The translations under genes were made by a program, and so were the position numbers. A DNA stretch of 64,000 nucleotides from the NCBI RefSeq assembly GCF_000378505.1, contig NZ_KB900002.1, forward strand, positions 10,564 to 74,563, written 5' to 3'. Below the pieces are notes generated by a model. The model was not told where the DNA came from, made no database searches, and saw only the letters and a program-made list of their open reading frames with translations. Origin of the DNA: Modicisalibacter luteus DSM 23508 (GTDB taxonomy: Bacteria > Pseudomonadota > Gammaproteobacteria > Pseudomonadales > Halomonadaceae). Positions 1-64,000 of this stretch are shown here, piece after piece. Position 1 is the first letter of the stretch. Every line of letters starts with the position of its first letter.

Positions 1-96
1 CATGCAGGGCATGGATCACTCCGGCATGCAGGGCATGGATCACTCCAGCATGCAGGGCATGGATCACTCCAACATGCAGGGCATGGACTACCCCGG
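1..96 (+). repeat. 24-bp tandem repeat, four units, inside copA
   Basis: Four consecutive 24-bp units each begin CATGCAGGGCATGGA and encode MQGMDHS plus one variable residue; the last unit has diverged. This is the methionine/histidine-rich copper-binding stretch typical of the middle of CopA/PcoA proteins. The array may extend beyond the window's left edge. Confidence 0.9.
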
Positions 97-622
97 TAAG
101 AAGGAGCCCACCCCAGAGAGCCGTACTACTGGACTACTACCGGCGGGCACGGCACAGCCAGGCTCACGTTATGACCAGCCGGGTATCGGCATTGACCCCA
201 GCGAGAGACGCGTACTGGTTTATAGCGATCTCAAGGCATATACGCCTTGGCCGGATCGTCGCCCGCCTGGACGCGAGCTGGAACTACAGCTGACTGGCAA
301 CATGGAGCGTTACATATGGTCGTTCGACGGTAAGAAGTTCAGTGAGGTCAATGGCCCGATTCACTTTGAACACGGCGAGCGCCTGCGGTTGATCTTCGTT
401 AATAACACCATGATGGAGCATCCCATTCACCTACATGGCATGTGGATGGAGCTGGAAAACGGCGCCGGCGAGTTGATCCCGCGGAAGCACACGCTGAACG
501 CCAAGCCCGGGGAGCGGGTCTCCGCTTTGGTCAGTGCCGATGCACCGGGAAGTTGGGCCTTCCACTGCCACCTGCTCTATCACATGGATGCCGGCATGTT
601 CCGGGTCGTCAAGGTCGCTTAA
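2..622 (+). CDS. copA: Copper resistance multicopper oxidase CopA, C-terminal part (5' end outside window)
   Basis: Periplasmic multicopper oxidase of the CopA/PcoA family, which oxidises and binds copper. Only about 206 residues are visible; full CopA is near 600, so the ATG at position 2 is internal and the gene begins upstream of the window. The fragment starts with MQGMDHS repeats, then a linker and the last cupredoxin domain. Copper-ligand motifs are HPIHLHGMWM (about residues 140-149) and HCHLLYHMDAGMF (about 188-200), which supply type 1, 2 and 3 copper ligands. It is followed after 12 bp by copB, in the usual copA-copB order. The call is secure from the two copper motifs and context. 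Confidence 0.93.
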   Translation: MQGMDHSGMQGMDHSSMQGMDHSNMQGMDYPGKKEPTPESRTTGLLPAGTAQPGSRYDQPGIGIDPSERRVLVYSDLKAYTPWPDRRPPGRELELQLTGNMERYIWSFDGKKFSEVNGPIHFEHGERLRLIFVNNTMMEHPIHLHGMWMELENGAGELIPRKHTLNAKPGERVSALVSADAPGSWAFHCHLLYHMDAGMFRVVKVA

Positions 623-634
623 GGAGTGCGGACT

Positions 635-1405
635 ATGCGTTTTACTGCTCAATTATTGGCGGGGCTGGGCTTCCTTACGTTTACCTCGGCTACCTTGGTG
701 CATGCCGATGAGGGTTATGACGCTCCGCCAGGATGGGGCTTGCCGATGGAACAGCATAACTTCGGCACATTTCTCGTAGATCGCCTGGAGTATGCCTGGA
801 CAGACGAAAACGAAGAAGGCGTCGTCTGGGACTTTCAAGGTTGGTACGGCGGTGATTTTCAGCGCGTGTATATCAAGGGTGAAGGCGAGAACACCCAGGG
901 CGATGGAGAGGATGGTGAGTTCGAGTCGCTAGACTTGCTTTATAGCCATCTGGTCGCCGACTACTGGGAGTTGCAGGGCGGCATAGGCTATCAGGGAGTG
1001 ATCGCGTCCAACGACCACCCTGAACGCACTTTTGCGGTAATCAGCCTTCTTGGCACGATGCCCTACCGCTTTGAGGTTGATACCTCGCTGAGGGTCAGCG
1101 ATGAAGGGGATGTGTCGGCCAGCCTGGAAGCTGAGTATGAAGTCCGGTTGACACAGCGCGCCATCCTGCAGCCGAGAGCTGAAATCGAAGTGGCAGCCAG
1201 CGATGTCGAAAAATTTGGCGTTGGCGAGGGTTTGAACTCTACCCGTGTCGGTTTGCGTCTGCGTTACGAGATCACGCGCAAGTTCGCCCCCTACGTGGGG
1301 GCGTACTGGGAAAAACAATATGGCGACACAGCCGACATGACTCGAGAGGAGTTCGGAGAAGTCGAAGGCTCCGGTGTCGTTGCTGGGGTAAGGATGTGGT
1401 ACTAA
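635..1405 (+). CDS. copB: Copper resistance protein CopB (outer membrane)
   Basis: 256-residue CopB/PcoB family protein, an outer-membrane copper-resistance protein acting with CopA. The N terminus is a signal peptide (MRFTAQLLAGLGF... ending near VHA). The mature start has the DEGYDAPPGWGLPMEQH stretch, and the rest has alternating beta-barrel character with acidic loops and a C-terminal WY, typical of outer-membrane strands. ATG 635 is preferred to GTG 626 because AAGGAG at 621-626 lies 8 bp upstream. The classical CopB has a long Met/His-rich N-terminal region; here it is short, so this is a compact CopB. Confidence 0.9.
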   Translation: MRFTAQLLAGLGFLTFTSATLVHADEGYDAPPGWGLPMEQHNFGTFLVDRLEYAWTDENEEGVVWDFQGWYGGDFQRVYIKGEGENTQGDGEDGEFESLDLLYSHLVADYWELQGGIGYQGVIASNDHPERTFAVISLLGTMPYRFEVDTSLRVSDEGDVSASLEAEYEVRLTQRAILQPRAEIEVAASDVEKFGVGEGLNSTRVGLRLRYEITRKFAPYVGAYWEKQYGDTADMTREEFGEVEGSGVVAGVRMWY

Positions 1406-1432
1406 CCCTCGGACGATATTAAGGAGGATAAG

Positions 1433-2272
1433 ATGCGAATAGTTTATGGGGCAGTCTTGACGCTGGTTGCGCTGGCTGCTGGCGGTGTTGCGATTGTCTA
1501 TAGCGGAGCCTACAACGTTGCTGCAAGTGATGAGCATACGGCGTTAGGAAAGTGGGTAATGCATACCACAATGCATAACTCGGTCAAGGCGTCTGCTGAT
1601 GACATAACAGCTCCTGACCTGAACGACAGCAGTCTGATTAAACAGGGCGCAAGTGCCTATGACTCGTTGTGTGCCGCCTGTCATCTTAAGCCTGGTTTGG
1701 AGGACACGGTACTACGGGCAGGACTCAACCCGATGCCACCCAACTTGACGAAGCAAGACCACTGGGGACCGGAAGAACAGTTCTGGATCATCAAGCACGG
1801 CATCAAGATGACCGGTATGCCGGCTTGGGGTAAAACCCACGAAGATCAGGAACTCTGGGAGATGGTCGCGTTTCTTCAGCGTTTACCTGGGCTCTCCGAG
1901 CAAGAATACCGTGAGTTGGTACAACCGGCAGGGTCCTCTACAAGCGGGCAGGCTGATGATGGGCATGATCACGAGCATGGTGATATGAACGCAATGATGG
2001 GTTCATCGTCCAATACCCCCTCAGATGATCATCATGGGGAGGATGATGGCCATGACCATGAGCATGGAAACATGAGCGGGATGATGGGCGCACCGTCAAA
2101 AACGAGTGATCAGCAAGGCGATGGCTACGCTCACGACCATGGGGATATGGGAGGCGAGGAGAAGGTAACGGCGCCGGATAGCCAAGATAAGGCATCCGAT
2201 ACCACGTCGCCTGCTTCTGCAGAGGAAGAAGCTGAGCCGGATGACCACTACGCAGATGGCCATACCCATTAA
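1433..2272 (+). CDS. Membrane-anchored cytochrome c with His/Asp/Met-rich metal-binding tail
   Basis: 279 residues. An N-terminal hydrophobic segment (about 5-25) is a signal anchor. One c-type haem site, CAACH, is at residues 80-84, with a likely Met axial ligand in MTGMPAW (about residue 126-129). From about residue 172 the protein becomes a low-complexity tail with three imperfect GHDHEHG(D/N)M...MMG repeats and ends in DGHTH, which resembles periplasmic copper-binding tails. The ribosome site AAGGAGG (1421-1427) is ideal for ATG 1433. It sits between copB and copRS, so a role in copper handling or oxidation is inferred. I do not know a characterised protein with this exact architecture. 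Confidence 0.85.
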   Translation: MRIVYGAVLTLVALAAGGVAIVYSGAYNVAASDEHTALGKWVMHTTMHNSVKASADDITAPDLNDSSLIKQGASAYDSLCAACHLKPGLEDTVLRAGLNPMPPNLTKQDHWGPEEQFWIIKHGIKMTGMPAWGKTHEDQELWEMVAFLQRLPGLSEQEYRELVQPAGSSTSGQADDGHDHEHGDMNAMMGSSSNTPSDDHHGEDDGHDHEHGNMSGMMGAPSKTSDQQGDGYAHDHGDMGGEEKVTAPDSQDKASDTTSPASAEEEAEPDDHYADGHTH

Positions 2273-2296
2273 CAGGTTGGGCTAGCGAGGCATGTC

Positions 2297-2962
2297 ATGC
2301 GCTTGTTGCTCGTAGAGGATGACGACCTGCTGGCAGACAGCTTGGCCGAGGTCTTGGAAGATGAAGGGTACCGGGTAGATGTCACGGCGCTGGTTCGTGA
2401 GGCTGAAAAACTCATGGCCCGGGAGGATTACAGTCTAGTGATCCTTGATCTGGGACTACCCGATGGATCTGGCCTCGAAATGCTTGAAGGCTGGCGGCGC
2501 GGTGGCCACCGGTTGCCTGTGCTCGCCTTGACCGCCCGTGATAGCTGGGAAGATAAAGTGGCAGGCTTGCGACGAGGTGCGGATGACTATCTCACCAAGC
2601 CGTACCATGAGGCTGAGCTGCTCGCCAGGCTTCATGCTCTGCTAAGACGAAGCTCGGGGGCAGTGGAAGCGGAACTGCGAGTGAACGGGATTATTCTCGA
2701 TGAAGTAGCCAAGCGAGCCTGTGGTGTCGATGGCTCTTGGCACACCCTTACTGCAACCGAGTACTGCCTGCTGCGTTATCTAATGTGCCATCCGGACCGG
2801 GTGCACTCGAAGGAGAACTTGCTTAACCAGCTTTATACACTCAACCAAGATGCTGCCGCGCCGAACTTGGTCGAGGTTTACATCGGCCGGCTGCGGCGGC
2901 TGTTAGGTAAGAACTGCATCCAAACGCGGCGAGGGCAAGGCTATGTTCTTCCCTCGCATTGA
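2297..2962 (+). CDS. copR: OmpR-family response regulator, copper-responsive (CopR/CusR type)
   Basis: 221 residues with an N-terminal receiver domain (acidic pocket VEDDD at 6-10, phospho-acceptor D51 in LDLGLPDG, T in LALTA at about 79, K101 in TKPY) and a C-terminal winged-helix DNA-binding domain (about 125-218, ending RRGQGYVL). It overlaps the kinase gene by 20 bp, showing translational coupling. The copper assignment comes from the operon; the domain itself only shows an OmpR-type regulator. Confidence 0.9.
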   Translation: MRLLLVEDDDLLADSLAEVLEDEGYRVDVTALVREAEKLMAREDYSLVILDLGLPDGSGLEMLEGWRRGGHRLPVLALTARDSWEDKVAGLRRGADDYLTKPYHEAELLARLHALLRRSSGAVEAELRVNGIILDEVAKRACGVDGSWHTLTATEYCLLRYLMCHPDRVHSKENLLNQLYTLNQDAAAPNLVEVYIGRLRRLLGKNCIQTRRGQGYVLPSH

Positions 2963-4262
2963 CTCGCGAAGCTTGCGGTTTCACCTGCTAACCCGCTTGG
3001 GACTGGTTGCGCTAGTCGTTGTCGGTGTGATGTGGCTACTACATGGCATGTTACTGCGTGATCTGGCCCGAGAGTTTCTTGCGGATCGGTTGCATCAGGA
3101 AGCTCACTATACTATCGAGCGCTTGCAACAACATGGAGGGCCTCCAATCCAGTGGCTCGAGTCGGACTCTCTGGCCTCGGAGGTTTTCCATCACCTTTAT
3201 GTTTTGCGTGTAGGAGACCAAGTCTCTTCTTCTCATCCGGACAGGCTTCCCCTCCTGTCGCCTTATCTAGGTGAAAGCAAGGCTGAAGTACTTGAAATCC
3301 AATGGCAAGGGCGGAAACAGCTTATCTACCGAGAAGCACTAACTGTAGAGGGCCAGCAAGGTGTCCTATTGATTGGCGAAGACTTTGCGCAAGTGGAGTC
3401 TGGGCTTGATGCACTGCATTGGTGGGTAGGAGCCATCGCCGGGGCCCTGTTAGTGCTACTGATATTGCTAAATTTAATCGCGGTCAATCGCAGTTTGCGC
3501 CCACTTGCTTTCTTACAATGGCAACTTGCTGAGATACAGTCGGGCCAACGGGAGCGGCTTGGTCTCGACGCACCGTCTGAGTTGGACAGCCTAATTACCC
3601 AGCTCAATCATTTTATGAATGAGTTGCAGCAGCGATTGCTCCGCTCGCGAGAAGCCGTGGCCAACTTATCCCATACGCTACAAACGCCGCTCGCAGCCGT
3701 TACACAAGTTTTAAGAGGTAGTCGGCCCATCGACGAGCAACGTCGTCACCGCATGCTGGAACGTATGGAAGGAATGCAGGCGCAACTGGCCTCCGAGTTG
3801 AGGCGGGCCCGTTTCGCCGGACCAGTGACTGGGCAGCGTGCCAACGTTACTGATGAGGCAGAAATGCTTATCGACATGATGCGCTCACTGTACCCAACGA
3901 AACGCTTCGGGTTGCAGGTTTCTCTCTCAACAAACCATAACATTGCTATCGAGCGCCATGACCTAAATGAGATGCTTGGCATCGTACTCGATAATGGCGG
4001 CAAATGGTCCCGCGAACGCGTGCTATGTCACGTATACCAAGACCAAGATTTAGTTATTGATGTGGAAGACGATGGCAAAGGGGTAGACTCATCGGCACTC
4101 TCTGAACTCGGTCAACGAGGGAAACGCCTCGATGAAAGCACTCCCGGGCACGGGTTGGGCCTCGCCATTCTGAAACAGATCGTCGCTCAGTATCGAGGCA
4201 GGGTGACGTTCTCTTCGCCTTCTGGGAGAGGGTTTCAAGTGCGGATAGTATTGCCCTGTTAA
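2943..4262 (+). CDS. copS: Sensor histidine kinase, copper-responsive (CopS type)
   Basis: 439 residues: transmembrane segments near 18-36 and 163-181 bracket a periplasmic sensor domain of about 125 residues, followed by a HAMP-like linker. The phospho-acceptor H244 lies in SHTLQTPL. ATPase boxes are the N box (NEMLGIVLDNGGKW, N351), G1 (EDDGKG, about 375-380) and G2 (GHGLGL, about 402-407). The N box has NGGKW where relatives usually have NA.KW, a mild variation. It starts inside the end of copR. Likely phosphorylates CopR in response to periplasmic copper; the signal is inferred from context. Confidence 0.88.
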   Translation: MFFPRIDSRSLRFHLLTRLGLVALVVVGVMWLLHGMLLRDLAREFLADRLHQEAHYTIERLQQHGGPPIQWLESDSLASEVFHHLYVLRVGDQVSSSHPDRLPLLSPYLGESKAEVLEIQWQGRKQLIYREALTVEGQQGVLLIGEDFAQVESGLDALHWWVGAIAGALLVLLILLNLIAVNRSLRPLAFLQWQLAEIQSGQRERLGLDAPSELDSLITQLNHFMNELQQRLLRSREAVANLSHTLQTPLAAVTQVLRGSRPIDEQRRHRMLERMEGMQAQLASELRRARFAGPVTGQRANVTDEAEMLIDMMRSLYPTKRFGLQVSLSTNHNIAIERHDLNEMLGIVLDNGGKWSRERVLCHVYQDQDLVIDVEDDGKGVDSSALSELGQRGKRLDESTPGHGLGLAILKQIVAQYRGRVTFSSPSGRGFQVRIVLPC

Positions 4263-4302
4263 TAGCTAAAAGTTAGAGCTTCAATATAGCTAGACGATTA
4301 AA

Positions 4303-4455
4303 TTGATTCGCTTGGTTCGCCCGCTTTTGACGACTGCCACTCTGGCTCTTGCTACCCTCGCGCTGCCCGTGTCTGCCGACACGAACCATAGCCACGGGAG
4401 CAGTTCCGGCGGCCATCACTCTACTACTGCTCAGACAGTACAGGGTGAAGGTTGA
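4303..4455 (+). pseudogene. CusF-like periplasmic copper-binding protein, truncated by IS
   Basis: A 50-codon open frame starting at TTG 4303 encodes a signal peptide (LLTTATLALATLALPVSA) followed by a His-rich segment (NHSHGSSSGGHH) and TVQGEG, where CusF-like proteins would continue with the beta-barrel copper fold. The frame stops at the TGA formed by the first bases of the IS terminus at 4453. The next codon upstream in frame that could have been a start is ACG 4294, possibly a mutated ATG. No continuation is found beyond the IS at 5696. The CusF assignment rests on the leader and operon context, so it is moderate. Confidence 0.55.
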
Positions 4456-4513
4456 ATCGCCCCTAGTTTCGTAGACACCTCCAGGCCTTATACTGAAGGC
4501 ATCAGGAGGTTCC

Positions 4514-4906
4514 ATGAGCCGTCAACGATATACCGAAGAATTCAAGATCGAAGCCGTCAAGCAGGTGACGGAGCGAGGCCATCCCATTGCCGAAGTTGCC
4601 GCCCGGCTGGGAGTGTCCGGCTACAGCCCGTATCAATGGATAAAGCGCTACGCTAAGCTTGCGGAACATCGACAACAGAACGCTGATCTTCAAGCTGAGA
4701 ACCGGCGCTTGAAGGCTGAGCTGAAGCGTGTATCAGAAGAACGAGATATCCTAAAAAAGGCCACCGTCGGAATGCCGCCCAGAACTTCGCCAGAGAGCCC
4801 GACTAAGGTGCGCGTTTATCCACGACCATGCGGACCAATACCCGGTGCGGCACCTGTGCCGCATGATGGCGGTGCATCCCAGCGGCCACTATCCCTGGTG
4901 CCGTAA
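4514..4906 (+). pseudogene. IS3 transposase OrfA, C-terminal end frameshifted
   Basis: The first 85 residues are a normal OrfA: helix-turn-helix (EEFKIEAVKQVTERGH..., residues 8-45) and a leucine-zipper-like helix ending ERDILKKA, with the A-rich slip site CTAAAAAAGG near 4750 that IS3 elements use for programmed frameshifting. After KKA the usual short tail (NFAREPD and stop, visible in another frame at 4784-4806) is lost because of a small insertion, so the frame reads on to 4906 in nonsense sequence. Confidence 0.8.
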
Positions 4907-5678
4907 CGGCCTGTCTGAGCGGGCCCGGGATGACCAGCGCCTGCTGGGACTGATCAAGCACGCCTGGCTCGAGAGTGGCGGCGTGTATGGCTATCGTAAA
5001 ATCCATCAGGACCTGCGGGAGGCTGGCGAAGCTTGTGGCAAGCATCGGATGGCCCGCCTGATGCGCCGGGAAGGGCTACGTTCTCAAACGGGTTACCGGC
5101 GCCGCCCTGGTTGATACGGCGGCACACCGGCAGTGGTATCGCCCAACCATCTGGATCGCCGATTTGAGGTGGCATCGCCCAATGTTGCATGGGTCACCGA
5201 CATCGCCTACATCCGCACCTACGAGGGCTGGCTCTACCTGTCGGTGGTCATCGACCTGTTCTCTCGGCAGGTGGTGGGCTGGTCGATGAAGCCTCGCATG
5301 ACCACTGACTTGGCGTTGGATGCCTTGCTGGCAGCGGTTTGGCGAAGAAAGCCGCAAGGCGTTGTCATGGTGCATTCGGATCAGGGGAGCCAGTTCAGCA
5401 GCACCGACTGGCAGAGCTTTCTGAAGGCCAATCAACTAGTGGGTAGCATGAGTCGCCGTGGTAACTGCCACGACAACGCCGTTGCCGAAAGCTTCTTCCA
5501 ACTCCTCAAGCGTGAACGGATCAAGCGGCGAATCTATCCGACCCGGGAAGCTGCCAGGAGTGATGTGTTCGATTATATCGAGATGTTTTACAACCCAAGG
5601 CGCCGACATGGGACGAGTGATGATCTATCACCCGTTGAGTTTGAGCGGCGATACTTCCAGAGCCTGACGGGTGTCTAG
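4807..5678 (+). pseudogene. IS3 transposase OrfB (DDE integrase), internal stop and 5' indel
   Basis: The single reading frame from about 4815 to 5678 gives a complete OrfB: FIHDHADQYPVRHLCRMM at the start, then DDE core motifs WVTDIAYI, VHSDQGSQFSS and NAVAESFFQLLKRE. It is interrupted by TGA at 5112-5114, between RRRPG and YGGTPAVVSPN, in the same frame. At 4808-4814 an extra base separates the expected GTG start from the rest. The element is therefore inactive unless supplied in trans. Confidence 0.82.
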
Positions 5679-5695
5679 AATACCCGGGGGATTCA

Positions 5696-5976
5696 TTCTC
5701 CCGTTCCTTCTCTGTCGCCGTATCGCATCGACTACGCAACTCCGGCGCATTGATCCCGATGTTTCCCACCAGTAGTCGCTCACCGATGATTGGCGGTCAG
5801 CCTTCGATGTTTGCCCTGAATGTATCGGTATCAGAGGCTGGTGACCTCGGTCATCTTAATGCTGCATAAATCGTCTTGATCGTTTAAGCAAATATTGCTG
5901 CTTATGAAAGCACTTTGGATGGTGGCGCCTCACTCGAAGGGATTTGCTGTTGCAGAGACTTTTTTGTCAGAGGGGA
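5696..5976. other. Intergenic stretch, no feature recognised
   Basis: About 280 bp between the IS right end and the solute-binding protein remnant. No open frame of recognisable family, RNA gene or clear promoter was found. Confidence 0.5.
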
Positions 5977-6705
5977 TCAGGCCGATATGAAGTCGTTCCA
6001 GCGTCTGACCAAATAGTTGTGCTCATCCATTGCTGTGTTCCAAACCGCAATGCGGCTCATGCGCGTCCGATAAGCTCCTCCGTCGCGCACTTCTCCGCGA
6101 CGAATCATGCTACACGTGCCGGCCGGTCCCGGTAGGTCCTGCGCGGCGGGCTGACCGTCATACCAAAAGTCCCATTCCGAAGCTGACAGGTGGGGACGGG
6201 CCAGCTCTGGGGTAGAAATATAATAGCCTTGTCGCGCCATGACGGCCCCGGGCCATCCTGATAACCACCAATTGAGGTAATCGTAGGCGGCATCCAGGGT
6301 TCGGCCTTGCACGCCTCGAGAGATCGACATGCCGCCGTACCAGGCTCGATAGCCTTCCTTAGGCGAGGCCATGCGCACCTTGATCTGATGCTGTTTGAGA
6401 ACGGTCATGGCCGGCGACCACAAGCTTTCGATACCGACCCGTCCGCGCATCATATCCGACGAGGCTTGGTCCTGATTGCTCCAGAAGGTACGAAAATGCT
6501 GCTGGCGCTTGAGGCTGATCAGGCAGCTGATGAGGGTGTCGATCTCGGCCACGCTGAGATTGCCGACATCTTCGATGTGCAGAAGCCCCGCCGCCTGGGC
6601 GGCCAGCGCGGCATCGATGGCGCCGATGGCGCTGTCTTCAAGCGAAGTGAGCAGTAAAGGCAGTTTCATCGGGTTACCCATCCATGAGGAGGCTGACGAA
6701 TATGT
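5977..6705 (-). pseudogene. Extracellular solute-binding protein (polyamine/iron-type ABC), 5'-truncated
   Basis: The C-terminal half of a periplasmic binding protein related to the PotD/spermidine-putrescine class. Recognisable blocks are SSWM, LTSLEDSAIGAIDAAL, HFRTFWSN, MASPKEGYRAWYGGMSISR and DAAYDYLNWWLSGWPGAVMA, ending RRWNDFISA. The N-terminal lobe and signal peptide (roughly 130 residues or more) are missing: upstream of SSWM at about 6705 the open frame continues with unrelated sequence. No permease or ATPase gene is adjacent. A start at ATG 6669 would give only a fragment, so this is a pseudogene. Confidence 0.75.
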
Positions 6706-6973
6706 TCTTGCATGAATATTTGGTGTCACCTTTCTTGCAGGACAAATTCGACGCACAGCGCGTTGGGTAACAACTGAATTTCTGGAATTTTTAGGATTCA
6801 CACAGAAGTGGTGCAAGGAGGGGCGAAATGGGAAGCGCAGCGTTCAAGCGAAAATGTAGTGAATGTCTTACAAGTAATGAGGCATTGCTCTGGCGTAAAG
6901 GTCAGACTTTAAATAATATGTGCATGTACAAGCAATAGTGCTAGTAAGGTAACAAATACCTTGATTGCTTAGG

Positions 6974-7408
6974 ATGAAACCAGAAATGACCCCCAAATCG
7001 GTAATGTGGCAACAGGTGAGGAATGTTTTCGAGGCGGTTGAAAGCCAGGTAGCCAAAGCCCTCCAACGCGAGCATGGGCTCGGTCTCACTGAATATCGAG
7101 CCTTGTACTTACTCTCTACGGCGCCGGACTCAGAGTTGCGCATGCAGGTACTTGCCAGCCAGTTGGGGCTAAATCAGAGTTCCGTGACTCGCCTGGTCGA
7201 GCGCATGGAGCGCAATAACTATACGATTCGCGATGTATGCCCGAACGATAAGCGTGGCGTGTATACCGTTATTACGGGACGTGGAAAACAGATCCAGGAG
7301 GAAGCAGGAAAAGATTATGAGGGCTTTCTGGATGTCGCGTTGGATGAGGCTGCAAGACAGCCGGAGAATCGCAACATCGTCGACTGCCTGCGGCAAATGA
7401 TTGCATAA
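6974..7408 (+). CDS. MarR-family transcriptional regulator
   Basis: 144 residues with the MarR winged helix-turn-helix: LTEYRALYLLSTAP, then LASQLGLNQSSVTRLVERME (recognition helix) and the wing DKRGVYTVITGRGKQ. The start is uncertain: ATG 6974 is chosen, but TTG 6965 and ATG 6986 are possible and none has a strong ribosome site. The gene stands alone between a broken transporter gene and a broken nuclease-like gene, so its target is unknown. MarR proteins usually repress a nearby efflux or stress gene in response to small aromatic ligands. Confidence 0.85.
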   Translation: MKPEMTPKSVMWQQVRNVFEAVESQVAKALQREHGLGLTEYRALYLLSTAPDSELRMQVLASQLGLNQSSVTRLVERMERNNYTIRDVCPNDKRGVYTVITGRGKQIQEEAGKDYEGFLDVALDEAARQPENRNIVDCLRQMIA

Positions 7409-7563
7409 CCCGCGGCTCAGCTATGCGGAACCTAACTCAGCACGACTCTTTGCCTGACATTCGGTTGCTTCTGAAGGGATTGGACGCGATAGCAAAGCAT
7501 TAGGCACAGTTGCGCCATGACGCCAATCGTTAAAAGTTAAGCGTGAAACCAAGAGAGTGATAA

Positions 7564-7988
7564 ATGGCGCGACTGAAGACACACCTGAAAGCAGAAGGAG
7601 CAGAGTTTCTCGTCCTTGGGCAGTTGCTGCTTCATAGAATTCCTTCCTACAAGACCTACACCAATATGCCGGGGTACGACCTCGTTGCAACCCATCCGGA
7701 AAACAATACCTCAGCCCGTATCCAGGTTAAAGCCGATGGAGGACAGGGGCCAGCGGCTTTCTTATCAATTGTTTTGATTGTGATTTTGTAGTAGCCGTCT
7801 TGCTCAACCGAGGCTCGAAAGATGGGAAAAAGGAGGTATTGGCACCCGAATTTTACGTGTTTCCAGTAGATGTGATACAGGCTGCCCCAAGAAGCATTGA
7901 CTGGGGAAAGGTGAATATGAAGGGGATATCAGGCCTAGAGAGCTATCGAGAGGGGTGGGAGCTGGTGTCCGATTTTCTAGATAAATGA
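7564..7988 (+). pseudogene. PD-(D/E)XK nuclease-like conserved hypothetical, frameshifted
   Basis: Two adjacent frames make up one protein: codons 7564-7750 give MARLKTHLKAEGAEFLVL... GYDLVATHPENNTSARIQVK, and from about 7755 in another frame GFLINCFDCDFVVAVLLNRG ... PEFYVFPVDV ... YREGWELVSDFLDK. The D-(x)n-QVK core is the signature of restriction-endonuclease-like folds. A one-base deletion or two-base insertion at about 7741-7757 breaks the frame, and the residues just before it (ADGGQGPAA) look scrambled. Function of the intact family is not known to me. Confidence 0.65.
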
Positions 7989-8098
7989 AACCGTAGTATT
8001 AGGGATGCACCTAACCATTATCCGGGTGGCTATGATGGTTTTGCTTGAGTTCAGGCATAAAAACAAAGATGTTCAGTAGGGGATGGAATAGGCGAATC

Positions 8099-8341
8099 AT
8101 GATGAACGAGAAACAAAAGCAAATAGCAACCGTGGCGGGAATCATCTTTGTGCTGATGATCATCTTTCCTCCATTTTCCTTCCATTTACAAGGCGGCGCA
8201 GTAGTGAATAAAGGCTATGGCTTTATTTTTGATCCTCCCAGCAGGGGCGCAGCGATTAATATACCTACCTTACTAATTCAGTGGTTGTTTGTAGCAACCA
8301 TTGGAGGAATTGCGTATAAGCTCTCAGAAGAGGAAGAGTAA
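8099..8341 (+). CDS. Small two-helix membrane protein, unknown function
   Basis: 80 residues from ATG 8099 (ATG 8102 equally possible). Two hydrophobic helices: IATVAGIIFVLMIIFPPFSF (about 9-28) and TLLIQWLFVATIGGIAYKL (about 55-74), separated by a loop with GYGFIFDPPSRGA and an acidic C terminus. Proteins with the same helix-FPPF-loop-DPP-helix layout occur widely in proteobacteria without assigned function. Ribosome site is weak. Confidence 0.6.
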   Translation: MMNEKQKQIATVAGIIFVLMIIFPPFSFHLQGGAVVNKGYGFIFDPPSRGAAINIPTLLIQWLFVATIGGIAYKLSEEEE

Positions 8342-8429
8342 CAATCCAAAAGGATCCTCAGTCGTGATGTATTGCTACTGAAAGCGTAGAGGCGCCAGTC
8401 GGGATCTACACTTTTAGTAGAACATATCA

Positions 8430-9569
8430 TTAACTTTTTCTCGCAGCGAATCGATCCGCATTAATGGTGGCCGCCTTCGCCCGGTATTCGCTGCTTTCAT
8501 CGAAGACATAGGTTTCGGTAGTCGACATCGAAGCGTGCCCCAGTAGGATCTGCAGCTCGCGTAGGGCCATGCCGGCATTGAACAGGTCGGTGGCGAACGT
8601 ACGGCGCAGGTCGTGCGGGGCGATCGTGATACCGGTCAGTCCCTCGGCCTGCTTACGGATGACATCGATGCGACTGTTGATGCTAGCCGTCGACAAGCCC
8701 TTGGCCACGACGTCAGGAGCCTTACGCTTGTTCCAGATCGGCGTGAACAGGGCGCCTGGCTTATCACCCCGGAACCGTTCGATATATACCATTAATCTTT
8801 CCCAAACCGATCCGGGCACCTGAATGATGCGGTCCTTGTTTCCCTTACCAGTGATCTTGATCTCGCGGGTGTGGAAATCGATGTCCGCCATTTGGATCCC
8901 CGACACTTCCGCACGCCGGGGGCCGGTGGTGGCCATCAAGGCAATCAATAACCCATCCCGGTGGGATCGGGCATCATCCCTGGCATCACAGACGTCAAGC
9001 AGGGCACGGATCACTCGCTCGGGATGGGCCTTGCCACCCGGCAGTTTTTTGTAGCGGATCGACGATACGCTTTTGATCAGTTCAAAGGTTTCGTGGCTCA
9101 TTAGCTGTAGCTTCCAGGCTTCCTTAGCCACGCCGCGTAATAGGGCGCGGTAGGCGTTGCGTGTTGCACCAGAGAGCCCGAGGTCACGCAGGTGGGCGAG
9201 GAGCTCGTCGACGACGTCGGAGCTGAGATCTTCCCAGTGCACGAAGTCATAGGGGAAGAGCTGGTTGGGATGAAGTTTGCGGGCGTCGCCATCCACCTCA
9301 AGCTTTGAGGGGTTGGGGGCGCCGAGCAGCAGCGCCAGCTTGTTCATCTGACTGCGTTTGCTCACGGCAGAAACAGACGACTCCTGGGAGCGAAGGTGGC
9401 GGTACCCTGGGTTTCGCGATCGGGGCAGTGGTGACGGCGAAATCCGTACGGGGGCACGATCGAAGTCAACGGGAAAGGGCTGCAGCGGGGCGTCGACAAC
9501 ACCGCCGGCGGGCAGATAAGCGCCATCCAGGCTGGAAATGGGCTGCGGATAGGAGGTTTCGGACGTCAT
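8430..9569 (-). CDS. Tyrosine site-specific recombinase / integrase
   Basis: 379 residues. The N-terminal core-binding domain is about residues 115-170; the catalytic domain follows with the conserved Arg in TGPRRAEVSGIQ, HDLRRTFATDLF (H-x-x-R) and LGHASMSTTETYVF (His and nucleophilic Tyr). All catalytic residues are present, so the enzyme is probably active. It stands at the border between debris and the truncated nosR, which suggests that it belongs to an integrated element or a remnant of one. No att repeat could be identified by eye. Confidence 0.9.
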   Translation of the reverse strand: MTSETSYPQPISSLDGAYLPAGGVVDAPLQPFPVDFDRAPVRISPSPLPRSRNPGYRHLRSQESSVSAVSKRSQMNKLALLLGAPNPSKLEVDGDARKLHPNQLFPYDFVHWEDLSSDVVDELLAHLRDLGLSGATRNAYRALLRGVAKEAWKLQLMSHETFELIKSVSSIRYKKLPGGKAHPERVIRALLDVCDARDDARSHRDGLLIALMATTGPRRAEVSGIQMADIDFHTREIKITGKGNKDRIIQVPGSVWERLMVYIERFRGDKPGALFTPIWNKRKAPDVVAKGLSTASINSRIDVIRKQAEGLTGITIAPHDLRRTFATDLFNAGMALRELQILLGHASMSTTETYVFDESSEYRAKAATINADRFAARKS

Positions 9570-9854
9570 TAGGCCTCACTTATTTTATAGTCATTCATGC
9601 TGAAACCCGCATGGCTTCTGGCCTGAAGGCTTATTTTCACCGGATTTCGAGCCGTCGAATTTAAAATCTGACGAATCGCACGTACTAGGCATCCCAACTT
9701 TTTGCGTACAGCCGCCATTTTGCAGGCGTGGTCCGACCATGACCTGGTCGAGTCATACCGAGTCAGCCAAAGGAAGCCGAGGCTGAGTTAACCGATACGA
9801 ACGCCCTATCGACTGATATCACCAAAACTAATTATAACGACCATTATATCAAAT
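9570..9854. other. Intergenic region between integrase and nosR remnant
   Basis: About 285 bp without a convincing gene. It becomes AT-rich near 9825-9855. It may contain the integration junction, because the nosR coding sequence ends abruptly just to the right of it. Confidence 0.4.
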
Positions 9855-10973
9855 TTAGAATACCTCGGAACGCTTATGACCCTCTCCCCAGAAACCTGTG
9901 GTGCTCACGGATGATGAAGATTGCCATTTCGGGGAATTCGGGCATTCCTTCGGCGTACACGTCAGCCAGCCGCTCGTAATCCCTATCGCGGAAGCTGATG
10001 ATGTCGCCGAATTGACGCAGCTGTACCCGATCGAAGATCCCGCCATGCACATAGCCGGAACCTTAAAGGAGTACTCGCCGCGGCCCAGCACGGCGACAGC
10101 ATGCTCGCCGGCCTCGAGCTCCTCCATCAGGAAGCGATACTGATTCTCGCCCAACAGATTACGACTAATGGTCGGCGGATTGAGATGGGCAACGTACAGG
10201 TCGATGAAGTTTTTACCGGCCTCTTCAGGGGTAGCCTCGTCGAGCCCTTCGGCCTCGGTGCCCTTGAAGGCCTCGTCAACGTCGCCGTGGGTCAGGTGCA
10301 GTCGACGGATCGCGCCGTTGCCGGTGAGTTCGCTCCAACTGGCCGGCTCGAACACGTCTTCGCGGACAACGGCCGGCTTCTGTACCGCGCCGGCACTTGC
10401 CTCGACCAGGCCCAGCGCGACGGCGACATCATGAGCCGAACGCATGATGATCTCGTTGACGACCATTACCGTGACCGTGGCGCCGGTCACAGCATCCACC
10501 GTCACCGCGTCGGGGTCGGAAGAGCGCCCGACGACGACAAGCTGATCGGCGCTGATGCCTTGATACTTGGCGGTAAATTCGTGCAGCCTTTCTTCGGGAA
10601 TACCGATAAGAAGAATCGGCTCGTGGTGCTCGAGGACGTAGGCATCCTGAATGACACCGGCGGCATCCATGAGAACCTGAATATTGACCGGCTTGCCTGA
10701 GTAGGCAGGAATATCCACCACATCCAAGCTCTGAAAGGCGTAGCCCAATATCCCCCCTGCCAAGGAAATGGTTCTTACGAAATAGTCGCCTTCCGGCTCG
10801 GAAACCTCGTCGGCTTGGGGAAAGGCAGTCTCGATACGCTGCTGCTCGACATCGCCGTACTCCTCCCTGGCCTCGACCGGCTGGAGGAAGAACAGAACGA
10901 TGATGGCAAGCAGTAGCATGCCGACCTGGCGGTAGCGGAAAAGGTGGCCCCTTGCGGGTGGTCTAGCTTCCAT
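9855..10973 (-). pseudogene. nosR: nosR remnant: N-terminal FMN-binding domain only, frameshifted
   Basis: NosR is a membrane flavo-Fe/S protein needed for nitrous oxide reductase. Here a signal/anchor segment (MLLLAIIVLFFLQPVEA) and the FMN-binding domain (VDAVTGATVTV, the Thr site) are intact, but at about 10061 one base is missing from a short G/C run, after GRGEYSFK. Past this point the correct continuation (GIFDRVQLRQFGDIISFRD ... EFPEMAIFI) is readable in another frame, but stops at 9874-9876. The membrane helices and C-terminal Fe-S domain of a full NosR (about 700 residues) are absent, as are nosZDFYL. An FNR-type box precedes it. Confidence 0.85.
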
Positions 10974-11036
10974 GGTCGGCCTCGACTCAGGCTACGATGT
11001 GTTCCTGAATGGTGACGAGAGGCCGAACGCCATCAC

Positions 11037-11050
11037 TTGATTGAAATCAT
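11037..11050 (-). promoter_or_regulatory. FNR/DNR box upstream of nosR remnant
   Basis: TTGAT-tgaa-ATCAT, nine of ten conserved bases, centred 70 bp before the nosR start. Shows that nosR was under anaerobic/NO control before it decayed. Confidence 0.7.
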
Positions 11051-11104
11051 TCTTTTGACCGGTCGGACAGAATTAGTTAATTCAATCGTATCCGGAAAAA
11101 CGCC

Positions 11105-11122
11105 GGGGTTTTTTAAAACCCC
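11105..11122 (-). terminator. Probable terminator of the cytochrome c551 transcript
   Basis: Palindrome GGGGTTTT-TT-AAAACCCC; read on the minus strand it is followed by CGGCGTTTTT. It lies downstream of the c551 gene and upstream of the nosR promoter. Confidence 0.5.
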
Positions 11123-11289
11123 AGCGAAATAACCATGAAAAATATAAGGGATTAACGCAGAAAAAATAAAAGCAATTACGCTGACGTTTGTACGCCAGTG
11201 CTCGATAAACAGGAAAGGGTATCAGGCAGAAATGCCTGCGATGGCATCGGTTAACTTGGCCTCACCATCGCAGACGTTGCCACGGGCGG

Positions 11290-11604
11290 CTACTCCTGTT
11301 GCAGGATCCACTCAGCCAGGATCTTGGCTTCTTCTTCGGTCACGGCGTTGGGCGACATCGGAATCGGGCCCCACTTGCCCTGGCTGCCATTCATGATGCT
11401 ATCCATCTGCGTGGCGACGGCATCGTCCTGGCCAGCATACTTTTCGGCGACGTCGGTGTAGGCCGGCCCAACCATCTTGGTGTCGATGGCATGACAGGCG
11501 GCGCACACCTTGGTCTTGTAGAGCGTTTCGCCATCGATGGCCAGGGCAGACGACGCAGCCAAGGTGTCACCCAGGGCCAACAGGGGAATCAGGAGTTTTT
11601 TCAT
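11290..11604 (-). CDS. Cytochrome c551/c552-type periplasmic electron carrier
   Basis: 104 residues: signal peptide ([22 protein letters not shown]), one haem site CAACH in [18 protein letters not shown], and the Met ligand in [11 protein letters not shown], followed by the usual C-terminal helix [14 protein letters not shown]. This is the small class I cytochrome that donates electrons to nitrite reductases and peroxidases. The ribosome site GAGGAG is 7 bp before the ATG. A perfect FNR box lies about 155 bp upstream, consistent with denitrification. No nitrite reductase gene is nearby, so its partner is outside the window. Confidence 0.88.
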
Positions 11605-11752
11605 GGGTATCTCCTCTAAGGCTGCTGAGGCGGACCTCGCAACTCTGCCATGTCATTCATGTGCCGGTACACCAGTGAGCTTAGCCAGCCCGGTCATTAC
11701 CGCACGGAATGACTTATACAAACTAGGCTAATCAAGTGTGCCGTCACTCGGC

Positions 11753-11766
11753 TTGATCGTAATCAA
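11753..11766 (-). promoter_or_regulatory. Perfect FNR/ANR box, cytochrome c551 promoter
   Basis: TTGAT-cgta-ATCAA, all ten conserved positions. It lies between divergent c551 and hemN; hemN has its own box at 11846, so this one probably serves c551. Confidence 0.75.
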
Positions 11767-11845
11767 GGAGTTTTCCAAAAAGCCGCCGGGCTCCGCTGAG
11801 CCTATCGACGAGACGGCAGCCCGGGCCGATTAGATCGCCTCGATA

Positions 11846-11887
11846 ATGATCGAACGCAACTTTTATGCTGACGAGGACTCGTATAGT
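11846..11887 (+). promoter_or_regulatory. hemN promoter: FNR-type box plus -10
   Basis: Box ATGAT-cgaa-CGCAA at 11846-11859 and -10 hexamer TATAGT at 11882-11887. The box centre is 29.5 bp before the -10, placing it at about -41.5. The same box sequence and spacing recur upstream of norZ at 30408-30449. Confidence 0.65.
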
Positions 11888-11918
11888 GCGCTCATCACTC
11901 CCCTTGGATGACAGCACC

Positions 11919-13307
11919 ATGAGCCAAGCGCAGGCCTTCGATCGCGCCCTGGTCGGAAAATACGACTTCCCGGGGCCACGTTACACCTCCTACCCGACCG
12001 CGCCGCAGTTCCACGAGGCCTTTGCCATGGATGATTACCGGCAGGCCACGGAAACCAGCAACGGCGATCCGTTGCCCAAGCCGCTGTCGGTCTACGTCCA
12101 CATCCCATTCTGCAAGAGCCTGTGCTACTACTGCGCCTGCAACAAGATCATCACCCAGAAGACCGAGAAGGCCGTCGAGTACCTCGACTATCTCAAGCGC
12201 GAAATCGCAATGCAGGCCGAGCTGTTCGATGCCAACCGCCGGCTGACCCAGCTTCACCTGGGCGGTGGCACGCCGACCTACTTCACCAACGAGCAGCTTG
12301 CCGAGTTGATGGAGGCCTTGCGTCAGGCGTTCCGCTTCGATACTCGCAGCGCACATGAGTTTTCCGTGGAGGTCGATCCACGCACGGTGACGCCCAATCG
12401 CATCCATGACCTGCGCCGGCTGGGCTTCAATCGGTTGAGCTTCGGGGTGCAGGATTTCGATCCGGATGTCCAGGCCGCCGTCAACCGTATCCAGAGCGAG
12501 TCCCAGGTGCGGGGCCTGGTCGAGGCGGCCCGCGACGCCGGTTTCGACTCGGTCAGCGTCGACCTGATCTATGGCCTGCCGCTGCAGACCGTGGAGAGCT
12601 TCGATGCCACTCTGGCCAAGTTTATCGATATTCGCCCGGATCGTATCGCCGCCTACAGCTATGCCCACCTGCCCAGCCTGTTCAAGTCACAGCGTTTGAT
12701 CCGCCCCGAGCACATGCCGCCGCCAGAGCGCAAGCTGGAATTGCTCGAGCTGACCATCCAGCGCCTGACTGCAGCCGGCTATGTGTATATCGGCATGGAC
12801 CACTTCGCCCTGCCCGACGACGAGCTGGCCCTGGCTCGCGAGAACGGTACGCTGCAGCGCAATTTTCAAGGTTATTCCACGCACGCCGATTGCGACCTGA
12901 TCGGTCTTGGCGTGTCGGCCATCGGCAAGGTGGCCGACAGCTACAGCCAGAACGTCAAGGAGCTTTCCCAGTACTATGCGCGTCTCGATGCCGGTCGCCT
13001 GCCGGTCAAGCGCGGTTACCAGCTCAGTGACGATGACCGCCTGCGCCGCGAGGTGATCATGGCCCTGATGTGCCAGGGCCGCATCGACATGGCCCACTTC
13101 GAGCGCCGCTACGGTATCAATTTCGCCAGCTATTTCGCCGAGTCGCTGGACCAGCTTGCCGGCCATGTCGCCGACGGTCTGGTAACGGTCGAGAACGGCA
13201 CGGTGACGCTGCTGCCCCAGGGCCAACTGATGATGCGCAGCGTGGCCATGGCCTTCGATGCCTACCTCGGCGAGGGCCAGAGCGGCATGTTCTCGCGGAC
13301 CGTGTGA
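11919..13307 (+). CDS. hemN: Oxygen-independent coproporphyrinogen III dehydrogenase HemN
   Basis: 462-residue radical SAM enzyme that converts coproporphyrinogen III to protoporphyrinogen IX without oxygen, needed for haem under denitrifying conditions. The N terminus has the GKYDFPGPRYTSYPTA motif of HemN; the [4Fe-4S] site is CKSLCYYCAC with C65, C69, C72 and the HemN-specific fourth Cys C74; LHLGGGTPTY is the SAM-binding GGTP motif. ATG 11919 is chosen by homology; the open frame extends upstream, but that region holds the promoter. It overlaps nothing and is followed after 4 bp by a membrane protein gene. Confidence 0.95.
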   Translation: MSQAQAFDRALVGKYDFPGPRYTSYPTAPQFHEAFAMDDYRQATETSNGDPLPKPLSVYVHIPFCKSLCYYCACNKIITQKTEKAVEYLDYLKREIAMQAELFDANRRLTQLHLGGGTPTYFTNEQLAELMEALRQAFRFDTRSAHEFSVEVDPRTVTPNRIHDLRRLGFNRLSFGVQDFDPDVQAAVNRIQSESQVRGLVEAARDAGFDSVSVDLIYGLPLQTVESFDATLAKFIDIRPDRIAAYSYAHLPSLFKSQRLIRPEHMPPPERKLELLELTIQRLTAAGYVYIGMDHFALPDDELALARENGTLQRNFQGYSTHADCDLIGLGVSAIGKVADSYSQNVKELSQYYARLDAGRLPVKRGYQLSDDDRLRREVIMALMCQGRIDMAHFERRYGINFASYFAESLDQLAGHVADGLVTVENGTVTLLPQGQLMMRSVAMAFDAYLGEGQSGMFSRTV

Positions 13308-13311
13308 CGCC

Positions 13312-13785
13312 ATGGAACACTTCTTTCTGGCCCGGGTCGTGCACGTTCTGTCCATCGTGCTGTGGATCGGCGGGGTGGCCATAGTGACTACCGTGCTGCT
13401 GCCGGCGGTCAAGCGCTTCAAAAGCGAGGCGGAGCGCGTGGAATTTTTCGAGAAGGTCGAGTCGCGCTTCGCCTGGCAGTCGCGGTTCACCACGCTGCTG
13501 GCAGGGCTCAGCGGCTTCTATATGATGCATGTGCTTGGCTGGCAGCGCCTGGCGATGACTGAATTCTGGTGGATTCACGCGATGATTGCGGTGTGGCTGA
13601 TCTTCACGCTGATGCTGTTCGTGTTCGAGCCGCTATTTCTGCATCGCTGGTTCAATGCGCGCAGCAAGCGGGCCCCGCAATCCACATTTCGACTCGTTCA
13701 GGGGCTACACTGGTTCCTGCTCGCCATCAGCCTGATTACGGTGGCAGGAGGTGTCGCGGGCAGCCACGGCTGGTTCTGGATTTAA
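13312..13785 (+). CDS. Integral membrane protein, CopD/DUF2269-like
   Basis: 157 residues with four predicted helices: HVLSIVLWIGGVAIVTTVLL (about 10-30), the region around TTLLAGLSGFYMM (about 60-75), IHAMIAVWLIFTLMLFVF (about 83-102) and WFLLAISLITVAGGVAG (about 132-148). The first-helix motif VHVLSIVLWIGG, with a possible haem-ligating His, is shared with small membrane proteins of the CopD/YqiJ-like groups. It starts 4 bp after hemN, so it is probably co-transcribed; a link to haem or anaerobic respiration is inferred only. Confidence 0.75.
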   Translation: MEHFFLARVVHVLSIVLWIGGVAIVTTVLLPAVKRFKSEAERVEFFEKVESRFAWQSRFTTLLAGLSGFYMMHVLGWQRLAMTEFWWIHAMIAVWLIFTLMLFVFEPLFLHRWFNARSKRAPQSTFRLVQGLHWFLLAISLITVAGGVAGSHGWFWI

Positions 13786-13810
13786 CGAGATAGCAGGCAA
13801 GGAGGTACCC

Positions 13811-14218
13811 ATGACTTCGACTGCTTCGCCACGCCGCCTGGCCTACCTCTGCCTGGCCTATAGCTGCGTCGGGCTCGGCGCCGCCGGCATCGCCCTTCCT
13901 CTGCTGCCTACCACTCCCTTCCTGCTGGTCGCCGCCTGGGCAGCGCCTAAAGGCTCGGCACGCCTGGACGCTTGGTTGCATAACCACCCATACTTTGGCC
14001 CGCCCTTGCGCGCCTGGCATGAACAGCGCGCCGTACCCCGGCACGCCAAGTGGCTGGCCTGCCTGCTATTACTGAGCAGTTGGCTGATCCTGTGGCTGAC
14101 TACCGATAGCCCTCTGGTTCCGGTAATTACCGGCATCCTCTTTCTTAGCGTGGCGGCCTTTCTTCTCACCAGGCCCGATGCGGCGCCCGAGACGGCCAGA
14201 GAGGATAGCACTCCCTGA
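13811..14218 (+). CDS. DUF454 / YbaN-family inner membrane protein
   Basis: 135 residues. The first helix contains GLGAAGIALPLLPTTPFLLVAAW, matching the G.IG..LPLLPTTPF signature of YbaN (DUF454), then RLDAWLHNHPYFGPPLRAWHE, and two further helices near the C terminus. GGAGGT at 13801-13806 fits ATG 13811. It lies 25 bp after the preceding gene and is probably the last of the hemN operon. Function of the family is unknown. Confidence 0.85.
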   Translation: MTSTASPRRLAYLCLAYSCVGLGAAGIALPLLPTTPFLLVAAWAAPKGSARLDAWLHNHPYFGPPLRAWHEQRAVPRHAKWLACLLLLSSWLILWLTTDSPLVPVITGILFLSVAAFLLTRPDAAPETAREDSTP

Positions 14219-14249
14219 CCGCCTCGGAATGACACGACACGGTGGCCGT

Positions 14250-14363
14250 TTACATTACGCCGTACTCAGCGCAGCGAGGCGCAAGCTGTCGATCGAGAAT
14301 GCAAAGAAGGCCATCGTAGTTCCGGTGATCGTCCTTCAACTGCTTGAGAGCGGGGATAGTCAT
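14250..14363 (-). pseudogene. Hemerythrin-like HHE peptide, 37 codons, probably truncated
   Basis: ATG 14363 has an excellent ribosome site (AGGAGG, 5 bp upstream). The 37-residue product begins MTIPALKQLKDDHRNYDGLL, closely resembling the first helix of hemerythrin/HHE-domain proteins (LKQDHRNY.RLL), with the iron-ligating His-14. The frame stops after about one helix, where family members continue for 100 or more residues. It is most likely the start of a broken NO/O2-responsive hemerythrin gene. Confidence 0.5.
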
Positions 14364-14383
14364 GATTGCCTCCTGATATAGTA

Positions 14384-14406
14384 GGCAGATAAATCCCTAA
14401 TCTGCC
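14384..14406. repeat. Inverted repeat upstream of the hemerythrin-like ORF
   Basis: GGCAGAT, nine bases, ATCTGCC: a perfect 7-bp inverted repeat 20 bp upstream of ATG 14363. It could be an operator; no regulator can be assigned. Confidence 0.4.
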
Positions 14407-14587
14407 CCCTTACTCTAGTGTCTTGATACGCATTATCTATGCATTAACTATGCCAATCTCAAGCGCCTAAAATCACCCTACCTTTTTATTCAGGGTAATA
14501 AAAGCCCGACCAAAGCCGGGTGAATATTACCTCGATGGGTATAATCCATGTTTCAAGAAACGCGACGATACGACAAAATAGATCTAC

Positions 14588-15295
14588 TTAGACGCTTTCC
14601 TTCAACAGCATTTCCCGGATACGGCCGATGGCCTTCATAGGATTCAATCCCTTGCGGCAGACCCACATGCAATTGCCAATCTGACGGCAGCGGAAGACAC
14701 TAAAGGGGTCTTAGAGCTCAGCCAATCGCTCCCTCGTTGTGGTATCGCGGCTGTCGTTCAGGAAGCGATAGTCCTGAAGCAGCCCCGCCGGCCCGATGAA
14801 TTTTTCCGGGTTCCACCACCAGGAAGGGCACTGCGAAGAACAGCAGGCGCATAGGATGCATTCGTACAGGCCATCGAGCCTGTCACGGTCTTCGGGGCTC
14901 TGCAGGCACTCTATCGCCGACGGCGTGCTGTCATTGATCAGATAAGGCCGGACTTTCTCGAACTGCTTGAAGAACAGGGCCTGATCGACGACCAGGTCGC
15001 GAATGACCGGCATGCCGGGCAGTGGCCTGAGCATCAGCGTATTTCCCTTGCCCAGTGCTTCGGCCACCGAGGTAATGCAGGCCAACCCGTTCTTGCCATT
15101 AATGTTCATCCCGTCCGAACCGCACACGCCTTCGCGGCAGGAGCGTCGGTAGGCCAAATCGGGGTTCGAAATCTTCAGGGTTTCCAAAACCTCAAGCACC
15201 ATCCTCTGACGGAACTCATCCCCGATCTCGAAGATTTCCATGTAGGGTGCATCATCATGTTCGGGGTGGTAGCGGTACAGCTGGATGGTAAGCAT
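14588..15295 (-). pseudogene. sdhB: Succinate dehydrogenase/fumarate reductase Fe-S subunit, nonsense mutation near the C terminus
   Basis: Orphan SdhB-type protein. The plant-ferredoxin [2Fe-2S] cysteines are in RRSCREGVCGSDGM...LAC and the second cluster is CILCACCSSQCPSW. An in-frame TAA at 14711-14713, after RERLAEL, removes the last 41 residues. These remain readable in the same frame as DPFSVFRCRQIGNCMWVC...KGLNPMKAIGRI, including the cysteines of the third cluster. Loss of these should destroy the [3Fe-4S] site. The start is ATG 15295 (MLTIQLYRY). No sdhA, C or D gene is adjacent, so it is a stray copy, not the housekeeping gene. Confidence 0.8.
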
Positions 15296-15475
15296 GGCCT
15301 TCCTCGTGGGTCGTGGGCGGATTGGGGTACTACGGAGCAGCATAATTCTCCTGGCTGCGGCTAACTAAGCCAGCATGCAAGTCGTATCGGCTAGCGAACA
15401 AGCTACCGGGAACACTATTCCCGCCTGGGCGCCATGATGCGCTGTATGGCCCCGATCAGCAGGGGACGGCGGCTA

Positions 15476-15790
15476 CTAATGAGCCGCTTTCATCGTCACG
15501 ATACCGGCAATAATTAGCAGAGCAGCCATCACACGCATTGGAGAGAGCGATTCTCCCAGTAGCCAGACACCTACGATGAATGCACCGATTGCGCCGATGC
15601 CAGTCCAAACCATGTATGACGTACCTAGAGGCAGGTGGCGCATTGCCAGGGCCAGAAGGCCAAAGGAAGCGATCATCGAGACGAGCATGATCGAGGTCGG
15701 CAAAAGCCGTGTGAAACCCTGCGACTCCTTCATGGCGTATGCCCAGACGACCTCAAGCAGGCCTGCAATGACGAGAATTCCCCAATACAT
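15476..15790 (-). CDS. gdx: Guanidinium exporter Gdx/SugE (SMR family)
   Basis: 104-residue four-helix small multidrug resistance protein. The sequence follows the SugE/Gdx subtype, not EmrE: MYWGILVIAGLLEVVWAYAMK at the start with the essential Glu-13, then LPLGTSYMVWTGIGAIGA and LLGESLSP. ATG 15790 is chosen because TTGGA lies 6 bp upstream and the length then matches the family; ATG 15796 is possible. A guanidine-II riboswitch is placed directly upstream, which independently supports guanidinium export as its function. Confidence 0.88.
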   Translation of the reverse strand: MYWGILVIAGLLEVVWAYAMKESQGFTRLLPTSIMLVSMIASFGLLALAMRHLPLGTSYMVWTGIGAIGAFIVGVWLLGESLSPMRVMAALLIIAGIVTMKAAH

Positions 15791-15805
15791 AAACATTCCA
15801 ATAAT

Positions 15806-15850
15806 TGGGTCGTCCCGATACTAAGGCCCTTCAGGTGAAAGGTCGTCCTC
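15806..15850 (-). promoter_or_regulatory. Guanidine-II (mini-ykkC) riboswitch
   Basis: On the minus strand two small hairpins each carry the ACGA loop of the class: AGG-ACGA-CCT (15849-15840) and GGG-ACGA-CCC (15816-15807), separated by 23 bases. The second stem ends 16 bases before the chosen gdx start, close to its ribosome site, consistent with translational control. Paired ACGR hairpins in front of a SugE-type gene define guanidine-II riboswitches. Confidence 0.85.
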
Positions 15851-15918
15851 TCCGAGCCGGGTTATAAACCGCAATGACATCTCGTGTCTTAATAATGCCT
15901 ATGTCGTGTTTCCCTATC

Positions 15919-16327
15919 TTACGCAAGATCGACATGTGATGTGATCTCGACCTGGCTTGCTGTCATCAGGCGGTGGATTGGACAACGGTCCGTAATCTCA
16001 TGCAACCGTTTCGCCGACGCTTCATCCTCGATGCCATGAAAGGTCAACGTAACATCAAGCCGGTAGATGCCTTGGCGCTCCTTGCTGTCATCACGTAGCA
16101 CATGTGCCGTCACGCCCTGCAGGGGAAGTTCCTTGCGCCGTGCATAAATGATCGCAGTCATCTGCCTTGCAGACACCCAGTGACAAATCGAAGTGATCAT
16201 GCGCATCGGGTGCCGAAGCTTCACCACCGAACTCAAGCGGAGCATCCGTCACGAACGACTCGAAGCTGTCTACCTGTACTTGTTGGCGTAGTGTTCCATT
16301 ACGCTCTGTGGTAACGCTTATTCCCAT
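15919..16327 (-). pseudogene. OsmC-family peroxidase-like protein, frameshifted
   Basis: Two minus-strand frames together give one OsmC/Ohr-like protein: 16327-16163 encodes MGISVTTERNGTLRQQVQ ... SLGVCKA with the first reactive Cys, and from ATG 16161 in another frame MTAIIYARRKELPLQG ... ITDRCPIHRLM with the second Cys. One extra base at 16162 separates GCA from ATG. OsmC-like proteins reduce organic peroxides with a Cys pair; neither half alone would fold. The break is not in a homopolymer. Confidence 0.72.
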
Positions 16328-16421
16328 GTCATTTCCTTATACCAGCGATCCCGAACTGTGCCCGAGGTGGCTCTGGCTGGCCACCCCAGGCTGGATACGA
16401 CTCTGCCCCACCCCGCCGAAT

Positions 16422-17606
16422 TCACCGCAGCGCGGCACTCGGCCCGAAGTGCTCATAGTGCCGGTGTTCCTCGGGCACGCCGAGAGCGTCCAACGCCTGG
16501 TCCATGGCCTGCATGAACGGTAGCGGGCCGATAAAGTAACAGCTCGGGGTCTGGTTGTGGGGCAGGTACTCGGTGAGCAGATCGCGGTTAATCAGGCCCT
16601 TGTACTGCTGCGTCTCCTCGGAGATCGGCTCACTGTAGAAGAAGCGATAGGTCAAGGCATCGCCATGCTGCGCGACCAGCGACTCGATATGCTCGCGGAA
16701 CGCATGCACCTCGTGATGGCGGGCACCGTGCAGGTAGACGACCCGACGTCCTTCGGCCAGAGCCTGCTCGGCCAATGACAACATGGGCGTCTGTCCCACC
16801 CCGCCACTGACCAGAAACACCGGCGCATCGCGGTCATCGAGGATCAATTCGCCCACCGGCGGCAGCAGCTTGACATGATCGCCTACCTTTAACCGATCAT
16901 GCAGGAAACGGCTGGCGGCCCCTTCGGACTCCCGCTTCACCGAAATTCGATAATGATCCTCGCCCGGCTTGGAGGTCAGGCTGTACTGGCGCAAGGTGCG
17001 CTGACCATCGACATCCAGCGCGATGCCAATGTACTGCCCCGAGTGAAAGCTCGATATCGGCTGGCCGTCACTAGGCTTGAAATAGAACGAGACGATCTCG
17101 CTGCTCTCCTGGACCCGATCAACAAGCTCGAAATCGCGCTCACCACGCCAGCCTCCCGGTGCCTTCTCCAAACGCTGATAGGAAACTTCCTCGGCTTCCA
17201 TCAGCCGATCGGCGAATTCCCAGTACAGGCCGCCCCAGGCGTCGGCGATCTCGGGGATAACTGCATCGCCCAGCACTCGGCCGATGGCTTCCATCAGGCA
17301 CTCGCCGACAATGGGATACTTGTCAGGCTGCAGATTAATCGCCACGTGCTTGTTGACGATCGGTGCCATCATCTCTTCCAGCGCCTCGGGATCGTGGCGA
17401 TTCAGGGCATAGGCGACGACCGACCGGGCCAGCGCGCGCGGCTGGGCACCGGTCTCTTGATGGCGCATGTTGAACATCGAGCGCACTTCGGGATAGCGCT
17501 CGAACATCAATGGGTAAAACGTCTGGGCAATCGTTTCGGCATGCTCTGCAACCACGGGCGCCGTTGCCTTGATGACCTGAAGCTGATTCTCGTTGAGTTC
17601 GCGCAT
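16422..17606 (-). CDS. hmp: Flavohaemoglobin / nitric oxide dioxygenase
   Basis: 394-residue Hmp, which oxidises NO to nitrate with O2 and NAD(P)H. The globin domain (about 1-137) has the proximal His-87 (NKHVAINLQPDKYPIVG) and the distal Tyr-31 (FYPLMF). The FAD domain has RQYSLTSKP, and the NAD domain has LVSGGVGQTPMLSLA and FIGPLPFMQAM, ending EHFGPSAAL. A ribosome site AGGTG precedes ATG 17606. It is transcribed with or close to nnrS, both on the minus strand, and belongs to the NO-defence set here. No NsrR operator was recognised. Confidence 0.95.
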   Translation of the reverse strand: MRELNENQLQVIKATAPVVAEHAETIAQTFYPLMFERYPEVRSMFNMRHQETGAQPRALARSVVAYALNRHDPEALEEMMAPIVNKHVAINLQPDKYPIVGECLMEAIGRVLGDAVIPEIADAWGGLYWEFADRLMEAEEVSYQRLEKAPGGWRGERDFELVDRVQESSEIVSFYFKPSDGQPISSFHSGQYIGIALDVDGQRTLRQYSLTSKPGEDHYRISVKRESEGAASRFLHDRLKVGDHVKLLPPVGELILDDRDAPVFLVSGGVGQTPMLSLAEQALAEGRRVVYLHGARHHEVHAFREHIESLVAQHGDALTYRFFYSEPISEETQQYKGLINRDLLTEYLPHNQTPSCYFIGPLPFMQAMDQALDALGVPEEHRHYEHFGPSAALR

Positions 17607-17772
17607 AGAACACCTAATTAATGGGTAGATTCAATGATAGGGTATGCACAGGCCTATCTAGCGATGGTAAAAAAGGGTGACATTTTTAATGGCTTGGGAA
17701 AGCCGATACGCTCATTGTTCATAAAGCCACCTCGCTGCAGCCTTGGATTCTCTCTGGGTCCTGGGGCTTCGT

Positions 17773-18972
17773 TCAGCCGGGACGCCCGTCGGCGCGTGGC
17801 TGGCTCAGGATTGGCCAGTAGACAAGCACGAAGAGTAGAAACGCGACGGCCCAGGCAAATGCCGAACCGATGAGCGCGGGGTATGCCAGTTGCGGCACGA
17901 ATGCCGCGATTATGCGTACCAGCCCCGCAATGATGACGGCGACATAGATCCATATCGCAAACCGCGGCAGCTGCATTGGCCGCCCAGTATGGCCCATGGC
18001 CACGCGGGTCATCACACCCAGGATCAGGGTACCGCCAGCACCTGCCCCCATCGCATGCATCCACACACTGGGCGACAGTTCCAACCAGGGCGTCATCGCC
18101 TTGAGCAGCAGGGCAACGACAATCCAGGCCAGAGCAAAGTGAAGTATCCACAGCAGCGGCTCTTCCGAGGCCTTCCAACCGCGCCAAGCAAAGAGCCGCC
18201 ATCCGTTAATGAGTGCAGCGAACAATGCCATGACACTCGCCAACGCAGGTAAGGACATGGTCAGGTCGGCTGGAACCATAACGACCGTGCTCCAGAAAGC
18301 GGCACGATCCAACGCCTCCGAGCGTCTGACCTGGGCGGGATCCCTGCCCTTCATGCGTAGCCAGTTGGCAGTGAATGCCGGCGTGATTCGACCGCCGACC
18401 ACGACCATGATCACGGCAATCAGATCCAGTGCCAGTATTTCACCCAGACGCCCTCCGGTGGGCCAAATTCCACTGAACCCTAGATGCATCAGCAGGTTGG
18501 CCCCGGTGAGTAGCGCAAGCAGCGCGACCAGCACCAGATTGCGGCGGTTGCCGTGACGCAGCAGCACCCGTGCGACATAGGCCGCCATTAGCGGCAGAAA
18601 AGCCAGGTCGATTGCCTCGACCAGCCACAATGGTAGCCAGCCCGACAGCCATATTGCCGCCCGCCCGGCAGCCCACAGCAGGATCAATGCCAGCAGACCG
18701 CCGCCACGCAGGGGCGAGGCTCCTGTCCAGTTGCACATCGCGGTGAGCAGAAAGCCTGCGATGGCTGCGGGTACCATACCGAAGAGAAGCTCATGGGCAT
18801 GCCACTGTACCGGGTTCACACCTAGCGGCAGGGGCATCCCAGCGAAGAGGAAAGCGACCCATGCCGCTACCAGGCCCGCCGCATAGAGTGCGGTAAGCAA
18901 GAAGAAAGGGCGAAAGGGAAAGGCTAATAGTACGGGAACATCGTTTGCCCGGCGGCTGAGCGTATCGCTCAT
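17773..18972 (-). CDS. nnrS: NnrS family haem-copper membrane protein
   Basis: 399 residues with about twelve hydrophobic helices. NnrS landmarks are FPFRPFFLLTALYA at the start, HAHELLFGMVPAAIAGFLLTA (metal-ligating His pair), NWTG, GGRITPAFTANWLR, and WMHAMGAGAGGTLILGVMTRVAMGHTGRP near the C terminus. NnrS proteins protect against nitrosative stress and are co-regulated with NO reductases. The start ATG 18972 has GAGGA 9 bp upstream. It is near hmp and the nap remnant, in keeping with this role. Confidence 0.93.
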   Translation of the reverse strand: MSDTLSRRANDVPVLLAFPFRPFFLLTALYAAGLVAAWVAFLFAGMPLPLGVNPVQWHAHELLFGMVPAAIAGFLLTAMCNWTGASPLRGGGLLALILLWAAGRAAIWLSGWLPLWLVEAIDLAFLPLMAAYVARVLLRHGNRRNLVLVALLALLTGANLLMHLGFSGIWPTGGRLGEILALDLIAVIMVVVGGRITPAFTANWLRMKGRDPAQVRRSEALDRAAFWSTVVMVPADLTMSLPALASVMALFAALINGWRLFAWRGWKASEEPLLWILHFALAWIVVALLLKAMTPWLELSPSVWMHAMGAGAGGTLILGVMTRVAMGHTGRPMQLPRFAIWIYVAVIIAGLVRIIAAFVPQLAYPALIGSAFAWAVAFLLFVLVYWPILSQPRADGRPG

Positions 18973-19149
18973 GTCAAAGTCCTCGCTCTAGTGAATGGTC
19001 GGCATAGTAGTGTCAGGCAACAAGCCTGCATCTCCCCTCCTCGCACCGGCGCATGGATTTTCCGCCTAAGCGAAGTTACATGGTGTACCCCACGGCATGG
19101 CAAACGAGCGTCATCCTGTTGGGACTGGACCAGTATGGCGAAGCGGGAA

Positions 19150-19625
19150 TCACGCAGTCTTGATCGAGGTCAGGTATGCGCCTCCCGGGCGGCATGCCCG
19201 GCCAGATACCGCCGTCGTGTCACGCCTGCATCGCCCTGCGGCCGTCAGCCAGGCCAGGCTCCAGGCGGCAGCGGCGCACCATAGCAGCGTCAGGTATCCT
19301 TCACCGAACGAAGGGACCATGAGCCGCAATACGGTTGCCACGGCGATCAGCAGGGTGAATGCAACGATGACCCTCTTGCGCCCCAGATCGGCTTCGCTCC
19401 GATTCGCGGACTGGTTGGCAAGCCGCAGCATGATGGCGCCCGTCAGCGTGCCCAGTGTCCCTAAGGTAATGATATGGATCAACGCCGGCGTCACTTGCTG
19501 GTACCCCTGAGCAATACCGTTGCTCACCAGGCCGGCCGCCAGCCCGCGCCGAGACAGAGCAGGTCGGGCCGCCCAGTGCAATGCCACAATTGCCAGCGCA
19601 GCAGCCGTAGCGAGGCCAGCAGCCT
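19150..19625 (-). pseudogene. C-terminal fragment of a second NnrS-like membrane protein
   Basis: From about 19625 the frame encodes four hydrophobic stretches: AAGLATAAALAIVALHW, LIHIITLGTLGTLTGAIMLR, IVAFTLLIAVATVLRLMVP and LLWCAAAAWSLAWLT. The H...LG.LGTLT...MLR block and its spacing to the following helices match the C terminus of the intact NnrS at 17773-18972. The N-terminal two-thirds are missing; the frame runs straight into the napD remnant in a different frame. Interpreted as the other side of a deletion that removed napABC and most of this gene. Confidence 0.55.
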
Positions 19626-19838
19626 CACCGCCAATACCCCGGGCACTTCCCGAATCCGGTCGATGACGCCCATGATCTCCCGCTGCCCCGAGGCTTCCAG
19701 AACCAGGATCAGCACGCCTTTCGGGTCCGTGGCGTGCACCTCGGCCTTGTCCAGGACGTTGCACCAAGCGCATATCTCTTCCAGCCGCTCGGGCTGCAGC
19801 TGCACCACCAAGCTGGATATATGTACTTTTTCGTCCAT
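19620..19838 (-). pseudogene. napD: NapD chaperone, C terminus replaced at a deletion junction
   Basis: NapD binds the Tat signal of NapA during maturation. MDEKVHISSLVVQLQPERLE, AEVHATDPKGVLILVLEA and IDRIREVPGVLAV are typical NapD blocks. After residue 72 the usual ending (SLVYH) is replaced by unrelated sequence in frame until a stop at 19524, and in another frame the NnrS-like fragment begins. napA, napB and napC, which should follow, are not present. The N-terminal 72 residues may still fold, but the protein has no substrate in this window. Confidence 0.75.
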
Positions 19839-19861
19839 GTCATCTTTCCTGTTTCACCATG

Positions 19862-20350
19862 TCACGGCCCCACCTTCACCGCCTGGGCAGGGCACCCCTC
19901 GACACAGGCACCACACCCGGTACAGGCATCGACCTCCACCGTCGGTTCGGGAACACGGTATTGATTGAAGGAAAAACGGATTGCCCCCACCTCGCAGCTT
20001 TCACCACAACTGCGGCAATAGATGCCTGTCATGCCGAGGCAGGCCTGACTGATCGTGGCCACGTAAGACCACGGCGCGTCCTGCTCGGGATCGCTGAACG
20101 CACCAGCGTCGCAGGCCTGGACACAGGCAGTGCAGAACGTGCACTCGCCGCGACTGAAGTCGACCTCCGGGTAACCGCCGCCGCCCTTGATCAGGGTGCC
20201 GGTCTCACAGGCACTCAGGCAGTCGCCGCACTGCGTGCAGCGATCCAGGAAGTGGGGCTCGCGCTCGGCCCAGGGCGGGCGCAGTACGCCCCCTGACCCG
20301 GGGCGGCCCAACAGCAAGGCACGCCGGGACTGGTCCACTGGCATTGACAT
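19862..20350 (-). CDS. napF: Ferredoxin-type protein NapF
   Basis: 162 residues with four clusters of cysteines for [4Fe-4S] centres: CTQCGDCLSAC, CTFCTACVQAC, CRSCGESC and CTGCGACVEGC. The order, the twin-Arg-free N terminus with SRRALLLG, and position between napE and napD identify NapF, a cytoplasmic accessory protein of periplasmic nitrate reductase. GAGG lies 8 bp before ATG 20350. It is intact, though its operon has lost the catalytic genes, so it is likely a stranded gene. Confidence 0.88.
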   Translation of the reverse strand: MSMPVDQSRRALLLGRPGSGGVLRPPWAEREPHFLDRCTQCGDCLSACETGTLIKGGGGYPEVDFSRGECTFCTACVQACDAGAFSDPEQDAPWSYVATISQACLGMTGIYCRSCGESCEVGAIRFSFNQYRVPEPTVEVDACTGCGACVEGCPAQAVKVGP

Positions 20351-20364
20351 GAAGGGCTGCCTCG

Positions 20365-20550
20365 CTAGCCCGGTGGCCCTGGTGGGCCTGGTGGGCCTGG
20401 TGGGCCGGCGAATATCTGGTATATCCAGACCAGAAAGCCATAACCGGCCACCACAATCACGGAGAGAATCGGGAACAGAATCCCGGCGAGGAAAACGAAC
20501 ACGGCCAATTCGCGTTTCTTTCGTTTTTTATCGTCGACTGCTTTTTCCAT
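20365..20550 (-). CDS. napE: NapE, small membrane protein of the nap operon, with Gly-Pro-Pro tail
   Basis: 61 residues from ATG 20550, chosen over ATG 20577 because GGTGGGG lies just upstream and the family starts with a basic KKRKKRELAVF segment. One helix (VFLAGILFPILSVIVVAGYGFLVWIYQ) matches NapE. The C terminus is FAGPPGPPGPPGPPG, a four-fold GPP repeat that lengthens the GPPGPP ending common in NapE. First gene of the nap remnant; an FNR box lies about 97 bp upstream. Confidence 0.88.
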   Translation of the reverse strand: MEKAVDDKKRKKRELAVFVFLAGILFPILSVIVVAGYGFLVWIYQIFAGPPGPPGPPGPPG

Positions 20551-20639
20551 AGCCCCACCCAACGAAACGCTACTCATGTACTACCGCAGGAAGTAACTTT
20601 TGGGGAGGCAAACTCAGTAAATAACTAATCATAAACGGA

Positions 20640-20653
20640 TTGATATGGATCAA
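20640..20653 (-). promoter_or_regulatory. Perfect FNR/ANR box of the nap promoter
   Basis: TTGAT-atgg-ATCAA, all ten conserved bases, between divergent napE and the DUF4142 gene. It is only 15 bp from the latter's start, so it more probably activates nap. Confidence 0.75.
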
Positions 20654-20667
20654 GGGTGAGGATGCTT

Positions 20668-21159
20668 ATGAAATGTCATCAGTTTGCAGGTATTGCAGTG
20701 TTGCTGGGGGCCTCTTTCGGCCCGGCGATTGCAGCCCCTGACATGACGCCAGAAGAATTGCTGGCAACGCTGAACGCATTGCACCAACGCCAGGCTGAGA
20801 TCGCTGAACTGGCCGAACAGCGTGCCGACCGTGCCGGGGTAAGCGACCTGGCCGAGGCCCTACAGCAGGACCATATCATTCTTGCCGATTGGCTGGCTCA
20901 GGCTGCCGAAGGCGGTCCAGGCGATGCCTCTGCAGTCAGTCTTCCCGGCAGCGATACCTACCAACAGCTCAAGGGGCTCGACGGAGAAAAATTCGACACC
21001 GCTTTCCTGCGCTACCAGACCCAGCTTCATGAGCATGCGCTGGAACTGCTCGAGCAAAACCTCCCTGAAGAAAGTGAACTTTTCAGCTATACCAACCTCA
21101 TCAAGGTGACCCACGAGGCCATGCGAAAACACCTGGCGCTGATCCAGGTAGAGCGCTAG
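20668..21159 (+). CDS. Periplasmic DUF4142-family protein
   Basis: 163 residues. A signal peptide (MKCHQFAGIAVLLGASFGPAIA) is followed by a four-helix-type domain: LHQRQAEIAELAEQRA, LAEALQQDHIILADWLAQAA, KFDTAFLRYQTQLHEHALELLE and VTHEAMRKHLALIQ, the H-rich helical pattern of DUF4142 (ferritin-like) proteins. GTGAGG at 20656-20661 is the ribosome site for ATG 20668; GTG 20656 and ATG 20662 are in frame. Function unknown. It is divergent from nap and 80 bp before ubiU. Confidence 0.7.
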   Translation: MKCHQFAGIAVLLGASFGPAIAAPDMTPEELLATLNALHQRQAEIAELAEQRADRAGVSDLAEALQQDHIILADWLAQAAEGGPGDASAVSLPGSDTYQQLKGLDGEKFDTAFLRYQTQLHEHALELLEQNLPEESELFSYTNLIKVTHEAMRKHLALIQVER

Positions 21160-21171
21160 AGCGTCATTTCC

Positions 21172-21213
21172 ATGATCGATATCAACGGCTTGGGGCAGAC
21201 ACTTGCTTAATAT
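21172..21213 (+). promoter_or_regulatory. ubiU promoter: FNR-type box plus -10
   Basis: Box ATGAT-cgat-ATCAA (21172-21185) and -10 TAATAT (21208-21213), box centre exactly 29.5 bp before the hexamer, as in the hemN and norZ promoters. Predicts anaerobic induction of ubiUV. Confidence 0.7.
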
Positions 21214-21239
21214 CGGGTCGTCCACCTTCGGAGACCCTT

Positions 21240-22235
21240 ATGGAACTCGTCTGTCCCGCAGGCAACTTGCCGGCGCTCAAGCGCGCCGTCGACGAAGGGG
21301 CGGATGCCGTCTACTTCGGCTTCCGCAATAACACCAACGCTCGCGGCTTCGCAGGGCTCAACTTCAGTGAAGGGCGCGCCGCGGAGGGTATCGAGTATGC
21401 TCATCGTCGCGACTGCCGGGTGTTCTGTGCGATCAACACCTACCCGCAGCCCGGCGGCTGGGCGCAGTGGTCGTCGGCTGTGGATCAAGCCGCCGAGCTG
21501 GGCGTCGATGCGTTGATCCTCGCCGACATGGGCCTGCTCGGCTATGCCGCGAGTCGCTATCCCGACCTGCCCCGGCATCTCTCGGTTCAAGGCTCGGCGA
21601 CCAGCTACGAGGCGCTACGCTTCTATCAGCGCGAGTTCGGCATCCGCCGCGCCGTGCTGCCCCGTGTACTCTCGCTCAATCAGGTTCGCGATGTGGCCCG
21701 CCACAGCCCGGTGGAACTCGAGGTATTCGCCTTCGGCAGCCTGTGCATCATGGCCGAGGGGCGCTGCTATCTGTCGTCCTATCTCACCGGAGGTTCGCCC
21801 AACACCCGCGGCGTCTGCTCGCCGGCGGCGCATGTGCGCTGGGAGCAGACCGACACAGGGCTGGAATCGCGCCTCAACGGCGTATTGATCGACCGGTATG
21901 CCGAGGGCGAGCGCGCCGGCTACCCGACGTTGTGCAAAGGGCGCTTCGAGGTTGCGGGTTCGACCTACCATGCCATCGAGGAGCCGACCAGCCTCAACAC
22001 GCTGGACCTGCTGCCCGAGTTGGCCGAGCTCGGCATCAGTGCGGTAAAGATCGAAGGTCGCCAACGCAGCCCTGCCTATGTCGCCCAAGTCGCCGCGGTG
22101 TGGCGCCAGGCGCTCGATTCCCTGACGCGTGACCGAGAGCGCTTTGCGCCGACGCCCGCCTGGCAGGCCCAGCTCGGTGCCCTGTCCGAAGGCACCACCA
22201 CCACATTAGGCGCCTACGAGCGTCGCTGGAAGTGA
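21240..22235 (+). CDS. ubiU: O2-independent ubiquinone hydroxylation protein UbiU (peptidase U32 family)
   Basis: 331 residues. UbiU and UbiV form a [4Fe-4S] complex that hydroxylates the quinone ring without oxygen, so denitrifying cells can make ubiquinone. U32 start MELVCPAGNLPALKRAVDEGADAVYFG and the LPRVLSLNQV motif are present. The four cluster ligands are C169 and C176 (FGSLCIMAEGRC), C193 (TRGVCSP) and C232 (PTLCKG), in the spacing of E. coli UbiU. Followed by ubiV with a 20-bp gap; behind an FNR-type promoter. Confidence 0.95.
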   Translation: MELVCPAGNLPALKRAVDEGADAVYFGFRNNTNARGFAGLNFSEGRAAEGIEYAHRRDCRVFCAINTYPQPGGWAQWSSAVDQAAELGVDALILADMGLLGYAASRYPDLPRHLSVQGSATSYEALRFYQREFGIRRAVLPRVLSLNQVRDVARHSPVELEVFAFGSLCIMAEGRCYLSSYLTGGSPNTRGVCSPAAHVRWEQTDTGLESRLNGVLIDRYAEGERAGYPTLCKGRFEVAGSTYHAIEEPTSLNTLDLLPELAELGISAVKIEGRQRSPAYVAQVAAVWRQALDSLTRDRERFAPTPAWQAQLGALSEGTTTTLGAYERRWK

Positions 22236-22255
22236 CCTTACGACGAGGAACCACC

Positions 22256-23164
22256 ATGCAACTCTCCCTGGGCCCGGTACAGTTCTACTGGGCACGCGAA
22301 CGTTATGCCGTATTCTACCGCGAGGCCGCTGATTGGCCGCTGGACATCGTCTATCTCGGCGAAACCGTCTGCTCACGGCGCCGCGACATGAAACTCGACG
22401 ACTGGCTGGGTATCGGCCGTGAGCTGCAAGAAGCCGGCAAGCAGGTCGTGCTCTCCAGCCAGACCCTGATCGAGTCCGAGGCCGACCTGCGAGGCCTGCG
22501 CAAGCTATGTGCTAACGGTGAGTTCACCATCGAGGCCAACGATCACAGCGCCCTGCAACGCGTGACTGAGGCCGGTCTGCCCTTCGTCGCAGGTCCGGCA
22601 CTGAATCTCTATAACCTCGCCTCACTGGACACGCTGACACGGCGCGGGCTCACACGCTGGTGCATGCCGGTGGAGTTGGCTCGCGATGCCTTGGCCACGC
22701 TACTGGATGAGCTCCAGGCCCGCAGTCTCGACGCCCCCTGCGAGGTCTTTGCCTATGGCCACCTGCCCCTGGCCTGGTCGGCACGCTGCTTCACCGCGCG
22801 CCACCACGACCTGCCCAAGGACCGCTGCCAGTTCGTCTGCCAGCAATATCCCGAAGGGTTGCCGCTGCGCTCGCAGGAATCGCGTGAGGTATTTACTCTC
22901 AACGGCATCCAGACCCTGTCCGGCGCCTGCTACGATTTGCGCCACGAGATCGACGACATGAGGCGCCTCGGCGTAGCCGTGGCACGCTTGAGCCCACGCG
23001 CCGAGGACATGGCCGAGGTCGTCAACGCCTTCGATAAGGCCCGCCGCGGCGAACTGCCTGCGCGCGACCCGCTGGTGCTGGTGGACGCCGAGACATGCGC
23101 TGGCTATTGGTACGGCCGGCCGGGCATGGACGCGGTCCAGGCCGAGGCGGGCCGCCTCGGCTAG
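22256..23164 (+). CDS. ubiV: O2-independent ubiquinone hydroxylation protein UbiV
   Basis: 302 residues from ATG 22256 (GACGAGGA 7 bp upstream); the open frame begins earlier at 22232, overlapping ubiU. Partner of UbiU. Cluster ligands C39 (GETVCSRRRDM), C178 (SARCFTA), C191 and C195 (DRCQFVCQQ) match UbiV. The protein lacks the peptidase catalytic features, as expected. Operon with ubiU. Confidence 0.93.
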   Translation: MQLSLGPVQFYWARERYAVFYREAADWPLDIVYLGETVCSRRRDMKLDDWLGIGRELQEAGKQVVLSSQTLIESEADLRGLRKLCANGEFTIEANDHSALQRVTEAGLPFVAGPALNLYNLASLDTLTRRGLTRWCMPVELARDALATLLDELQARSLDAPCEVFAYGHLPLAWSARCFTARHHDLPKDRCQFVCQQYPEGLPLRSQESREVFTLNGIQTLSGACYDLRHEIDDMRRLGVAVARLSPRAEDMAEVVNAFDKARRGELPARDPLVLVDAETCAGYWYGRPGMDAVQAEAGRLG

Positions 23165-23226
23165 AAGATGTGCATTTTGGAAAAGACAGGACAGGGCGGG
23201 TCGAAGATGGCCGAGCCACGGAGAGC

Positions 23227-24387
23227 TCAGAGCGTGACGCGCAGCCGAACCTGTGAGTAGCCACCGGCCGGAAAGCGTGCCCGTGTGGCCGGCTTCTCCA
23301 CAACGCTAGCGAGTTGACGGGTATGCTTGAGTAGCGCCTGCGTGAACAGTTGTAGTTCCATGCGCGCCAGGGGTGCCCCAGGGCAGACGTGAACGCCCGC
23401 ACCGTAGAGCAGGTTGAGGCTGGGATCGCGATCGAGCCGGAACTCATCCGGATCGCCGAATGCCGCCTCGTCGCGGTTGGCCGAGCCCCACAGCAGGGTC
23501 AGGCGTTGCCCGGCCTCGGTACGCCGTCCACCGATCTCCACCGGACAGGTAGTGACGCGCCGGTTGGACATCAGCGGGGCATCAATACGCAGGATCTCGT
23601 CGATGGCGGCGGGCAACAGTTCGGGCTCGCGACGCAACCGGGCCTGCACCTCGCCATGCTCGGCCAGGTAGCGCAGCAGGATGCCCACGCAGGCCGAGAT
23701 GGTGCCCAGCTCGCCCACCGTCCAGTTACGGATAATGCTGACCACCTCCTCGTCGGTCAGCGCTCGCCCGTCGACACGCTCGTTCATCAGCCGGGTGGTA
23801 ACGTCATCAGGGGCCAGCGCTCCGGCCAGGCGCCGCTCCGCCAGCAGACTGCGGATCACCCCGTCGAATTCCAGTGCCAGTCGACCCAGCGCCTCGCGAT
23901 CACCGGCCAGGGTCGCCGCCTGCTGGCGCTCCACCCAGGCCTGCATAGGTACGTGCAGCGCGTCCGGCCAGCCCATGAAGGCGCACTGCACACGAAGCGC
24001 GAACGGATGACCGAGCGCGGTCATGACCTCAAGCTCACCCTCAGCTGGTAGGCTATCGATCAGCTCCACAGCAATCTCGCGGCACAGCGGCTCGAAATCG
24101 CGCATGGGCCCCGGCGCGAAGTAGGGCTCTATCAGGCGTCGGAAACGGGTGTGCTCCGGCGGGTCCATGGCGTTGGGGATAGAGAGATGACGGCTGGCGG
24201 CGTTGCTGAACGTGGCGTGGTCCTCCAGTACGCGCTTCACGTCCTCGTGACGAAACAGGGACCACTGCAGGTAATCGCTGAAGGCGACCGGGCAACGCTG
24301 ACGCATCGCATCGTAGGCAGCCAGCTGGTCGTCGAGTACGGTGTCGGCTCGCGGATCCCAGTCCTGATGGGGGCAGTGCTTACTCAT
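23227..24387 (-). CDS. Cytochrome P450 with atypical I helix, behind an FNR-type box
   Basis: 386-residue soluble P450. The haem-binding loop is LLYGAGVHVCPGAPLAR with thiolate C335; the ExxR motif is in AIDEILRID, and the meander has DPDEFRLDR. The I helix reads NWTVGELGTISACVG: the Thr is present, but the acidic residue normally just before it (as in AGxD/ET) is Gly. Canonical O2-activating P450s need that acid; fungal NO reductase P450nor also lacks it. Ribosome site AAGGAG is good. It sits among anaerobic genes and an FNR-like box precedes it, so an NO-linked or electron-poor reaction is possible but unproven. Substrate unknown. Confidence 0.88.
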   Translation of the reverse strand: MSKHCPHQDWDPRADTVLDDQLAAYDAMRQRCPVAFSDYLQWSLFRHEDVKRVLEDHATFSNAASRHLSIPNAMDPPEHTRFRRLIEPYFAPGPMRDFEPLCREIAVELIDSLPAEGELEVMTALGHPFALRVQCAFMGWPDALHVPMQAWVERQQAATLAGDREALGRLALEFDGVIRSLLAERRLAGALAPDDVTTRLMNERVDGRALTDEEVVSIIRNWTVGELGTISACVGILLRYLAEHGEVQARLRREPELLPAAIDEILRIDAPLMSNRRVTTCPVEIGGRRTEAGQRLTLLWGSANRDEAAFGDPDEFRLDRDPSLNLLYGAGVHVCPGAPLARMELQLFTQALLKHTRQLASVVEKPATRARFPAGGYSQVRLRVTL

Positions 24388-24455
24388 GAGGTCTCCTTCC
24401 GGCGCTGGATCCGGGCATGCCGGCCCGGCGCCCTGTCTAGGCGTTCAGAGATTTC

Positions 24456-24497
24456 ATCAGACCAGAATGCGACCAAAGAAGCCTTGACTTAAATCAG
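24456..24497 (-). promoter_or_regulatory. Putative FNR-type promoter of the P450 gene
   Basis: Box TTGAC-ttaa-ATCAG (24484-24497, eight of ten conserved bases) and, 29.5 bp from its centre on the minus strand, TCTGAT (24461-24456) as a four-of-six -10. It starts about 70 bp before the gene's ATG. Confidence 0.5.
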
Positions 24498-24629
24498 GGC
24501 ACAGTCATGTAGTCCACAGCCAATGATGCGCTTCAGTCGCATTTTACTAACGAGGCTTGAGGGCACCACTTCGATAACAACGACGGGTTAACCCTTGGAC
24601 GATCTCAAATAGAAGAAACGGTTCATGGA

Positions 24630-25085
24630 TCAACGATTGGCCAAGCGTTCGAGGCGTAAGAGCCAATCGCCCAACCGTCCCTGGGCAATGCCTTCCTCAA
24701 GCCCGTCGAGCAGATTCTTGACCGTCAGCCCCAGTTCGGTATCCCCCTCGATGACCAGACGGCGCTGAAAGAACAGTCCGTCGGGGTCCTCGCGGCGCGT
24801 AGCCAGGCATAAAAACTCGCGCCAGCCACCCCAGATGACGACCTCGGGTGCCGCATCGACCAGTACCAGGCGAGAGCGCTCGACCGACAACCCAAGGGCA
24901 ATGCCCAGATCCTCGATGGCCAAGCCCACACGGCGCCCCTCGAGATCGTCGAACTCGCCCTCGGCCAAGGGTGCGGCATAGGCCCGGTTGAGCAGCGGCT
25001 CGACCAAGCATCGCTTGACGCTCAGTGGGACCCTGGGATCAAGCGTTCGCAGCAGCGACGACGGTGATGGCAACGGCAACGACAT
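24630..25085 (-). CDS. ubiT: UbiT, SCP2-domain lipid-binding factor of O2-independent ubiquinone synthesis
   Basis: 151 residues from ATG 25085 (MSLPLPSPSSLLRTL). UbiT binds quinone intermediates and works with UbiUV in the anaerobic pathway. The SCP2-like fold is seen in VPLSVKRCLVEPLLNRAYAAPLAEGEFDDLEGRRVGLAIEDLG split over strands and helices, then LVLVDAAPEVVIWGG, REDPDGLFFQRRLVIEGDTELGL and VKNLLDGLE. It is separated from ubiUV only by the P450 gene and is divergent from nrdD. Confidence 0.88.
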   Translation of the reverse strand: MSLPLPSPSSLLRTLDPRVPLSVKRCLVEPLLNRAYAAPLAEGEFDDLEGRRVGLAIEDLGIALGLSVERSRLVLVDAAPEVVIWGGWREFLCLATRREDPDGLFFQRRLVIEGDTELGLTVKNLLDGLEEGIAQGRLGDWLLRLERLANR

Positions 25086-25143
25086 GGCGGCTTTCCTCGC
25101 GATCAAATGGTGCCCATCGTGCCACCGGCCATCGCCACTCGGC

Positions 25144-25157
25144 ATGACATATATCAA
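25144..25157. promoter_or_regulatory. FNR-type box between ubiT and nrdD
   Basis: ATGAC-atat-ATCAA, eight of ten conserved bases, 65 bp before ubiT and 90 bp before nrdD. The -10 elements at the expected spacing are weak on both sides, so the direction cannot be settled. Confidence 0.5.
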
Positions 25158-25240
25158 TGCCCGGAACAGTATGCCGGCCTAGTCTAGGCACAACATGTAG
25201 TACATCAATGCCTTAACGTATCGCACACATAGGATTCACC

Positions 25241-26971
25241 ATGCCTGCTGATGCTGCCCCGCACCGACTCGACATTGCCGCCACGGTCGAGGAGTACCTG
25301 GACCGAGAAGACTGGCGCGTACAGGCCAATGCCAACCAGGGGTATTCGTTGGGCGGTCTGATTCTCAATGCCTCCGGCAAGCTGATCGCCAATTACTGGC
25401 TCGACCGGGTCTATACGCATGAAATGGGACAGGCGCATCGGCAGGGGGCTCTGCATATCCATGACCTCGACATGCTGTGCGGCTATTGTGCCGGCTGGTC
25501 GCTGCGCCAGTTACTGCTCGAAGGTTTCAATGGTGTCTCCGATCGTGCGGAGAGCGATCCGCCCAGACATCTGTCCAGCGCCCTGGGTCAGATGGTCAAT
25601 TTCCTGGGGACACTCCAGAACGAATGGGCCGGGGCGCAGGCATTCAGTTCCGTCGATACCTATCTCGCTCCGTTCGTGCGGCGCGATCGGCTGGATTATC
25701 CGGCCGTGCGCCAGGCCATGCAGGAATTCATCTATAACCTCAACGTACCCTCGCGCTGGGGCACGCAGACGCCATTCACCAACCTGACCTTCGACTGGGT
25801 CTGCCCCGAAGATTTACGCCAGCAGGTCCCGGTCATCGGCGACGAGGAGCAGCCCTTCACTTACGGCGATCTTCAGGCTGAGATGGACATGCTCAACCGG
25901 GCCTACCTGGAGGTCATGGAAGCGGGCGACCGCCAGGGTCGGGTATTCACCTTCCCGATCCCTACCTACAACATTACCCATGACTTCGACTGGGACAGTG
26001 CCAACGCCGAGCGCCTTTTCGCGCTGACTGCCAAGTACGGTCTGCCCTACTTCCAGAACTTTCTCAATTCGGATCTCGAGCCGCACATGGTGCGCTCGAT
26101 GTGCTGTCGCCTGCAGCTCGATGTCAGCGAGCTGCTCAAGCGTGGCAACGGCCTGTTCGGCTCCGCCGAGCAAACCGGGTCACTGGGCGTAGTGACGATC
26201 AACTGTGCCCGGCTGGGCTATCGCTTTGCCGATGACCCGGCCGGTCTTTGCCGTGAACTGGACCGTCTGCTCGATCTGGCCCGCGACAGTCTGGAGATCA
26301 AGCGCGGGGTCATTCAGCAGTGGATGGATGAAGGGCTTTACCCGTACACCCGGCGCTATCTGGGTACGCTGCACAACCATTTCTCGACCGTCGGCGTGAA
26401 CGGCCTCAACGAGATGGTGCGCAACATCACACGCGACCGGATCGACATCGCCGATGACGAGGGCCGCGACATGGCACTGGCCCTCCTCGATCATGTTCGT
26501 GCCCGGCTGCGTGAATTCCAGGAGAGCACCGGTCATCTCTATAACCTTGAGGCGACACCTGCAGAGGGCACCACCTACCGCTTTGCCAAGGAAGATGCCA
26601 AGCGTTTCCCCGGCATTCTCCAGGCCGGTAGCGCCGAAGCACCCTATTACACCAATTCCAGCCAGTTGCCGGTTGGCCATACCGACGATCCATTCGCGGC
26701 GCTGATCCACCAGGACCCGCTGCAGACACGCTACACCGGCGGTACCGTGTTGCACCTGTACATGCGTGAGCGCCTCTCCAGTGCGCACTCCTGCAAGCAA
26801 CTGGTACGCACCGCGCTGTCGCGCTTCCGGCTGCCCTACCTGACGATCACGCCAACCTTCTCGATCTGCCCGGTGCATGGCTACCTGGCCGGAGAACACG
26901 AATTCTGCCCGCGGTGCGACGACGTACTGCTGGCACAACGGGCCTCGGCCTGCACCGAAGCGGCATGCTGA
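25241..26971 (+). CDS. nrdD: Class III anaerobic ribonucleotide reductase, catalytic part lacking the glycyl-radical domain
   Basis: 576 residues. NrdD reduces ribonucleoside triphosphates under anoxia using a glycyl radical. The barrel is well conserved (HIHDLDMLCGYCAGWSLR, PSRWGTQTPFTNLTFDW, FTFPIPTYNIT, SLGVVTINCARLGY with the active-site Cys, HNHFSTVGVNGLNEM, YTNSSQLPVG). The Zn-type finger ICPVHGYLAGEHEFCPRC is near the end, but the protein stops soon after it and lacks the RVxGY radical site. That sequence is encoded by the next ORF in another frame with its own ribosome site, so the enzyme is split. Confidence 0.93.
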   Translation: MPADAAPHRLDIAATVEEYLDREDWRVQANANQGYSLGGLILNASGKLIANYWLDRVYTHEMGQAHRQGALHIHDLDMLCGYCAGWSLRQLLLEGFNGVSDRAESDPPRHLSSALGQMVNFLGTLQNEWAGAQAFSSVDTYLAPFVRRDRLDYPAVRQAMQEFIYNLNVPSRWGTQTPFTNLTFDWVCPEDLRQQVPVIGDEEQPFTYGDLQAEMDMLNRAYLEVMEAGDRQGRVFTFPIPTYNITHDFDWDSANAERLFALTAKYGLPYFQNFLNSDLEPHMVRSMCCRLQLDVSELLKRGNGLFGSAEQTGSLGVVTINCARLGYRFADDPAGLCRELDRLLDLARDSLEIKRGVIQQWMDEGLYPYTRRYLGTLHNHFSTVGVNGLNEMVRNITRDRIDIADDEGRDMALALLDHVRARLREFQESTGHLYNLEATPAEGTTYRFAKEDAKRFPGILQAGSAEAPYYTNSSQLPVGHTDDPFAALIHQDPLQTRYTGGTVLHLYMRERLSSAHSCKQLVRTALSRFRLPYLTITPTFSICPVHGYLAGEHEFCPRCDDVLLAQRASACTEAAC

Positions 26972-27000
26972 GCCTTTTCACCCAAGCAAGGAGAATCATC

Positions 27001-27186
27001 ATGACGGCTTTTGCCGATATCGATCGTAACGCCCTGCCCAGCGAAGTTCGCCAGCGCTGTGAGGTCTGGACCCGCGTGATGGGCTATCACCGTCCGGTCA
27101 GCCAGTTCAATCCGGGCAAGCGTGCCGAACACCAGGATCGACGCCACTTCGAGGAAGCCCTCGCCATGCAGGTCGGCCAGGGATAA
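27001..27186 (+). CDS. Separate glycyl-radical domain of anaerobic ribonucleotide reductase
   Basis: 61 residues from ATG 27001, with AAGGAG 7-8 bp upstream and only 29 bp after nrdD. CEVWTRVMGYHRPVSQFNPG is the glycyl-radical loop of NrdD, with G28 as the expected radical site, followed by KRAEHQDRRHFEE, the usual C-terminal end. It is in a different frame from nrdD (offset by two), and has an independent start and good ribosome site, so it looks like a designed small subunit comparable in logic to YfiD/GrcA for pyruvate formate-lyase. A frameshifted fusion is the alternative, but there is no open continuation between the two. Confidence 0.82.
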   Translation: MTAFADIDRNALPSEVRQRCEVWTRVMGYHRPVSQFNPGKRAEHQDRRHFEEALAMQVGQG

Positions 27187-27200
27187 ACGGAATTCCGCGG

Positions 27201-27218
27201 GCGGGGGACCACCCCCGC
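27201..27218 (+). repeat. GC-rich hairpin between nrdD small ORF and nrdG
   Basis: GCGGGGG-acca-CCCCCGC, a perfect 7-bp stem 16 bp before the nrdG start. No U-run follows, so it is more likely an intercistronic RNA structure tuning nrdG translation or mRNA stability than a terminator. Confidence 0.6.
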
Positions 27219-27234
27219 TCCAGGAGACATGACC

Positions 27235-27960
27235 ATGGAAGTGATTGATTCCCGCCGCTTTTGCCTGCCGGTCGCCGGCCTGACGCCGATGACCACGTTG
27301 GACTTTCCCGAGCGGTTGGCCTGCGTGGTATTCACCCAAGGCTGTCCGCTGCGCTGCGGCTACTGCCACAACCCTCATATGCTCCCGCCTCGCCGGGGCG
27401 AGCCCTATGAATGGCAGGACGTCTGCGACTTTCTCGACCACCGGCAGGGCTTGTTGGAAGGCGTGGTAATCAGCGGCGGCGAGCCGACCCTGCACCGCGA
27501 CCTGCCACCGGCCTTGCGTGACATCAGGCAGCGTGGCTTTGCTACCGGATTGCACACGGCGGGCGTCTATCCTGAGCGCTTGGCTCAGGCGCTGCCCTGG
27601 CTGGACTGGGTGGGGCTCGACATCAAGGGCTGGGGACCGGACTTCGATCGTGTCTGTGGCCGACAAGGCATGTGGCGTCGCAACGCCCAGAGCCTGGCAC
27701 TGTTACTGGATGCGAAGGTCGAACTGGAATGCCGCACCACCGTGCACTGGCAGGATTTCCATTTGCGCGACGTGGAAAAACTCGCTCTATCGCTGGCAGA
27801 TTGCGGGGTGCGACGCTACGTGTTGCAGATTGCCCGCCATGAACAATGCCTCGATCCTCACTACACCGTAGCCCTATCCGGCACCCCAACCGCGCATGCC
27901 GTGGACATGCTGGTATCGCGACTCACGCCGCACTTCGAGCAACTCACGGTGCGTCGTTAG
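27235..27960 (+). CDS. nrdG: Anaerobic ribonucleotide reductase activating enzyme (radical SAM)
   Basis: 241 residues from ATG 27235 (GGAG at 27223-27226, 8 bp upstream; ATG 27229 is in frame but too close). It generates the glycyl radical on NrdD. CPLRCGYC is the radical SAM CxxxCxxC, followed by VISGGEPTLHRDLP as the GGE motif. It is longer than E. coli NrdG (154 residues) and resembles the larger activases of Pseudomonas-type nrdDG operons. Same operon as nrdD and the glycyl-radical ORF; its target here would be the 61-residue protein. Confidence 0.92.
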   Translation: MEVIDSRRFCLPVAGLTPMTTLDFPERLACVVFTQGCPLRCGYCHNPHMLPPRRGEPYEWQDVCDFLDHRQGLLEGVVISGGEPTLHRDLPPALRDIRQRGFATGLHTAGVYPERLAQALPWLDWVGLDIKGWGPDFDRVCGRQGMWRRNAQSLALLLDAKVELECRTTVHWQDFHLRDVEKLALSLADCGVRRYVLQIARHEQCLDPHYTVALSGTPTAHAVDMLVSRLTPHFEQLTVRR

Positions 27961-27979
27961 CCTGAATGACATTTCGTCG

Positions 27980-29500
27980 CTACTTGATGCCCAACCGGCG
28001 CGCCAGCTTGTGAAGATTGCTCGAATCGACCTCGAGTAGCCGCGCCGCTGCCGACCAGTTGCCGTCGGCGCGCTCGAGGGCATGATGGATGGCTTGGCGT
28101 TGGCTGCGCGCCACGCTGTCGTGCAGTGCTTCCACCGGAGCGTCCCGGGATGGCGTCACCGTCACGTCCGGGGCGGTAGAAGCGGTCAGCGGTAGATCGA
28201 GCAGTCCAGGCTCCAACGTGACAATGTCCTCGCGGCGCGCGCCGTGGCTGAGCGCCTTGATCGCCGCCCGGCTGATGACGTGTTCGAGTTCGCGCACGTT
28301 GCCCGGCCAGTCGTAGCCACTCAGCACATTTTCTGCGGCCGGTGACAGCCGCAAACTACGCACCCCCAGGCGGGCCCGGTTGAGCTCGAGGAAATGCCCG
28401 GCCAGCACCAGTACGTCGCTGCCCCGCTCGCGCAGCGGCGGGATCGGTACCGGATAGACCGAGAGCCGGTGATAGAGGTCGGCGCGAAAGTGCCCGGCAC
28501 GCACGCTGTCATGCAGGTTGCGGTTGGTGGCGGCAATTATCCGAACATCGACGTGGCGCGGCTCATCCTCGCCCAGGCGTTGAATTTCACCATTCTGCAG
28601 CGTGCGCAGCAGCTTGGCCTGGATGGACAGCGGTAGTTCGCCGACCTCGTCCAGGAACAGCGTTCCGCCGTCAGCCGCCTCGAAGCGCCCGGCACGGGCA
28701 TTGCCCGCCCCTGAGAAAGCCCCCTTCACATGGCCGAACAGCTCGCTCTCGGCCAGCGACTCCGGCAACGCTGCGCAGTTGACCTGAATCAGCGGGCGCC
28801 GCCGACGCTGCGAATTCTGGTAAAGATGACGGGCGAACAGTTCCTTGCCGACGCCGGTCTCTCCGGTGAGCAGTACGGGCAGTTCGGAATCCGCCACCAC
28901 CTTGAGCTCATCTAGCAACTGACGAATGGTTGAGCTCTGACCAATGATCTCGTCCTCCTGACGTTCACGGATATCCCTGGCAGTATCGCTTCGCGCCAGG
29001 CGCAGGCGACACACGTCCTGCTCCAGGCGAGTCATGCGCACGGCGGCCTCGGCCAGCAGGGTGAAACGTTGCAGGTCGTCCTGCGCACGCTCATCGAAGG
29101 TGCCGGGTGTGAGCGCATCCAGGGTTAGTGCCCCCCACAAGCTACCTTCGATATGCAGGCTGATGCCCATGCAATCGTGTACCGGCAAGGGGTCGCCGAC
29201 ATGATTGCCGACCAACCCATCGTAGGGGTCGGGCAGGGATGAGTCGGGCGGGAAGGCCACCGTCTCGCGGCGGGCAAGAATCGCCGCCAGACGCGGGTGC
29301 TGGGCTACCACGAAACGTCGCCCCAGCGCCTCGCGCACCAGCCCATCGACCGCCACCGGACACAGCGCATCGCCATCGAGGCGCAGCAGCCCCACCGCGC
29401 CACAGCGAAAGTACTCACGCAGGGTTCTGACCAGCCGCTGTAGACGTACTGCACTGGGCAGTTCGGCGGTGAGATCGGCAAGCACGACATCTTCCAGCAT
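27980..29500 (-). CDS. norR: NO-responsive sigma-54 activator NorR
   Basis: 506 residues: an N-terminal GAF domain with a mononuclear-iron NO sensor (about 1-165, conserved [10 protein letters not shown]), AAA+ domain with Walker A GETGVGKE and Walker [13 protein letters not shown], and a Fis-type helix-turn-helix at the C terminus ([24 protein letters not shown]). The sigma-54 contacting loop reads GAFSGA instead of the usual GAFTGA. Divergent from ytfE-norZ, with NorR sites and a sigma-54 promoter between them. It converges with nrdG, 19 bp apart. Confidence 0.95.
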
Positions 29501-29541
29501 GGCAGGGCTCCTGACGGATCATGGCGGACGGGGGCGGCGAG

Positions 29542-29597
29542 GTAGAAACCACCGAGCCAAGGTCATTATCACCCTCCCTGCGCGGGGTAGAATTGAC
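29542..29597 (+). promoter_or_regulatory. Three NorR binding sites upstream of ytfE
   Basis: Three GT-N7-AC elements: GTAGAAACCAC (29542-29552), GTCATTATCAC (29562-29572) and GTAGAATTGAC (29587-29597). Three such sites upstream of a -24/-12 promoter is the arrangement of the E. coli norVW control region. Confidence 0.75.
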
Positions 29598-29606
29598 CGC
29601 GATCAA
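29565..29606 (-). promoter_or_regulatory. norR promoter: FNR-type box plus -10
   Basis: Box TTGAC-cgcg-ATCAA (29593-29606) and, 29.5 bp from its centre on the minus strand, GATAAT (29570-29565). The box overlaps the third NorR site and the -10 overlaps the second, so NorR binding could repress its own gene. Confidence 0.6.
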
Positions 29607-29637
29607 TAATACTCAAGCCCAATCAACGACTTAAAAG

Positions 29638-29654
29638 TTGGCACGCCGCGTGCA
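29638..29654 (+). promoter_or_regulatory. Sigma-54 (-24/-12) promoter of ytfE
   Basis: TTGGCAC-gccgc-GTGCA with GG at 29640-29641 and GC at 29652-29653, exactly 10 bp apart. It is 35 bp before the ytfE start and 41 bp after the last NorR site. Confidence 0.85.
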
Positions 29655-29688
29655 ATAGAAGGATACAGACTTATCACTGGAGCACGCC

Positions 29689-30411
29689 ATGACCCTTCTC
29701 GACCAGCCCGTCGGCCAACTGGCCCGCCAACTGCCCGGCGCTACCCGGATATTTCATGACTACGGCATCGACTTCTGCTGCGGTGGCCGCACTACCTTGC
29801 GCGATTCGCTCTTCGGCCGCGACGCCGATCTCGCGCGTCTCGTCGCCGCCCTGGAAGCGCTGCCCGCCAGCCAGCCCGGCGAGCGCGACTGGCAGGACGC
29901 CAGCCTCAGCGAACTGATCGATCACATCCTGACCCGCTATCACGCCGTACATCGCCAGCAGATGCCCGAGCTGATCCGCCTGGCGCGGCGCGTCGAGCAC
30001 GTCCACGGAGAGCGAGGAGGTTGCCCCAACGGCTTGGCCGACCACCTCGAGGGGATGCATCAGGAACTGGAGAGCCACATGCAGAAGGAGGAGATGATCC
30101 TGTTCCCCATGCTCAAGCGCGGCCTCGCCCATAACGTCCACGGGCCGATTGCCGTGATGCGTTTCGAGCACGACGAGCACGGCGAATCCCTGGCCCGGCT
30201 GATGGCGCTCACCAACGACATCCAGACACCCAAGGGTGCCTGCACCACGTGGCGAGCGCTATATGCCGGCCTGCGCGAATTCCGCGAGGACCTGATGCAG
30301 CACATCCATCTGGAGAACAACGTGCTGTTCGAGCGGGCCACCGCCAGCCAAGGCCTGGCAGGTGAGCCAGTACCCGCTTCGCCGGTTATTGCCGAGACAC
30401 CCCAAACATGA
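29689..30411 (+). CDS. ytfE: Di-iron iron-sulfur cluster repair protein YtfE/DnrN (RIC)
   Basis: 240 residues. Repairs Fe-S clusters damaged by NO or releases NO from them, using a hemerythrin-like di-iron centre. The N-terminal ScdA domain has FHDYGIDFCCGG; the di-iron ligands are in LIDHILTRYHAVHRQQMPEL, HQELESHMQKEEMILFPML, FEHDEHGE and LMQHIHLENNVLFERA. It is the first gene after the NorR-controlled sigma-54 promoter. The gap to norZ (120 bp) contains a second promoter. Confidence 0.94.
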   Translation: MTLLDQPVGQLARQLPGATRIFHDYGIDFCCGGRTTLRDSLFGRDADLARLVAALEALPASQPGERDWQDASLSELIDHILTRYHAVHRQQMPELIRLARRVEHVHGERGGCPNGLADHLEGMHQELESHMQKEEMILFPMLKRGLAHNVHGPIAVMRFEHDEHGESLARLMALTNDIQTPKGACTTWRALYAGLREFREDLMQHIHLENNVLFERATASQGLAGEPVPASPVIAETPQT

Positions 30412-30449
30412 TCGAACGCAACTTTTGCCGGTCGGTGACACCGTATAGT
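30408..30449 (+). promoter_or_regulatory. norZ promoter: FNR/DNR-type box plus -10
   Basis: Box ATGAT-cgaa-CGCAA (30408-30421), then TATAGT (30444-30449). Box centre to -10 is 29.5 bp. Thirteen bases around the box are identical with the hemN promoter at 11846, and the -10 is the same. Confidence 0.68.
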
Positions 30450-30482
30450 CGCCGCCATTACGTCACTGTCAGGAACCGCAAC

Positions 30483-30539
30483 ATGTCATTCACAGCAATC
30501 AACGATCAGGCCAATGCGCAGGAGGTTCAGCATGGCTAG
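30483..30539 (+). CDS. Short leader ORF overlapping the norZ start
   Basis: 18 codons (MSFTAINDQANAQEVQHG) from ATG 30483 with an AGGA 10 bp upstream, ending at TAG 30537-30539, eight bases inside norZ. Its last codons contain the norZ ribosome site AGGAGG. Ribosomes finishing here could re-initiate at norZ, so it may couple translation; it may also be a chance frame. Confidence 0.35.
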   Translation: MSFTAINDQANAQEVQHG

Positions 30540-32823
30540 CTACCGCAAACTCTGGGGCCTGCTACTGTTGGTCCTGGGTATCTCTTTTGCCTTGCTGGGG
30601 TACTTCGGCAAGGAAGTCTATCGCGAAGCGCCGTCGATACCCGACCGGGTCGTCACGGAAAACGGCGAGCTGCTGATGACCGAGGAAGGCATCCTTGATG
30701 GCCAGACCGCCTGGCAGTCCGTGGGTGGTATGCAACTCGGCTCGATCTGGGGCCACGGCGCCTACCAGGCGCCGGACTGGACCGCCGACTGGCTGCACCG
30801 CGAGCTGGTGGCCTGGCTGGAACTGGCTGCCGAAGCTACCTATGGCGCACCCTATGCCTCGCTGAGCCCAACCGAGCAGAACCAGCTCGAGTTCGAACTC
30901 AAGCAGGAATACCGCACCAACACCCTGGATGCCGCCAGCGACACGGTCGTCGTGTCCGAGCGTCGGGCCCAGGCCATGGCCCAGACTGCCGATTACTATA
31001 GCCGTCTGTTCAGCGATGACCTGGCACTTCGGGGCACCCGCGAAAGCTATGCCATGAAGGAGAACACGCTGCCGAGCGCCGAGCGCCGTGCGCAGATGGC
31101 CGACTTCTTCTTCTGGACCGCCTGGGCCGCTGCTACCGAGCGACCCGGAAGCGACGCCACCTACACCAACAATTGGCCGCATGAGCCGCTGATCGACAAC
31201 ACCCCGACCGCAGAAAACATCATGTGGTCGCTGGCCAGTATCGTGCTGCTGATCGCCGGTGTCGGCCTGCTGATCTGGGCCTGGGCCTTCCTGCGCAAGG
31301 AAGACGAAACCGAGCCTGCCGCACCGATCCAGGATCCGCTGACTACCATCGCCCTGACTGCATCGCAGAAGGCACTGGGCAAGTACCTGCTGCTGGTCGT
31401 TGGCCTGTTCACCTTCCAGGTATTTCTGGGTGGCGCGACTGCGCACTACACCGTGGAAGGCCAGACGTTCTACGGCATCGAAATGTCCAAGTGGTTCCCC
31501 TATACCCTGCTGCGCACCTGGCACATCCAGAGCGCGCTGTTCTGGATCGCTACCGGCTTCCTCGCTGCCGGCCTGTTCCTCGCACCGATCATCAACGGCG
31601 GCAAGGACCCGAAATACCAGAAACTGGGTGTGGATATCCTGTTCTGGGCGCTGGTTGCCGTGGTCGGGGGCTCCTTTGCCGGCAACTACCTGGCGATTGC
31701 CCAGATCATGCCGGAGAACCTCAACTTCTGGCTGGGTCACCAGGGCTATGAGTACGTCGACCTGGGCCGCCTGTGGCAGATCGGCAAGTTCGCAGGCATC
31801 GCCTTCTGGCTGGTGCTGATGCTGCGCGGCATCGTGCCCGCCCTGCGTCAGCCCGGCGACAAGCACCTGCTGGGTCTGCTCACCGCCTCGGTGGTCTGTA
31901 TCGGCCTGTTCTACGGTGCCGGCTTCTTCTACGGCGAGCGGACTCACCTCTCCGTGATGGAATACTGGCGCTGGTGGATCGTCCACTTGTGGGTGGAAGG
32001 CTTCTTCGAGGTGTTCGCAACGACTGCACTGGCCTTCATCTTCTGCAGCATGGGCCTGGTCTCTCGCCGCATCGCTACCACTGCCAGCCTGGCTTCGGCC
32101 TCGCTGTTCATGCTCGGCGGCATCCCCGGCACCTTCCATCACCTATACTTCTCTGGCACCACTACCCCGGTCATGGCGCTCGGCGCCACCTTCAGCGCGC
32201 TGGAAGTCGTCCCGCTGGTCGTGCTCGGCTACGAAGCCTGGGAGAACTGGAGCCTCAAGAACCGCGCTCCGTGGATGGAAAACATCAAGTGGCCGCTGCT
32301 GTTCTTCGTCGGCGTGGCCTTCTGGAACATGCTCGGCGCCGGGGTGCTCGGCTTCATGATCAACCCGCCGATCGCGCTGTACTACATCCAGGGCCTCAAC
32401 ACCACCGCGACTCACGCACACGCAGCCCTGTTCGGTGTCTATGGCTTCCTGGCGCTGGGCTTCACCCTGCTGATCCTGCGCTACATCAAGCCGAACCTGG
32501 TATTCAACGAGCGTCTGATGAAGGTCGGTTTCTGGTGGCTCAACGCGGGCCTGGTACTGATGCTGTTCACCAGCCTGCTGCCGGTCGGTATCATCCAGTT
32601 CTTTGCCAGCGCCAGCGAAGGTCTGTGGTATGCCCGTAGCGAAGCCTTCATGCAGCAGCCGCTGCTGGAGACCCTGCGCTGGATCCGCACCATCGGTGAC
32701 GTAGTCTTCATCGTCGGCGCCCTGGCGGTGGCCTGGCAGGTCGTCTCCGCCCTGCTCGGACGCACACAACCGCAGCCGACCGGAAGCGCCGGCATCGAGG
32801 CCAAAGGCAAGATTTCAGCCTGA
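30532..32823 (+). CDS. norZ: Quinol-dependent nitric oxide reductase (qNOR)
   Basis: 763 residues, a single-subunit NorB-type enzyme with the N-terminal extension that replaces NorC, so quinol is the donor. It reduces 2 NO to N2O in the inner membrane. The N-terminal part (about 40-220) is periplasmic, between a first helix and the 12-helix haem-copper core. Core features: FQVFLGGATAHYTVEG, LRTWHIQSALFWI, HLWVEGFFEVFATTALAF (haem/FeB His and catalytic Glu), HHLYFSGTTTP (FeB His pair) and THAHAALFGVYGF. ATG 30532 is chosen for AGGAGG 6 bp upstream. It ends at a clear terminator. Confidence 0.95.
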   Translation: MASYRKLWGLLLLVLGISFALLGYFGKEVYREAPSIPDRVVTENGELLMTEEGILDGQTAWQSVGGMQLGSIWGHGAYQAPDWTADWLHRELVAWLELAAEATYGAPYASLSPTEQNQLEFELKQEYRTNTLDAASDTVVVSERRAQAMAQTADYYSRLFSDDLALRGTRESYAMKENTLPSAERRAQMADFFFWTAWAAATERPGSDATYTNNWPHEPLIDNTPTAENIMWSLASIVLLIAGVGLLIWAWAFLRKEDETEPAAPIQDPLTTIALTASQKALGKYLLLVVGLFTFQVFLGGATAHYTVEGQTFYGIEMSKWFPYTLLRTWHIQSALFWIATGFLAAGLFLAPIINGGKDPKYQKLGVDILFWALVAVVGGSFAGNYLAIAQIMPENLNFWLGHQGYEYVDLGRLWQIGKFAGIAFWLVLMLRGIVPALRQPGDKHLLGLLTASVVCIGLFYGAGFFYGERTHLSVMEYWRWWIVHLWVEGFFEVFATTALAFIFCSMGLVSRRIATTASLASASLFMLGGIPGTFHHLYFSGTTTPVMALGATFSALEVVPLVVLGYEAWENWSLKNRAPWMENIKWPLLFFVGVAFWNMLGAGVLGFMINPPIALYYIQGLNTTATHAHAALFGVYGFLALGFTLLILRYIKPNLVFNERLMKVGFWWLNAGLVLMLFTSLLPVGIIQFFASASEGLWYARSEAFMQQPLLETLRWIRTIGDVVFIVGALAVAWQVVSALLGRTQPQPTGSAGIEAKGKISA

Positions 32824-32854
32824 CGCACGGCAGAACATACCAAGCAACGATTTC

Positions 32855-32882
32855 AGGATGGCCCTCGCGGCCATCCTTTTTT
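32855..32882 (+). terminator. Rho-independent terminator of norZ
   Basis: AGGATGGCC-ctcgc-GGCCATCCT stem followed by TTTTTT, 32 bp after the norZ stop. Confidence 0.9.
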
Positions 32883-32958
32883 ACTGGGCGATTGCCAAGC
32901 AGAATCCTGACATGGCGCAACGCAATGCACTTACCGAGTCGATTTCACGAGGACACTC

Positions 32959-33348
32959 ATGGATTACTTCCTGATAAAGCATATCCACATGACTGCCGCC
33001 GGCCTCAGCCTGGCGCTTTTCAGCCTGCGCGCCTGGTGGTCGGTGCGCGAATCGCCGCAACTGCAACGGCGCTGGGTGAAGGTATTACCGCACCTGATCG
33101 ATACAATACTTCTGGCCGCGGGGATTACGCTGATGATCATGCTGCGCGCCTGGCCGACGCAGCACCCGTGGCTGGCGGCCAAGCTGGTCGGCCTGGTGGC
33201 CTACATCGTCATTGGTACACTGGCGATCAAGCGTGGAAAGACACCCACGATCCGCGCCGTGGCATCCCTCGTCGCCATCGCCATCTTTGTGTACATCGTC
33301 GGGGCGGCGCTGTCGCATCACCCTTGGTCGTGGTGGATGCAAGTCTGA
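32959..33348 (+). CDS. SirB2-family membrane protein
   Basis: 129 residues, four helices, starting MDYFLIKHIHMTAAGLSLALF with the KHIHM motif and containing RWVKVLPHLIDTILLAAGITLM, KLVGLVAYIVIGTLAIKRG and AIFVYIVGAALSHHPWSWW, the SirB family pattern. A ribosome site GAGGA lies 8 bp upstream of ATG 32959. Family function is unknown; members often occur near respiratory or stress genes. It follows the norZ terminator, so it is transcribed separately. Confidence 0.85.
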   Translation: MDYFLIKHIHMTAAGLSLALFSLRAWWSVRESPQLQRRWVKVLPHLIDTILLAAGITLMIMLRAWPTQHPWLAAKLVGLVAYIVIGTLAIKRGKTPTIRAVASLVAIAIFVYIVGAALSHHPWSWWMQV

Positions 33349-33411
33349 ACCGCCGAGTATGGCATTCAACGAAAGTGCCATTTTCGGGTATGAGTAGCCT
33401 GCTAGGCTAAG

Positions 33412-33444
33412 CGAACCAGTGCGCGTTACGCGCACACTGGTTCG
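33412..33444. repeat. Strong hairpin downstream of sirB2
   Basis: CGAACCAGTG and CACTGGTTCG form a perfect 10-bp stem, with inner CGCG-tta-CGCG. No long U-run follows on either strand. It could act as a terminator or mark an insertion end. Confidence 0.55.
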
Positions 33445-33465
33445 TTAAACAATAAAAAGAGATTC

Positions 33466-34384
33466 CTGCCCGAGAGAAAACACCACTCCTTCCTGTCGCT
33501 CTCCTTCTCTGCTCTGCTGACGGCCTTTGCCCACTCCTCCTTGGCAGACACTCAGGTCGTCATGCTCGGCACGGGTACTCCGGTGCCCAACGGTGAGCGC
33601 GCCGGCGCAGGCGTTGCAGTCATCCATGACGGTGAAGCCTATCTCTTCGACGTGGGTGCCGGCGTCGTCGAGCGCGCCACGCAAGCCGCCGAGAGGCTCG
33701 GCATCGATGCACTGTACCCCACGAACATCGAGCACCTGTTCCTGACCCACCTGCACAGTGACCACGTGCTGGACTACCCGGCGCTGCTGGGCACTTATTG
33801 GTGGCGACGCGAAAACCCGCTGCAGGTCATTGGACCCAAGGGAACACAGGGAATGAGTGAAGGCATGTACCATGCTGGCGGCGGATACCGAGACGCGCCT
33901 GAAGGACAAGAGTCCTGTCACCAATCCCGACGCCGCCTATGCCGAAGTGACCGAATTCGATCAGCCCGGCACGGTCTACGAGACGGAGGATATCCAGGTG
34001 GAAGCCTTCCCCGTTTCCCATGGCGACTGGGACTTGGCCTATGGCTACAAGGTCACCACCCCCGACAAGACCGTGGTGATTTCCGGCGATACCTCGATCA
34101 ACCAGGAAGTGGAGAAACAGGCAGCAGGTGCCGACATTCTGGCCCACGAGGTCATCAGCCGCACGGGCTGGGAGGGCCTACCGAAACAGTGGCAGGACTA
34201 TCATCAGTACACTCATACACTGACAAACGAGTTGGCCGAACTCGCCAACCAGGCCCAGCCGGACCTGTTAGTGCTCACTCACGTACTGCATTACGGCGCC
34301 CCTATCGAGACGGTAGTGGAGGAGATCCAGCGCGACTACAGCGGCGAAGTCCGACTGGCCGACGATCTGGACGTCTATGAGTAG
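33466..34384 (+). pseudogene. Periplasmic metallo-beta-lactamase-fold hydrolase, no start and frameshifted
   Basis: The reading frame from about 33466 shows a signal peptide-like stretch (FLSLSFSALLTAFAHSSLA) without an ATG, then the MBL fold: MLGTGTPVPNGERAG, LFLTHLHSDHVLDYP (HxHxDH zinc motif). At about 33866-33875 the frame shifts, by one extra or two missing bases, and continues as MLAADTETRLKD ... VVISGDTSINQEV (metal Asp) ... LVLTHVLHYGAP. This resembles arylsulfatase/RNase Z-type MBL proteins secreted to the periplasm. Neither half is functional alone. Confidence 0.75.
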
Positions 34385-34478
34385 CGCTGGCCTCCGATAG
34401 CGACAGCCAGCGTCTCAGTTCCTGTTACCGCCCGCCATCCTTCGAGGCGGGCCGTAACTCGGCGGTTCAGGTGCCCAG

Positions 34479-34773
34479 TTATGACGCGTCGAACATGCCG
34501 GCAAACAGCGCGCTGGGCAGGTAGCGCTCGCCGGAGTAATGCCAGCGCAATACCGGTATTTCCGCTGGTGGGCTCGATGATTTCCTTGCCGGCCCTGAGT
34601 AGCCCTTGGCGCTCGGCCTCCCAGACCATGCTCGCGCCGATGCAGCACTTCACCGAATAGGCGGGATTGCGCCCCTCGGTCTTGACCAGCACATTGCCGT
34701 ACCCCAAACGGCCCAGCCGTACCAGCGGCATATTCCCGATGGAAAGGGAGTTATCGTCATAGATGCGTGCCAT
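34479..34773 (-). pseudogene. cysK: Cysteine synthase with a large internal deletion
   Basis: From ATG 34773 the frame gives [20 protein letters not shown] (normally NTPLVRL), [16 protein letters not shown] with the PLP Lys, and [11 protein letters not shown], i.e. the first 80 or so residues of CysK. Immediately afterwards, in another frame, follows [17 protein letters not shown] with a stop at 34479-34481, the C-terminal end of CysK. About 220 codons between are missing. The substitution of Thr by Met in the substrate loop and Cys for Arg after SVKC also suggest relaxed selection. Confidence 0.78.
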
Positions 34774-34897
34774 GCAAGCTCCTGTCATTGTCGTTGAGCC
34801 CGCGGAACGGGACTCCGCCGAGCCACGATACCAGCCTATGCGGGCCTAGGGGCATCATGAACAGAGCGGACCGGACTCCGCCCTTTCTGCCGCGTCC

Positions 34898-36277
34898 TTA
34901 ACGAAGCATCTGTAGGCGGCGCGGCTGCAGTTCATTGAGGCTACTGTCAAAGATCATGGCGATGCGATTCATCAGCAGATGACCTGCCGGGGTCAGCAAC
35001 AGCGCCCCGCGTTGGAGTTCGACCAGGCCATCCTCAGCCAGGGGCTGCAGTGCCACCAGCTCAGGGGCGAAGTAATTGCGAAACACGATGCGATGGCGCC
35101 GTTCGACATCGGCGAAGCGCACCCGTCCTTCGCCCATCAGCCGCCGAATGACATCTTGGCGCAGCAGATCGTCAGCCCCCAGCTCGAACCCCCGCCAGAT
35201 AGGCAGGTCGCCGGCATCCAGGCGGACATAGTAGCGTGGCAGTGCCAAGGCGTTCTGGTAATAGTTGCCGTTGACATGACCGATCGCCCCGGCACCCAGG
35301 CCGATGTGGTCGGCATCGGCCTGGGCGGTGTAGCCCTCCGTGTCGCGCAGTAGCTTGCCGTTGCGCTGGGCGACGGCCAAGGCATCGGTGGGCCAGGCAA
35401 ACTGGCCCATGCCGAGGTGTACGTAGCCCGCTGCCGTCAGTTGCGTCACTCCCGCCCCGAACAGGGCCAGTGCTGCCTCCCGCAAGAGCAGCCCCGCGTC
35501 GCTCGCCAGCAGGCGTCCTGGCTGCGTCTGGGAGTGGCGGTAAAAGCCGATGCGTTCGGGCCGAAGTTCGGTCAGGGCCCTAAGTGCAGCCGACAGACCT
35601 TGGGGAGACTGTCCCGGTAGTCCCAGTATCAGGTCGACTCCCAGGGTCTGGAAGCGCGCCCGCCGAGCCGCATCAACCAGTTCGACCAGGCGATCCACAC
35701 CCAACGAACGATCAATGGCCCGCTGTGCCCGCGGGTCGAGAGCACGGACACCGAAGTTGAGCCGATTGAAGCCCAGTGCGGCCAAGGTAGCCATGCGTTC
35801 GAGGGCGATATTGAGCGGATCGATCTGTAGCGAGACATCCCGCGACGGCCCTTTTTCGAGCCCGAAGTGGCGATGCAGGGTGTTGAGCAGATCGGCCAGT
35901 TGGACATCGGACAGGCAGGTCGGCGTACCGCCACCGATGGAGAGCCGCTCAATGGGCCGGTCATGGTCGTAGAGCGCGCCCTGCAGGGCGATTTCACGCT
36001 TGAGGTACGTGAGGTAACGCGCCGTTGTATCGGGTTCGTGCATAACGATGCCGTCGACCGTGCAGTGACGGCAGCGTCGATGGCAGATCGGCACGTGGAT
36101 ATAGGCTGCCAGCGGCTTGGGGATCGGATCCTCGTTGCTGGCCTGAGCCGCCTGAAGGTAGTCGGCAGCCGAGACGGCTTCGCAAAAGCGAGCCCGCCGC
36201 GGATAGGTAACGTAGCGCGGAGCGGGCTGGTCGTACTTGCCCAGCAGGGCAGGATCGAAACTCGTGGGGCGGTCCAT
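34898..36277 (-). CDS. HemN paralogue lacking the fourth cysteine
   Basis: 459-residue radical SAM protein aligned over its whole length with HemN (start PALLGKYDQPAPRYVTYPRR; LSIGGGTPTCLSDVQLADLL; EGYTAQADADHIGLGAGAIG). The SAM cluster CHRRCRHC is intact (C65, C69, C72), but position 74 is Val where real HemN has the extra Cys needed for coproporphyrinogen decarboxylation. It also shows less conserved surroundings (PICHRRCRHCTVDG). It is therefore unlikely to duplicate HemN; a haem chaperone-like or altered porphyrin role is possible. An FNR-type promoter precedes it. Confidence 0.85.
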   Translation of the reverse strand: MDRPTSFDPALLGKYDQPAPRYVTYPRRARFCEAVSAADYLQAAQASNEDPIPKPLAAYIHVPICHRRCRHCTVDGIVMHEPDTTARYLTYLKREIALQGALYDHDRPIERLSIGGGTPTCLSDVQLADLLNTLHRHFGLEKGPSRDVSLQIDPLNIALERMATLAALGFNRLNFGVRALDPRAQRAIDRSLGVDRLVELVDAARRARFQTLGVDLILGLPGQSPQGLSAALRALTELRPERIGFYRHSQTQPGRLLASDAGLLLREAALALFGAGVTQLTAAGYVHLGMGQFAWPTDALAVAQRNGKLLRDTEGYTAQADADHIGLGAGAIGHVNGNYYQNALALPRYYVRLDAGDLPIWRGFELGADDLLRQDVIRRLMGEGRVRFADVERRHRIVFRNYFAPELVALQPLAEDGLVELQRGALLLTPAGHLLMNRIAMIFDSSLNELQPRRLQMLR

Positions 36278-36307
36278 CTCGTCACCAAAGTGAGCGTGTA
36301 CAGCTTC

Positions 36308-36349
36308 ACTTTAGCGACCGACGCGCCGCCCGGCGTTGATTCAAGTCAC
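36308..36349 (-). promoter_or_regulatory. FNR-type promoter of the hemN paralogue
   Basis: Box TTGAT-tcaa-GTCAC (36336-36349) and TAAAGT as a -10 (36313-36308), again 29.5 bp from the box centre. About 31 bp before the ATG. Confidence 0.55.
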
Positions 36350-36427
36350 GCCGAGACGAGGCATGGCTTGATCTCGGTCAGGCCGAAACCATCAAGGCGG
36401 CATGCAGCAGCCCGGCCACAGGCAGGC

Positions 36428-36613
36428 TCAGGCACTACCGAATACCGCCTGAAAGTCTCTGGCCAATGTTCCTAGGATATTGGTTTCCGAGAGCAGACAG
36501 GCGCAGGGCTCGATCCCGTCAGCGTAGGGCCTGCCCGAGGACAGCGGTTCATTCTCGTCGGGCCAGTAGGGCCGGTCTTCCTGCAAGGAGAGCTCAGGTG
36601 TGCATTTCTTCAT
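36428..36613 (-). CDS. Small acidic protein of unknown function
   Basis: 61 residues from ATG 36613 (MKKCTPELSLQEDRPYW...), with ACGGAGC 7 bp upstream as ribosome site. The open frame extends further upstream but without a better start. It is rich in Glu/Asp/Pro with three Cys (one CAC pair, ADGIEPCACLLSE) and ends in a probable amphipathic helix (ILGTLARDFQAVFG). I do not recognise the family. It is between the hemN paralogue and anr, and has an array of palindromes upstream. Confidence 0.45.
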   Translation of the reverse strand: MKKCTPELSLQEDRPYWPDENEPLSSGRPYADGIEPCACLLSETNILGTLARDFQAVFGSA

Positions 36614-36784
36614 GGCGACGCTCCGTAACGACTGGATAGGGGGCGGCAGGCCGAGGCCAGGCTCACGAGCAGTTTGGATAATGAGCCGCCTTGCTGATGG
36701 CCGGCCTGCCAACGCAGAGCTATCAATGGTTTGCAGGAAGCGTGCCAGCTATTAGCTGACTGAAAAGGCAGGTCTTTTTTGCGG

Positions 36785-36845
36785 ATGGGTAGTAACTACC
36801 CCACACAACCAAGGTAAAAATTACCCTGTTGGGTGAAGTTCACCC
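36785..36845. promoter_or_regulatory. Three nested palindromes, possible operator array
   Basis: GGGTAGT-A-ACTACCC (36787-36801), GGTAA-aaa-TTACC (36813-36825) and GGGTGAA-G-TTCACCC (36831-36845) lie within 61 bp. Bases 36785-36791 read on the minus strand give TACCCAT, a perfect NarL heptamer; 36797-36803 gives TACCCCA. The array is 170-230 bp upstream of the small ORF at 36613. Confidence 0.5.
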
Positions 36846-36977
36846 ACTGTCAGCGTGAAGCGGGAGCGGTGCGGTCTTGCGGAGCGGGATTGCAGTCCAG
36901 GAATCAGGCCTGGCCGGCTACCGGAGCGAACATTGCTCGCTCCGGTACTCGTTTGGGTTGCAGCAGGGATTGGTGGC

Positions 36978-37727
36978 TTACGCCTTGGCAGCCAGGTCGC
37001 CTTCATTGTTGCCGTAGGCCAGCGCCTTTATGGCACAGACATCGACGATCTCGATCTCCTTGCCGGCAATGCTGAGTAGCCCCTGCTCCTCCAGGCGGCG
37101 GAAGGTGCGGCTCATAGTCTCGGGCACCAGGCCCAGGTAATTTCCTAGATCGAGGCGCGACATCGGCAGGCGGAAACGCAGTGCTGACAGGCCACGGTTG
37201 GCGAAGCGCTCGGAAAATTTGAGCAGCACGACGGCCAGGCGCTGCTCGGCAGCACGGCGCGTCAACAGGTGCCCGGTGCTCTGCTCGGCGAGCAGCTCGC
37301 GACTCATGATCCGCACCAGCTGGTGCTGCAGGGTCGGCAGGCGGTCCCCCAGGCTTTCCAGCTCGGCATAGGGTATCTCGCAGACACTGGTCGATTCCAG
37401 GGCGATAGCGGTCGAGGGATGATCGCGCGAGACGATGGCATCCAGGCCGATGACATCACCCGGCAGGTGGAAGCCGGAGATATGCTCGTCGCCGTTGGCC
37501 AGCAGCGTGGATGCTTTCACCGAGCCGGTACGCACCGCAAAGATCGAGTTGAAACGCTGACCGGCCTGGAACAGATAGGCGCCACGGGCGACCGGCTTGC
37601 GACGCTGAACGATGCTGTCCAATTCGCCGATGTCTTCCTTCGACAGGTTATCGGGCAGGCACAGTGAGCGCAGACGGCAATCGTGGCAGTTGCTGCGTGT
37701 TTCACTCAGCGTGGCAATACGGGTCAT
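36978..37727 (-). CDS. anr: Anaerobic regulator Anr/Fnr with [4Fe-4S] oxygen sensor
   Basis: 249-residue Crp/Fnr-family activator. The oxygen-labile cluster ligands are C14, C17 and C23 (NCHDCRLRSLC) and C116 (STSVCEIPYAE), the FNR spacing. The cyclic-nucleotide-fold domain includes FHLPGDVIGLDAI; the helix-turn-helix is LDLGNYLGLVPETMSRTFRRLEEQGL, whose E..SR recognition residues bind TTGAT half-sites. AAGGAG lies 8 bp upstream of ATG. Likely master regulator for the FNR boxes in this window. Divergent from narG, with a 526-bp control region between. Confidence 0.95.
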   Translation of the reverse strand: MTRIATLSETRSNCHDCRLRSLCLPDNLSKEDIGELDSIVQRRKPVARGAYLFQAGQRFNSIFAVRTGSVKASTLLANGDEHISGFHLPGDVIGLDAIVSRDHPSTAIALESTSVCEIPYAELESLGDRLPTLQHQLVRIMSRELLAEQSTGHLLTRRAAEQRLAVVLLKFSERFANRGLSALRFRLPMSRLDLGNYLGLVPETMSRTFRRLEEQGLLSIAGKEIEIVDVCAIKALAYGNNEGDLAAKA

Positions 37728-38026
37728 GGCGAATCTCTCCTTCCTGCGGGGGGCCCCGCAACGTCATGAACATGATGTTACTCAATTCCCGCTTCAGCCC
37801 CGATAGCCCTTTATAGGTAGTCGGGGTGATATTGCGAGGTAAGCACAGGGATTTCCGGCTGCGCGCCGGCATTCTGCAGGCCTCCCCCGCCGTGCATCGG
37901 TAACGGAAGATAGCAATGCCCACGGCCTACCCCGAATGCTTCACGATATGAACAGCAGCCGAAAAAAACGTCCATCGCAGCACTAAAAAATCTTTATAAA
38001 TAGATGATTACCTATCTACCTCCCGC

Positions 38027-38042
38027 TACCTCTTAAGGGGTA
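38027..38042 (+). promoter_or_regulatory. NarL 7-2-7 site upstream of narG
   Basis: TACCTCT-TA-AGGGGTA fits the inverted TACYYMT heptamers. Centre 52 bp upstream of the FNR box centre. Confidence 0.8.
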
Positions 38043-38079
38043 GCCGGCCTACCCCGCCCCTCAGGCCCCACCACGCAAC

Positions 38080-38093
38080 TTGACTGAAATCAA
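38080..38093 (+). promoter_or_regulatory. FNR/ANR box upstream of narG
   Basis: TTGAC-tgaa-ATCAA, nine of ten conserved bases; narG starts 160 bp downstream of it. The -10 at the expected spacing (TAAGGT, 38116-38121) is weak. Confidence 0.75.
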
Positions 38094-38153
38094 AATCGCC
38101 CCGTCACGATCTCCCTAAGGTGATCCCAGTCCACCTACGGGAGGAGGTTCGCC

Positions 38154-38201
38154 ATGGCAAGCCAGCCGATGCACTCATGCCCCCTGGCTCCGGCAACGTG
38201 A
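38154..38201 (+). pseudogene. narK-like start relic (15-codon leader) before narG
   Basis: A good ribosome site (GGGAGGAGG) and ATGGCAAGCCAG lie 53 bp before narG and encode MASQPMHSCPLAPAT then a stop. The first four codons and the upstream layout (NarL site, FNR box, ribosome site, ATG) match the narK1 start ATGGCAAGCCAA at 46585. It looks like the first codons of a deleted narK whose promoter now drives narG; it could also act as a leader peptide. Confidence 0.6.
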
Positions 38202-38253
38202 CCGAGCCGACGACTCCCTGACTCATGACCGGAATCCATCGAGGCAAGACACA

Positions 38254-41200
38254 ATGAGCCATTTTCTCGACCGACTGCAGTACCTGGGCAAGGCCCGCGA
38301 TGCCTTTGCCAATGGCCATGGCGAGACCCGTAGCGAGTCCCGTGACTGGGAAGACGGTTATCGCGCCCGCTGGCAGCACGACAAGATTGTGCGTTCCACG
38401 CATGGCGTGAACTGTACCGGCTCGTGCAGCTGGAAGATCTACGTCAAGAACGGCTTGGTGACCTGGGAAACCCAGCAGACCGACTATCCGCGCACCCGCC
38501 CCGACCTGCCCAACCATGAACCGCGCGGCTGCCCGCGTGGCGCCAGCTATTCCTGGTACCTGTACAGTGCCAACCGACTCAAGTACCCGCTGGTGCGCAA
38601 GCGCCTGATCCAGCTGTGGCGCGAGGCACTGGCCCAGTACATCGATCCGGTACTGGCCTGGGCCTCCATCGTCGAGAACCCCGAGAAGACAGCGCATTAC
38701 AAGAAGGCCCGCGGCATGGGCGGCTTCGTGCGTGCCGACTGGGATGAGCTGGAAACTCTGATCGCGGCGTCCAACGTCTATACCGCCAAGCAGTACGGCC
38801 CCGACCGTATCATGGGCTTCTCGCCGATCCCGGCGATGTCGATGGTCTCCTACGCCGCCGGTGCCCGTTACCTGTCGCTGATCGGTGGGGTGTGCCTGTC
38901 ATTCTACGACTGGTACTGCGACCTGCCACCGGCCTCGCCGATGACCTGGGGCGAGCAGACCGACGTGCCCGAGTCCGCCGACTGGTACAACTCGAACTAC
39001 ATCATTGCCTGGGGCTCCAACGTCCCGCAGACACGTACGCCTGACGCCCACTTCTTCACCGAAGTGCGCTACAAGGGTACCAAGACCGTCGCCATCACCC
39101 CGGACTACGCCGAAGTCGCCAAGCTGTGCGACGAGTGGCTAAGCCCCAAGCAGGGTACCGATGCGGCCCTGGCCATGGCCATGGGCCACGTGATCCTCAA
39201 GGAATTCCACCTCGCCAAGCCCAGCGTCTATTTCACCGACTACGTGCGCCGCTACACCGACATGCCGTTCCTGGTCGAGCTGGAAACCCGTGAGGACGGT
39301 ACTTTCGCACCCGGCCGGCAACTACGTGCCAGCGACTTCGATGCCAACCTGGGCCAGGACAACAATCCCGAGTGGAAGACCGTGGCCTGGGACGAGACCA
39401 GCAACCGTCTGGTGGTGCCGCGCGGCTCCATCGGCTTCCGCTGGGGTGAAGAGGAAGACGGCGAAGGCCGCTGGAACCTCGAGCCGCTCGACGCCGACGG
39501 CAACGAAGTGTCACTGCAACTGTCGCTGGCCGAGAAGCATGACAGCGTCGCCAAGGTCGGTTTCCCCTACTTCGGCGGTATCGCCCACGAGCATTTCAAC
39601 CATGTCGCCGGCAACGACGTGCTCTATCACAACCTGCCGGCAAAGTGCCTGACCCTGGCCAATGGCCGTGAAGTACTGGCGGTGACCGTGTTCGACCTGA
39701 TGGTCGCCAACTACGGCATCGACCGTGGCCTGGGCGCCGAAGGCGAGGATGACGGTGCAACGTCCTATGGTCAGGTGCGTCCGTATACCCCGGCCTGGCA
39801 GGAGCAGATCACCGGCGTACCCGCCGCGCAGGCCATCCGCCTGGCGCGCGAATTCGCCGATACTGCCGACAAGACCCATGGCCGTTCGATGATCATCGTC
39901 GGTGCCGGTATGAACCACTGGTACCACATGGACATGAACTACCGCGGCTTGATCAACATGCTGATCCTGTGCGGTTGTATCGGCCAGAGCGGTGGCGGCT
40001 GGGCACACTACGTGGGCCAGGAGAAGCTGCGTCCGCAGACCGGCTGGACCCCGCTGGCCTTCGGCCTCGACTGGCAGCGTCCGCCGCGTCACATGAACGG
40101 CACCTCGTTCTTCTACAACCACTCCAGCCAGTGGCGCTACGAGAAGCTCGAAGTCAGCGAGCTGCTCTCGCCCATGGCCCGTCGCGAGGACTTCACCGGT
40201 AGCCTGATCGACTTCAACGTGCGCGCCGAGCGCATGGGCTGGCTGCCGTCCGCGCCGCAGCTCGACACCAACCCGCTGCAACTTGCCGAAGCTGCGCGCG
40301 TGGCAGGCGTCGACCCGGCCGACTATGTGGTTGCCCAGCTCAAGAGTGGCAACCTGCGCTTTGCCGCCGAGGACCCGGATAGCCCCCAGAACTTCCCGCG
40401 TAACATGTTCGTGTGGCGTTCCAACCTGCTCGGCAGCTCCGGCAAGGGCCACGAGTACATGCTCAAGTACCTGCTGGGGACCAAGCATGGCCTGCAGGGC
40501 AAGGACCTGGGCGACATGGGCGGCGCGCTGCCCGAGGAAGTCACCTGGCGTGAGGACGCCCCGGAAGGCAAGGTCGACCTGCTGGTGACCCTGGATTTCC
40601 GCATGTCCACCACCTGCCTGTACTCCGACGTGGTGCTGCCGACGGCGACCTGGTACGAGAAGGACGACCTCAACACCTCGGACATGCACCCGTTCATCCA
40701 CCCGCTGACCGCAGCCACCGACCCGGCCTGGGAAGCGCGCAGCGACTGGGACATCTACAAGGGCATCGCCAAGGCCTTCTCGAAGGTGTGTGTCGGCCAT
40801 CTGGGCCAGGAAACCGACATCGTCACCCTGCCCATGCAGCACGACTCCCCGGCCGAGCTGGCTCAGGCCGAGGTCAAAGACTGGAAGAAAGGCGAGTGCG
40901 AGCCGATCCCCGGCAAGACCATGCCGCACCTGATCGCGGTGCAGCGTGACTACCCGGCGACCTACGAGCGCTTCACCTCGGTCGGTCCGCTGCTCGACAC
41001 CCTGGGCAACGGCGGCAAGGGCATCAACTGGCAGACCCAGTCCGAGGTCGAGCTGCTCGGCAAGCTCAATCAGCGCAAGACCGAAGGACCGGCCGCAGGC
41101 CGTCCGAAGATCGAGACGGCGATCGATGCCGCCGAGATGATCCTGACATTGGCTCCCGAGACCAACGGCAACGTGGCGGTCAAGGCGTGGAATGCGCTGT

Positions 41201-42021
41201 CTAAGATCACCGGTCGCGAGCACTCTCACCTGGCGCTGCCCAAGCACGAGGAGAAGATCCGCTTCCGCGACATCGTCGCGCAGCCACGCAAGATCATCTC
41301 CAGCCCGACCTGGTCAGGCCTCGAGGATGAGCACGTGTCGTACAACGCGGGCTATACCAACGTCCACGAGCTGATTCCGTGGCGTACCGTGACCGGCCGT
41401 CAGCAGTTCTATCAGGATCACGCCTGGATGCGTGCCTTCGGCGAGAGCCTGCTGGTCTACCGTCCGCCGATCAACACCAAGGCGATGACCGGCCTGAAAG
41501 AGCACAAGAGCAACGGCAATCCGGAGATCGCGCTGAACTGGATCACCCCGCACCAGAAGTGGGGTATCCACTCTACCTACAGCGACAACCTGCTAATGCT
41601 GACGCTGTCGCGCGGTGGCCCCATCGTCTGGCTGTCCGAGGACGATGCGCGCTCCATCGGCGTGGAGGACAACGACTGGATCGAGCTGTACAACGCCAAC
41701 GGTGCGGTCGCCGCCCGGGCGGTGGTTAGCCAGCGGGTCAAGAACGGCATGGCGATGATGTACCACGCCCAGGAGCGCATCGTGAACGTGCCCGGGTCAG
41801 AGGTGACCGGCACTCGTGGCGGTATCCACAACTCGGTGACCCGCGTATGTCCCAAGCCGACCCACATGATCGGCGGCTACGCCCAGCTGTCCTACAGCTT
41901 CAACTACTACGGGACCGTGGGCTCCAACCGTGACGAGTTCGTCATCGTGCGCAAGATGCACCATGTCGACTGGCTGGACGGCGAGGGCAACGACAGCGTG
42001 CAGGAGAAAGTCGAAGGCTGA
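38254..42021 (+). CDS. narG: Respiratory nitrate reductase alpha subunit NarG
   Basis: 1255 residues, the normal length. Catalytic Mo-bis-MGD subunit of membrane-bound nitrate reductase, facing the cytoplasm. The vestigial Tat-like start SHFLDRLQYL is present; the FS0 cluster ligands are the His/Cys of HGVNCTGSCSW and the Cys of PRGCPRG; the Mo ligand Asp lies in the WYNSNYI region (about 240-260 in full-length context). GAGG is 9 bp before ATG 38254. Unlike the usual narGHJI operon, narG stands alone and ends in a strong terminator; narHJI is 7.7 kb downstream. Controlled by NarL and FNR sites. Confidence 0.97.
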   Translation: MSHFLDRLQYLGKARDAFANGHGETRSESRDWEDGYRARWQHDKIVRSTHGVNCTGSCSWKIYVKNGLVTWETQQTDYPRTRPDLPNHEPRGCPRGASYSWYLYSANRLKYPLVRKRLIQLWREALAQYIDPVLAWASIVENPEKTAHYKKARGMGGFVRADWDELETLIAASNVYTAKQYGPDRIMGFSPIPAMSMVSYAAGARYLSLIGGVCLSFYDWYCDLPPASPMTWGEQTDVPESADWYNSNYIIAWGSNVPQTRTPDAHFFTEVRYKGTKTVAITPDYAEVAKLCDEWLSPKQGTDAALAMAMGHVILKEFHLAKPSVYFTDYVRRYTDMPFLVELETREDGTFAPGRQLRASDFDANLGQDNNPEWKTVAWDETSNRLVVPRGSIGFRWGEEEDGEGRWNLEPLDADGNEVSLQLSLAEKHDSVAKVGFPYFGGIAHEHFNHVAGNDVLYHNLPAKCLTLANGREVLAVTVFDLMVANYGIDRGLGAEGEDDGATSYGQVRPYTPAWQEQITGVPAAQAIRLAREFADTADKTHGRSMIIVGAGMNHWYHMDMNYRGLINMLILCGCIGQSGGGWAHYVGQEKLRPQTGWTPLAFGLDWQRPPRHMNGTSFFYNHSSQWRYEKLEVSELLSPMARREDFTGSLIDFNVRAERMGWLPSAPQLDTNPLQLAEAARVAGVDPADYVVAQLKSGNLRFAAEDPDSPQNFPRNMFVWRSNLLGSSGKGHEYMLKYLLGTKHGLQGKDLGDMGGALPEEVTWREDAPEGKVDLLVTLDFRMSTTCLYSDVVLPTATWYEKDDLNTSDMHPFIHPLTAATDPAWEARSDWDIYKGIAKAFSKVCVGHLGQETDIVTLPMQHDSPAELAQAEVKDWKKGECEPIPGKTMPHLIAVQRDYPATYERFTSVGPLLDTLGNGGKGINWQTQSEVELLGKLNQRKTEGPAAGRPKIETAIDAAEMILTLAPETNGNVAVKAWNALSKITGREHSHLALPKHEEKIRFRDIVAQPRKIISSPTWSGLEDEHVSYNAGYTNVHELIPWRTVTGRQQFYQDHAWMRAFGESLLVYRPPINTKAMTGLKEHKSNGNPEIALNWITPHQKWGIHSTYSDNLLMLTLSRGGPIVWLSEDDARSIGVEDNDWIELYNANGAVAARAVVSQRVKNGMAMMYHAQERIVNVPGSEVTGTRGGIHNSVTRVCPKPTHMIGGYAQLSYSFNYYGTVGSNRDEFVIVRKMHHVDWLDGEGNDSVQEKVEG

Positions 42022-42049
42022 AGCTAGCCATCACACCAACCACCAACGA

Positions 42050-42081
42050 ATCGCCCCGCTGATTGCGGGGCGATTTTTTTA
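42050..42081 (+). terminator. Rho-independent terminator of narG
   Basis: ATCGCCCCGC-tgatt-GCGGGGCGAT followed by a run of T, 28 bp after the narG stop. It shows that narG is not co-transcribed with narHJI. Confidence 0.93.
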
Positions 42082-42111
42082 TTGCTATCAGCTAACCAGA
42101 ATTCTGTTTCC

Positions 42112-43161
42112 CTAACTTGCAACGTCTTCGCCCTGGTGCACACAGCGCGTAATGTCCTCTGTGGACGGCACGAATTCTTCCCGCACCATCAGAATCAGTG
42201 CATTGGTATTGAACCGGTGATCGTGCGCGGGATGGCAGTTGATAGTCCCATCCTCCGCAACGGAAGCCATGAGCGTACCCATGCCCGCTGACATGAGCCG
42301 GCAGGTCACGTCGGCCCATACGGCATCTTCCAACTGCACCGGATAAAGCATGGCGTGATCGTCATGGTGGGTGAACAGGTTCTCCAGGATTTTCTCCGCA
42401 CCTGGCGCGACCAGAGAACGCACGAGCATTTCAGGGTAAGCACGGATCGGGCGCAGGGTCGTGTTGGCCCCAGCCAGCTCGGTGCGGCGACGGTTCCCTT
42501 CATGGACGCACTCCGCCACCGTGTAAGGCTGGGCATCACCGCAACTGCCCTGCAGCTGCATCAGCACATCCAGCGTGATGCTGTCGGTCACCCGACTGTA
42601 TTCATCACGAGCCAGAATGATAATGGCCCGGGCCTGCGCGGGCGTGACGGCCTCCAACGCCTGGGGATCGGCAGGCTCACCATGATGATGTACGACCCCA
42701 TCTCGCGCAGGCTCTCGGGCAGCCCATCGGGAAAGGCATCGGTGAGAATCTGCACAGGCACGTCCCCAAGCGACTCGGTCGTGCGCAGTTGAGCCACGAG
42801 CCGCTCGAAATAGACAGCCGCGTTGTTGTTGGGACTGTTGATGATCAGTACATGATCTTGCAACTTCCACCTCCAGCGGCCCTTGATCATGGATTCCTTA
42901 CGTTTGAGGCGGTAGTCGATGTAGTCGCTGGCCAGCTGTGCCAGCAAGGTAATACCGGCGACATAGAGCAACACCACGGTTGCGGTCCGCCCCAGTGGGG
43001 TCGCGGCCGAAAAGTCGCCATAGCCCACCGTGGTCATGGTCGTGAGCTTCAGCCAGAGTGAATCCTCCCAGCCCAGGCCCTCGAAGACCACCATCGCGAG
43101 AGTATGCAGACCCGTCAGCGCCATCAGCCAATAGAACGCCCGGTGTCCCCTGTCGCTGCAT
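42112..43161 (-). pseudogene. Two-helix potassium channel with TrkA-N domain, two frameshifts
   Basis: Reconstructed protein: MQRQG then (after one extra G at about 43145) HRAFYWLMALTGLHTLAMVVF, the selectivity filter TTVGYGDFS, second helix, and a NAD-binding RCK/TrkA-N domain (DHVLIINSPNNNAAVYFERLV). At about 42695, in a GGGG run after REMG, one base is missing and the protein continues in another frame as VVHHHGEPADPQALEAV ... RAIIILARDEYS ... RLMSAGMGTLMASV. Both breaks fall in G runs. The channel interrupts the narG-narH order. Related to Kch-like channels. Confidence 0.78.
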
Positions 43162-43429
43162 CAATGGCAGCGTGCGGAGTGATTGCTGCCTAGCTTACTC
43201 CTAAAACAGCGTTTTGCTATGAAACGAAAGGAGAGGAATCGAGCTGACTTGATTGAACTCATTCCAGGCATCGAGACGATGAATCTGATCTGGCTGAGAG
43301 GCCCCAGGTTGACTCTAGTCAACGCACCTCGCCGGCATCCCCCGCATAGTGCCCGCCAAGTGCTGCTTCGACGCTTCTAGTGGAGCTGAACGCGAGCGCA
43401 GAATCGCCAACGTTCTTGAGGAACTCTTC

Positions 43430-43834
43430 ATGGCCATCGCCAACTACGCCGGCCTGCTCGCTGAAGCCCATCGTCAGCCCGAGCCCCAACGCCTGCTGTT
43501 CGTGTTCGCCAAGGCAGAATTGCCGGACAATCCCGATGCGCAGCAGCGCGAACGCTTCGAGCAAGGGGAAGGCGGCGTGCTGACACCAGCGCTGTGCGTC
43601 GACAAGACGCTGGATGAGCTGAGTGACATGACTTCCCTGATCGAGGAGTCCCATCGCACCGGTGTGAGCTGGGATATCGTCTTCGTCGCCGCCCTGGCTG
43701 GCGACGGCGTGAATCCGCCCACCAGCGAGGAAGCCGAGGGCCCCCTGCAGCGCATGGTCGAGGCCCTGCAGATGGGCAGCATCAGTAATTTCCTGGCCTT
43801 CGATCGCCAGGGCAATGCTGTCGATATCCAGTAG
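43430..43834 (+). CDS. Conserved hypothetical protein
   Basis: 134 residues from ATG 43430 (GAGGAA 7 bp upstream). Conserved blocks: PEPQRLLFVFAKAELPDN, GGVLTPALCVDKTLDEL, SWDIVFVAALAG, EAEGPLQRMVEAL and FLAFDRQG. Homologues in pseudomonads are sometimes labelled as ribonucleotide-reductase-related without clear support. The product is small, acidic and cytoplasmic. It is opposite in orientation to narL and the channel remnant, and no function can be given. Confidence 0.65.
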   Translation: MAIANYAGLLAEAHRQPEPQRLLFVFAKAELPDNPDAQQRERFEQGEGGVLTPALCVDKTLDELSDMTSLIEESHRTGVSWDIVFVAALAGDGVNPPTSEEAEGPLQRMVEALQMGSISNFLAFDRQGNAVDIQ

Positions 43835-43871
43835 TCCGCTAAGCTGACGATATCGCGTTTCGATGGGGGGC

Positions 43872-44513
43872 TTACGAGACGCCCTGGTTGACCGCCCATA
43901 CCGCCGCCTCGACCCGCGAGCGCAGGCCAAGCTTCTTGAGCAGGTTCTTGACGTGTACCTTCACCGTGCCCTCGGTGATATCGAGCCGGCGCGCGATCAT
44001 CTTGTTGCTCATGCCGCGGGCCAGCGCACGCAGGATATCCAGCTCGCGCGAGGTCAGCGCCGACAGTGCATCGGCGGGCGCCGCCCGGCCACCGCTGACG
44101 ATACCGGCGAGAATCGCGGCAAGTTGCGGGCTGATCACCAGCTTGCCCTCGGCCGCCTCCTTGATACGCGCCAGCAGGTCCTCGGGCTCCATGTCCTTGA
44201 GCAGGTAGCCATCGGCACCGGCGCGCAGTGCGGCGACCACATCGTCGTCGGCATCGGAGACCGTGAGCATCACGATCCGCGTATCGATGCCATTGCTGCG
44301 CATCTGGCGCAGTGCTTCCAACCCATCCATCTTGGCCATGTTGAGATCCATCAGGATCAGGTCGAGGTCGAGTGAGCCTGCGACGTCGACAGCCTCGGCG
44401 CCGTTGGATGCCTCGCCGGCAATGACCATGTCCGGGTCCATCTCGACCAGTTGGCGCACGCCACGCCGGAACAATGGGTGATCGTCGACGATCAGGATGC
44501 GTGTCTGGCTCAT
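43872..44513 (-). CDS. narL: Nitrate/nitrite response regulator NarL
   Basis: 213 residues, receiver plus LuxR-type helix-turn-helix. Phospho-acceptor Asp is in LILMDLNMAKMDG; C-terminal domain LTSRELDILRALARGMSNKMIARRLDITEGTVKVHVKNLLKKL, typical NarL. ATG 44513 overlaps the narX stop by 4 bp (ATGA). The NarL sites at narG, narK1 and narH fit this regulator. Confidence 0.95.
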   Translation of the reverse strand: MSQTRILIVDDHPLFRRGVRQLVEMDPDMVIAGEASNGAEAVDVAGSLDLDLILMDLNMAKMDGLEALRQMRSNGIDTRIVMLTVSDADDDVVAALRAGADGYLLKDMEPEDLLARIKEAAEGKLVISPQLAAILAGIVSGGRAAPADALSALTSRELDILRALARGMSNKMIARRLDITEGTVKVHVKNLLKKLGLRSRVEAAVWAVNQGVS

Positions 44514-46345
44514 TGGACGCCTCCCAGCATATTGACCGATTCGCTCCCGGTAGTGACCTGCGGAGTGAAGCACAGTATGGCTTCCGTTCCGCCCACGTCG
44601 CGATTGTGCATGTCCAGCGTGCCACCCAGGCCGGCGGCTCGCTCGTTCATGATCGTGGTGCCGTAGTGATTCGGCCGCGCATGCTGCGCAGGCAGCCCCA
44701 CCCCGTCGTCGCGGATGCACACCTTGACCTGACCCGAGTCGGTAGTCTGCAAGTGGATATCGCAGTTTTCGGCCTTGGCGTGGTGGACCACGTTGGATAG
44801 CGCCTCGCGTACGATCTGCAGCACATGAATCTCCTCGTTGGGGGTCAGCGGGCAATGCCGCAACTCGTATTCGAGCAGGATCTTGAGTTCACCACGCTGG
44901 GCAAATTCGCGCACCGTCTCGTTTAGTGCAGCTTCGAGCCCCGGCTCGGTCATCTTCAGACGGAACGTATTGAGCAATTCGCGCAGTTGTCGGTAGGCCG
45001 AGTTGAGGCCTTCGCGCAGTTCGTCGATAACTGCCTCTTGCTCGTCCGCTGAACGCTGCTGGCGAATCAGCGATTGCAGGCGCGCCACCTGGATCTTCAG
45101 GTAGGAGAGCGACTGGGCCAGCGAATCATGCAACTCGCGGGCGATCACCGCGCGCTCATCCATCAGCGCCAGGCGGCGTTGCTCGTCGTTGTTCTGGGAC
45201 AGTGACAGGGTCGTGGCGATCAGTCCCGCCACAGTCTCTACCAAGTCCATCTGCCAACGCTGCGGCGGGCTAATCGCTGGGTACTGCATCAGCAACACGC
45301 CGTAGCGACGGTCGGACTCGCTGACCACCACTGGGCGTACCCTCGGCGGTACACGCTCACCGCTCAGGCAGGTGCCGCAGTCGGGTGCCTGGCAGAAATC
45401 CGGGCGGTCGCCCCGTTGGGTAGAGATGCGCTGGTAGGCACGCTCCGCCTCGCCATGCGACAGACACAAGGTGATCGGGCCGGTACCGGTCACCTGCTCC
45501 AGCCGCTCGAGTACCTCACGAAAATTTTCACTGCCGGGGGTCGAGCTGTTGAGCTGACGGGCGGCCTGGTAGAGCAGACGTAACGACTCGTTGCTGCGCT
45601 TGAGTTCGGCGGTCTTGGCCTCGACCCGCTGCTCGAGCTGCGCATACATCTGCGACAGGCTCTCGTTCATCTGGTTGATGGTGCGCGAAATCAGACCCAG
45701 TTCATCGTCGCCTGCATAGTCCACGTGGCCTTCGAAATCGCCCTGACGCGAACGGTTGACTACATGGAATAGCTCGCGCAGTGGCGGCATCACATCATTG
45801 ACCAGTTTGTACATGGCAATGAACACCAGGATCAGTGTCAGGAACAGGACGATCCCCTGGAACAGGCGCAGCATCTGGATACGCGACTCAGCCTCCTGCT
45901 GCAGTTGGTTGACCAGGCTGTCCACTTCACTGACGAACTTGACGACCTGAGCGGCCAGCGCCTGAGGCGGGCGCGCCTCGGCGGTGAGCAGCACCGGGCG
46001 CAACATGCCCTCCCACGTCTCGACCACCGAGGCATAGCGATCGGCCAAGGGGTGTCGGGGGTCATCGGGGATCAGCTCGGCAATGGCCGGGCTAGCCAGG
46101 CCGACATCGAAGCGCTCGACCTGTTGCCGCAGCACCTCGTCGTCCACTGGCGCCTGCAGACGCGTACTCAACAGCCGATAGGCCTGCATGCGCAGCGAGC
46201 CGGCCTGATTGATGGCCGCGGCATCGCCGCTGGCCGTCTCCGCAATCATGATCGAACCCAGCATGCTGGTCAGGGCGAGGATGACGATCCCCGCCATGGT
46301 GAGACCGGCCCGGAAGATCAACGAGCGGGTAAGCGATTGGGACAT
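44510..46345 (-). CDS. narX: Nitrate sensor histidine kinase NarX
   Basis: 611 residues from ATG 46345 (GGAG 5 bp upstream); the open frame extends nine codons further. Two membrane helices (about 13-35 and 158-178) flank a periplasmic domain that carries the nitrate-binding P box GDAAAINQAGSLRMQAYRL. Then come HAMP, a central Cys-containing module (FCQAPDCGTCLSG), and the HisKA_3 dimerisation domain with phospho-acceptor His in ARELHDSLAQSLSY, and the ATPase domain (REALSNVVHHAKA, DDGVG). Forms an operon with narL. Confidence 0.94.
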   Translation of the reverse strand: MSQSLTRSLIFRAGLTMAGIVILALTSMLGSIMIAETASGDAAAINQAGSLRMQAYRLLSTRLQAPVDDEVLRQQVERFDVGLASPAIAELIPDDPRHPLADRYASVVETWEGMLRPVLLTAEARPPQALAAQVVKFVSEVDSLVNQLQQEAESRIQMLRLFQGIVLFLTLILVFIAMYKLVNDVMPPLRELFHVVNRSRQGDFEGHVDYAGDDELGLISRTINQMNESLSQMYAQLEQRVEAKTAELKRSNESLRLLYQAARQLNSSTPGSENFREVLERLEQVTGTGPITLCLSHGEAERAYQRISTQRGDRPDFCQAPDCGTCLSGERVPPRVRPVVVSESDRRYGVLLMQYPAISPPQRWQMDLVETVAGLIATTLSLSQNNDEQRRLALMDERAVIARELHDSLAQSLSYLKIQVARLQSLIRQQRSADEQEAVIDELREGLNSAYRQLRELLNTFRLKMTEPGLEAALNETVREFAQRGELKILLEYELRHCPLTPNEEIHVLQIVREALSNVVHHAKAENCDIHLQTTDSGQVKVCIRDDGVGLPAQHARPNHYGTTIMNERAAGLGGTLDMHNRDVGGTEAILCFTPQVTTGSESVNMLGGVQ

Positions 46346-46461
46346 GCGCGCTCCGAACAGGACTACCTCCAATGCCTCGCTGTTGCTTCAGCGGGCCCCA
46401 ATGCAATCCTGAACTTCTTAAAAGTGTTGATAAAACAAACCGTTGGACAGAAACCTCAGGC

Positions 46462-46477
46462 TACCTCTTAAGGAGTA
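46462..46477 (+). promoter_or_regulatory. NarL 7-2-7 site upstream of narK1
   Basis: TACCTCT-TA-AGGAGTA. Centre 51 bp before the FNR box centre, nearly the same as at narG (52) and narH (50). Confidence 0.8.
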
Positions 46478-46513
46478 GCCAGGCTAGCCTACCCGTTCCC
46501 CCCGCGGACTCCC

Positions 46514-46555
46514 TTGATTCGAGTCAACAAAGGCCGAGTGCATCGTGCCTATGGT
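46514..46555 (+). promoter_or_regulatory. narK1 promoter: FNR box plus -10
   Basis: Box TTGAT-tcga-GTCAA (46514-46527) and TATGGT (46550-46555), 29.5 bp from the box centre. The box is identical to that upstream of narH. Confidence 0.75.
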
Positions 46556-46584
46556 TGCGTCAGGTTCCACCGGGAGGGCTCGCG

Positions 46585-47901
46585 ATGGCAAGCCAACAAG
46601 TCAAACAGTTATCCGTGCTCACTCTGAGTACGACAGCCTTCACCCTGTGCTTCGCCGTCTGGGTGATGTTCGCCATTATCGGCATACCCATCAAGGCAGA
46701 GCTGGGCTTGACGGAAACCCAGTTCGGCCTGCTGGCCTCGACGCCCGTGCTCACCGGCGCGCTGAGCCGGTTGCCACTGGGCATGCTCACCGACCGTTTC
46801 GGCGGCCGTATCGTGTTCACCGTACTGCTGCTCAGCACGATCGTACCGATCTGGCTGATTTCGGAAGCCACTGCCTACTGGCAGTTTCTGGTATTGGGGC
46901 TATTTGTCGGCCTGGCCGGCGGTTCCTTCGCTGTGGGCATCGCCTATACCGCGCGCTGGTTCAGCAAGGCTCGCCAAGGCTTCGCCATGGGCATCTTCGG
47001 TGCCGGCAACGCCGGCGCGGCGATCACCAAGTTTGTCGCCCCGAGCCTGGTGGTGGCCTTCGGCTGGCAGATGGTACCGCGCGTCTATGCGGTCGCCATG
47101 CTGGTCATGGCCGTGGTGTTCTGGCTGTTCACCTTCACCGACAAGACCCACCAGCTAAGTGCGAACGTCTCGCTGAAGCAGCAGCTCGCTCCGCTCAAGG
47201 ACGCCCGAGTGTGGCGTTACTGCCAGTACTACTCGATCGTCTTTGGCGGCTACGTGGCGCTGTCATTGTGGCTGACCAAGTACTACATCGGTGAGTACGG
47301 CCTGTCGCTCCAGACCGCCGCATTGATCGCCACGATATTTATTCTGCCTTCCGGCGTGATCCGTGCGCTCGGTGGCTGGCTCTCCGACAGGTTCGGCGCC
47401 CATTCGGTGACCTGGTGGGTCATGTGGACCGCCTGGATCTGCCTGTTCCTGCTGTCGTACCCGAAGACCCAGATGACCGTGCAGACGGTCGAAGGTTCCG
47501 CCGAGTTCGCTCTCGGCCTGAATGTATGGGTCTTCACTGCCCTGCTGTTCGTGGTGGGCATCGCCTGGGGTTTCGGCAAGGCCTCGGTGTTCAAGTACAT
47601 CGCCAACGACTTCCCCAACGACATCGGCGTGGTCTCCGGCATCGTCGGCCTGTTTGGCGGCGTGGGCGGTTTCCTGCTGCCGGTAATGTTCGGCGTGCTG
47701 CTCGATGCCACCGGCGTCAACAGCACCATCTTCATGCTGCTCTACGGCATCACCTGCGTTTCCCTGCTGTGGATGTACTTCGCCGAAGTGCGCCGCAGCG
47801 ATTACTTCGCGCGTCCCGATACCCACCCCGCCGTGGTCCAGGACGCCGCTCTCGTATCCCGTACCCAACCCGTTTCACAGGCTCAGGAGGAATCACCATG
47901 A
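46585..47901 (+). CDS. narK1: Nitrate/nitrite transporter NarK1 (MFS)
   Basis: 438 residues, twelve hydrophobic helices, NarK/NasA family of the major facilitator superfamily. Signature regions: MFAIIGIPIKAELGLTETQFG, RLPLGMLTDRFGGR, GLAGGSFAVGIAYTARWF, the nitrate-signature FGAGNAGAAI and, in the C half, GWLSDRFGAHSV and VVSGIVGLFGGVGGFLLP. This is the NarK1 type (proton/nitrate symport in tandem pairs). GGGAGG precedes ATG 46585. The stop overlaps the narK2 start by 4 bp. Confidence 0.92.
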   Translation: MASQQVKQLSVLTLSTTAFTLCFAVWVMFAIIGIPIKAELGLTETQFGLLASTPVLTGALSRLPLGMLTDRFGGRIVFTVLLLSTIVPIWLISEATAYWQFLVLGLFVGLAGGSFAVGIAYTARWFSKARQGFAMGIFGAGNAGAAITKFVAPSLVVAFGWQMVPRVYAVAMLVMAVVFWLFTFTDKTHQLSANVSLKQQLAPLKDARVWRYCQYYSIVFGGYVALSLWLTKYYIGEYGLSLQTAALIATIFILPSGVIRALGGWLSDRFGAHSVTWWVMWTAWICLFLLSYPKTQMTVQTVEGSAEFALGLNVWVFTALLFVVGIAWGFGKASVFKYIANDFPNDIGVVSGIVGLFGGVGGFLLPVMFGVLLDATGVNSTIFMLLYGITCVSLLWMYFAEVRRSDYFARPDTHPAVVQDAALVSRTQPVSQAQEESP

Positions 47902-49313
47902 GTACCATGCAGCCCATCGGCGCAAGCCCTGGAAGAGGGCCGGTCCTTGTCGACTGGCGACCGGAGGACAAGAGCTTCTGGTCATCCATCGGCAAGCCCA
48001 TCGCCAAGCGCAACCTGTGGGTCTCGATCCCCGCCCTGCTATTGTCGTTTGCGGTGTGGATGGTGTGGAGCGTGGTGGTGGTCAACCTGCCACGTGTCGG
48101 TTTCACCTACACCACCAACGAGCTGTTCCTGCTGGCTTCGCTGCCGGCCCTGTCGGGCGCCACGCTGCGCATCTTCTACTCGTTCATGGTGCCGATCTTC
48201 GGTGGCCGGCGCTGGACGGCGATCTCCACCTTCTCGCTGGCGATCCCGGCGGTGGGCATCGGCTTCGCCACCCAGTCTCCTGACACGCCCTACGCGATCA
48301 TGGTATTGCTGGCGGTCCTGTGTGGCTTCGGCGGCGGCAACTTCGCCTCCAGCATGGCCAACATCAACTACTTCTTTCCCAAGGATGAGAAAGGCACTGC
48401 GCTGGGCCTGAATGCTGGCCTGGGCAATCTGGGTGTCTCGGTAGTGCAGTTCGTGGTGCCACTGGTAATTACCGCCAGCGTATTCGGCGGCCTGGGTGGC
48501 GAGCCACTAACGCTGACCAAGGATGGCGCTTCCCAGCCGATCTGGCTGCAGAATGCCGGCTTCATCTGGGTACCGTTCATCCTGATCACTGCCGTGGCTG
48601 CCTGGTTCGGCATGAATGACATCGCCGATGCCAGGGCATCCTTCCGTGAGCAGGCGATCATCTTCAAGCGCAAGCACAACTGGCTGATGTGCTGGCTGTA
48701 TGTGGGCACCTTCGGCTCGTTCATCGGCTTTTCCGCTGGCTTCCCGATGTTGATCTCCAACCAGTTCCCCGACGCCAATGCCATGCAGTCTGCCTTCCTT
48801 GGCCCGTTGGTGGGTGCCCTGCTGCGCCCGGTGGGCGGCTGGGTTTCCGACAAGCTGGGCGGCGCCACAGTAACGTTGTGGACCTTTGGGGGTATGGCGG
48901 TGGCGGTCTTCGGCGTCATCGCTTTCCTGCCCAGCGCCGACAGTGCCGGCAACTTCTGGGGCTTCCTGGCCATGTTCATGGTGCTGTTCGCCCTCTCCGG
49001 CATCGGTAACGGCTCCACGTTCCGCATGATTCCGGTGATCTTCATGACCCAGCACCTGCGCCAGGCCGGTGATGACGCCCAGGCTCAGGAGCAGGCCGCC
49101 AAGCAGGCCGCCAAGGAAGCCGGTGCGGTCCTCGGTTTCACCTCGGCGATTGGTGGCTACGGTGGCTTCTTCATTCCCAAGAGCTACGGCACATCGATCG
49201 CCCTGACCGGTAGTGTCGAGGGTGCCCTGATCGCCTTTGTCATCTTCTACGTGAGCTGTATTGCCATGACCTGGTGGTACTACGCTCGCAAGAATGCCGA
49301 GGCGCCGTGCTGA
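47898..49313 (+). CDS. narK2: Nitrate/nitrite antiporter NarK2 (MFS)
   Basis: 471 residues from ATG 47898 (CAGGAGG 8 bp upstream), overlapping narK1 by ATGA. N-terminal extension with PIGASPGRGPVLVDWRPED, then NarK2-type helices: VWMVWSVVVVNLPRVGF, LPALSGATLRIFYSFMVPIFGGRRW, GFGGGNFASSMANINYFFP, LNAGLGNLGVSVVQF and AIGGYGGFFIPKSYGTS. The tandem NarK1-NarK2 arrangement matches that of pseudomonads and paracocci, where NarK2 exchanges nitrate for nitrite. Followed by a terminator. Confidence 0.92.
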   Translation: MSTMQPIGASPGRGPVLVDWRPEDKSFWSSIGKPIAKRNLWVSIPALLLSFAVWMVWSVVVVNLPRVGFTYTTNELFLLASLPALSGATLRIFYSFMVPIFGGRRWTAISTFSLAIPAVGIGFATQSPDTPYAIMVLLAVLCGFGGGNFASSMANINYFFPKDEKGTALGLNAGLGNLGVSVVQFVVPLVITASVFGGLGGEPLTLTKDGASQPIWLQNAGFIWVPFILITAVAAWFGMNDIADARASFREQAIIFKRKHNWLMCWLYVGTFGSFIGFSAGFPMLISNQFPDANAMQSAFLGPLVGALLRPVGGWVSDKLGGATVTLWTFGGMAVAVFGVIAFLPSADSAGNFWGFLAMFMVLFALSGIGNGSTFRMIPVIFMTQHLRQAGDDAQAQEQAAKQAAKEAGAVLGFTSAIGGYGGFFIPKSYGTSIALTGSVEGALIAFVIFYVSCIAMTWWYYARKNAEAPC

Positions 49314-49345
49314 TCCACCTAACGCCTGGATAACCCGAGTATCGA

Positions 49346-49376
49346 GACGAGCCGGCCATTGCCGGCTCGTCTTTTT
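49346..49376 (+). terminator. Rho-independent terminator of narK1K2
   Basis: GACGAGCCGGC-catt-GCCGGCTCGTC then TTTTT, 33 bp after narK2. It separates the transporter transcript from narHJI. Confidence 0.92.
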
Positions 49377-49424
49377 CGTTATCGCGGCACGGCTACCCCC
49401 AAAGAGCCCGCCCTCGAGGCCCCC

Positions 49425-49508
49425 TACCTCCAAAGGCATAGCATTCCCAGAAAAACACTTTCCTGACAATGAGTTGCAAGACTCTCTTCCTCTACCCCCA
49501 AGGGAGTA
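49425..49508 (+). promoter_or_regulatory. Two NarL sites upstream of narH
   Basis: TACCTCC-AA-AGGCATA (49425-49440, one mismatch) and TACCCCC-AA-GGGAGTA (49493-49508). The second is centred 50 bp before the FNR box. Confidence 0.7.
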
Positions 49509-49543
49509 CACGCCCGGCGGTGCCAAGCAGTGGGCCCAACGAC

Positions 49544-49557
49544 TTGATTCGAGTCAA
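49544..49557 (+). promoter_or_regulatory. FNR/ANR box upstream of narH
   Basis: TTGAT-tcga-GTCAA, nine of ten conserved bases and identical to the narK1 box. narH begins 156 bp downstream, so narHJI has its own promoter. Confidence 0.75.
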
Positions 49558-49712
49558 AAACCCCGCCGCTCAAAAGGCCCAAAGTGGCTTCCAACACGAC
49601 GCTTCAACGGGTCCAGGGAGACATCGTGCAGCGGCCTGAACCGGCGAACACCGCCTGGCCTGATGCACCGCTGCCGACTGGTTGAAGACACAACTACCGC
49701 GGAGACCGTGAT

Positions 49713-51347
49713 ATGAAAATTCGCTCACAGGTGGGCATGGTCCTCAACCTCGACAAGTGTATCGGTTGTCACACCTGTTCGGTGACCTGCAAGAATGTCT
49801 GGACCAGCCGCGAGGGGGTCGAGTACGCCTGGTTCAACAACGTCGAGACCAAACCCGGCGTTGGCTATCCCAAGGAGTGGGAAAACCAGCAGAAGTGGAA
49901 GGGTGGCTGGCTGCGCAACAAGAACGGCTCTATTCAGCCGCGCATCGGAGGGCGTTACCGCGTGCTGGCCAAGCTGTTCGCCAACCCGGACCTGCCCGAG
50001 ATCGACGACTACTACGAGCCGTTCGACTTCGACTACCAGCACCTGCACAAGGCCGGCGAAGGCAAGCATCAGCCTGTGGCACGTCCGCGCAGCGCCATCA
50101 CCGGCCAGCGCATGAACAAGATCGAGTGGGGTCCCAACTGGGAAGAGATTCTCGGCACCGAATTCTCCAAGCGCCGCAAGGACGCCAACTTCGAGAAGGT
50201 CCAGGCCGATATCTACGGCCAGTTCGAGAACACCTTCATGATGTACCTGCCGCGCCTGTGCGAGCACTGCCTCAACCCGACGTGTGTGGCGTCGTGCCCG
50301 AGTGGCGCGATCTACAAGCGCGAGGAAGACGGCATCGTACTGATCGACCAGGACAAGTGCCGCGGCTGGCGCATGTGCATCTCGGGCTGCCCGTACAAGA
50401 AGATCTACTACAACTGGAAGACCGGCAAGTCCGAGAAGTGCATCTTCTGCTATCCGCGCATAGAGTCCGGCATACCGACGATCTGCTCCGAGACCTGCGT
50501 GGGTCGCATCCGCTATCTGGGTGTGATGCTCTACGACGCCGATCGCATCCAGGAAGTAGCGTCGTCTCCCGACGAGCGTGACCTGTACCATCGCCAGCGC
50601 GATATCTTCCTCGACCCCTTCGACCCCGAGGTGATCGCCCAGGCCAAGCGTGACGGTATCCCCGAGAACGTGATCAAGGCCGCTCAAGCCTCGCCGGTCT
50701 ACAAGCTGGCCATGGACTGGGGCCTGGCACTGCCGCTGCACCCGGAGTACCGCACCCTGCCGATGGTGTGGTACGTGCCGCCGCTCTCACCAATCCAGTC
50801 CGCCGCCGAGGCTGGCCATATCGAAAGCGACGGCGTACTGCCTGACATCGAGTCGCTGCGCATCCCGGTGCGTTACCTGGCCAACCTGCTGACTGCCGGT
50901 GAGGAGGAGCCCGTGGTGCTCGCGCTCAAGCGTCTGATGGCGATGCGTCTGTACAAGCGTGCCCAGCAGGTCGAGGGGCGTAAAGCCGAGGACGTGCTCG
51001 AGGCGGTGGGCCTGACCGAAGCCCAGGTCGAGGAGATGTACCGCTACCTGGCCATCGCCAACTACGAGGACCGCTTCGTGATCCCCACCAGCCATCGTGA
51101 ACAGACCCGCGAGGCCTTCCCCGAGCGCGGCGGCTGCGGCTTCTCGTTCGGCAACGGCTGCCACGGCGGCGATAGCGACACCAGCCTGTTCGGCGGACGC
51201 AAGCACACCACCACGCTGGTCAAGCCGATGACCCACCGCGACCACGAACATGAAACAGCATCTGTACCGGTGAGCGGCGTCAGCCACTTCACCCCGAAGC
51301 CGGCCCAGCCGAAACGCCCCGCGCCGGAGGAAGAATCCAATGCGTAG
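49713..51347 (+). CDS. narH: Respiratory nitrate reductase beta subunit NarH
   Basis: 544 residues. Iron-sulfur electron-transfer subunit between NarI and NarG. First cluster motif CIGCHTCSVTCKNVW (residues 16-30), then CEHCLNPTCVASCPSGAIY, CRGWRMCISGCPYKK (with the Trp characteristic of the [3Fe-4S] site) and CIFCYPRIESG...CSETCVGRIRYLG. All four cluster sets are intact. It starts an operon narH-narJ-narI, which lacks narG. The overlap with narJ is 8 bp. Confidence 0.96.
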   Translation: MKIRSQVGMVLNLDKCIGCHTCSVTCKNVWTSREGVEYAWFNNVETKPGVGYPKEWENQQKWKGGWLRNKNGSIQPRIGGRYRVLAKLFANPDLPEIDDYYEPFDFDYQHLHKAGEGKHQPVARPRSAITGQRMNKIEWGPNWEEILGTEFSKRRKDANFEKVQADIYGQFENTFMMYLPRLCEHCLNPTCVASCPSGAIYKREEDGIVLIDQDKCRGWRMCISGCPYKKIYYNWKTGKSEKCIFCYPRIESGIPTICSETCVGRIRYLGVMLYDADRIQEVASSPDERDLYHRQRDIFLDPFDPEVIAQAKRDGIPENVIKAAQASPVYKLAMDWGLALPLHPEYRTLPMVWYVPPLSPIQSAAEAGHIESDGVLPDIESLRIPVRYLANLLTAGEEEPVVLALKRLMAMRLYKRAQQVEGRKAEDVLEAVGLTEAQVEEMYRYLAIANYEDRFVIPTSHREQTREAFPERGGCGFSFGNGCHGGDSDTSLFGGRKHTTTLVKPMTHRDHEHETASVPVSGVSHFTPKPAQPKRPAPEEESNA

Positions 51348-52077
51348 TCTGATCGTCCTTGCCCGCCTGCTCGACTATCCCACCGAGGAACTGCAGCAGG
51401 CCGCCGCTGAAATGCAGGCCATCGTGGCCAACGAAGACCACCTCAGCCACCCGCAGCGCGCCGCGCTGCATGGCTGGATCGGGCGCATCGTGAGCGCCGA
51501 CCTGCTCGATCTGCAGGCCGACTACGTAGCGCTGTTCGACAAGGGCCGTGCCACCTCGCTGCTGCTATTCGAGCATGTGCACGGCGAATCCCGCGACCGC
51601 GGCCAGGCGATGGTCGACCTGCTCGACCAGTACCGCCAGGCCGGCTTCGAGCTGAGCGCCCGCGAACTGCCGGACTACCTGCCGGTGTTCCTCGAATACC
51701 TGTCGACCTGCGACGAGGCCGATATCGCCCAGCAGTTGAGCGATATCGCCCACATTCTGGGACTGCTCGCTGCCCGACTGCGCGAACGCGAGTCCGATTA
51801 TGCGCTGGTGCCCAGCGCGCTGCTGGCCATGGTCGGCGCCGATCTCGCCATCGACGAACATGCCGAGGCCGTCAGCAAGGAAGCGCGCGACGACACGCCT
51901 GCCGCTCTCGATGCGGTATGGGAAGAAGAAGCCGTGCGCTTCAACGCCACCTCCGACGAGGACTGCGCGCTGCAGTCTGCCACCGGCCGTCGCCAGGCAG
52001 AACTCAAGCGCCAGTTCCAGGCGGACGTGCCGATCCGCATCGTTCCACCTACCGTCAACGCCGCCCAGGGTCACTAA
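51340..52077 (+). CDS. narJ: Nitrate reductase assembly chaperone NarJ
   Basis: 245 residues, TorD/NarJ-type all-helical chaperone that holds apo-NarGH for Mo-cofactor insertion. MRSLIVLARLLDYPTEELQQAA, DYVALFDKGRATSLLLFEHVHGESRDRGQAMVDLL broken over helices, ELPDYLPVFLEYLS and the acidic C-terminal tail are typical. Starts inside the end of narH; 17 bp before narI. Confidence 0.94.
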   Translation: MRSLIVLARLLDYPTEELQQAAAEMQAIVANEDHLSHPQRAALHGWIGRIVSADLLDLQADYVALFDKGRATSLLLFEHVHGESRDRGQAMVDLLDQYRQAGFELSARELPDYLPVFLEYLSTCDEADIAQQLSDIAHILGLLAARLRERESDYALVPSALLAMVGADLAIDEHAEAVSKEARDDTPAALDAVWEEEAVRFNATSDEDCALQSATGRRQAELKRQFQADVPIRIVPPTVNAAQGH

Positions 52078-52094
52078 GCCAGGAGCCTGTCGTC

Positions 52095-52772
52095 ATGAAC
52101 TATCTCAATGAACTGCTGTTTGGTCTGTACCCCTACGTGGCCGGGACCATCTTCCTGGCCGGCGCCCTGCTGCGCTTCGACCATGGCCAGTACACCTGGA
52201 AGACCGGCTCCAGCCAGATGCTCTCCAAGCGTCAGATGCGCCTGGCCAGCAACCTGTTCCACATCGGCATTCTAGTGATCTTCTTCGGCCACTTGGTCGG
52301 CCTGCTCACTCCGCACTGGGTCTACGCCCCGTTCATCAGCGCCGGCGCCAAGCAGGTTACCGCCATTATCGTCGGTGGCATCGCCGGGGTGATGTGCCTG
52401 GTCGGCGGCGCCATGCTGCTGCACCGCCGCCTGACCCAGCCACGCGTACGGGCCACCTCCAGCCGTGCCGACATTGTGATCCTCGCGCTGCTGGTCGCTC
52501 AGGTATCGCTGGGCCTGCTGACCATCATCCCCGCATTGGGCCACCTCGACGGCGGAGCGATGCTGAGTTTGGCCGAGTGGGCCCAGGCCATCGTGTTTTT
52601 CAAGGGTGGCGCTGCCGAGCACCTGGCCGAGATGGGCCTGATCTACAAGCTGCACATCCTGCTCGGCCTGACCATCGTGCTGGTGTTCCCGTTCACCCGT
52701 CTGGTGCATGTGTGGAGCGCCCCGCTGGGCTACGTCGGCCGTCGCTATCAAATTGTCCGTCGCCGGGCCTGA
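52095..52772 (+). CDS. narI: Nitrate reductase gamma subunit NarI (cytochrome b)
   Basis: 225 residues with five helices and two b haems, oxidising quinol at the membrane. MNYLNELLFGLYPYVAGTIFL, RLASNLFHIGILVIFFGHLVGLLTPHW (His ligands), IYKLHILLGLTIVLVFPFTRLVHVWSAP (His ligands) match NarI. AGGAG lies at 52081-52085, 9 bp before ATG 52095. Ends just before a hairpin. Confidence 0.95.
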   Translation: MNYLNELLFGLYPYVAGTIFLAGALLRFDHGQYTWKTGSSQMLSKRQMRLASNLFHIGILVIFFGHLVGLLTPHWVYAPFISAGAKQVTAIIVGGIAGVMCLVGGAMLLHRRLTQPRVRATSSRADIVILALLVAQVSLGLLTIIPALGHLDGGAMLSLAEWAQAIVFFKGGAAEHLAEMGLIYKLHILLGLTIVLVFPFTRLVHVWSAPLGYVGRRYQIVRRRA

Positions 52773-52781
52773 AACTGCCCT

Positions 52782-52814
52782 TGCTCGGCCAGGCAGTATT
52801 GGCCTGGCCGAGCA
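52782..52814 (+). repeat. Intercistronic hairpin between narI and ppiC
   Basis: TGCTCGGCCAGGC-agtattg-GCCTGGCCGAGCA, a 13-bp perfect stem without a T-run. The outer flanks (gaaactg / cagtttc) can extend it. It may reduce but not stop transcription into the maturation genes. Confidence 0.7.
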
Positions 52815-52845
52815 GACACAGTTTCACTGTTGAGGATTGATCAAG

Positions 52846-53661
52846 ATGCAACTGATTCCACTCGAAACCCTGCCCGCCAGTGCGCAGACCATGGCGATTC
52901 CACCAGTGTGGGTCGGCGACGTGAACATCCCCGTCGAAGACATCGCCCGGGAGATGCAGTACCACCAGGCCGACTCCGTGGAAGAGGCCCAACTGCAGGC
53001 GGCGCGTGCCCTGGTCGTGCGCGAGCTGCTGCGCCAGCGCTGCAGCGAGCTGGGCTGGGAAATCGAAGACAGAGAGGAAGCCGCCCTGGCTGCCCTGCTG
53101 GATGCGGAACTGGATGTTCCCGAGCCCGCCGAGGCCGACTGCCAACGCTACTTCGAGGCCAATGGCGAGCGCTTCAGCGAGCCGGTGCGTCTGTCGGTTC
53201 GCCACATCCTGCTGGCGGCTGCGCCGGACGACGCCGCAGCTCGCGACAGCCAGTACCGCCTGGGCCAGACGTTCATCGCCGAACTGCAGGCCGTGCCCGA
53301 GCGCTTCACCGAGTTAGCCCAGCGCCACTCCGCCTGCCCCTCGAAGGACAATGGCGGCGAGCTGGGCTGGCTGACGCCGGGCCAGACCGTGGCCGAGCTG
53401 GACCGCGCCCTGCAGCGCCTGCCCGAAGGGCTGCATGATCGGCCGCTGGCCTCGCGTTACGGCTGGCACGTGGTCAGCGTCGACCATCGCGAGGGTGGCC
53501 GTGCCCTGCCTTACACCGAAGCCGCCGAGCGAGTGCGCCATACCCTGCGCGAGCAGGCCACGCGCCGTGCGCTGCGTCACTACCTGCTGGCCATGGAAGC
53601 ACGCCTGGGCGTCAGCGGCGTGGCCCTGGACGACGACGCATCCGGTGCCCTGATTCAATAA
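52846..53661 (+). CDS. Parvulin-type peptidyl-prolyl isomerase of the nar operon
   Basis: 271 residues. C-terminal parvulin domain (about 120-220): VRLSVRHILLAAAPDD, FTELAQRHSACPSKDNGGELGWLTPGQ and GLHDRPLASRYGWHVVSVDHRE; the N-terminal half is helical, as in NifM/PpiC-like proteins. No signal peptide, so it is cytoplasmic. Similar genes follow narI in pseudomonads and probably assist NarGHI folding. ATG 52846 is preferred to TTG 52837 because GAGGA is 9 bp upstream. Confidence 0.88.
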   Translation: MQLIPLETLPASAQTMAIPPVWVGDVNIPVEDIAREMQYHQADSVEEAQLQAARALVVRELLRQRCSELGWEIEDREEAALAALLDAELDVPEPAEADCQRYFEANGERFSEPVRLSVRHILLAAAPDDAAARDSQYRLGQTFIAELQAVPERFTELAQRHSACPSKDNGGELGWLTPGQTVAELDRALQRLPEGLHDRPLASRYGWHVVSVDHREGGRALPYTEAAERVRHTLREQATRRALRHYLLAMEARLGVSGVALDDDASGALIQ

Positions 53662-53725
53662 GCCATTCCAGACGCATCCCGTAACTTCATATTGCCGCCA
53701 CCTGCGGGTGGTCGAGGAGGATCCC

Positions 53726-54307
53726 ATGGCCCACGTCCACGCCGATGCGCCCTTCGTGCCGCTCAATATCGCGGTGCTGACGGTCTCCGATACCCGCGGC
53801 TTCGACCGCGACGGCAGCGGCGACCTGCTCTGCGCGCGCCTCATCGAGGCCGGCCACTGGCTGGGCGACCGGCGCATCGTCCCCGATGATATCTACCGTA
53901 TCCGTGCGGTAGTTTCCGAATGGATCGCTCGTGACGGCATTCATGCCGTGCTGGTCAACGGTGGCACCGGCTTCACTCCGCGCGATACCACCCCCGAGGC
54001 ACTCGCGCCGCTGTTCGACAAGGCCATCGAGGGTTTTGGCGAGCTGTTCCGGCAAATTTCCTATGCCGATATCGGCGCCTCGACGATCCAGTCGCGGGCC
54101 ATCGGCGGCGTGGCCAACCGCACCCTGGTGTTCGCCCTGCCGGGTTCGCCCAAGGCCTGCGCCACAGCCTGGGACGGCATCCTTGTCTCACAGCTCGACG
54201 CACGTACCCGGCCCTGCAATTTCGTGGCCATGGTGCGCCCCGATGCCTCGCCCTGTGCCAGCCGCCAGCCGGCCACACCGCCAGCCGCCGCGGAGCCACA
54301 GACATGA
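53726..54307 (+). CDS. moaB: Molybdopterin adenylyltransferase-like protein MoaB
   Basis: 193 residues from ATG 53726 (GAGGAGG 5 bp upstream). MoaB/Mog-type fold of molybdenum cofactor synthesis: [18 protein letters not shown] at the start, [16 protein letters not shown] as the MPT-binding motif, [16 protein letters not shown] and [17 protein letters not shown]. Supplies Mo cofactor for NarG. Overlaps moeA by 4 bp. Confidence 0.92.
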
Positions 54308-55557
54308 GCTGCGCCAGTTGCGATACCCTCACGCCCGGCCTGATCGACCTGGATGACGCCCGCCGTCGCCTGCTGGCCGACGCTCGGCCCCTGACGCCAA
54401 GCGAAAGCTGCCCGCTCGATGCCGCCCCGGGTCGCATCCTGGCTGAACCGGTCAATGCCCGCCTGGCCATGCCCGGTGCCGACAACAGCGCCATGGATGG
54501 CTATGCCCTGCGCATTGCCGATCTCGAAACCCACCCCAACGGTCTGCCGGTCATTCAGCGCATTCCGGCAGGCTGCGCCCCGGCCCTGCTTGCCGAAGGC
54601 AGCTGCGCACGCATCTTTACCGGTGCGCCGATCCCCGCCGGTGCCGACTGCGTTGTTCCCCAGGAGCGCTGTCGCATCGACGACCAAGGCCGTGTCCATA
54701 TCCAGGGCGAGGCGCTGCCCGGCGCCAATATTCGCCGACGCGGCGAGGAATATCTCGAAGACGCGCCGCTACTGCCCGCCGGCCAGCTCCTCGACGCCCC
54801 CGCTCTGGCGTTGCTGGCCAGTCAGGGTATCGTCGAGGTCGAGGTCTTCGCCCGCCTCAGAGTGGCGTTGGTTTCCACCGGTGATGAACTGGTCGAACCG
54901 GGCATGCCCCTTGCGCCGGGCCAGCTCTACAACAGCAACCGCGCCATGCTCAGCGCCCTGCTCCGGCAGCAAGACTGTGAGCTTGTTGACCTGGGCATCG
55001 TTGCCGATACCGCCGCCGGCCTGCGCGATGCACTGTGCCAGGCGCGCGACAGCGCCGACGTGGTGATCTGCACCGGCGGCGTCTCGGTTGGCGAGGAAGA
55101 TCACATCCGCCCGGTGCTGGCCGGGCTCGGCGAGTTGATCTTCCACGGCGTGGCGATGAAGCCCGGCAAGCCCTTCGCCTTCGGCCGCCTGCACCGGGCC
55201 GTTGGTGACGTGCCGCTACTTGGCCTGCCTGGCAATCCAGTTGCCTCGCTGGTGACCTGGCAGGTACTGGGGCAGGCCTTTGTGCAGGCCTGCCAGGGCC
55301 GCCGCCCGCGTCCGTTGCAGCAGTTCCCGGTCAAGGCGGGGTTCAGCCGCCGCACCACGCAAGGCCGTCGCGAGCTGCTGCGAGTAGTACTCGATCCTAC
55401 AGAGCCCAGCCCGGTAGTGCGTTTGGCTGGCGGCCAGGGCTCGGCCATGCTCGGTGCAGCCTGCCAGGCGGACGGTTATCTTATGGTGCCCGGCAATACG
55501 CCGGTGTTGGAGGGAAACGACTATGTGTTCCTGTCCGTTGCACAATTCGCCGTCTGA
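54304..55557 (+). CDS. moeA: Molybdopterin molybdenumtransferase MoeA
   Basis: 417 residues. Inserts molybdate into adenylated molybdopterin. MPGADNSAMDGYALRI (the N-terminal signature), IFTGAPIPAGADCVV, RRRGEEY, STGDELVEPG, CTGGVSVGEEDHI, MKPGKPFAFG and LGLPGNPVASLVTWQV are all present. Starts within the moaB stop codon (ATGA). The next gene begins inside its end. Confidence 0.95.
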   Translation: MSCASCDTLTPGLIDLDDARRRLLADARPLTPSESCPLDAAPGRILAEPVNARLAMPGADNSAMDGYALRIADLETHPNGLPVIQRIPAGCAPALLAEGSCARIFTGAPIPAGADCVVPQERCRIDDQGRVHIQGEALPGANIRRRGEEYLEDAPLLPAGQLLDAPALALLASQGIVEVEVFARLRVALVSTGDELVEPGMPLAPGQLYNSNRAMLSALLRQQDCELVDLGIVADTAAGLRDALCQARDSADVVICTGGVSVGEEDHIRPVLAGLGELIFHGVAMKPGKPFAFGRLHRAVGDVPLLGLPGNPVASLVTWQVLGQAFVQACQGRRPRPLQQFPVKAGFSRRTTQGRRELLRVVLDPTEPSPVVRLAGGQGSAMLGAACQADGYLMVPGNTPVLEGNDYVFLSVAQFAV

Positions 55558-56245
55558 CGCCGTCGCCAAGCGACGCTATCTACGCGACCTGGTACGCAAC
55601 GTGCCGTGGCTGGCCCAGTTGCCCGAAGACGAACTCGACTATCTGCTGCAAGGCGCCAGAGTCCACGTCGCCGAAGGCCGTGAATGGCTGTTCCGCCAGC
55701 AGACCCCGGCGCATTGGATTTACGTGGTGGTCAGCGGCGCCGTACGCCTGTTGCGTGACACTGATGATGGCCGCCTGGCGACGATTCGCTGTGTCGAGCG
55801 CGGCGGTACGCTAGGCGAACTGAGCCTGATTTTCCCGCAGCCCACCTACTTCTATTCAGCCGAGACACTACGGCGCACCCATGTGCTGGCGATCAGCGCC
55901 AGTCGCTGCCAGGACAGTCTGGGTCATGAGAGTTGCCGTGGCGCCTTCATGACCCGCCTGTCCCAGGAACTGACCGAACGGCTGGAGGACATGGCTTTGC
56001 TGACCCAGGCCGACGCAAGCGCAAGGCTAGCCAGCTTCCTGCTACGCCAGCTTCCGGCTGGTACCCAATTGCCGCACGCCATCTGCCTGAGCGTGCCTAA
56101 ATGCTGGCTGGCTGCCCAACTGGCCATGACGCCAGAGACTCTTTCCCGGTTATTGGGCCGGCTAAGCCGGGCCGGAGCAATCCTCGTCGAGCGCCACCAA
56201 TTAGTGATCCTCGACCGAGAAAAACTGTATGCCTACAGTAGATAA
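55523..56245 (+). CDS. dnr: Crp/Fnr-family regulator without Fe-S cysteines (Dnr-like)
   Basis: 240 residues from ATG 55523 (GGAGGG 9 bp upstream), overlapping moeA by 35 bp. Cyclic-nucleotide-type sensor fold (LLQGARVHVAEGREWLFRQQ, IYVVVSGAVRLLRD, GGTLGELSLIF) and a helix-turn-helix with KCWLAAQLAMTPETLSRLLGRLSRAG, in which E..SR fits TTGAT half-sites. It lacks the FNR four-Cys pattern (only an N-terminal CSC), so NO sensing through haem, as in Dnr, is inferred. Location in the nar/moa cluster supports this. Confidence 0.8.
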   Translation: MCSCPLHNSPSDAVAKRRYLRDLVRNVPWLAQLPEDELDYLLQGARVHVAEGREWLFRQQTPAHWIYVVVSGAVRLLRDTDDGRLATIRCVERGGTLGELSLIFPQPTYFYSAETLRRTHVLAISASRCQDSLGHESCRGAFMTRLSQELTERLEDMALLTQADASARLASFLLRQLPAGTQLPHAICLSVPKCWLAAQLAMTPETLSRLLGRLSRAGAILVERHQLVILDREKLYAYSR

Positions 56246-56295
56246 GAATGCCGCTCCTGCTGCCTACGGGCTGCCAACCAAATCGAAGGTAGAAT

Positions 56296-57285
56296 ATGAA
56301 CAAACTGGTGGATGATTTCGGTCGTCGTATCCGCTACCTGCGTCTCTCCGTGACTGATCGCTGCGATTTTCGCTGTGTGTACTGCATGGGGGAGGACATG
56401 ACTTTCTTGCCCCGCGCCCGGGTGTTGACGCTGGAAGAACTCACCGCACTGTCGCGCGCCTTCGTCGAACTGGGTGTGGAGAAGATCCGTCTGACCGGAG
56501 GTGAACCGTTGGTGCGTCATGGCGTCACCGACCTGGTCGAGTCCATTGGCGCCCTACCGGGCCTTCGTGACTTCGCCATGACCACCAACGGCAGCGGGTT
56601 GGTCAAACATGCAGAGGCGTTAAGGCGCGGCGGGCTCGCCCGGCTCAACGTTAGCCTCGACACCTTGGATCCTGAGCGCTTTCGGGACCTGACCCGCACC
56701 GGCGACCTCAGCCGGGTTATCGCCGGTATCCGCGCCGCGCGTGAGGCCGGCTTCGAACATATCAAGCTCAATGCAGTGATTCTCAAAGGGCGCAATGATG
56801 ACGAGGTATCCGACCTGGTCGAGTTTGCCCGCCGCGAACGGCTCGACATCAGCTTCATCGAGGAGATGCCGCTGGGCCAGGTGACCGAGCATGATCGCGC
56901 CGCCACCTTCTGCTCTAGCGATGATGTACGTGCCCTCATCGAGCGGCATCATGCGCTGCTGCCTTCCACCGAGAGCACCCTGGGCCCATCGCGCTACTAC
57001 CGCATGACCGATAGTGACACACGCATCGGCTTCATCTCCCCGCACAGTCACAATTTCTGCAGTGCGTGTAACCGCGTCCGAGTCACCGCCGAGGGTCGCT
57101 TGCTGCTGTGCCTGGGCAACGAGCACTCGCTGGACCTGCGTGGCGTGATGCGCCGTTACCCCGGTGACGGCGACCGACTCAAAGCGGCCATCGTCGATGC
57201 CATGCGCCTCAAACCCGAGCGCCACCACTTCACAACCGATGGCGATGTGCAGGTGGTTCGCTTCATGAACATGACGGGAGGGTGA
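56296..57285 (+). CDS. moaA: GTP 3',8-cyclase MoaA
   Basis: 329 residues. First step of molybdopterin synthesis, a radical SAM enzyme. Cluster 1 is CDFRCVYC (in [17 protein letters not shown]), LTGGEPLVR is the GGEP motif, and the C-terminal cluster is CSACNR...LCLG; the protein ends MNMTGG, keeping the essential Gly-Gly tail. Last gene of the nar-moa set; the sequence after it becomes IS debris. Confidence 0.96.
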
Positions 57286-57385
57286 CCTAAGTTTAATTAA
57301 CTAAAGTTGCATGCTGTTGTGTGACTGCCACGCCGATAGCGAACGTATAAGGAGCATTCACTCCTTTGCGCAGGAGATTCGCTTG

Positions 57386-57541
57386 GTGGCAACAACACAT
57401 AAGCCACGCCGCGGTTTTTAACTCAGCCTGCAGGACAAGGTCCTGCTGCTGGTGCTGACCCCGCTGCTGCTGCTGACCACCGCGCTGATCGGGGTGGTCA
57501 CCTATGACCTGGTCCAGGCCTCGCGTAGCGCGCTGGCCTGA
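57386..57541 (+). pseudogene. N-terminal fragment of a membrane sensor (chemoreceptor-like)
   Basis: GTG 57386 with CAGGAG upstream begins VATTHKPRRGF, then an in-frame TAA (57419-57421), then LSLQDKVLLLVLTPLLLLTT and ALIGVVTYDLVQASRSALA, a membrane helix followed by the start of a periplasmic helix as in methyl-accepting chemotaxis proteins. The frame ends at the TGA provided by the IS terminus at 57539. Only about 50 codons survive. Confidence 0.6.
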
Positions 57542-58293
57542 CCTTCTCCCATAAACCGGTCCATCACCAATGTGGGATTTCCGCTACGTTTACCCTGATA
57601 GCAGGAGATCTCGCGGTGAAGCGTAACCGACATACCGAAGAGCAGATCATCAGCGTCCTCAAGGCCAATGAGCGCGGCGTATCGGTCGCCGAGCTGGCCC
57701 AGCAGAACGGCGTGACCGAGCGCTGGAAGGCCAAGTACAGCGGCATGGAGGTCTCAGAGGCCAAGCGCCTACGGGAACTGGAGACAGAGAACGCCCGGCT
57801 CAAGAAGATGTTGGCGGAAAGCGCTCTCGACAATGCCGCGCTCAATGAGATCGTCTCGGGAAAGTGGTGACGCCCGAAGCGAAGCGGCGTGCGGTAAAGC
57901 ACTTAGTGACAGGCGGCTGGATCAGCCAGCGAGGTGCCTGCCGATTGCTGGGCCTGGCAAGATCGGTGGCTCGGTACCAGGCAATGCCGCGTGACGATGG
58001 GCCGCTTCGGGCACGCCTGCAAGCCTTGGCGACCGGCTATTCCCGCCACGGCTATTTGCTGCTGCATGCCTTGTTGCGTCAGGAGGGCCTGGTGATCAAC
58101 CGCAAGCGTACTTGCCGGCTGTACTACGAGCATGGCCTTCAGGTCCGAACCCCGCCGGCGCAAGCGGCTGATACGGCCGAGGGCACCGATGCCACTCCCG
58201 GACCGCCCCAACCAGCACTGGTCGATGGACTTCGTATCGGATCAGTTGGCCTCGGGGCGTCGGTTTCGTGTCCTGAACATCGTGGACGAAATC
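57539..58293 (+). mobile_element. IS3-family (IS407-like) element, copy 1, right half missing
   Basis: Left terminal repeat TGACCTTCTCCC at 57539-57550 corresponds to the inverted right end of copy 2 (60178-60189). Contains orfA at 57616-57870 (GTG start; a 12-bp deletion removes QTNY) and the first part of orfB from 57864, with one extra C (about 58146) that breaks the frame after LQVRT. Similarity to copy 2 ends abruptly at about 58293 (NIVDE), so the DDE core is gone. Inactive. Confidence 0.85.
57616..57870 (+). pseudogene. IS transposase OrfA, copy 1 (internal 12-bp deletion)
   Basis: 84 residues, MKRNRHTEEQIISVLKANER... with a helix-turn-helix and a C-terminal coiled coil (LRELETENARLKKMLAESAL). 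Compared with copy 2 it lacks four residues between GVTE and RWKAKYS. Confidence 0.8.
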
Positions 58294-58485
58294 ATCTATA
58301 CCCTTAGCGTCGCCGGTAGCCAAGCTTTCACCGTATTGAACTGGTCAATCTCGGCCATCGTGTTTTTCCTGTTGACCTTGTATGCCCTGAGCGCCGCCCT
58401 GAATACGATCGATGTCGGCATAGGCGATGAAGGTGCGCAAGTACGCCACCACACAGGCCCTCGAGCCATTCAATCTCTGGAATAG
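58294..58485 (+). pseudogene. Membrane protein fragment adjoining IS copy 1
   Basis: In frame by chance with the IS orfB remnant: IIYTLSVAGSQAFTVLNWS, then a helix ISAIVFFLLTLYALSAALN and a short polar end, stop at 58485. It is the end of an unidentified membrane protein. The following 58486-58790 shows no gene I can support. Confidence 0.35.
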
Positions 58486-58855
58486 AAAAAGAAGTATCTT
58501 GTGAGTGCCCCATAAACTCGGCCCAGGCCGAAGGCGATGTCGCCGCCCTGTTCCGTCCCGATGATTGGAGCCGCTCGATCCGCCTCGGCGCCGTGGTACC
58601 GCACGCCGATGTTGGGCCTGAAGCGGAAAAGCAAGCATGGCCCGGGCGAAGAACGTGCCCTGGCTAAATTGGGTGTCCGCCGATTGGCGATCGTCAATCC
58701 GCCGTGGTTTGACGCCCTCGATACGCCAACAATCGACCTAGCTCGAAACAGAGAGGGTCTCGGCACCCTCCCCTAGGCTAGCCGAAACCATCGTCTGCAC
58801 GAAAATGGAGTCTGTAAACAACAGGTTACCTAACATCTATAAAGATCAAGGAAAC

Positions 58856-58994
58856 TTTCACCTTATGCTATAAATGGAGTGGATATTTTCAACTTATGCA
58901 ATAATATGAGAAATATAAACCTACAGACAGTAATTTGCGACACGCATTAAAATCATAGCCTTACGTTGTTGTGATTTTTCAGCTTATGCTTTAA
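58856..58994 (+). repeat. Three copies of a short motif in an AT-rich block
   Basis: TTTCA-N-CTTATGC-NN-TAA occurs at 58856-58873, 58887-58904 and 58977-58994; the first two are 31 bp apart, the third 90 bp later and abuts the left end of IS copy 2. The surrounding 58800-59000 is clearly richer in A+T than the rest. No function assigned. Confidence 0.6.
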
Positions 58995-59063
58995 CCCACA
59001 AAACCAGCCCACCGGCGATGTGAGATTTCCGCTACGTTTACCCTGATAGCAGGAGATCTCGCG

Positions 59064-59330
59064 ATGAAGCGTAACCGACATACCGAAGAGCAGATCTTCA
59101 GTATCCTCAAGGCCAACGAGCGCGGCGTCTCGATCGCCGAGCTGGCCCGGCAGAATAGCGTGACCGAGCAGACTAACTATCGCTGGAAGGCCAAGTACAG
59201 CGGCATGGAGGTTTCGGAGGCCAAGCGTCTGCGCGAGTTGGAAACCGAGAATGCTCAACTGAAGAAGCTGCTGGCAGAAAGTGCCCTCGATAATGCCGCC
59301 CTCAAGGAGATCGTCTCGGGAAAGTGGTGA
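59064..59330 (+). CDS. IS transposase OrfA, copy 2 (intact)
   Basis: 88 residues. IS3/IS407-type OrfA: helix-turn-helix in TEEQIFSILKANERGVSIAELARQ...VTEQTNYRWKAKYSG and a leucine-rich coiled coil (RLRELETENAQLKKLLAESAL) for oligomerisation. The last 7 bases overlap orfB. AGGAGAT lies 9 bp before ATG 59064. Intact, but without a functional OrfB from this copy it cannot transpose. Confidence 0.88.
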   Translation: MKRNRHTEEQIFSILKANERGVSIAELARQNSVTEQTNYRWKAKYSGMEVSEAKRLRELETENAQLKKLLAESALDNAALKEIVSGKW

Positions 59331-60141
59331 CGCCCGAAGCGAAGCGGCGTGCGGTACAGCACCTGGTGACAGGCGGCTGGCTCAGCCAGCGAGGTGCCTG
59401 CCGACTACTGGGCCTGGCAAGATCCGTGGCTCGGTATCAGGCGATACCGCGAGACGATGCGCCGCTTCGGGCACGCCTGCAAGCCTTGGCGACCTGCTAT
59501 CCCCGCTACGGCTACTTGCTGCTGCATGCGCTGTTGCGTCAGGAAGGCCTGGTGATCAACCGCAAGCGTACCTACCGACTGTACTGCGAACATGGCCTTC
59601 AGGTCCGAACCCGCCGGCGCAAGCGGCTGTCCGACCGAGGACACCGATGCCACTGCCGGACCGCCCCAACCAGCGCTGGTCGCTGGACTTTGTCTCGGAT
59701 CAGCTGGCCTCAGGGCGTCGCTTCCGCGTGCTGAATATCGTAGATGACTTCAGCCGGGAGTGTATCGGCCAACTGGTGGATACCTCCATTTCCGGGCGTC
59801 GCTTGGCTCGGTTCCTGGACGAGATCGCGCAGCAGCGCTCACTGCCGACCTCGATTGTCTGCGATAACGGGCCGGAGCTGACCAGCAAGGCGATGTTCTT
59901 CTGGGCGCGTGAGCGGAAGGTGACCCTGGCCTTCATCCAGCCGGGCAAGCCGACGCAGAATGCGTTCATAGAGAGCTTCAACGGCAAGTTTCGAGACGGC
60001 TGCCTCAACCAGCACTGGCTCCTGAGCCTGGCGGATGCACGATACGAAATTATGCAATGGAGAACTCACTATAACCACGTCAGACCGCACAGCTCGCTGG
60101 GCTATTTACCACCTGTAGCGTATGCCCAGCAATGTGCATGA
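59324..60141 (+). pseudogene. IS transposase OrfB, copy 2, one-base deletion
   Basis: Frame 1 gives MVTPEAKRRAVQHLVTGGW ... TYRLYCEHGLQVRTRRRKRL; at about 59626-59632 one base is missing relative to copy 1 and the DDE core continues in another frame: QRWSLDFVSDQL, VLNIVDDFSRE, VCDNGPELTSK and FIESFNGKFRDGCLN, ending SSLGYLPPVAYAQQCA. All three catalytic acids are present in the second part. Confidence 0.82.
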
Positions 60142-60189
60142 AAAGCGGCTTCTCACATCAAAGGCGGACCTAAACCAGGGGGAAGGTCA

Positions 60190-60312
60190 GAAGCCATGAA
60201 ACCTTTAGCAAGCCATATCGAAGGCGGCATTGTTCGAAATTGCGGCCACTACATGCCTGAAGAGCAGCCTGATGAGATCGGAAGAAGAATGATAGAATTC
60301 TTCAAAAGATGA
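60190..60312 (+). pseudogene. Alpha/beta-hydrolase C-terminal fragment
   Basis: Directly after the IS right end the frame reads EAMKPLASHIEGGIVRNCGH then YMPEEQPDEIGRRMIEFFKR and TGA at 60310-60312. The CGH..PEEQP block is the catalytic His region of epoxide-hydrolase-like alpha/beta hydrolases. The N-terminal part is not found on the other side of the IS. Confidence 0.7.
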
Positions 60313-61137
60313 CATGAGCTAAGTTCCGTCAGAGGCAGCGAGAATCGCTTTCGCATTCAGAACTATCTGTCCTCTTTTCCTCTAGGCTTACGCTGGATTC
60401 AACAGATGGGGTCCACTTCAGTTGTCAAAATAAGATTTTGTTGCTGGCAAGTAAAATGCCAGACTAACGGGCATCAAAGGGCAAGCGAAACGCTGCTTAA
60501 CGTATCATTTTGACTGTGCTAGCGCGGCATACTGGAGAACCAGCATTCGTCTATTTGCTTCGCCATGGCGCCACCAGGCTCAAGGGTCCCAAGTATCAAG
60601 TAACGCCGAAGCCTAATGTATCGCCACGAATTTACCGCTAAACAATAGCTTACCAATCCCGGTATATCGCGGTAGGGGGTGTCATCCTCGGCGCTGTCGG
60701 TATGCTGCAGTTTCGAGATCATCTATCATCGGCTAGCCTCAGAATAAAGGTCGCAGGCTCTTCCTCCGATCATGCGCCCGCCCACAACGCGCTCTGGGGG
60801 ACCGCAGAGGATCCAAAGGATCTCAGCCGATTTCGCGCAGCTAACAGCAGGCGGCTTGCGCGGGATGCTTCTAGCTCTCTGGCCTTCACGCAGCATCATG
60901 GTTCAGAGAAGGAAAAAGGGGCCGACCTTGCATAAATACTAGGTGCGAATTTAGAGGTATGTAGACAGGATAGCCCCTGCCACTGAACTATTAATATCCG
61001 AGATAGATCTCGGCCTGTTTTCGCACTCCGAGAATTATCTTTTTCGCGTCGTTATCTACTAACTGTGATTAGCAGCTTCGGCTAAATCATAGCTTAGTGC
61101 CGTAAATACTTCTGAGATCGTAGGCGAAACCTGAAAG
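60313..61137. other. Non-coding or degraded stretch
   Basis: About 800 bp in which no open frame shows family features, codon bias or a good ribosome site. Base composition is lower in GC than the surroundings. Probably debris. Confidence 0.45.
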
Positions 61138-61362
61138 CTATTCATCTTTTCTGTAGAAATTAAGCGAGTCTTGAACGAGATCAGCGTAGCTGCCAAGCGC
61201 TCCCAATTCCTTTCTGAAATCAAAGCCTTGTTCATGTCTAGCTCGTATGGATAGCAGCTCCATAACAGCTGCGACAGCATGCGCTCGGCGTACTTCAGGG
61301 CTAACTGACTGTGTTGCAGCAGAATAAGCATTAAATATAATTGGCGAGTCCTTTTCACACAT
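61138..61362 (-). CDS. Small hypothetical protein
   Basis: 74 residues (MCEKDSPIIFNAYSAATQSV...). The middle (RRAHAVAAVMELLSIRARHE) is a plausible helix with good hydrophobic spacing; AAAGG lies about 8 bp upstream of ATG. A second, overlapping minus-strand frame (61059-61358) is less protein-like. No family recognised; coding status uncertain. Confidence 0.4.
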   Translation of the reverse strand: MCEKDSPIIFNAYSAATQSVSPEVRRAHAVAAVMELLSIRARHEQGFDFRKELGALGSYADLVQDSLNFYRKDE

Positions 61363-61537
61363 AGCGCAACCTTTATAATGATGGCTTAACTGGCATAGCT
61401 TAACAAAGCTGGGGTTCGTTCTCTTGTCAAAAGTTGTTTTTTTACGACATTTTTACGGCAGCCCTAAGAAGCCTAATCGATATTTTACGCTTCCTCTCCC
61501 TAAGCTTGGCTTACTTTTTCCCTGAGGAGTCAAGGCC

Positions 61538-61696
61538 ATGCAAACCTTCTTATTATCCCTTTCTCTCGCAGTCGGTGCCTACCTGTTCATGGCCCGAGTG
61601 GTTCTAGGAGACGGCAATGAACGAGGTCATATTCTGTTATGCGCTGGTCATAGGATTGGCGCTTCCCTTAGGGCTGTATATGGCCCACGCTTTTGA
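61538..61696 (+). CDS. kdpF: Possible KdpF-like small membrane subunit
   Basis: 52 codons from ATG 61538 with GAGGAG 8 bp upstream. Residues 2-24 form a single hydrophobic helix (QTFLLSLSLAVGAYLFMARV), the only feature of KdpF, which normally has about 29 residues. The rest overlaps the start of kdpA by 80 bp and looks like read-through sequence. Its position directly before kdpA supports the call; length does not. Confidence 0.5.
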   Translation: MQTFLLSLSLAVGAYLFMARVVLGDGNERGHILLCAGHRIGASLRAVYGPRF

Positions 61697-63335
61697 AGAC
61701 TCACGAAAGGGGCCCCTGGATGGAGTCTTTCGCCCCATCGAATCCGTACTGTATCGACTAGCAGACATCGATGCGCACCGCTCGATGACGTGGCAAGCCT
61801 ACGCCTGGGCCGTTGTCAAGCTGCACGTTCTATTGATCTTGCTGGCCTGGGTGATATTCATGGTCCAGGGCTTGCTGCCGCTAAACCCCGACGGCATCCC
61901 TAGTATGGCCTGGGACACGTCCCTACACACGGCCGTTTCCTTTGCCACCAACACCAACCAGCAGCACTACTCCGGCCAGGCCCAGCTCTCCTACCTGAGC
62001 CAAACCTTCGCCATCGTGACCTTGCAGTTCGTTACCCCAGCCACGGGCCTGGCGGTGCTTCTGGCCATTGCCCGCGTGCTACTCATGAAAACAAGCGGCA
62101 CGCGGCCATCCGAAGCGGTAGCGCAAGACATCAGCGTAGGCAATTATTACCGCGACCGAGTACGTACCCTGCTGCGCGTTATGCTGCCGGCCGCCACTGT
62201 AGTAGCCTTGCTGCTGGTTTGGCAGGGGGTGCCGAGCACCTACCAGGGTGCCCAAACAGTAAAACCACTGGACGACGTGATCACCGCGACCCAGGAAATC
62301 CCGCTCGGCCCGGTCGCTGCGATGGTGGCCATTAAGCAGCTCGGCACCAACGGCGGCGGTTGGTACGGACCCAACTCCAGCGTACCGCTGGAGAATCCTA
62401 CGCCGCTGTCCAACATTATCGAGACCGTTTCCCTGCTGCTGTTTCCAGTCGCCTTGCTCGTCACCGTTGGCGTCATGACGGGACGGCACCGCTTGATGAT
62501 AGGCATCGGGGCCATCATGCTGACCTTCTCTTTGGTCTCCTCGACAACTGCAATCCTCTCGGAAAGGCTGCCCAACACGGCGTTCGAGGGCCTGGCCACG
62601 GCCGGCAGCCCCAACATGGAAGGCGAGGAGGTTCGCTTCGGCCCCGAGATGTCGGCGCTGTGGGCAAGCTGGACCACTCAGACCTCCAACGGCGCGGTCA
62701 ACGCCATGCACGACAGCTTCAATCCGCTGGGCGGGCTGGTGACGCTGATGGACATGTTCGTCAACGTGTCCTTTGGGGGTATTGGTGTCGGTCTGATCGG
62801 CTACCTGCTGTATCTGATGCTGGCCGCCTTTATCGGTTCGCTGATGATCGGCCGAGCACCCGAATTGCTGGGCAAGCCGCTGGAAACCCGTGAAATTCGC
62901 TGGATCTCGCTGGCGATCCTCGCCCAGCCCCTGATCATCCTCAGTTTGACGACGCTGACTGTGGCTTTTCCGGGCTTGGCCGGTAACTCCAACCCGTCGT
63001 TTCACGGCCTGTCCCAAGTGCTCTATGAATACACCTCGGCCTTCGCCAACAACGGCTCCGGATTCGAGGGGCTGGCTGACGACACGCCCTGGTGGAACCT
63101 GACCTGCGTCGTGGCGCTTCTGGTCGGGCGCTTCCTGCCCATGCTCGCCCCGCTGGCGGTTTCCGCTTGGCTGGCCGGCAAGCGTACCGCTCCTACAGGG
63201 CGAGGCAATCTGGCCATGGACAGCGGCGCCTTCGTCGGCCTCACTGCAGGCGTCATCGTCATTATAAACCTGCTGGGCTTCCTGCCGGTGTTGGTGCTTG
63301 GCCCGGTCGCAGAACAGCTGGCACTCGGCTTCTGA
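61617..63335 (+). CDS. kdpA: Potassium-transporting ATPase K+-binding subunit KdpA
   Basis: 572 residues, ten or more helices. High-affinity K+ uptake, the K+-selective subunit. Pore-loop motifs: FATNTNQQHYSGQAQLSYLSQ, KQLGTNGGGWYGPNSSVPLENP, and FANNGSGFEGLADDTPWWN; N-terminal LALPLGLYMAHAF. A GGAG ribosome site (61607-61610) is 6 bp upstream. It is followed by kdpB after 15 bp. Useful for osmotic adaptation in a halophile; kdpD/E are outside the window. Confidence 0.96.
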   Translation: MNEVIFCYALVIGLALPLGLYMAHAFEDSRKGPLDGVFRPIESVLYRLADIDAHRSMTWQAYAWAVVKLHVLLILLAWVIFMVQGLLPLNPDGIPSMAWDTSLHTAVSFATNTNQQHYSGQAQLSYLSQTFAIVTLQFVTPATGLAVLLAIARVLLMKTSGTRPSEAVAQDISVGNYYRDRVRTLLRVMLPAATVVALLLVWQGVPSTYQGAQTVKPLDDVITATQEIPLGPVAAMVAIKQLGTNGGGWYGPNSSVPLENPTPLSNIIETVSLLLFPVALLVTVGVMTGRHRLMIGIGAIMLTFSLVSSTTAILSERLPNTAFEGLATAGSPNMEGEEVRFGPEMSALWASWTTQTSNGAVNAMHDSFNPLGGLVTLMDMFVNVSFGGIGVGLIGYLLYLMLAAFIGSLMIGRAPELLGKPLETREIRWISLAILAQPLIILSLTTLTVAFPGLAGNSNPSFHGLSQVLYEYTSAFANNGSGFEGLADDTPWWNLTCVVALLVGRFLPMLAPLAVSAWLAGKRTAPTGRGNLAMDSGAFVGLTAGVIVIINLLGFLPVLVLGPVAEQLALGF

Positions 63336-63350
63336 GGGAGAAAAGGCACC

Positions 63351-64000
63351 ATGTCCACCTCAACCCAAACCCGCTCTGCGACGCATCGCGAACCGAGGCG
63401 CCTCCACTGGGGCGGCCTGATCAAGGCCGCCTTCCTTCGCCTGGGACCGCGCTCTCTGGCCCGCAACCCGGTGATGGCCGTGGTCGGCATCGGCACTCTT
63501 GTCTGTGCCCTTTACACCGGCCAGGCGACTGCCAGGGGAGAAAGCCTCGCCTTCGCCCTGGCAGTGACCCTGGTCCTGCTGGCGACCGTGTTGTTCGCCA
63601 ATGGCGCGGAGGCGCTGGCTGAGTCCCGGGGCAAGGCTCATGCCGGCAGCCTATGGGCCACGCGTGGCCAGCTCAGGGCAAGCAAGTTACTAAAGGATGA
63701 TCACGAAGCCATGGTGGCCGCCGACACGCTGCGACGCGGCGACCGTATCAGGGTCGTGGCTGGCGAGCTGATTCCCGCAGATGGCGAGATCGTCGAGGGA
63801 GCCGGTTCGATCAACGAGTCTGCGGTGACCGGCGAATCTGCCCCCGTGTTGCGTGAAGCAGGCACCGATAGCAGCGGCGTCAGTGCCGGGACCCAACTGC
63901 TGTCAGACGAGTTAATCATTGAAGTCCGTGTCGGCCCGGGCGAGTCGCTGCTGGACCAGATGATCGCCCTGGCCGAAGGTGCCTACCGTCAGAAAACACC
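63351..64000 (+). CDS. kdpB: Potassium-transporting P-type ATPase KdpB, N-terminal part (cut by window end)
   Basis: 216 residues are visible from ATG 63351 (GAGGGAG at 63334-63340). Two N-terminal helices, VLFANGAEALAESRGKAHA of the first cytoplasmic region, the actuator domain with GDRIRVVAGELIPADGEIVEG and the TGES motif SINESAVTGESAPV, and MIALAEGAYRQKT at the edge. The phosphorylation site DKTGT is outside the window. Energises KdpA. Confidence 0.95.
   Translation, partial: MSTSTQTRSATHREPRRLHWGGLIKAAFLRLGPRSLARNPVMAVVGIGTLVCALYTGQATARGESLAFALAVTLVLLATVLFANGAEALAESRGKAHAGSLWATRGQLRASKLLKDDHEAMVAADTLRRGDRIRVVAGELIPADGEIVEGAGSINESAVTGESAPVLREAGTDSSGVSAGTQLLSDELIIEVRVGPGESLLDQMIALAEGAYRQKT

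Follow-up and report, generated by a model that had tools for sequence, protein, structure and literature searches.

A putative two-subunit class III ribonucleotide reductase with its glycyl-radical domain on a separate small protein

In the accessible portions of the literature that we surveyed, glycyl-radical enzymes carry the radical within their catalytic chain, with YfiD of pyruvate formate-lyase (PFL) as the validated exception. A locus in the genome of Modicisalibacter luteus DSM 23508 raises the question of whether a class III ribonucleotide reductase (RNR) can carry it on a second polypeptide. In the 64,000-nucleotide stretch that was analyzed (hereafter, the window), a headless nrdD, that is, one lacking the C-terminal glycyl-radical loop, is followed by a small gene encoding a glycyl-radical domain (GRD) and by nrdG (Table 1). 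We propose, with a probability of roughly 0.87, that these three genes encode a two-subunit class III RNR and its activase, with the radical placed on the small, dissociable subunit.

Table 1. Features of the nrdD locus, in window coordinates.
Feature	Position	Strand	Basis or remark
Anr/Dnr-like box ATGACATATATCAA, 2 mismatches to TTGATNNNNATCAA	25144..25157	+	83 bp upstream of nrdD
nrdD, headless catalytic subunit, 576 aa	25241..26971	+	ORF, profile matches, fold match
Gap of 29 bp with Shine-Dalgarno AAGGAG at 26988-26993	26972..27000	+	
Small subunit, 61-aa GRD; radical Gly28 by homology, Cys20	27001..27186	+	ORF, profile match, alignment
Shine-Dalgarno AGGAG of nrdG	27222..27226	+	
nrdG, radical SAM activase, NrdG2 type, 243 aa	27229..27960	+	TIGR02495

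The preliminary description had reported an NrdD that ends after a zinc-type finger without RVxGY and, after a short gap, an ORF in a different frame with a good ribosome site; both ORFs were recovered as claimed, the large one stopping after the zinc-ribbon motif CPVHGYLAGEHEFCPRCD and the small one containing RCEVWTRVMGYHRPVSQFNPGKRAEH. It had also taken the pair for a class III RNR with its GRD on a separate protein, and the profile searches agree, in that a single family is divided between the two ORFs. Among the 562 positions of Pfam NRDD (PF13597), the large ORF spans 2–531 (E 7e-168) and the small ORF covers 531–562 (E 8e-9, above the curated cut-off), NRDD being the only Pfam family that the small ORF matched. 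NCBIfam PRK08270 (684 positions) is divided alike, with 98–651 on the large and 647–683 on the small protein; the missing 97 N-terminal positions of this model are presumably the ATP-cone region.

Residues expected of a catalytic subunit are present in the large protein. Its finger loop MCCR (Cys288/Cys289) aligns with SCCR of Thermotoga maritima NrdD, and C83 of the barrel, C288 and C289, together with C543, H546, C556 and C559 of the Zn ribbon, are invariant across 39 aligned homologue rows; by homology, we assign these residues putative active-site and ligand roles. An AlphaFold2 model of the large subunit (mean pLDDT 72.7, pTM 0.75) was compared with the PDB, where the first 36 matches were all class III RNRs. 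Gly28 of the small protein aligns weakly (E 0.38) with residue 621 of T. maritima NrdD (4coi), given as the radical site in the accessible text of PMC4493059.

The surrounding genome is consistent with a division of labor between these two ORFs. The genome search returned one NrdD and one GRD; a second complete or otherwise intact NrdD, which the preliminary description had named as counting against its reading, was not found in that search, nor did the PFL-type Gly_radical domain (PF01228) match the small ORF or anything else in the genome. The cognate activase is present, since the product of nrdG scored 184.7 bits against TIGR02495 (cut-off 131.15). Class Ia, class Ib and B12-dependent class II reductases are also encoded, so the split class III enzyme need not be essential. 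The Anr/Dnr-like box upstream of nrdD is a weak site, such matches numbering 39 across the window against 13.8 expected; two exact boxes lie at 11753 and 20640. A scan for sigma-70 promoters and terminators found nothing. By Pfam, the neighbors of nrdD (22232–25157 and 27980–29500) include a U32 peptidase-family gene, a P450, an SCP2-domain gene and a GAF/sigma-54 regulator, among which we presume UbiV, UbiT and NorR.

A search for the split in close relatives covered 105 fetched loci, four of which were left out: L022 and L023 (<60% identity), L024 (no match at threshold) and L025 (a fragment of a counted gene). At an identity of at least 60%, 99 of the 101 homologous loci are split, so that the other outcome named as refuting in the preliminary description, an nrdD fused in all close relatives, did not occur. 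The remaining two are a fused gene in Pseudomonas sp. H9 (L056) and a locus of P. lini at a contig end (L059); we rejected the latter as an exception, because its two pieces sit terminally on two different contigs, as a break in the assembly would leave them. Several genomes had been fetched in duplicate, and 93 distinct large genes remain once the duplicates are removed. Downstream of the GRD, on the same strand, nrdG follows in 98 of the 99 split loci, with an estimated median gap of 1 nt; at the exception (L077) the contig ends before nrdG would be reached. The small gene belongs with nrdG: in one genome (G657) the large gene lies 9 kb away and the GRD directly precedes nrdG. The R, V, M, G and Y of the radical loop are kept in 99/99 split GRDs, a count partly demanded by the search pattern. 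Equally invariant in these proteins is Cys20 (27058–27060), located eight residues before Gly28 and directly before E-V-W, with an equivalent in 59/60 phage cores, and the bacterial GRD core has a median dN/dS of 0.20. Two headless NrdDs (L042, L064) continue past the Zn ribbon for ~90 further residues, in which A, P and V are abundant. In the window's own genus, one nrdD (G005:C5:253979-255672; L016, L025) is apparently broken by a frame change near residue 67, and L047 is similar.

Headless genes and separate GRDs also occur together beyond this circle. NRDD matches were found in 28 of 274 genomes of a class-level sample: 20 have the split form and 6 a fused gene, and 2 yielded fragments. 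Each of the 20 headless genes is accompanied by a GRD at another place in its genome, and conversely none of the 20 genomes with a separate GRD lacks a headless gene. A phylum-level sample gave matches in 57 of 398 genomes, tabulated as 12 split, 41 full-length in one stretch and 1 fragment, with co-occurrence again complete in both directions (12/12). One more genome of this sample (G559) is split, its GRD lying in frame behind two stops, and in two others (G642, G706) both parts occupy one open frame. With a GRD model, 36 of 369 class genomes gave a match, a count that takes in genomes with fused NrdDs. Matches in G304 and G342 look like chance and were set aside, and the one in G890 belongs to a fused NrdD that shares 51% identity with the NrdD of the window. 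Eight further genomes with a match were checked for NRDD: seven have both parts, and the eighth, G242, showed nothing over threshold. Its contig ends inside a partial GRD that has the first nrdD codons directly upstream; we attribute this to a deletion or to faulty assembly and do not take it as a clear example of a GRD without NrdD. At this locus (L306, G242:C142:4500-7498), nrdA and nrdB precede the first nrdD codons, which run straight into the GRD at the contig end.

Split pairs were also found in Bradyrhizobium (Alphaproteobacteria), on plasmid pHG1 of Cupriavidus necator (Betaproteobacteria) and in Sulfuricurvum (Campylobacterota), where NCBI labels both parts as reductase. The accessible text of PMC2864759, citing Siedow 1999, states that C. 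necator H16 cannot complete denitrification without NrdDG; the NrdD of this strain, on pHG1, is headless, and this statement and the headless gene together indicate in vivo use of a split enzyme. For C. metallidurans the same text gives NrdDG as Rmet_5137 and Rmet_5139, and we suppose that the gene between them is a candidate GRD. On a Bradyrhizobium japonicum plasmid (NZ_CP126016.1, 48579–51600), the nrdD match lies in two pieces around an annotated ISRj2 transposase.

The two parts are joined naturally in Pseudomonas sp. H9 (L056), where they form one plain ORF, in Acidiphilium multivorum (L175) and in Actinomyces oris (L174). All three proteins retain the Cys directly before E-V-W that split GRDs have, and they look like re-fusions; five other fused proteins (L106, L123, L177, L107, L169) have an ordinary junction without this Cys. 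A Cys occupies this position in the fused NrdD of G890 as well, so the residue is not exclusive to split forms. A tree, drawn with a midpoint root and accompanied by long-branch warnings, set 84 rows (77 scored as split, 4 fused, and 3 unscored but split on inspection) against three fused outgroups with a support of 100. In an AlphaFold model of the L056 fusion, GRD residues 551–615 have pLDDT <50 and are unplaced, which gives docking no modelling support.

Three other explanations of the locus were weighed against a separate GRD. It is hardly credible that the split here arose from an ordinary fused nrdD through an error in sequencing or a recent frameshift. A split in one genome beside a fused family would look alike, and fused NrdDs do occur in 6 of the 28 class genomes with a match, but nearly all close relatives are split, with varied gaps and frames and an ATG at the start of 95 of the 99 small ORFs (90/93 among distinct genes), and NCBI annotates both pieces in complete plasmids. 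Joining of the two ORFs at expression into one polypeptide, by programmed frameshifting, stop read-through or splicing, could draw on the overlaps of up to 32 nt at some loci, on the 24 of 99 loci with both ORFs in the same frame, and on the G559 GRD in frame behind two stops. The gaps nevertheless range from −32 to 321 nt and all three frames are used (45/30/24, or 44/27/22 among distinct genes), a pattern that general use of read-through or frameshifting would not readily produce. The small ORFs also appear equipped for their own translation: a 5-nt Shine-Dalgarno match is the commonest (66/99), and matches of at least 4 nt precede 92 of 93 small ORFs compared with 534 of 4650 random positions, a comparison biased by the fact that starts were chosen partly by that score. 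With the two genes 9 kb apart in G657, and the L056 fusion a plain ORF, we regard joining as very improbable. Only slightly less improbable is the idea that the large protein works without a GRD, or is a relic, while the small one does another job such as regulating NrdG. The constancy with which the small gene stays with nrdG and not with the large gene would fit this, yet the radical loop is kept in every split GRD, within the limit set by the search pattern, the catalytic Cys residues are kept in the large protein, and co-occurrence and the natural fusions tie the two together. Taken as sequence evidence, co-occurrence, variable frame and gap, natural fusions and conservation strongly support a separate GRD, and on the same footing the split is maintained in a large clade.

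How the proposed two-subunit enzyme might operate can be sketched from fused NrdDs. The Zn ribbon, the catalytic barrel and the finger loop that bears the thiyl radical would come from the large subunit, and the RVMGY loop of the 61-residue subunit would insert into the barrel at the place taken by the C-terminal loop in fused NrdDs. NrdG would abstract hydrogen from Gly28, and the resulting glycyl radical would generate the active-site thiyl radical as in fused enzymes. More speculatively, oxygen cleavage at the glycine might destroy a replaceable 7-kDa subunit and not the 65–77-kDa reductase, the damaged subunit then being exchanged; sparing the reductase in this manner would be the most plausible advantage of the split.

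The system can be compared with several known ones. Canonical class III NrdDs (T. maritima 4coi/4u3e, T4 1h78, Prevotella copri 8p23) belong to the same Pfam family and match in fold, and they share the Zn ribbon, finger-loop Cys, RVxGY loop and adjoining NrdG; the window's system differs in placing the GRD on its own polypeptide, usually with an extra Cys eight residues before the glycine, and its NrdD does not cover the first 97 positions of the PRK08270 model. YfiD/GrcA and phage T4 Y06I are likewise short stand-alone glycyl-radical proteins, one of them thus a phage version, and according to the accessible text of PMC8683613 they act by inserting into a barrel that lacks its own glycine or has had it cut. 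The preliminary description had likened the small protein to YfiD/GrcA. For this genome the likeness fails, as the sequence is of NRDD type and not PFL type and, there being no intact NrdD to repair or back up, the protein would be an obligate subunit and not a spare; the stand-alone copies on viruses and plasmids considered below come closer to it. NrdJab of Pseudomonas aeruginosa is another RNR made of two polypeptides (PMC4860495, accessible text). It differs in being a B12-dependent class II enzyme. We also take it that the cut in NrdJab does not set apart a radical-bearing domain.

Our literature search, beyond the reach of which most subscription papers lay, returned in the accessible texts no description of a separate GRD gene for a class III NrdD; Wei 2014 (Neisseria bacilliformis NrdD) and Siedow 1999, either of which may mention the split, were outside its scope. 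The accessible part of PMC3653736 deals with split phage nrdD genes, interrupted by mobile elements or unknown processes, and not with a stand-alone GRD. Class III RNRs are encoded as two chains in a large clade that includes Halomonas, Pseudomonas, Achromobacter and Cupriavidus species, and, if the proposed arrangement is correct, expression of nrdD and nrdG alone, as the usual name nrdDG implies, would omit the radical subunit. The clade would also offer a natural system for glycyl-radical docking, activation and oxygen repair in trans.

Stand-alone GRDs were found on mobile elements as well. Over 49 named genomes (49 loci out of a set of 80 fetched), the GRD model found one copy in 48 and three in Allochromatium humboldtianum; one of its two additional copies is on a contig resembling a plasmid (L212), the other next to phage-like genes, an M15 peptidase among them (L213). 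A second copy in G361 lies beside a RecT gene and, by eye, an ssb-like gene. A GRD match was recorded for 29 plasmid records, and two of these (A. tepidum pAt1 and A. vinosum pALVIN01) do not appear in the list of plasmids that carry a split-type NrdD. A scan of IMG/VR yielded 193 confirmed relatives, the best 80 of which were analyzed. Relatives of the window NrdD and NrdG were absent by tblastn from 80/80 of these best viral loci, within at most 10 kb on each side, and each of the 50 records searched whole with PF13597 gave one match, at the GRD end of the profile; many of these records are fragments, so that the absence applies to the record and not necessarily to the whole virus. Eighteen neighbor proteins were tested on 12 viral contigs, 8 of which carry phage-type genes (tape measure, tail fibre, portal, terminase, virion, DNA polymerase/clamp loader, replication initiation) and 4 of which do not. 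The PHROG family phrog_4132, annotated as of unknown function, matched 9/9 GRDs tested (the window's and 8 from phages), which suggests a likely role for this phage family. Its C-terminal part (about positions 115–162 of 179) corresponds to the window GRD, from which it differs in a longer N-terminal region and the lack of a functional annotation.

We think it somewhat better than an even chance that class III RNR is widely modular, with a small exchangeable GRD that various phages, an archaeal virus and certain plasmids carry alone as a trans-acting spare part or booster for the host NrdD, the viral and plasmid copies being possibly the same subunit supplied in trans. Conversely, viral GRDs might be inhibitors or decoys of the host RNR or NrdG: they occur alone, without reductase or activase, and a competing GRD could titrate NrdG or the barrel. 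We consider this unlikely, though it deserves appreciable weight, and several findings count against it. The radical motif is intact in 79 of the best 80 viral GRDs, and whereas conservation within the search patterns VMGYHRP and R[QT][RP]CE[VI]WT is partly due to the choice of matches, N20, K23, E26 and R30 (core numbering from 0) lie outside them and are kept in 60/60 distinct viral cores. For the viral core, 263 pairs give a dN/dS of 0.27; for the 20 codons that the patterns do not cover, the value is 0.49, and 231 of 243 pairs fall below 1. Four GRD genes (L243, L237, L274, L164) adjoin replication or recombination genes, and phage T4 carries an activating spare part for PFL, the only enzyme for which spare parts have been validated according to the accessible text of PMC8683613, whose authors think them possible for other glycyl-radical enzymes. 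If the spare-part reading is true, the viral GRD would be the RNR counterpart of T4 Y06I, a very small metabolic gene acting on host dNTP synthesis, and a gene of roughly 150–430 bp would enable a virus to restore or increase anaerobic dNTP synthesis.

The odds of this spare-part reading rose marginally with ANMV-1, a virus of methane-seep archaea that is apparently complete (PMC4372165, accessible text). The same source takes its 'nrdD' for an oxygen-sensitive ribonucleotide reductase. This gene (AJP62049; L313, KP703175.1, 25525–25959) encodes 144 residues that match NRDD positions 519–562 only; we thereby rejected its reading as a reductase gene, and the published inference of a complete viral RNR needs revision. 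As a stand-alone GRD it resembles the window's small protein, from which it differs in its archaeal-virus origin and in a sequence nearer to fused NrdDs (SRIVGYLRPVNQWNKGK), and it has Cys pairs before the GRD. None of the other features among the 69 in the ANMV-1 record is annotated as RNR or activase. A tblastn search of this genome with six NrdDs of different types found only the GRD (E up to 0.01 for five of them), and the window NrdD and NrdG gave nothing better than E 0.03. The protein did not match phrog_4132. It had emerged from a tblastn search of 50,697 named-phage records with the window GRD and three phage GRDs, which otherwise yielded matches inside reductase genes and weak matches; those to Gordonia phage Gmala1 and phage PKM.Lu.22.1 lack the GRD motif and were discarded. 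Nine phage GRDs (L217, L226, L228, L229, L230, L231, L234, L260, L292), joined by eye by L219, L220 and L246, carry a segment rich in Cys at the N-terminus (C-x-H ... GR..P..C..C), possibly a mini zinc finger that replaces or mimics the Zn ribbon of NrdD.
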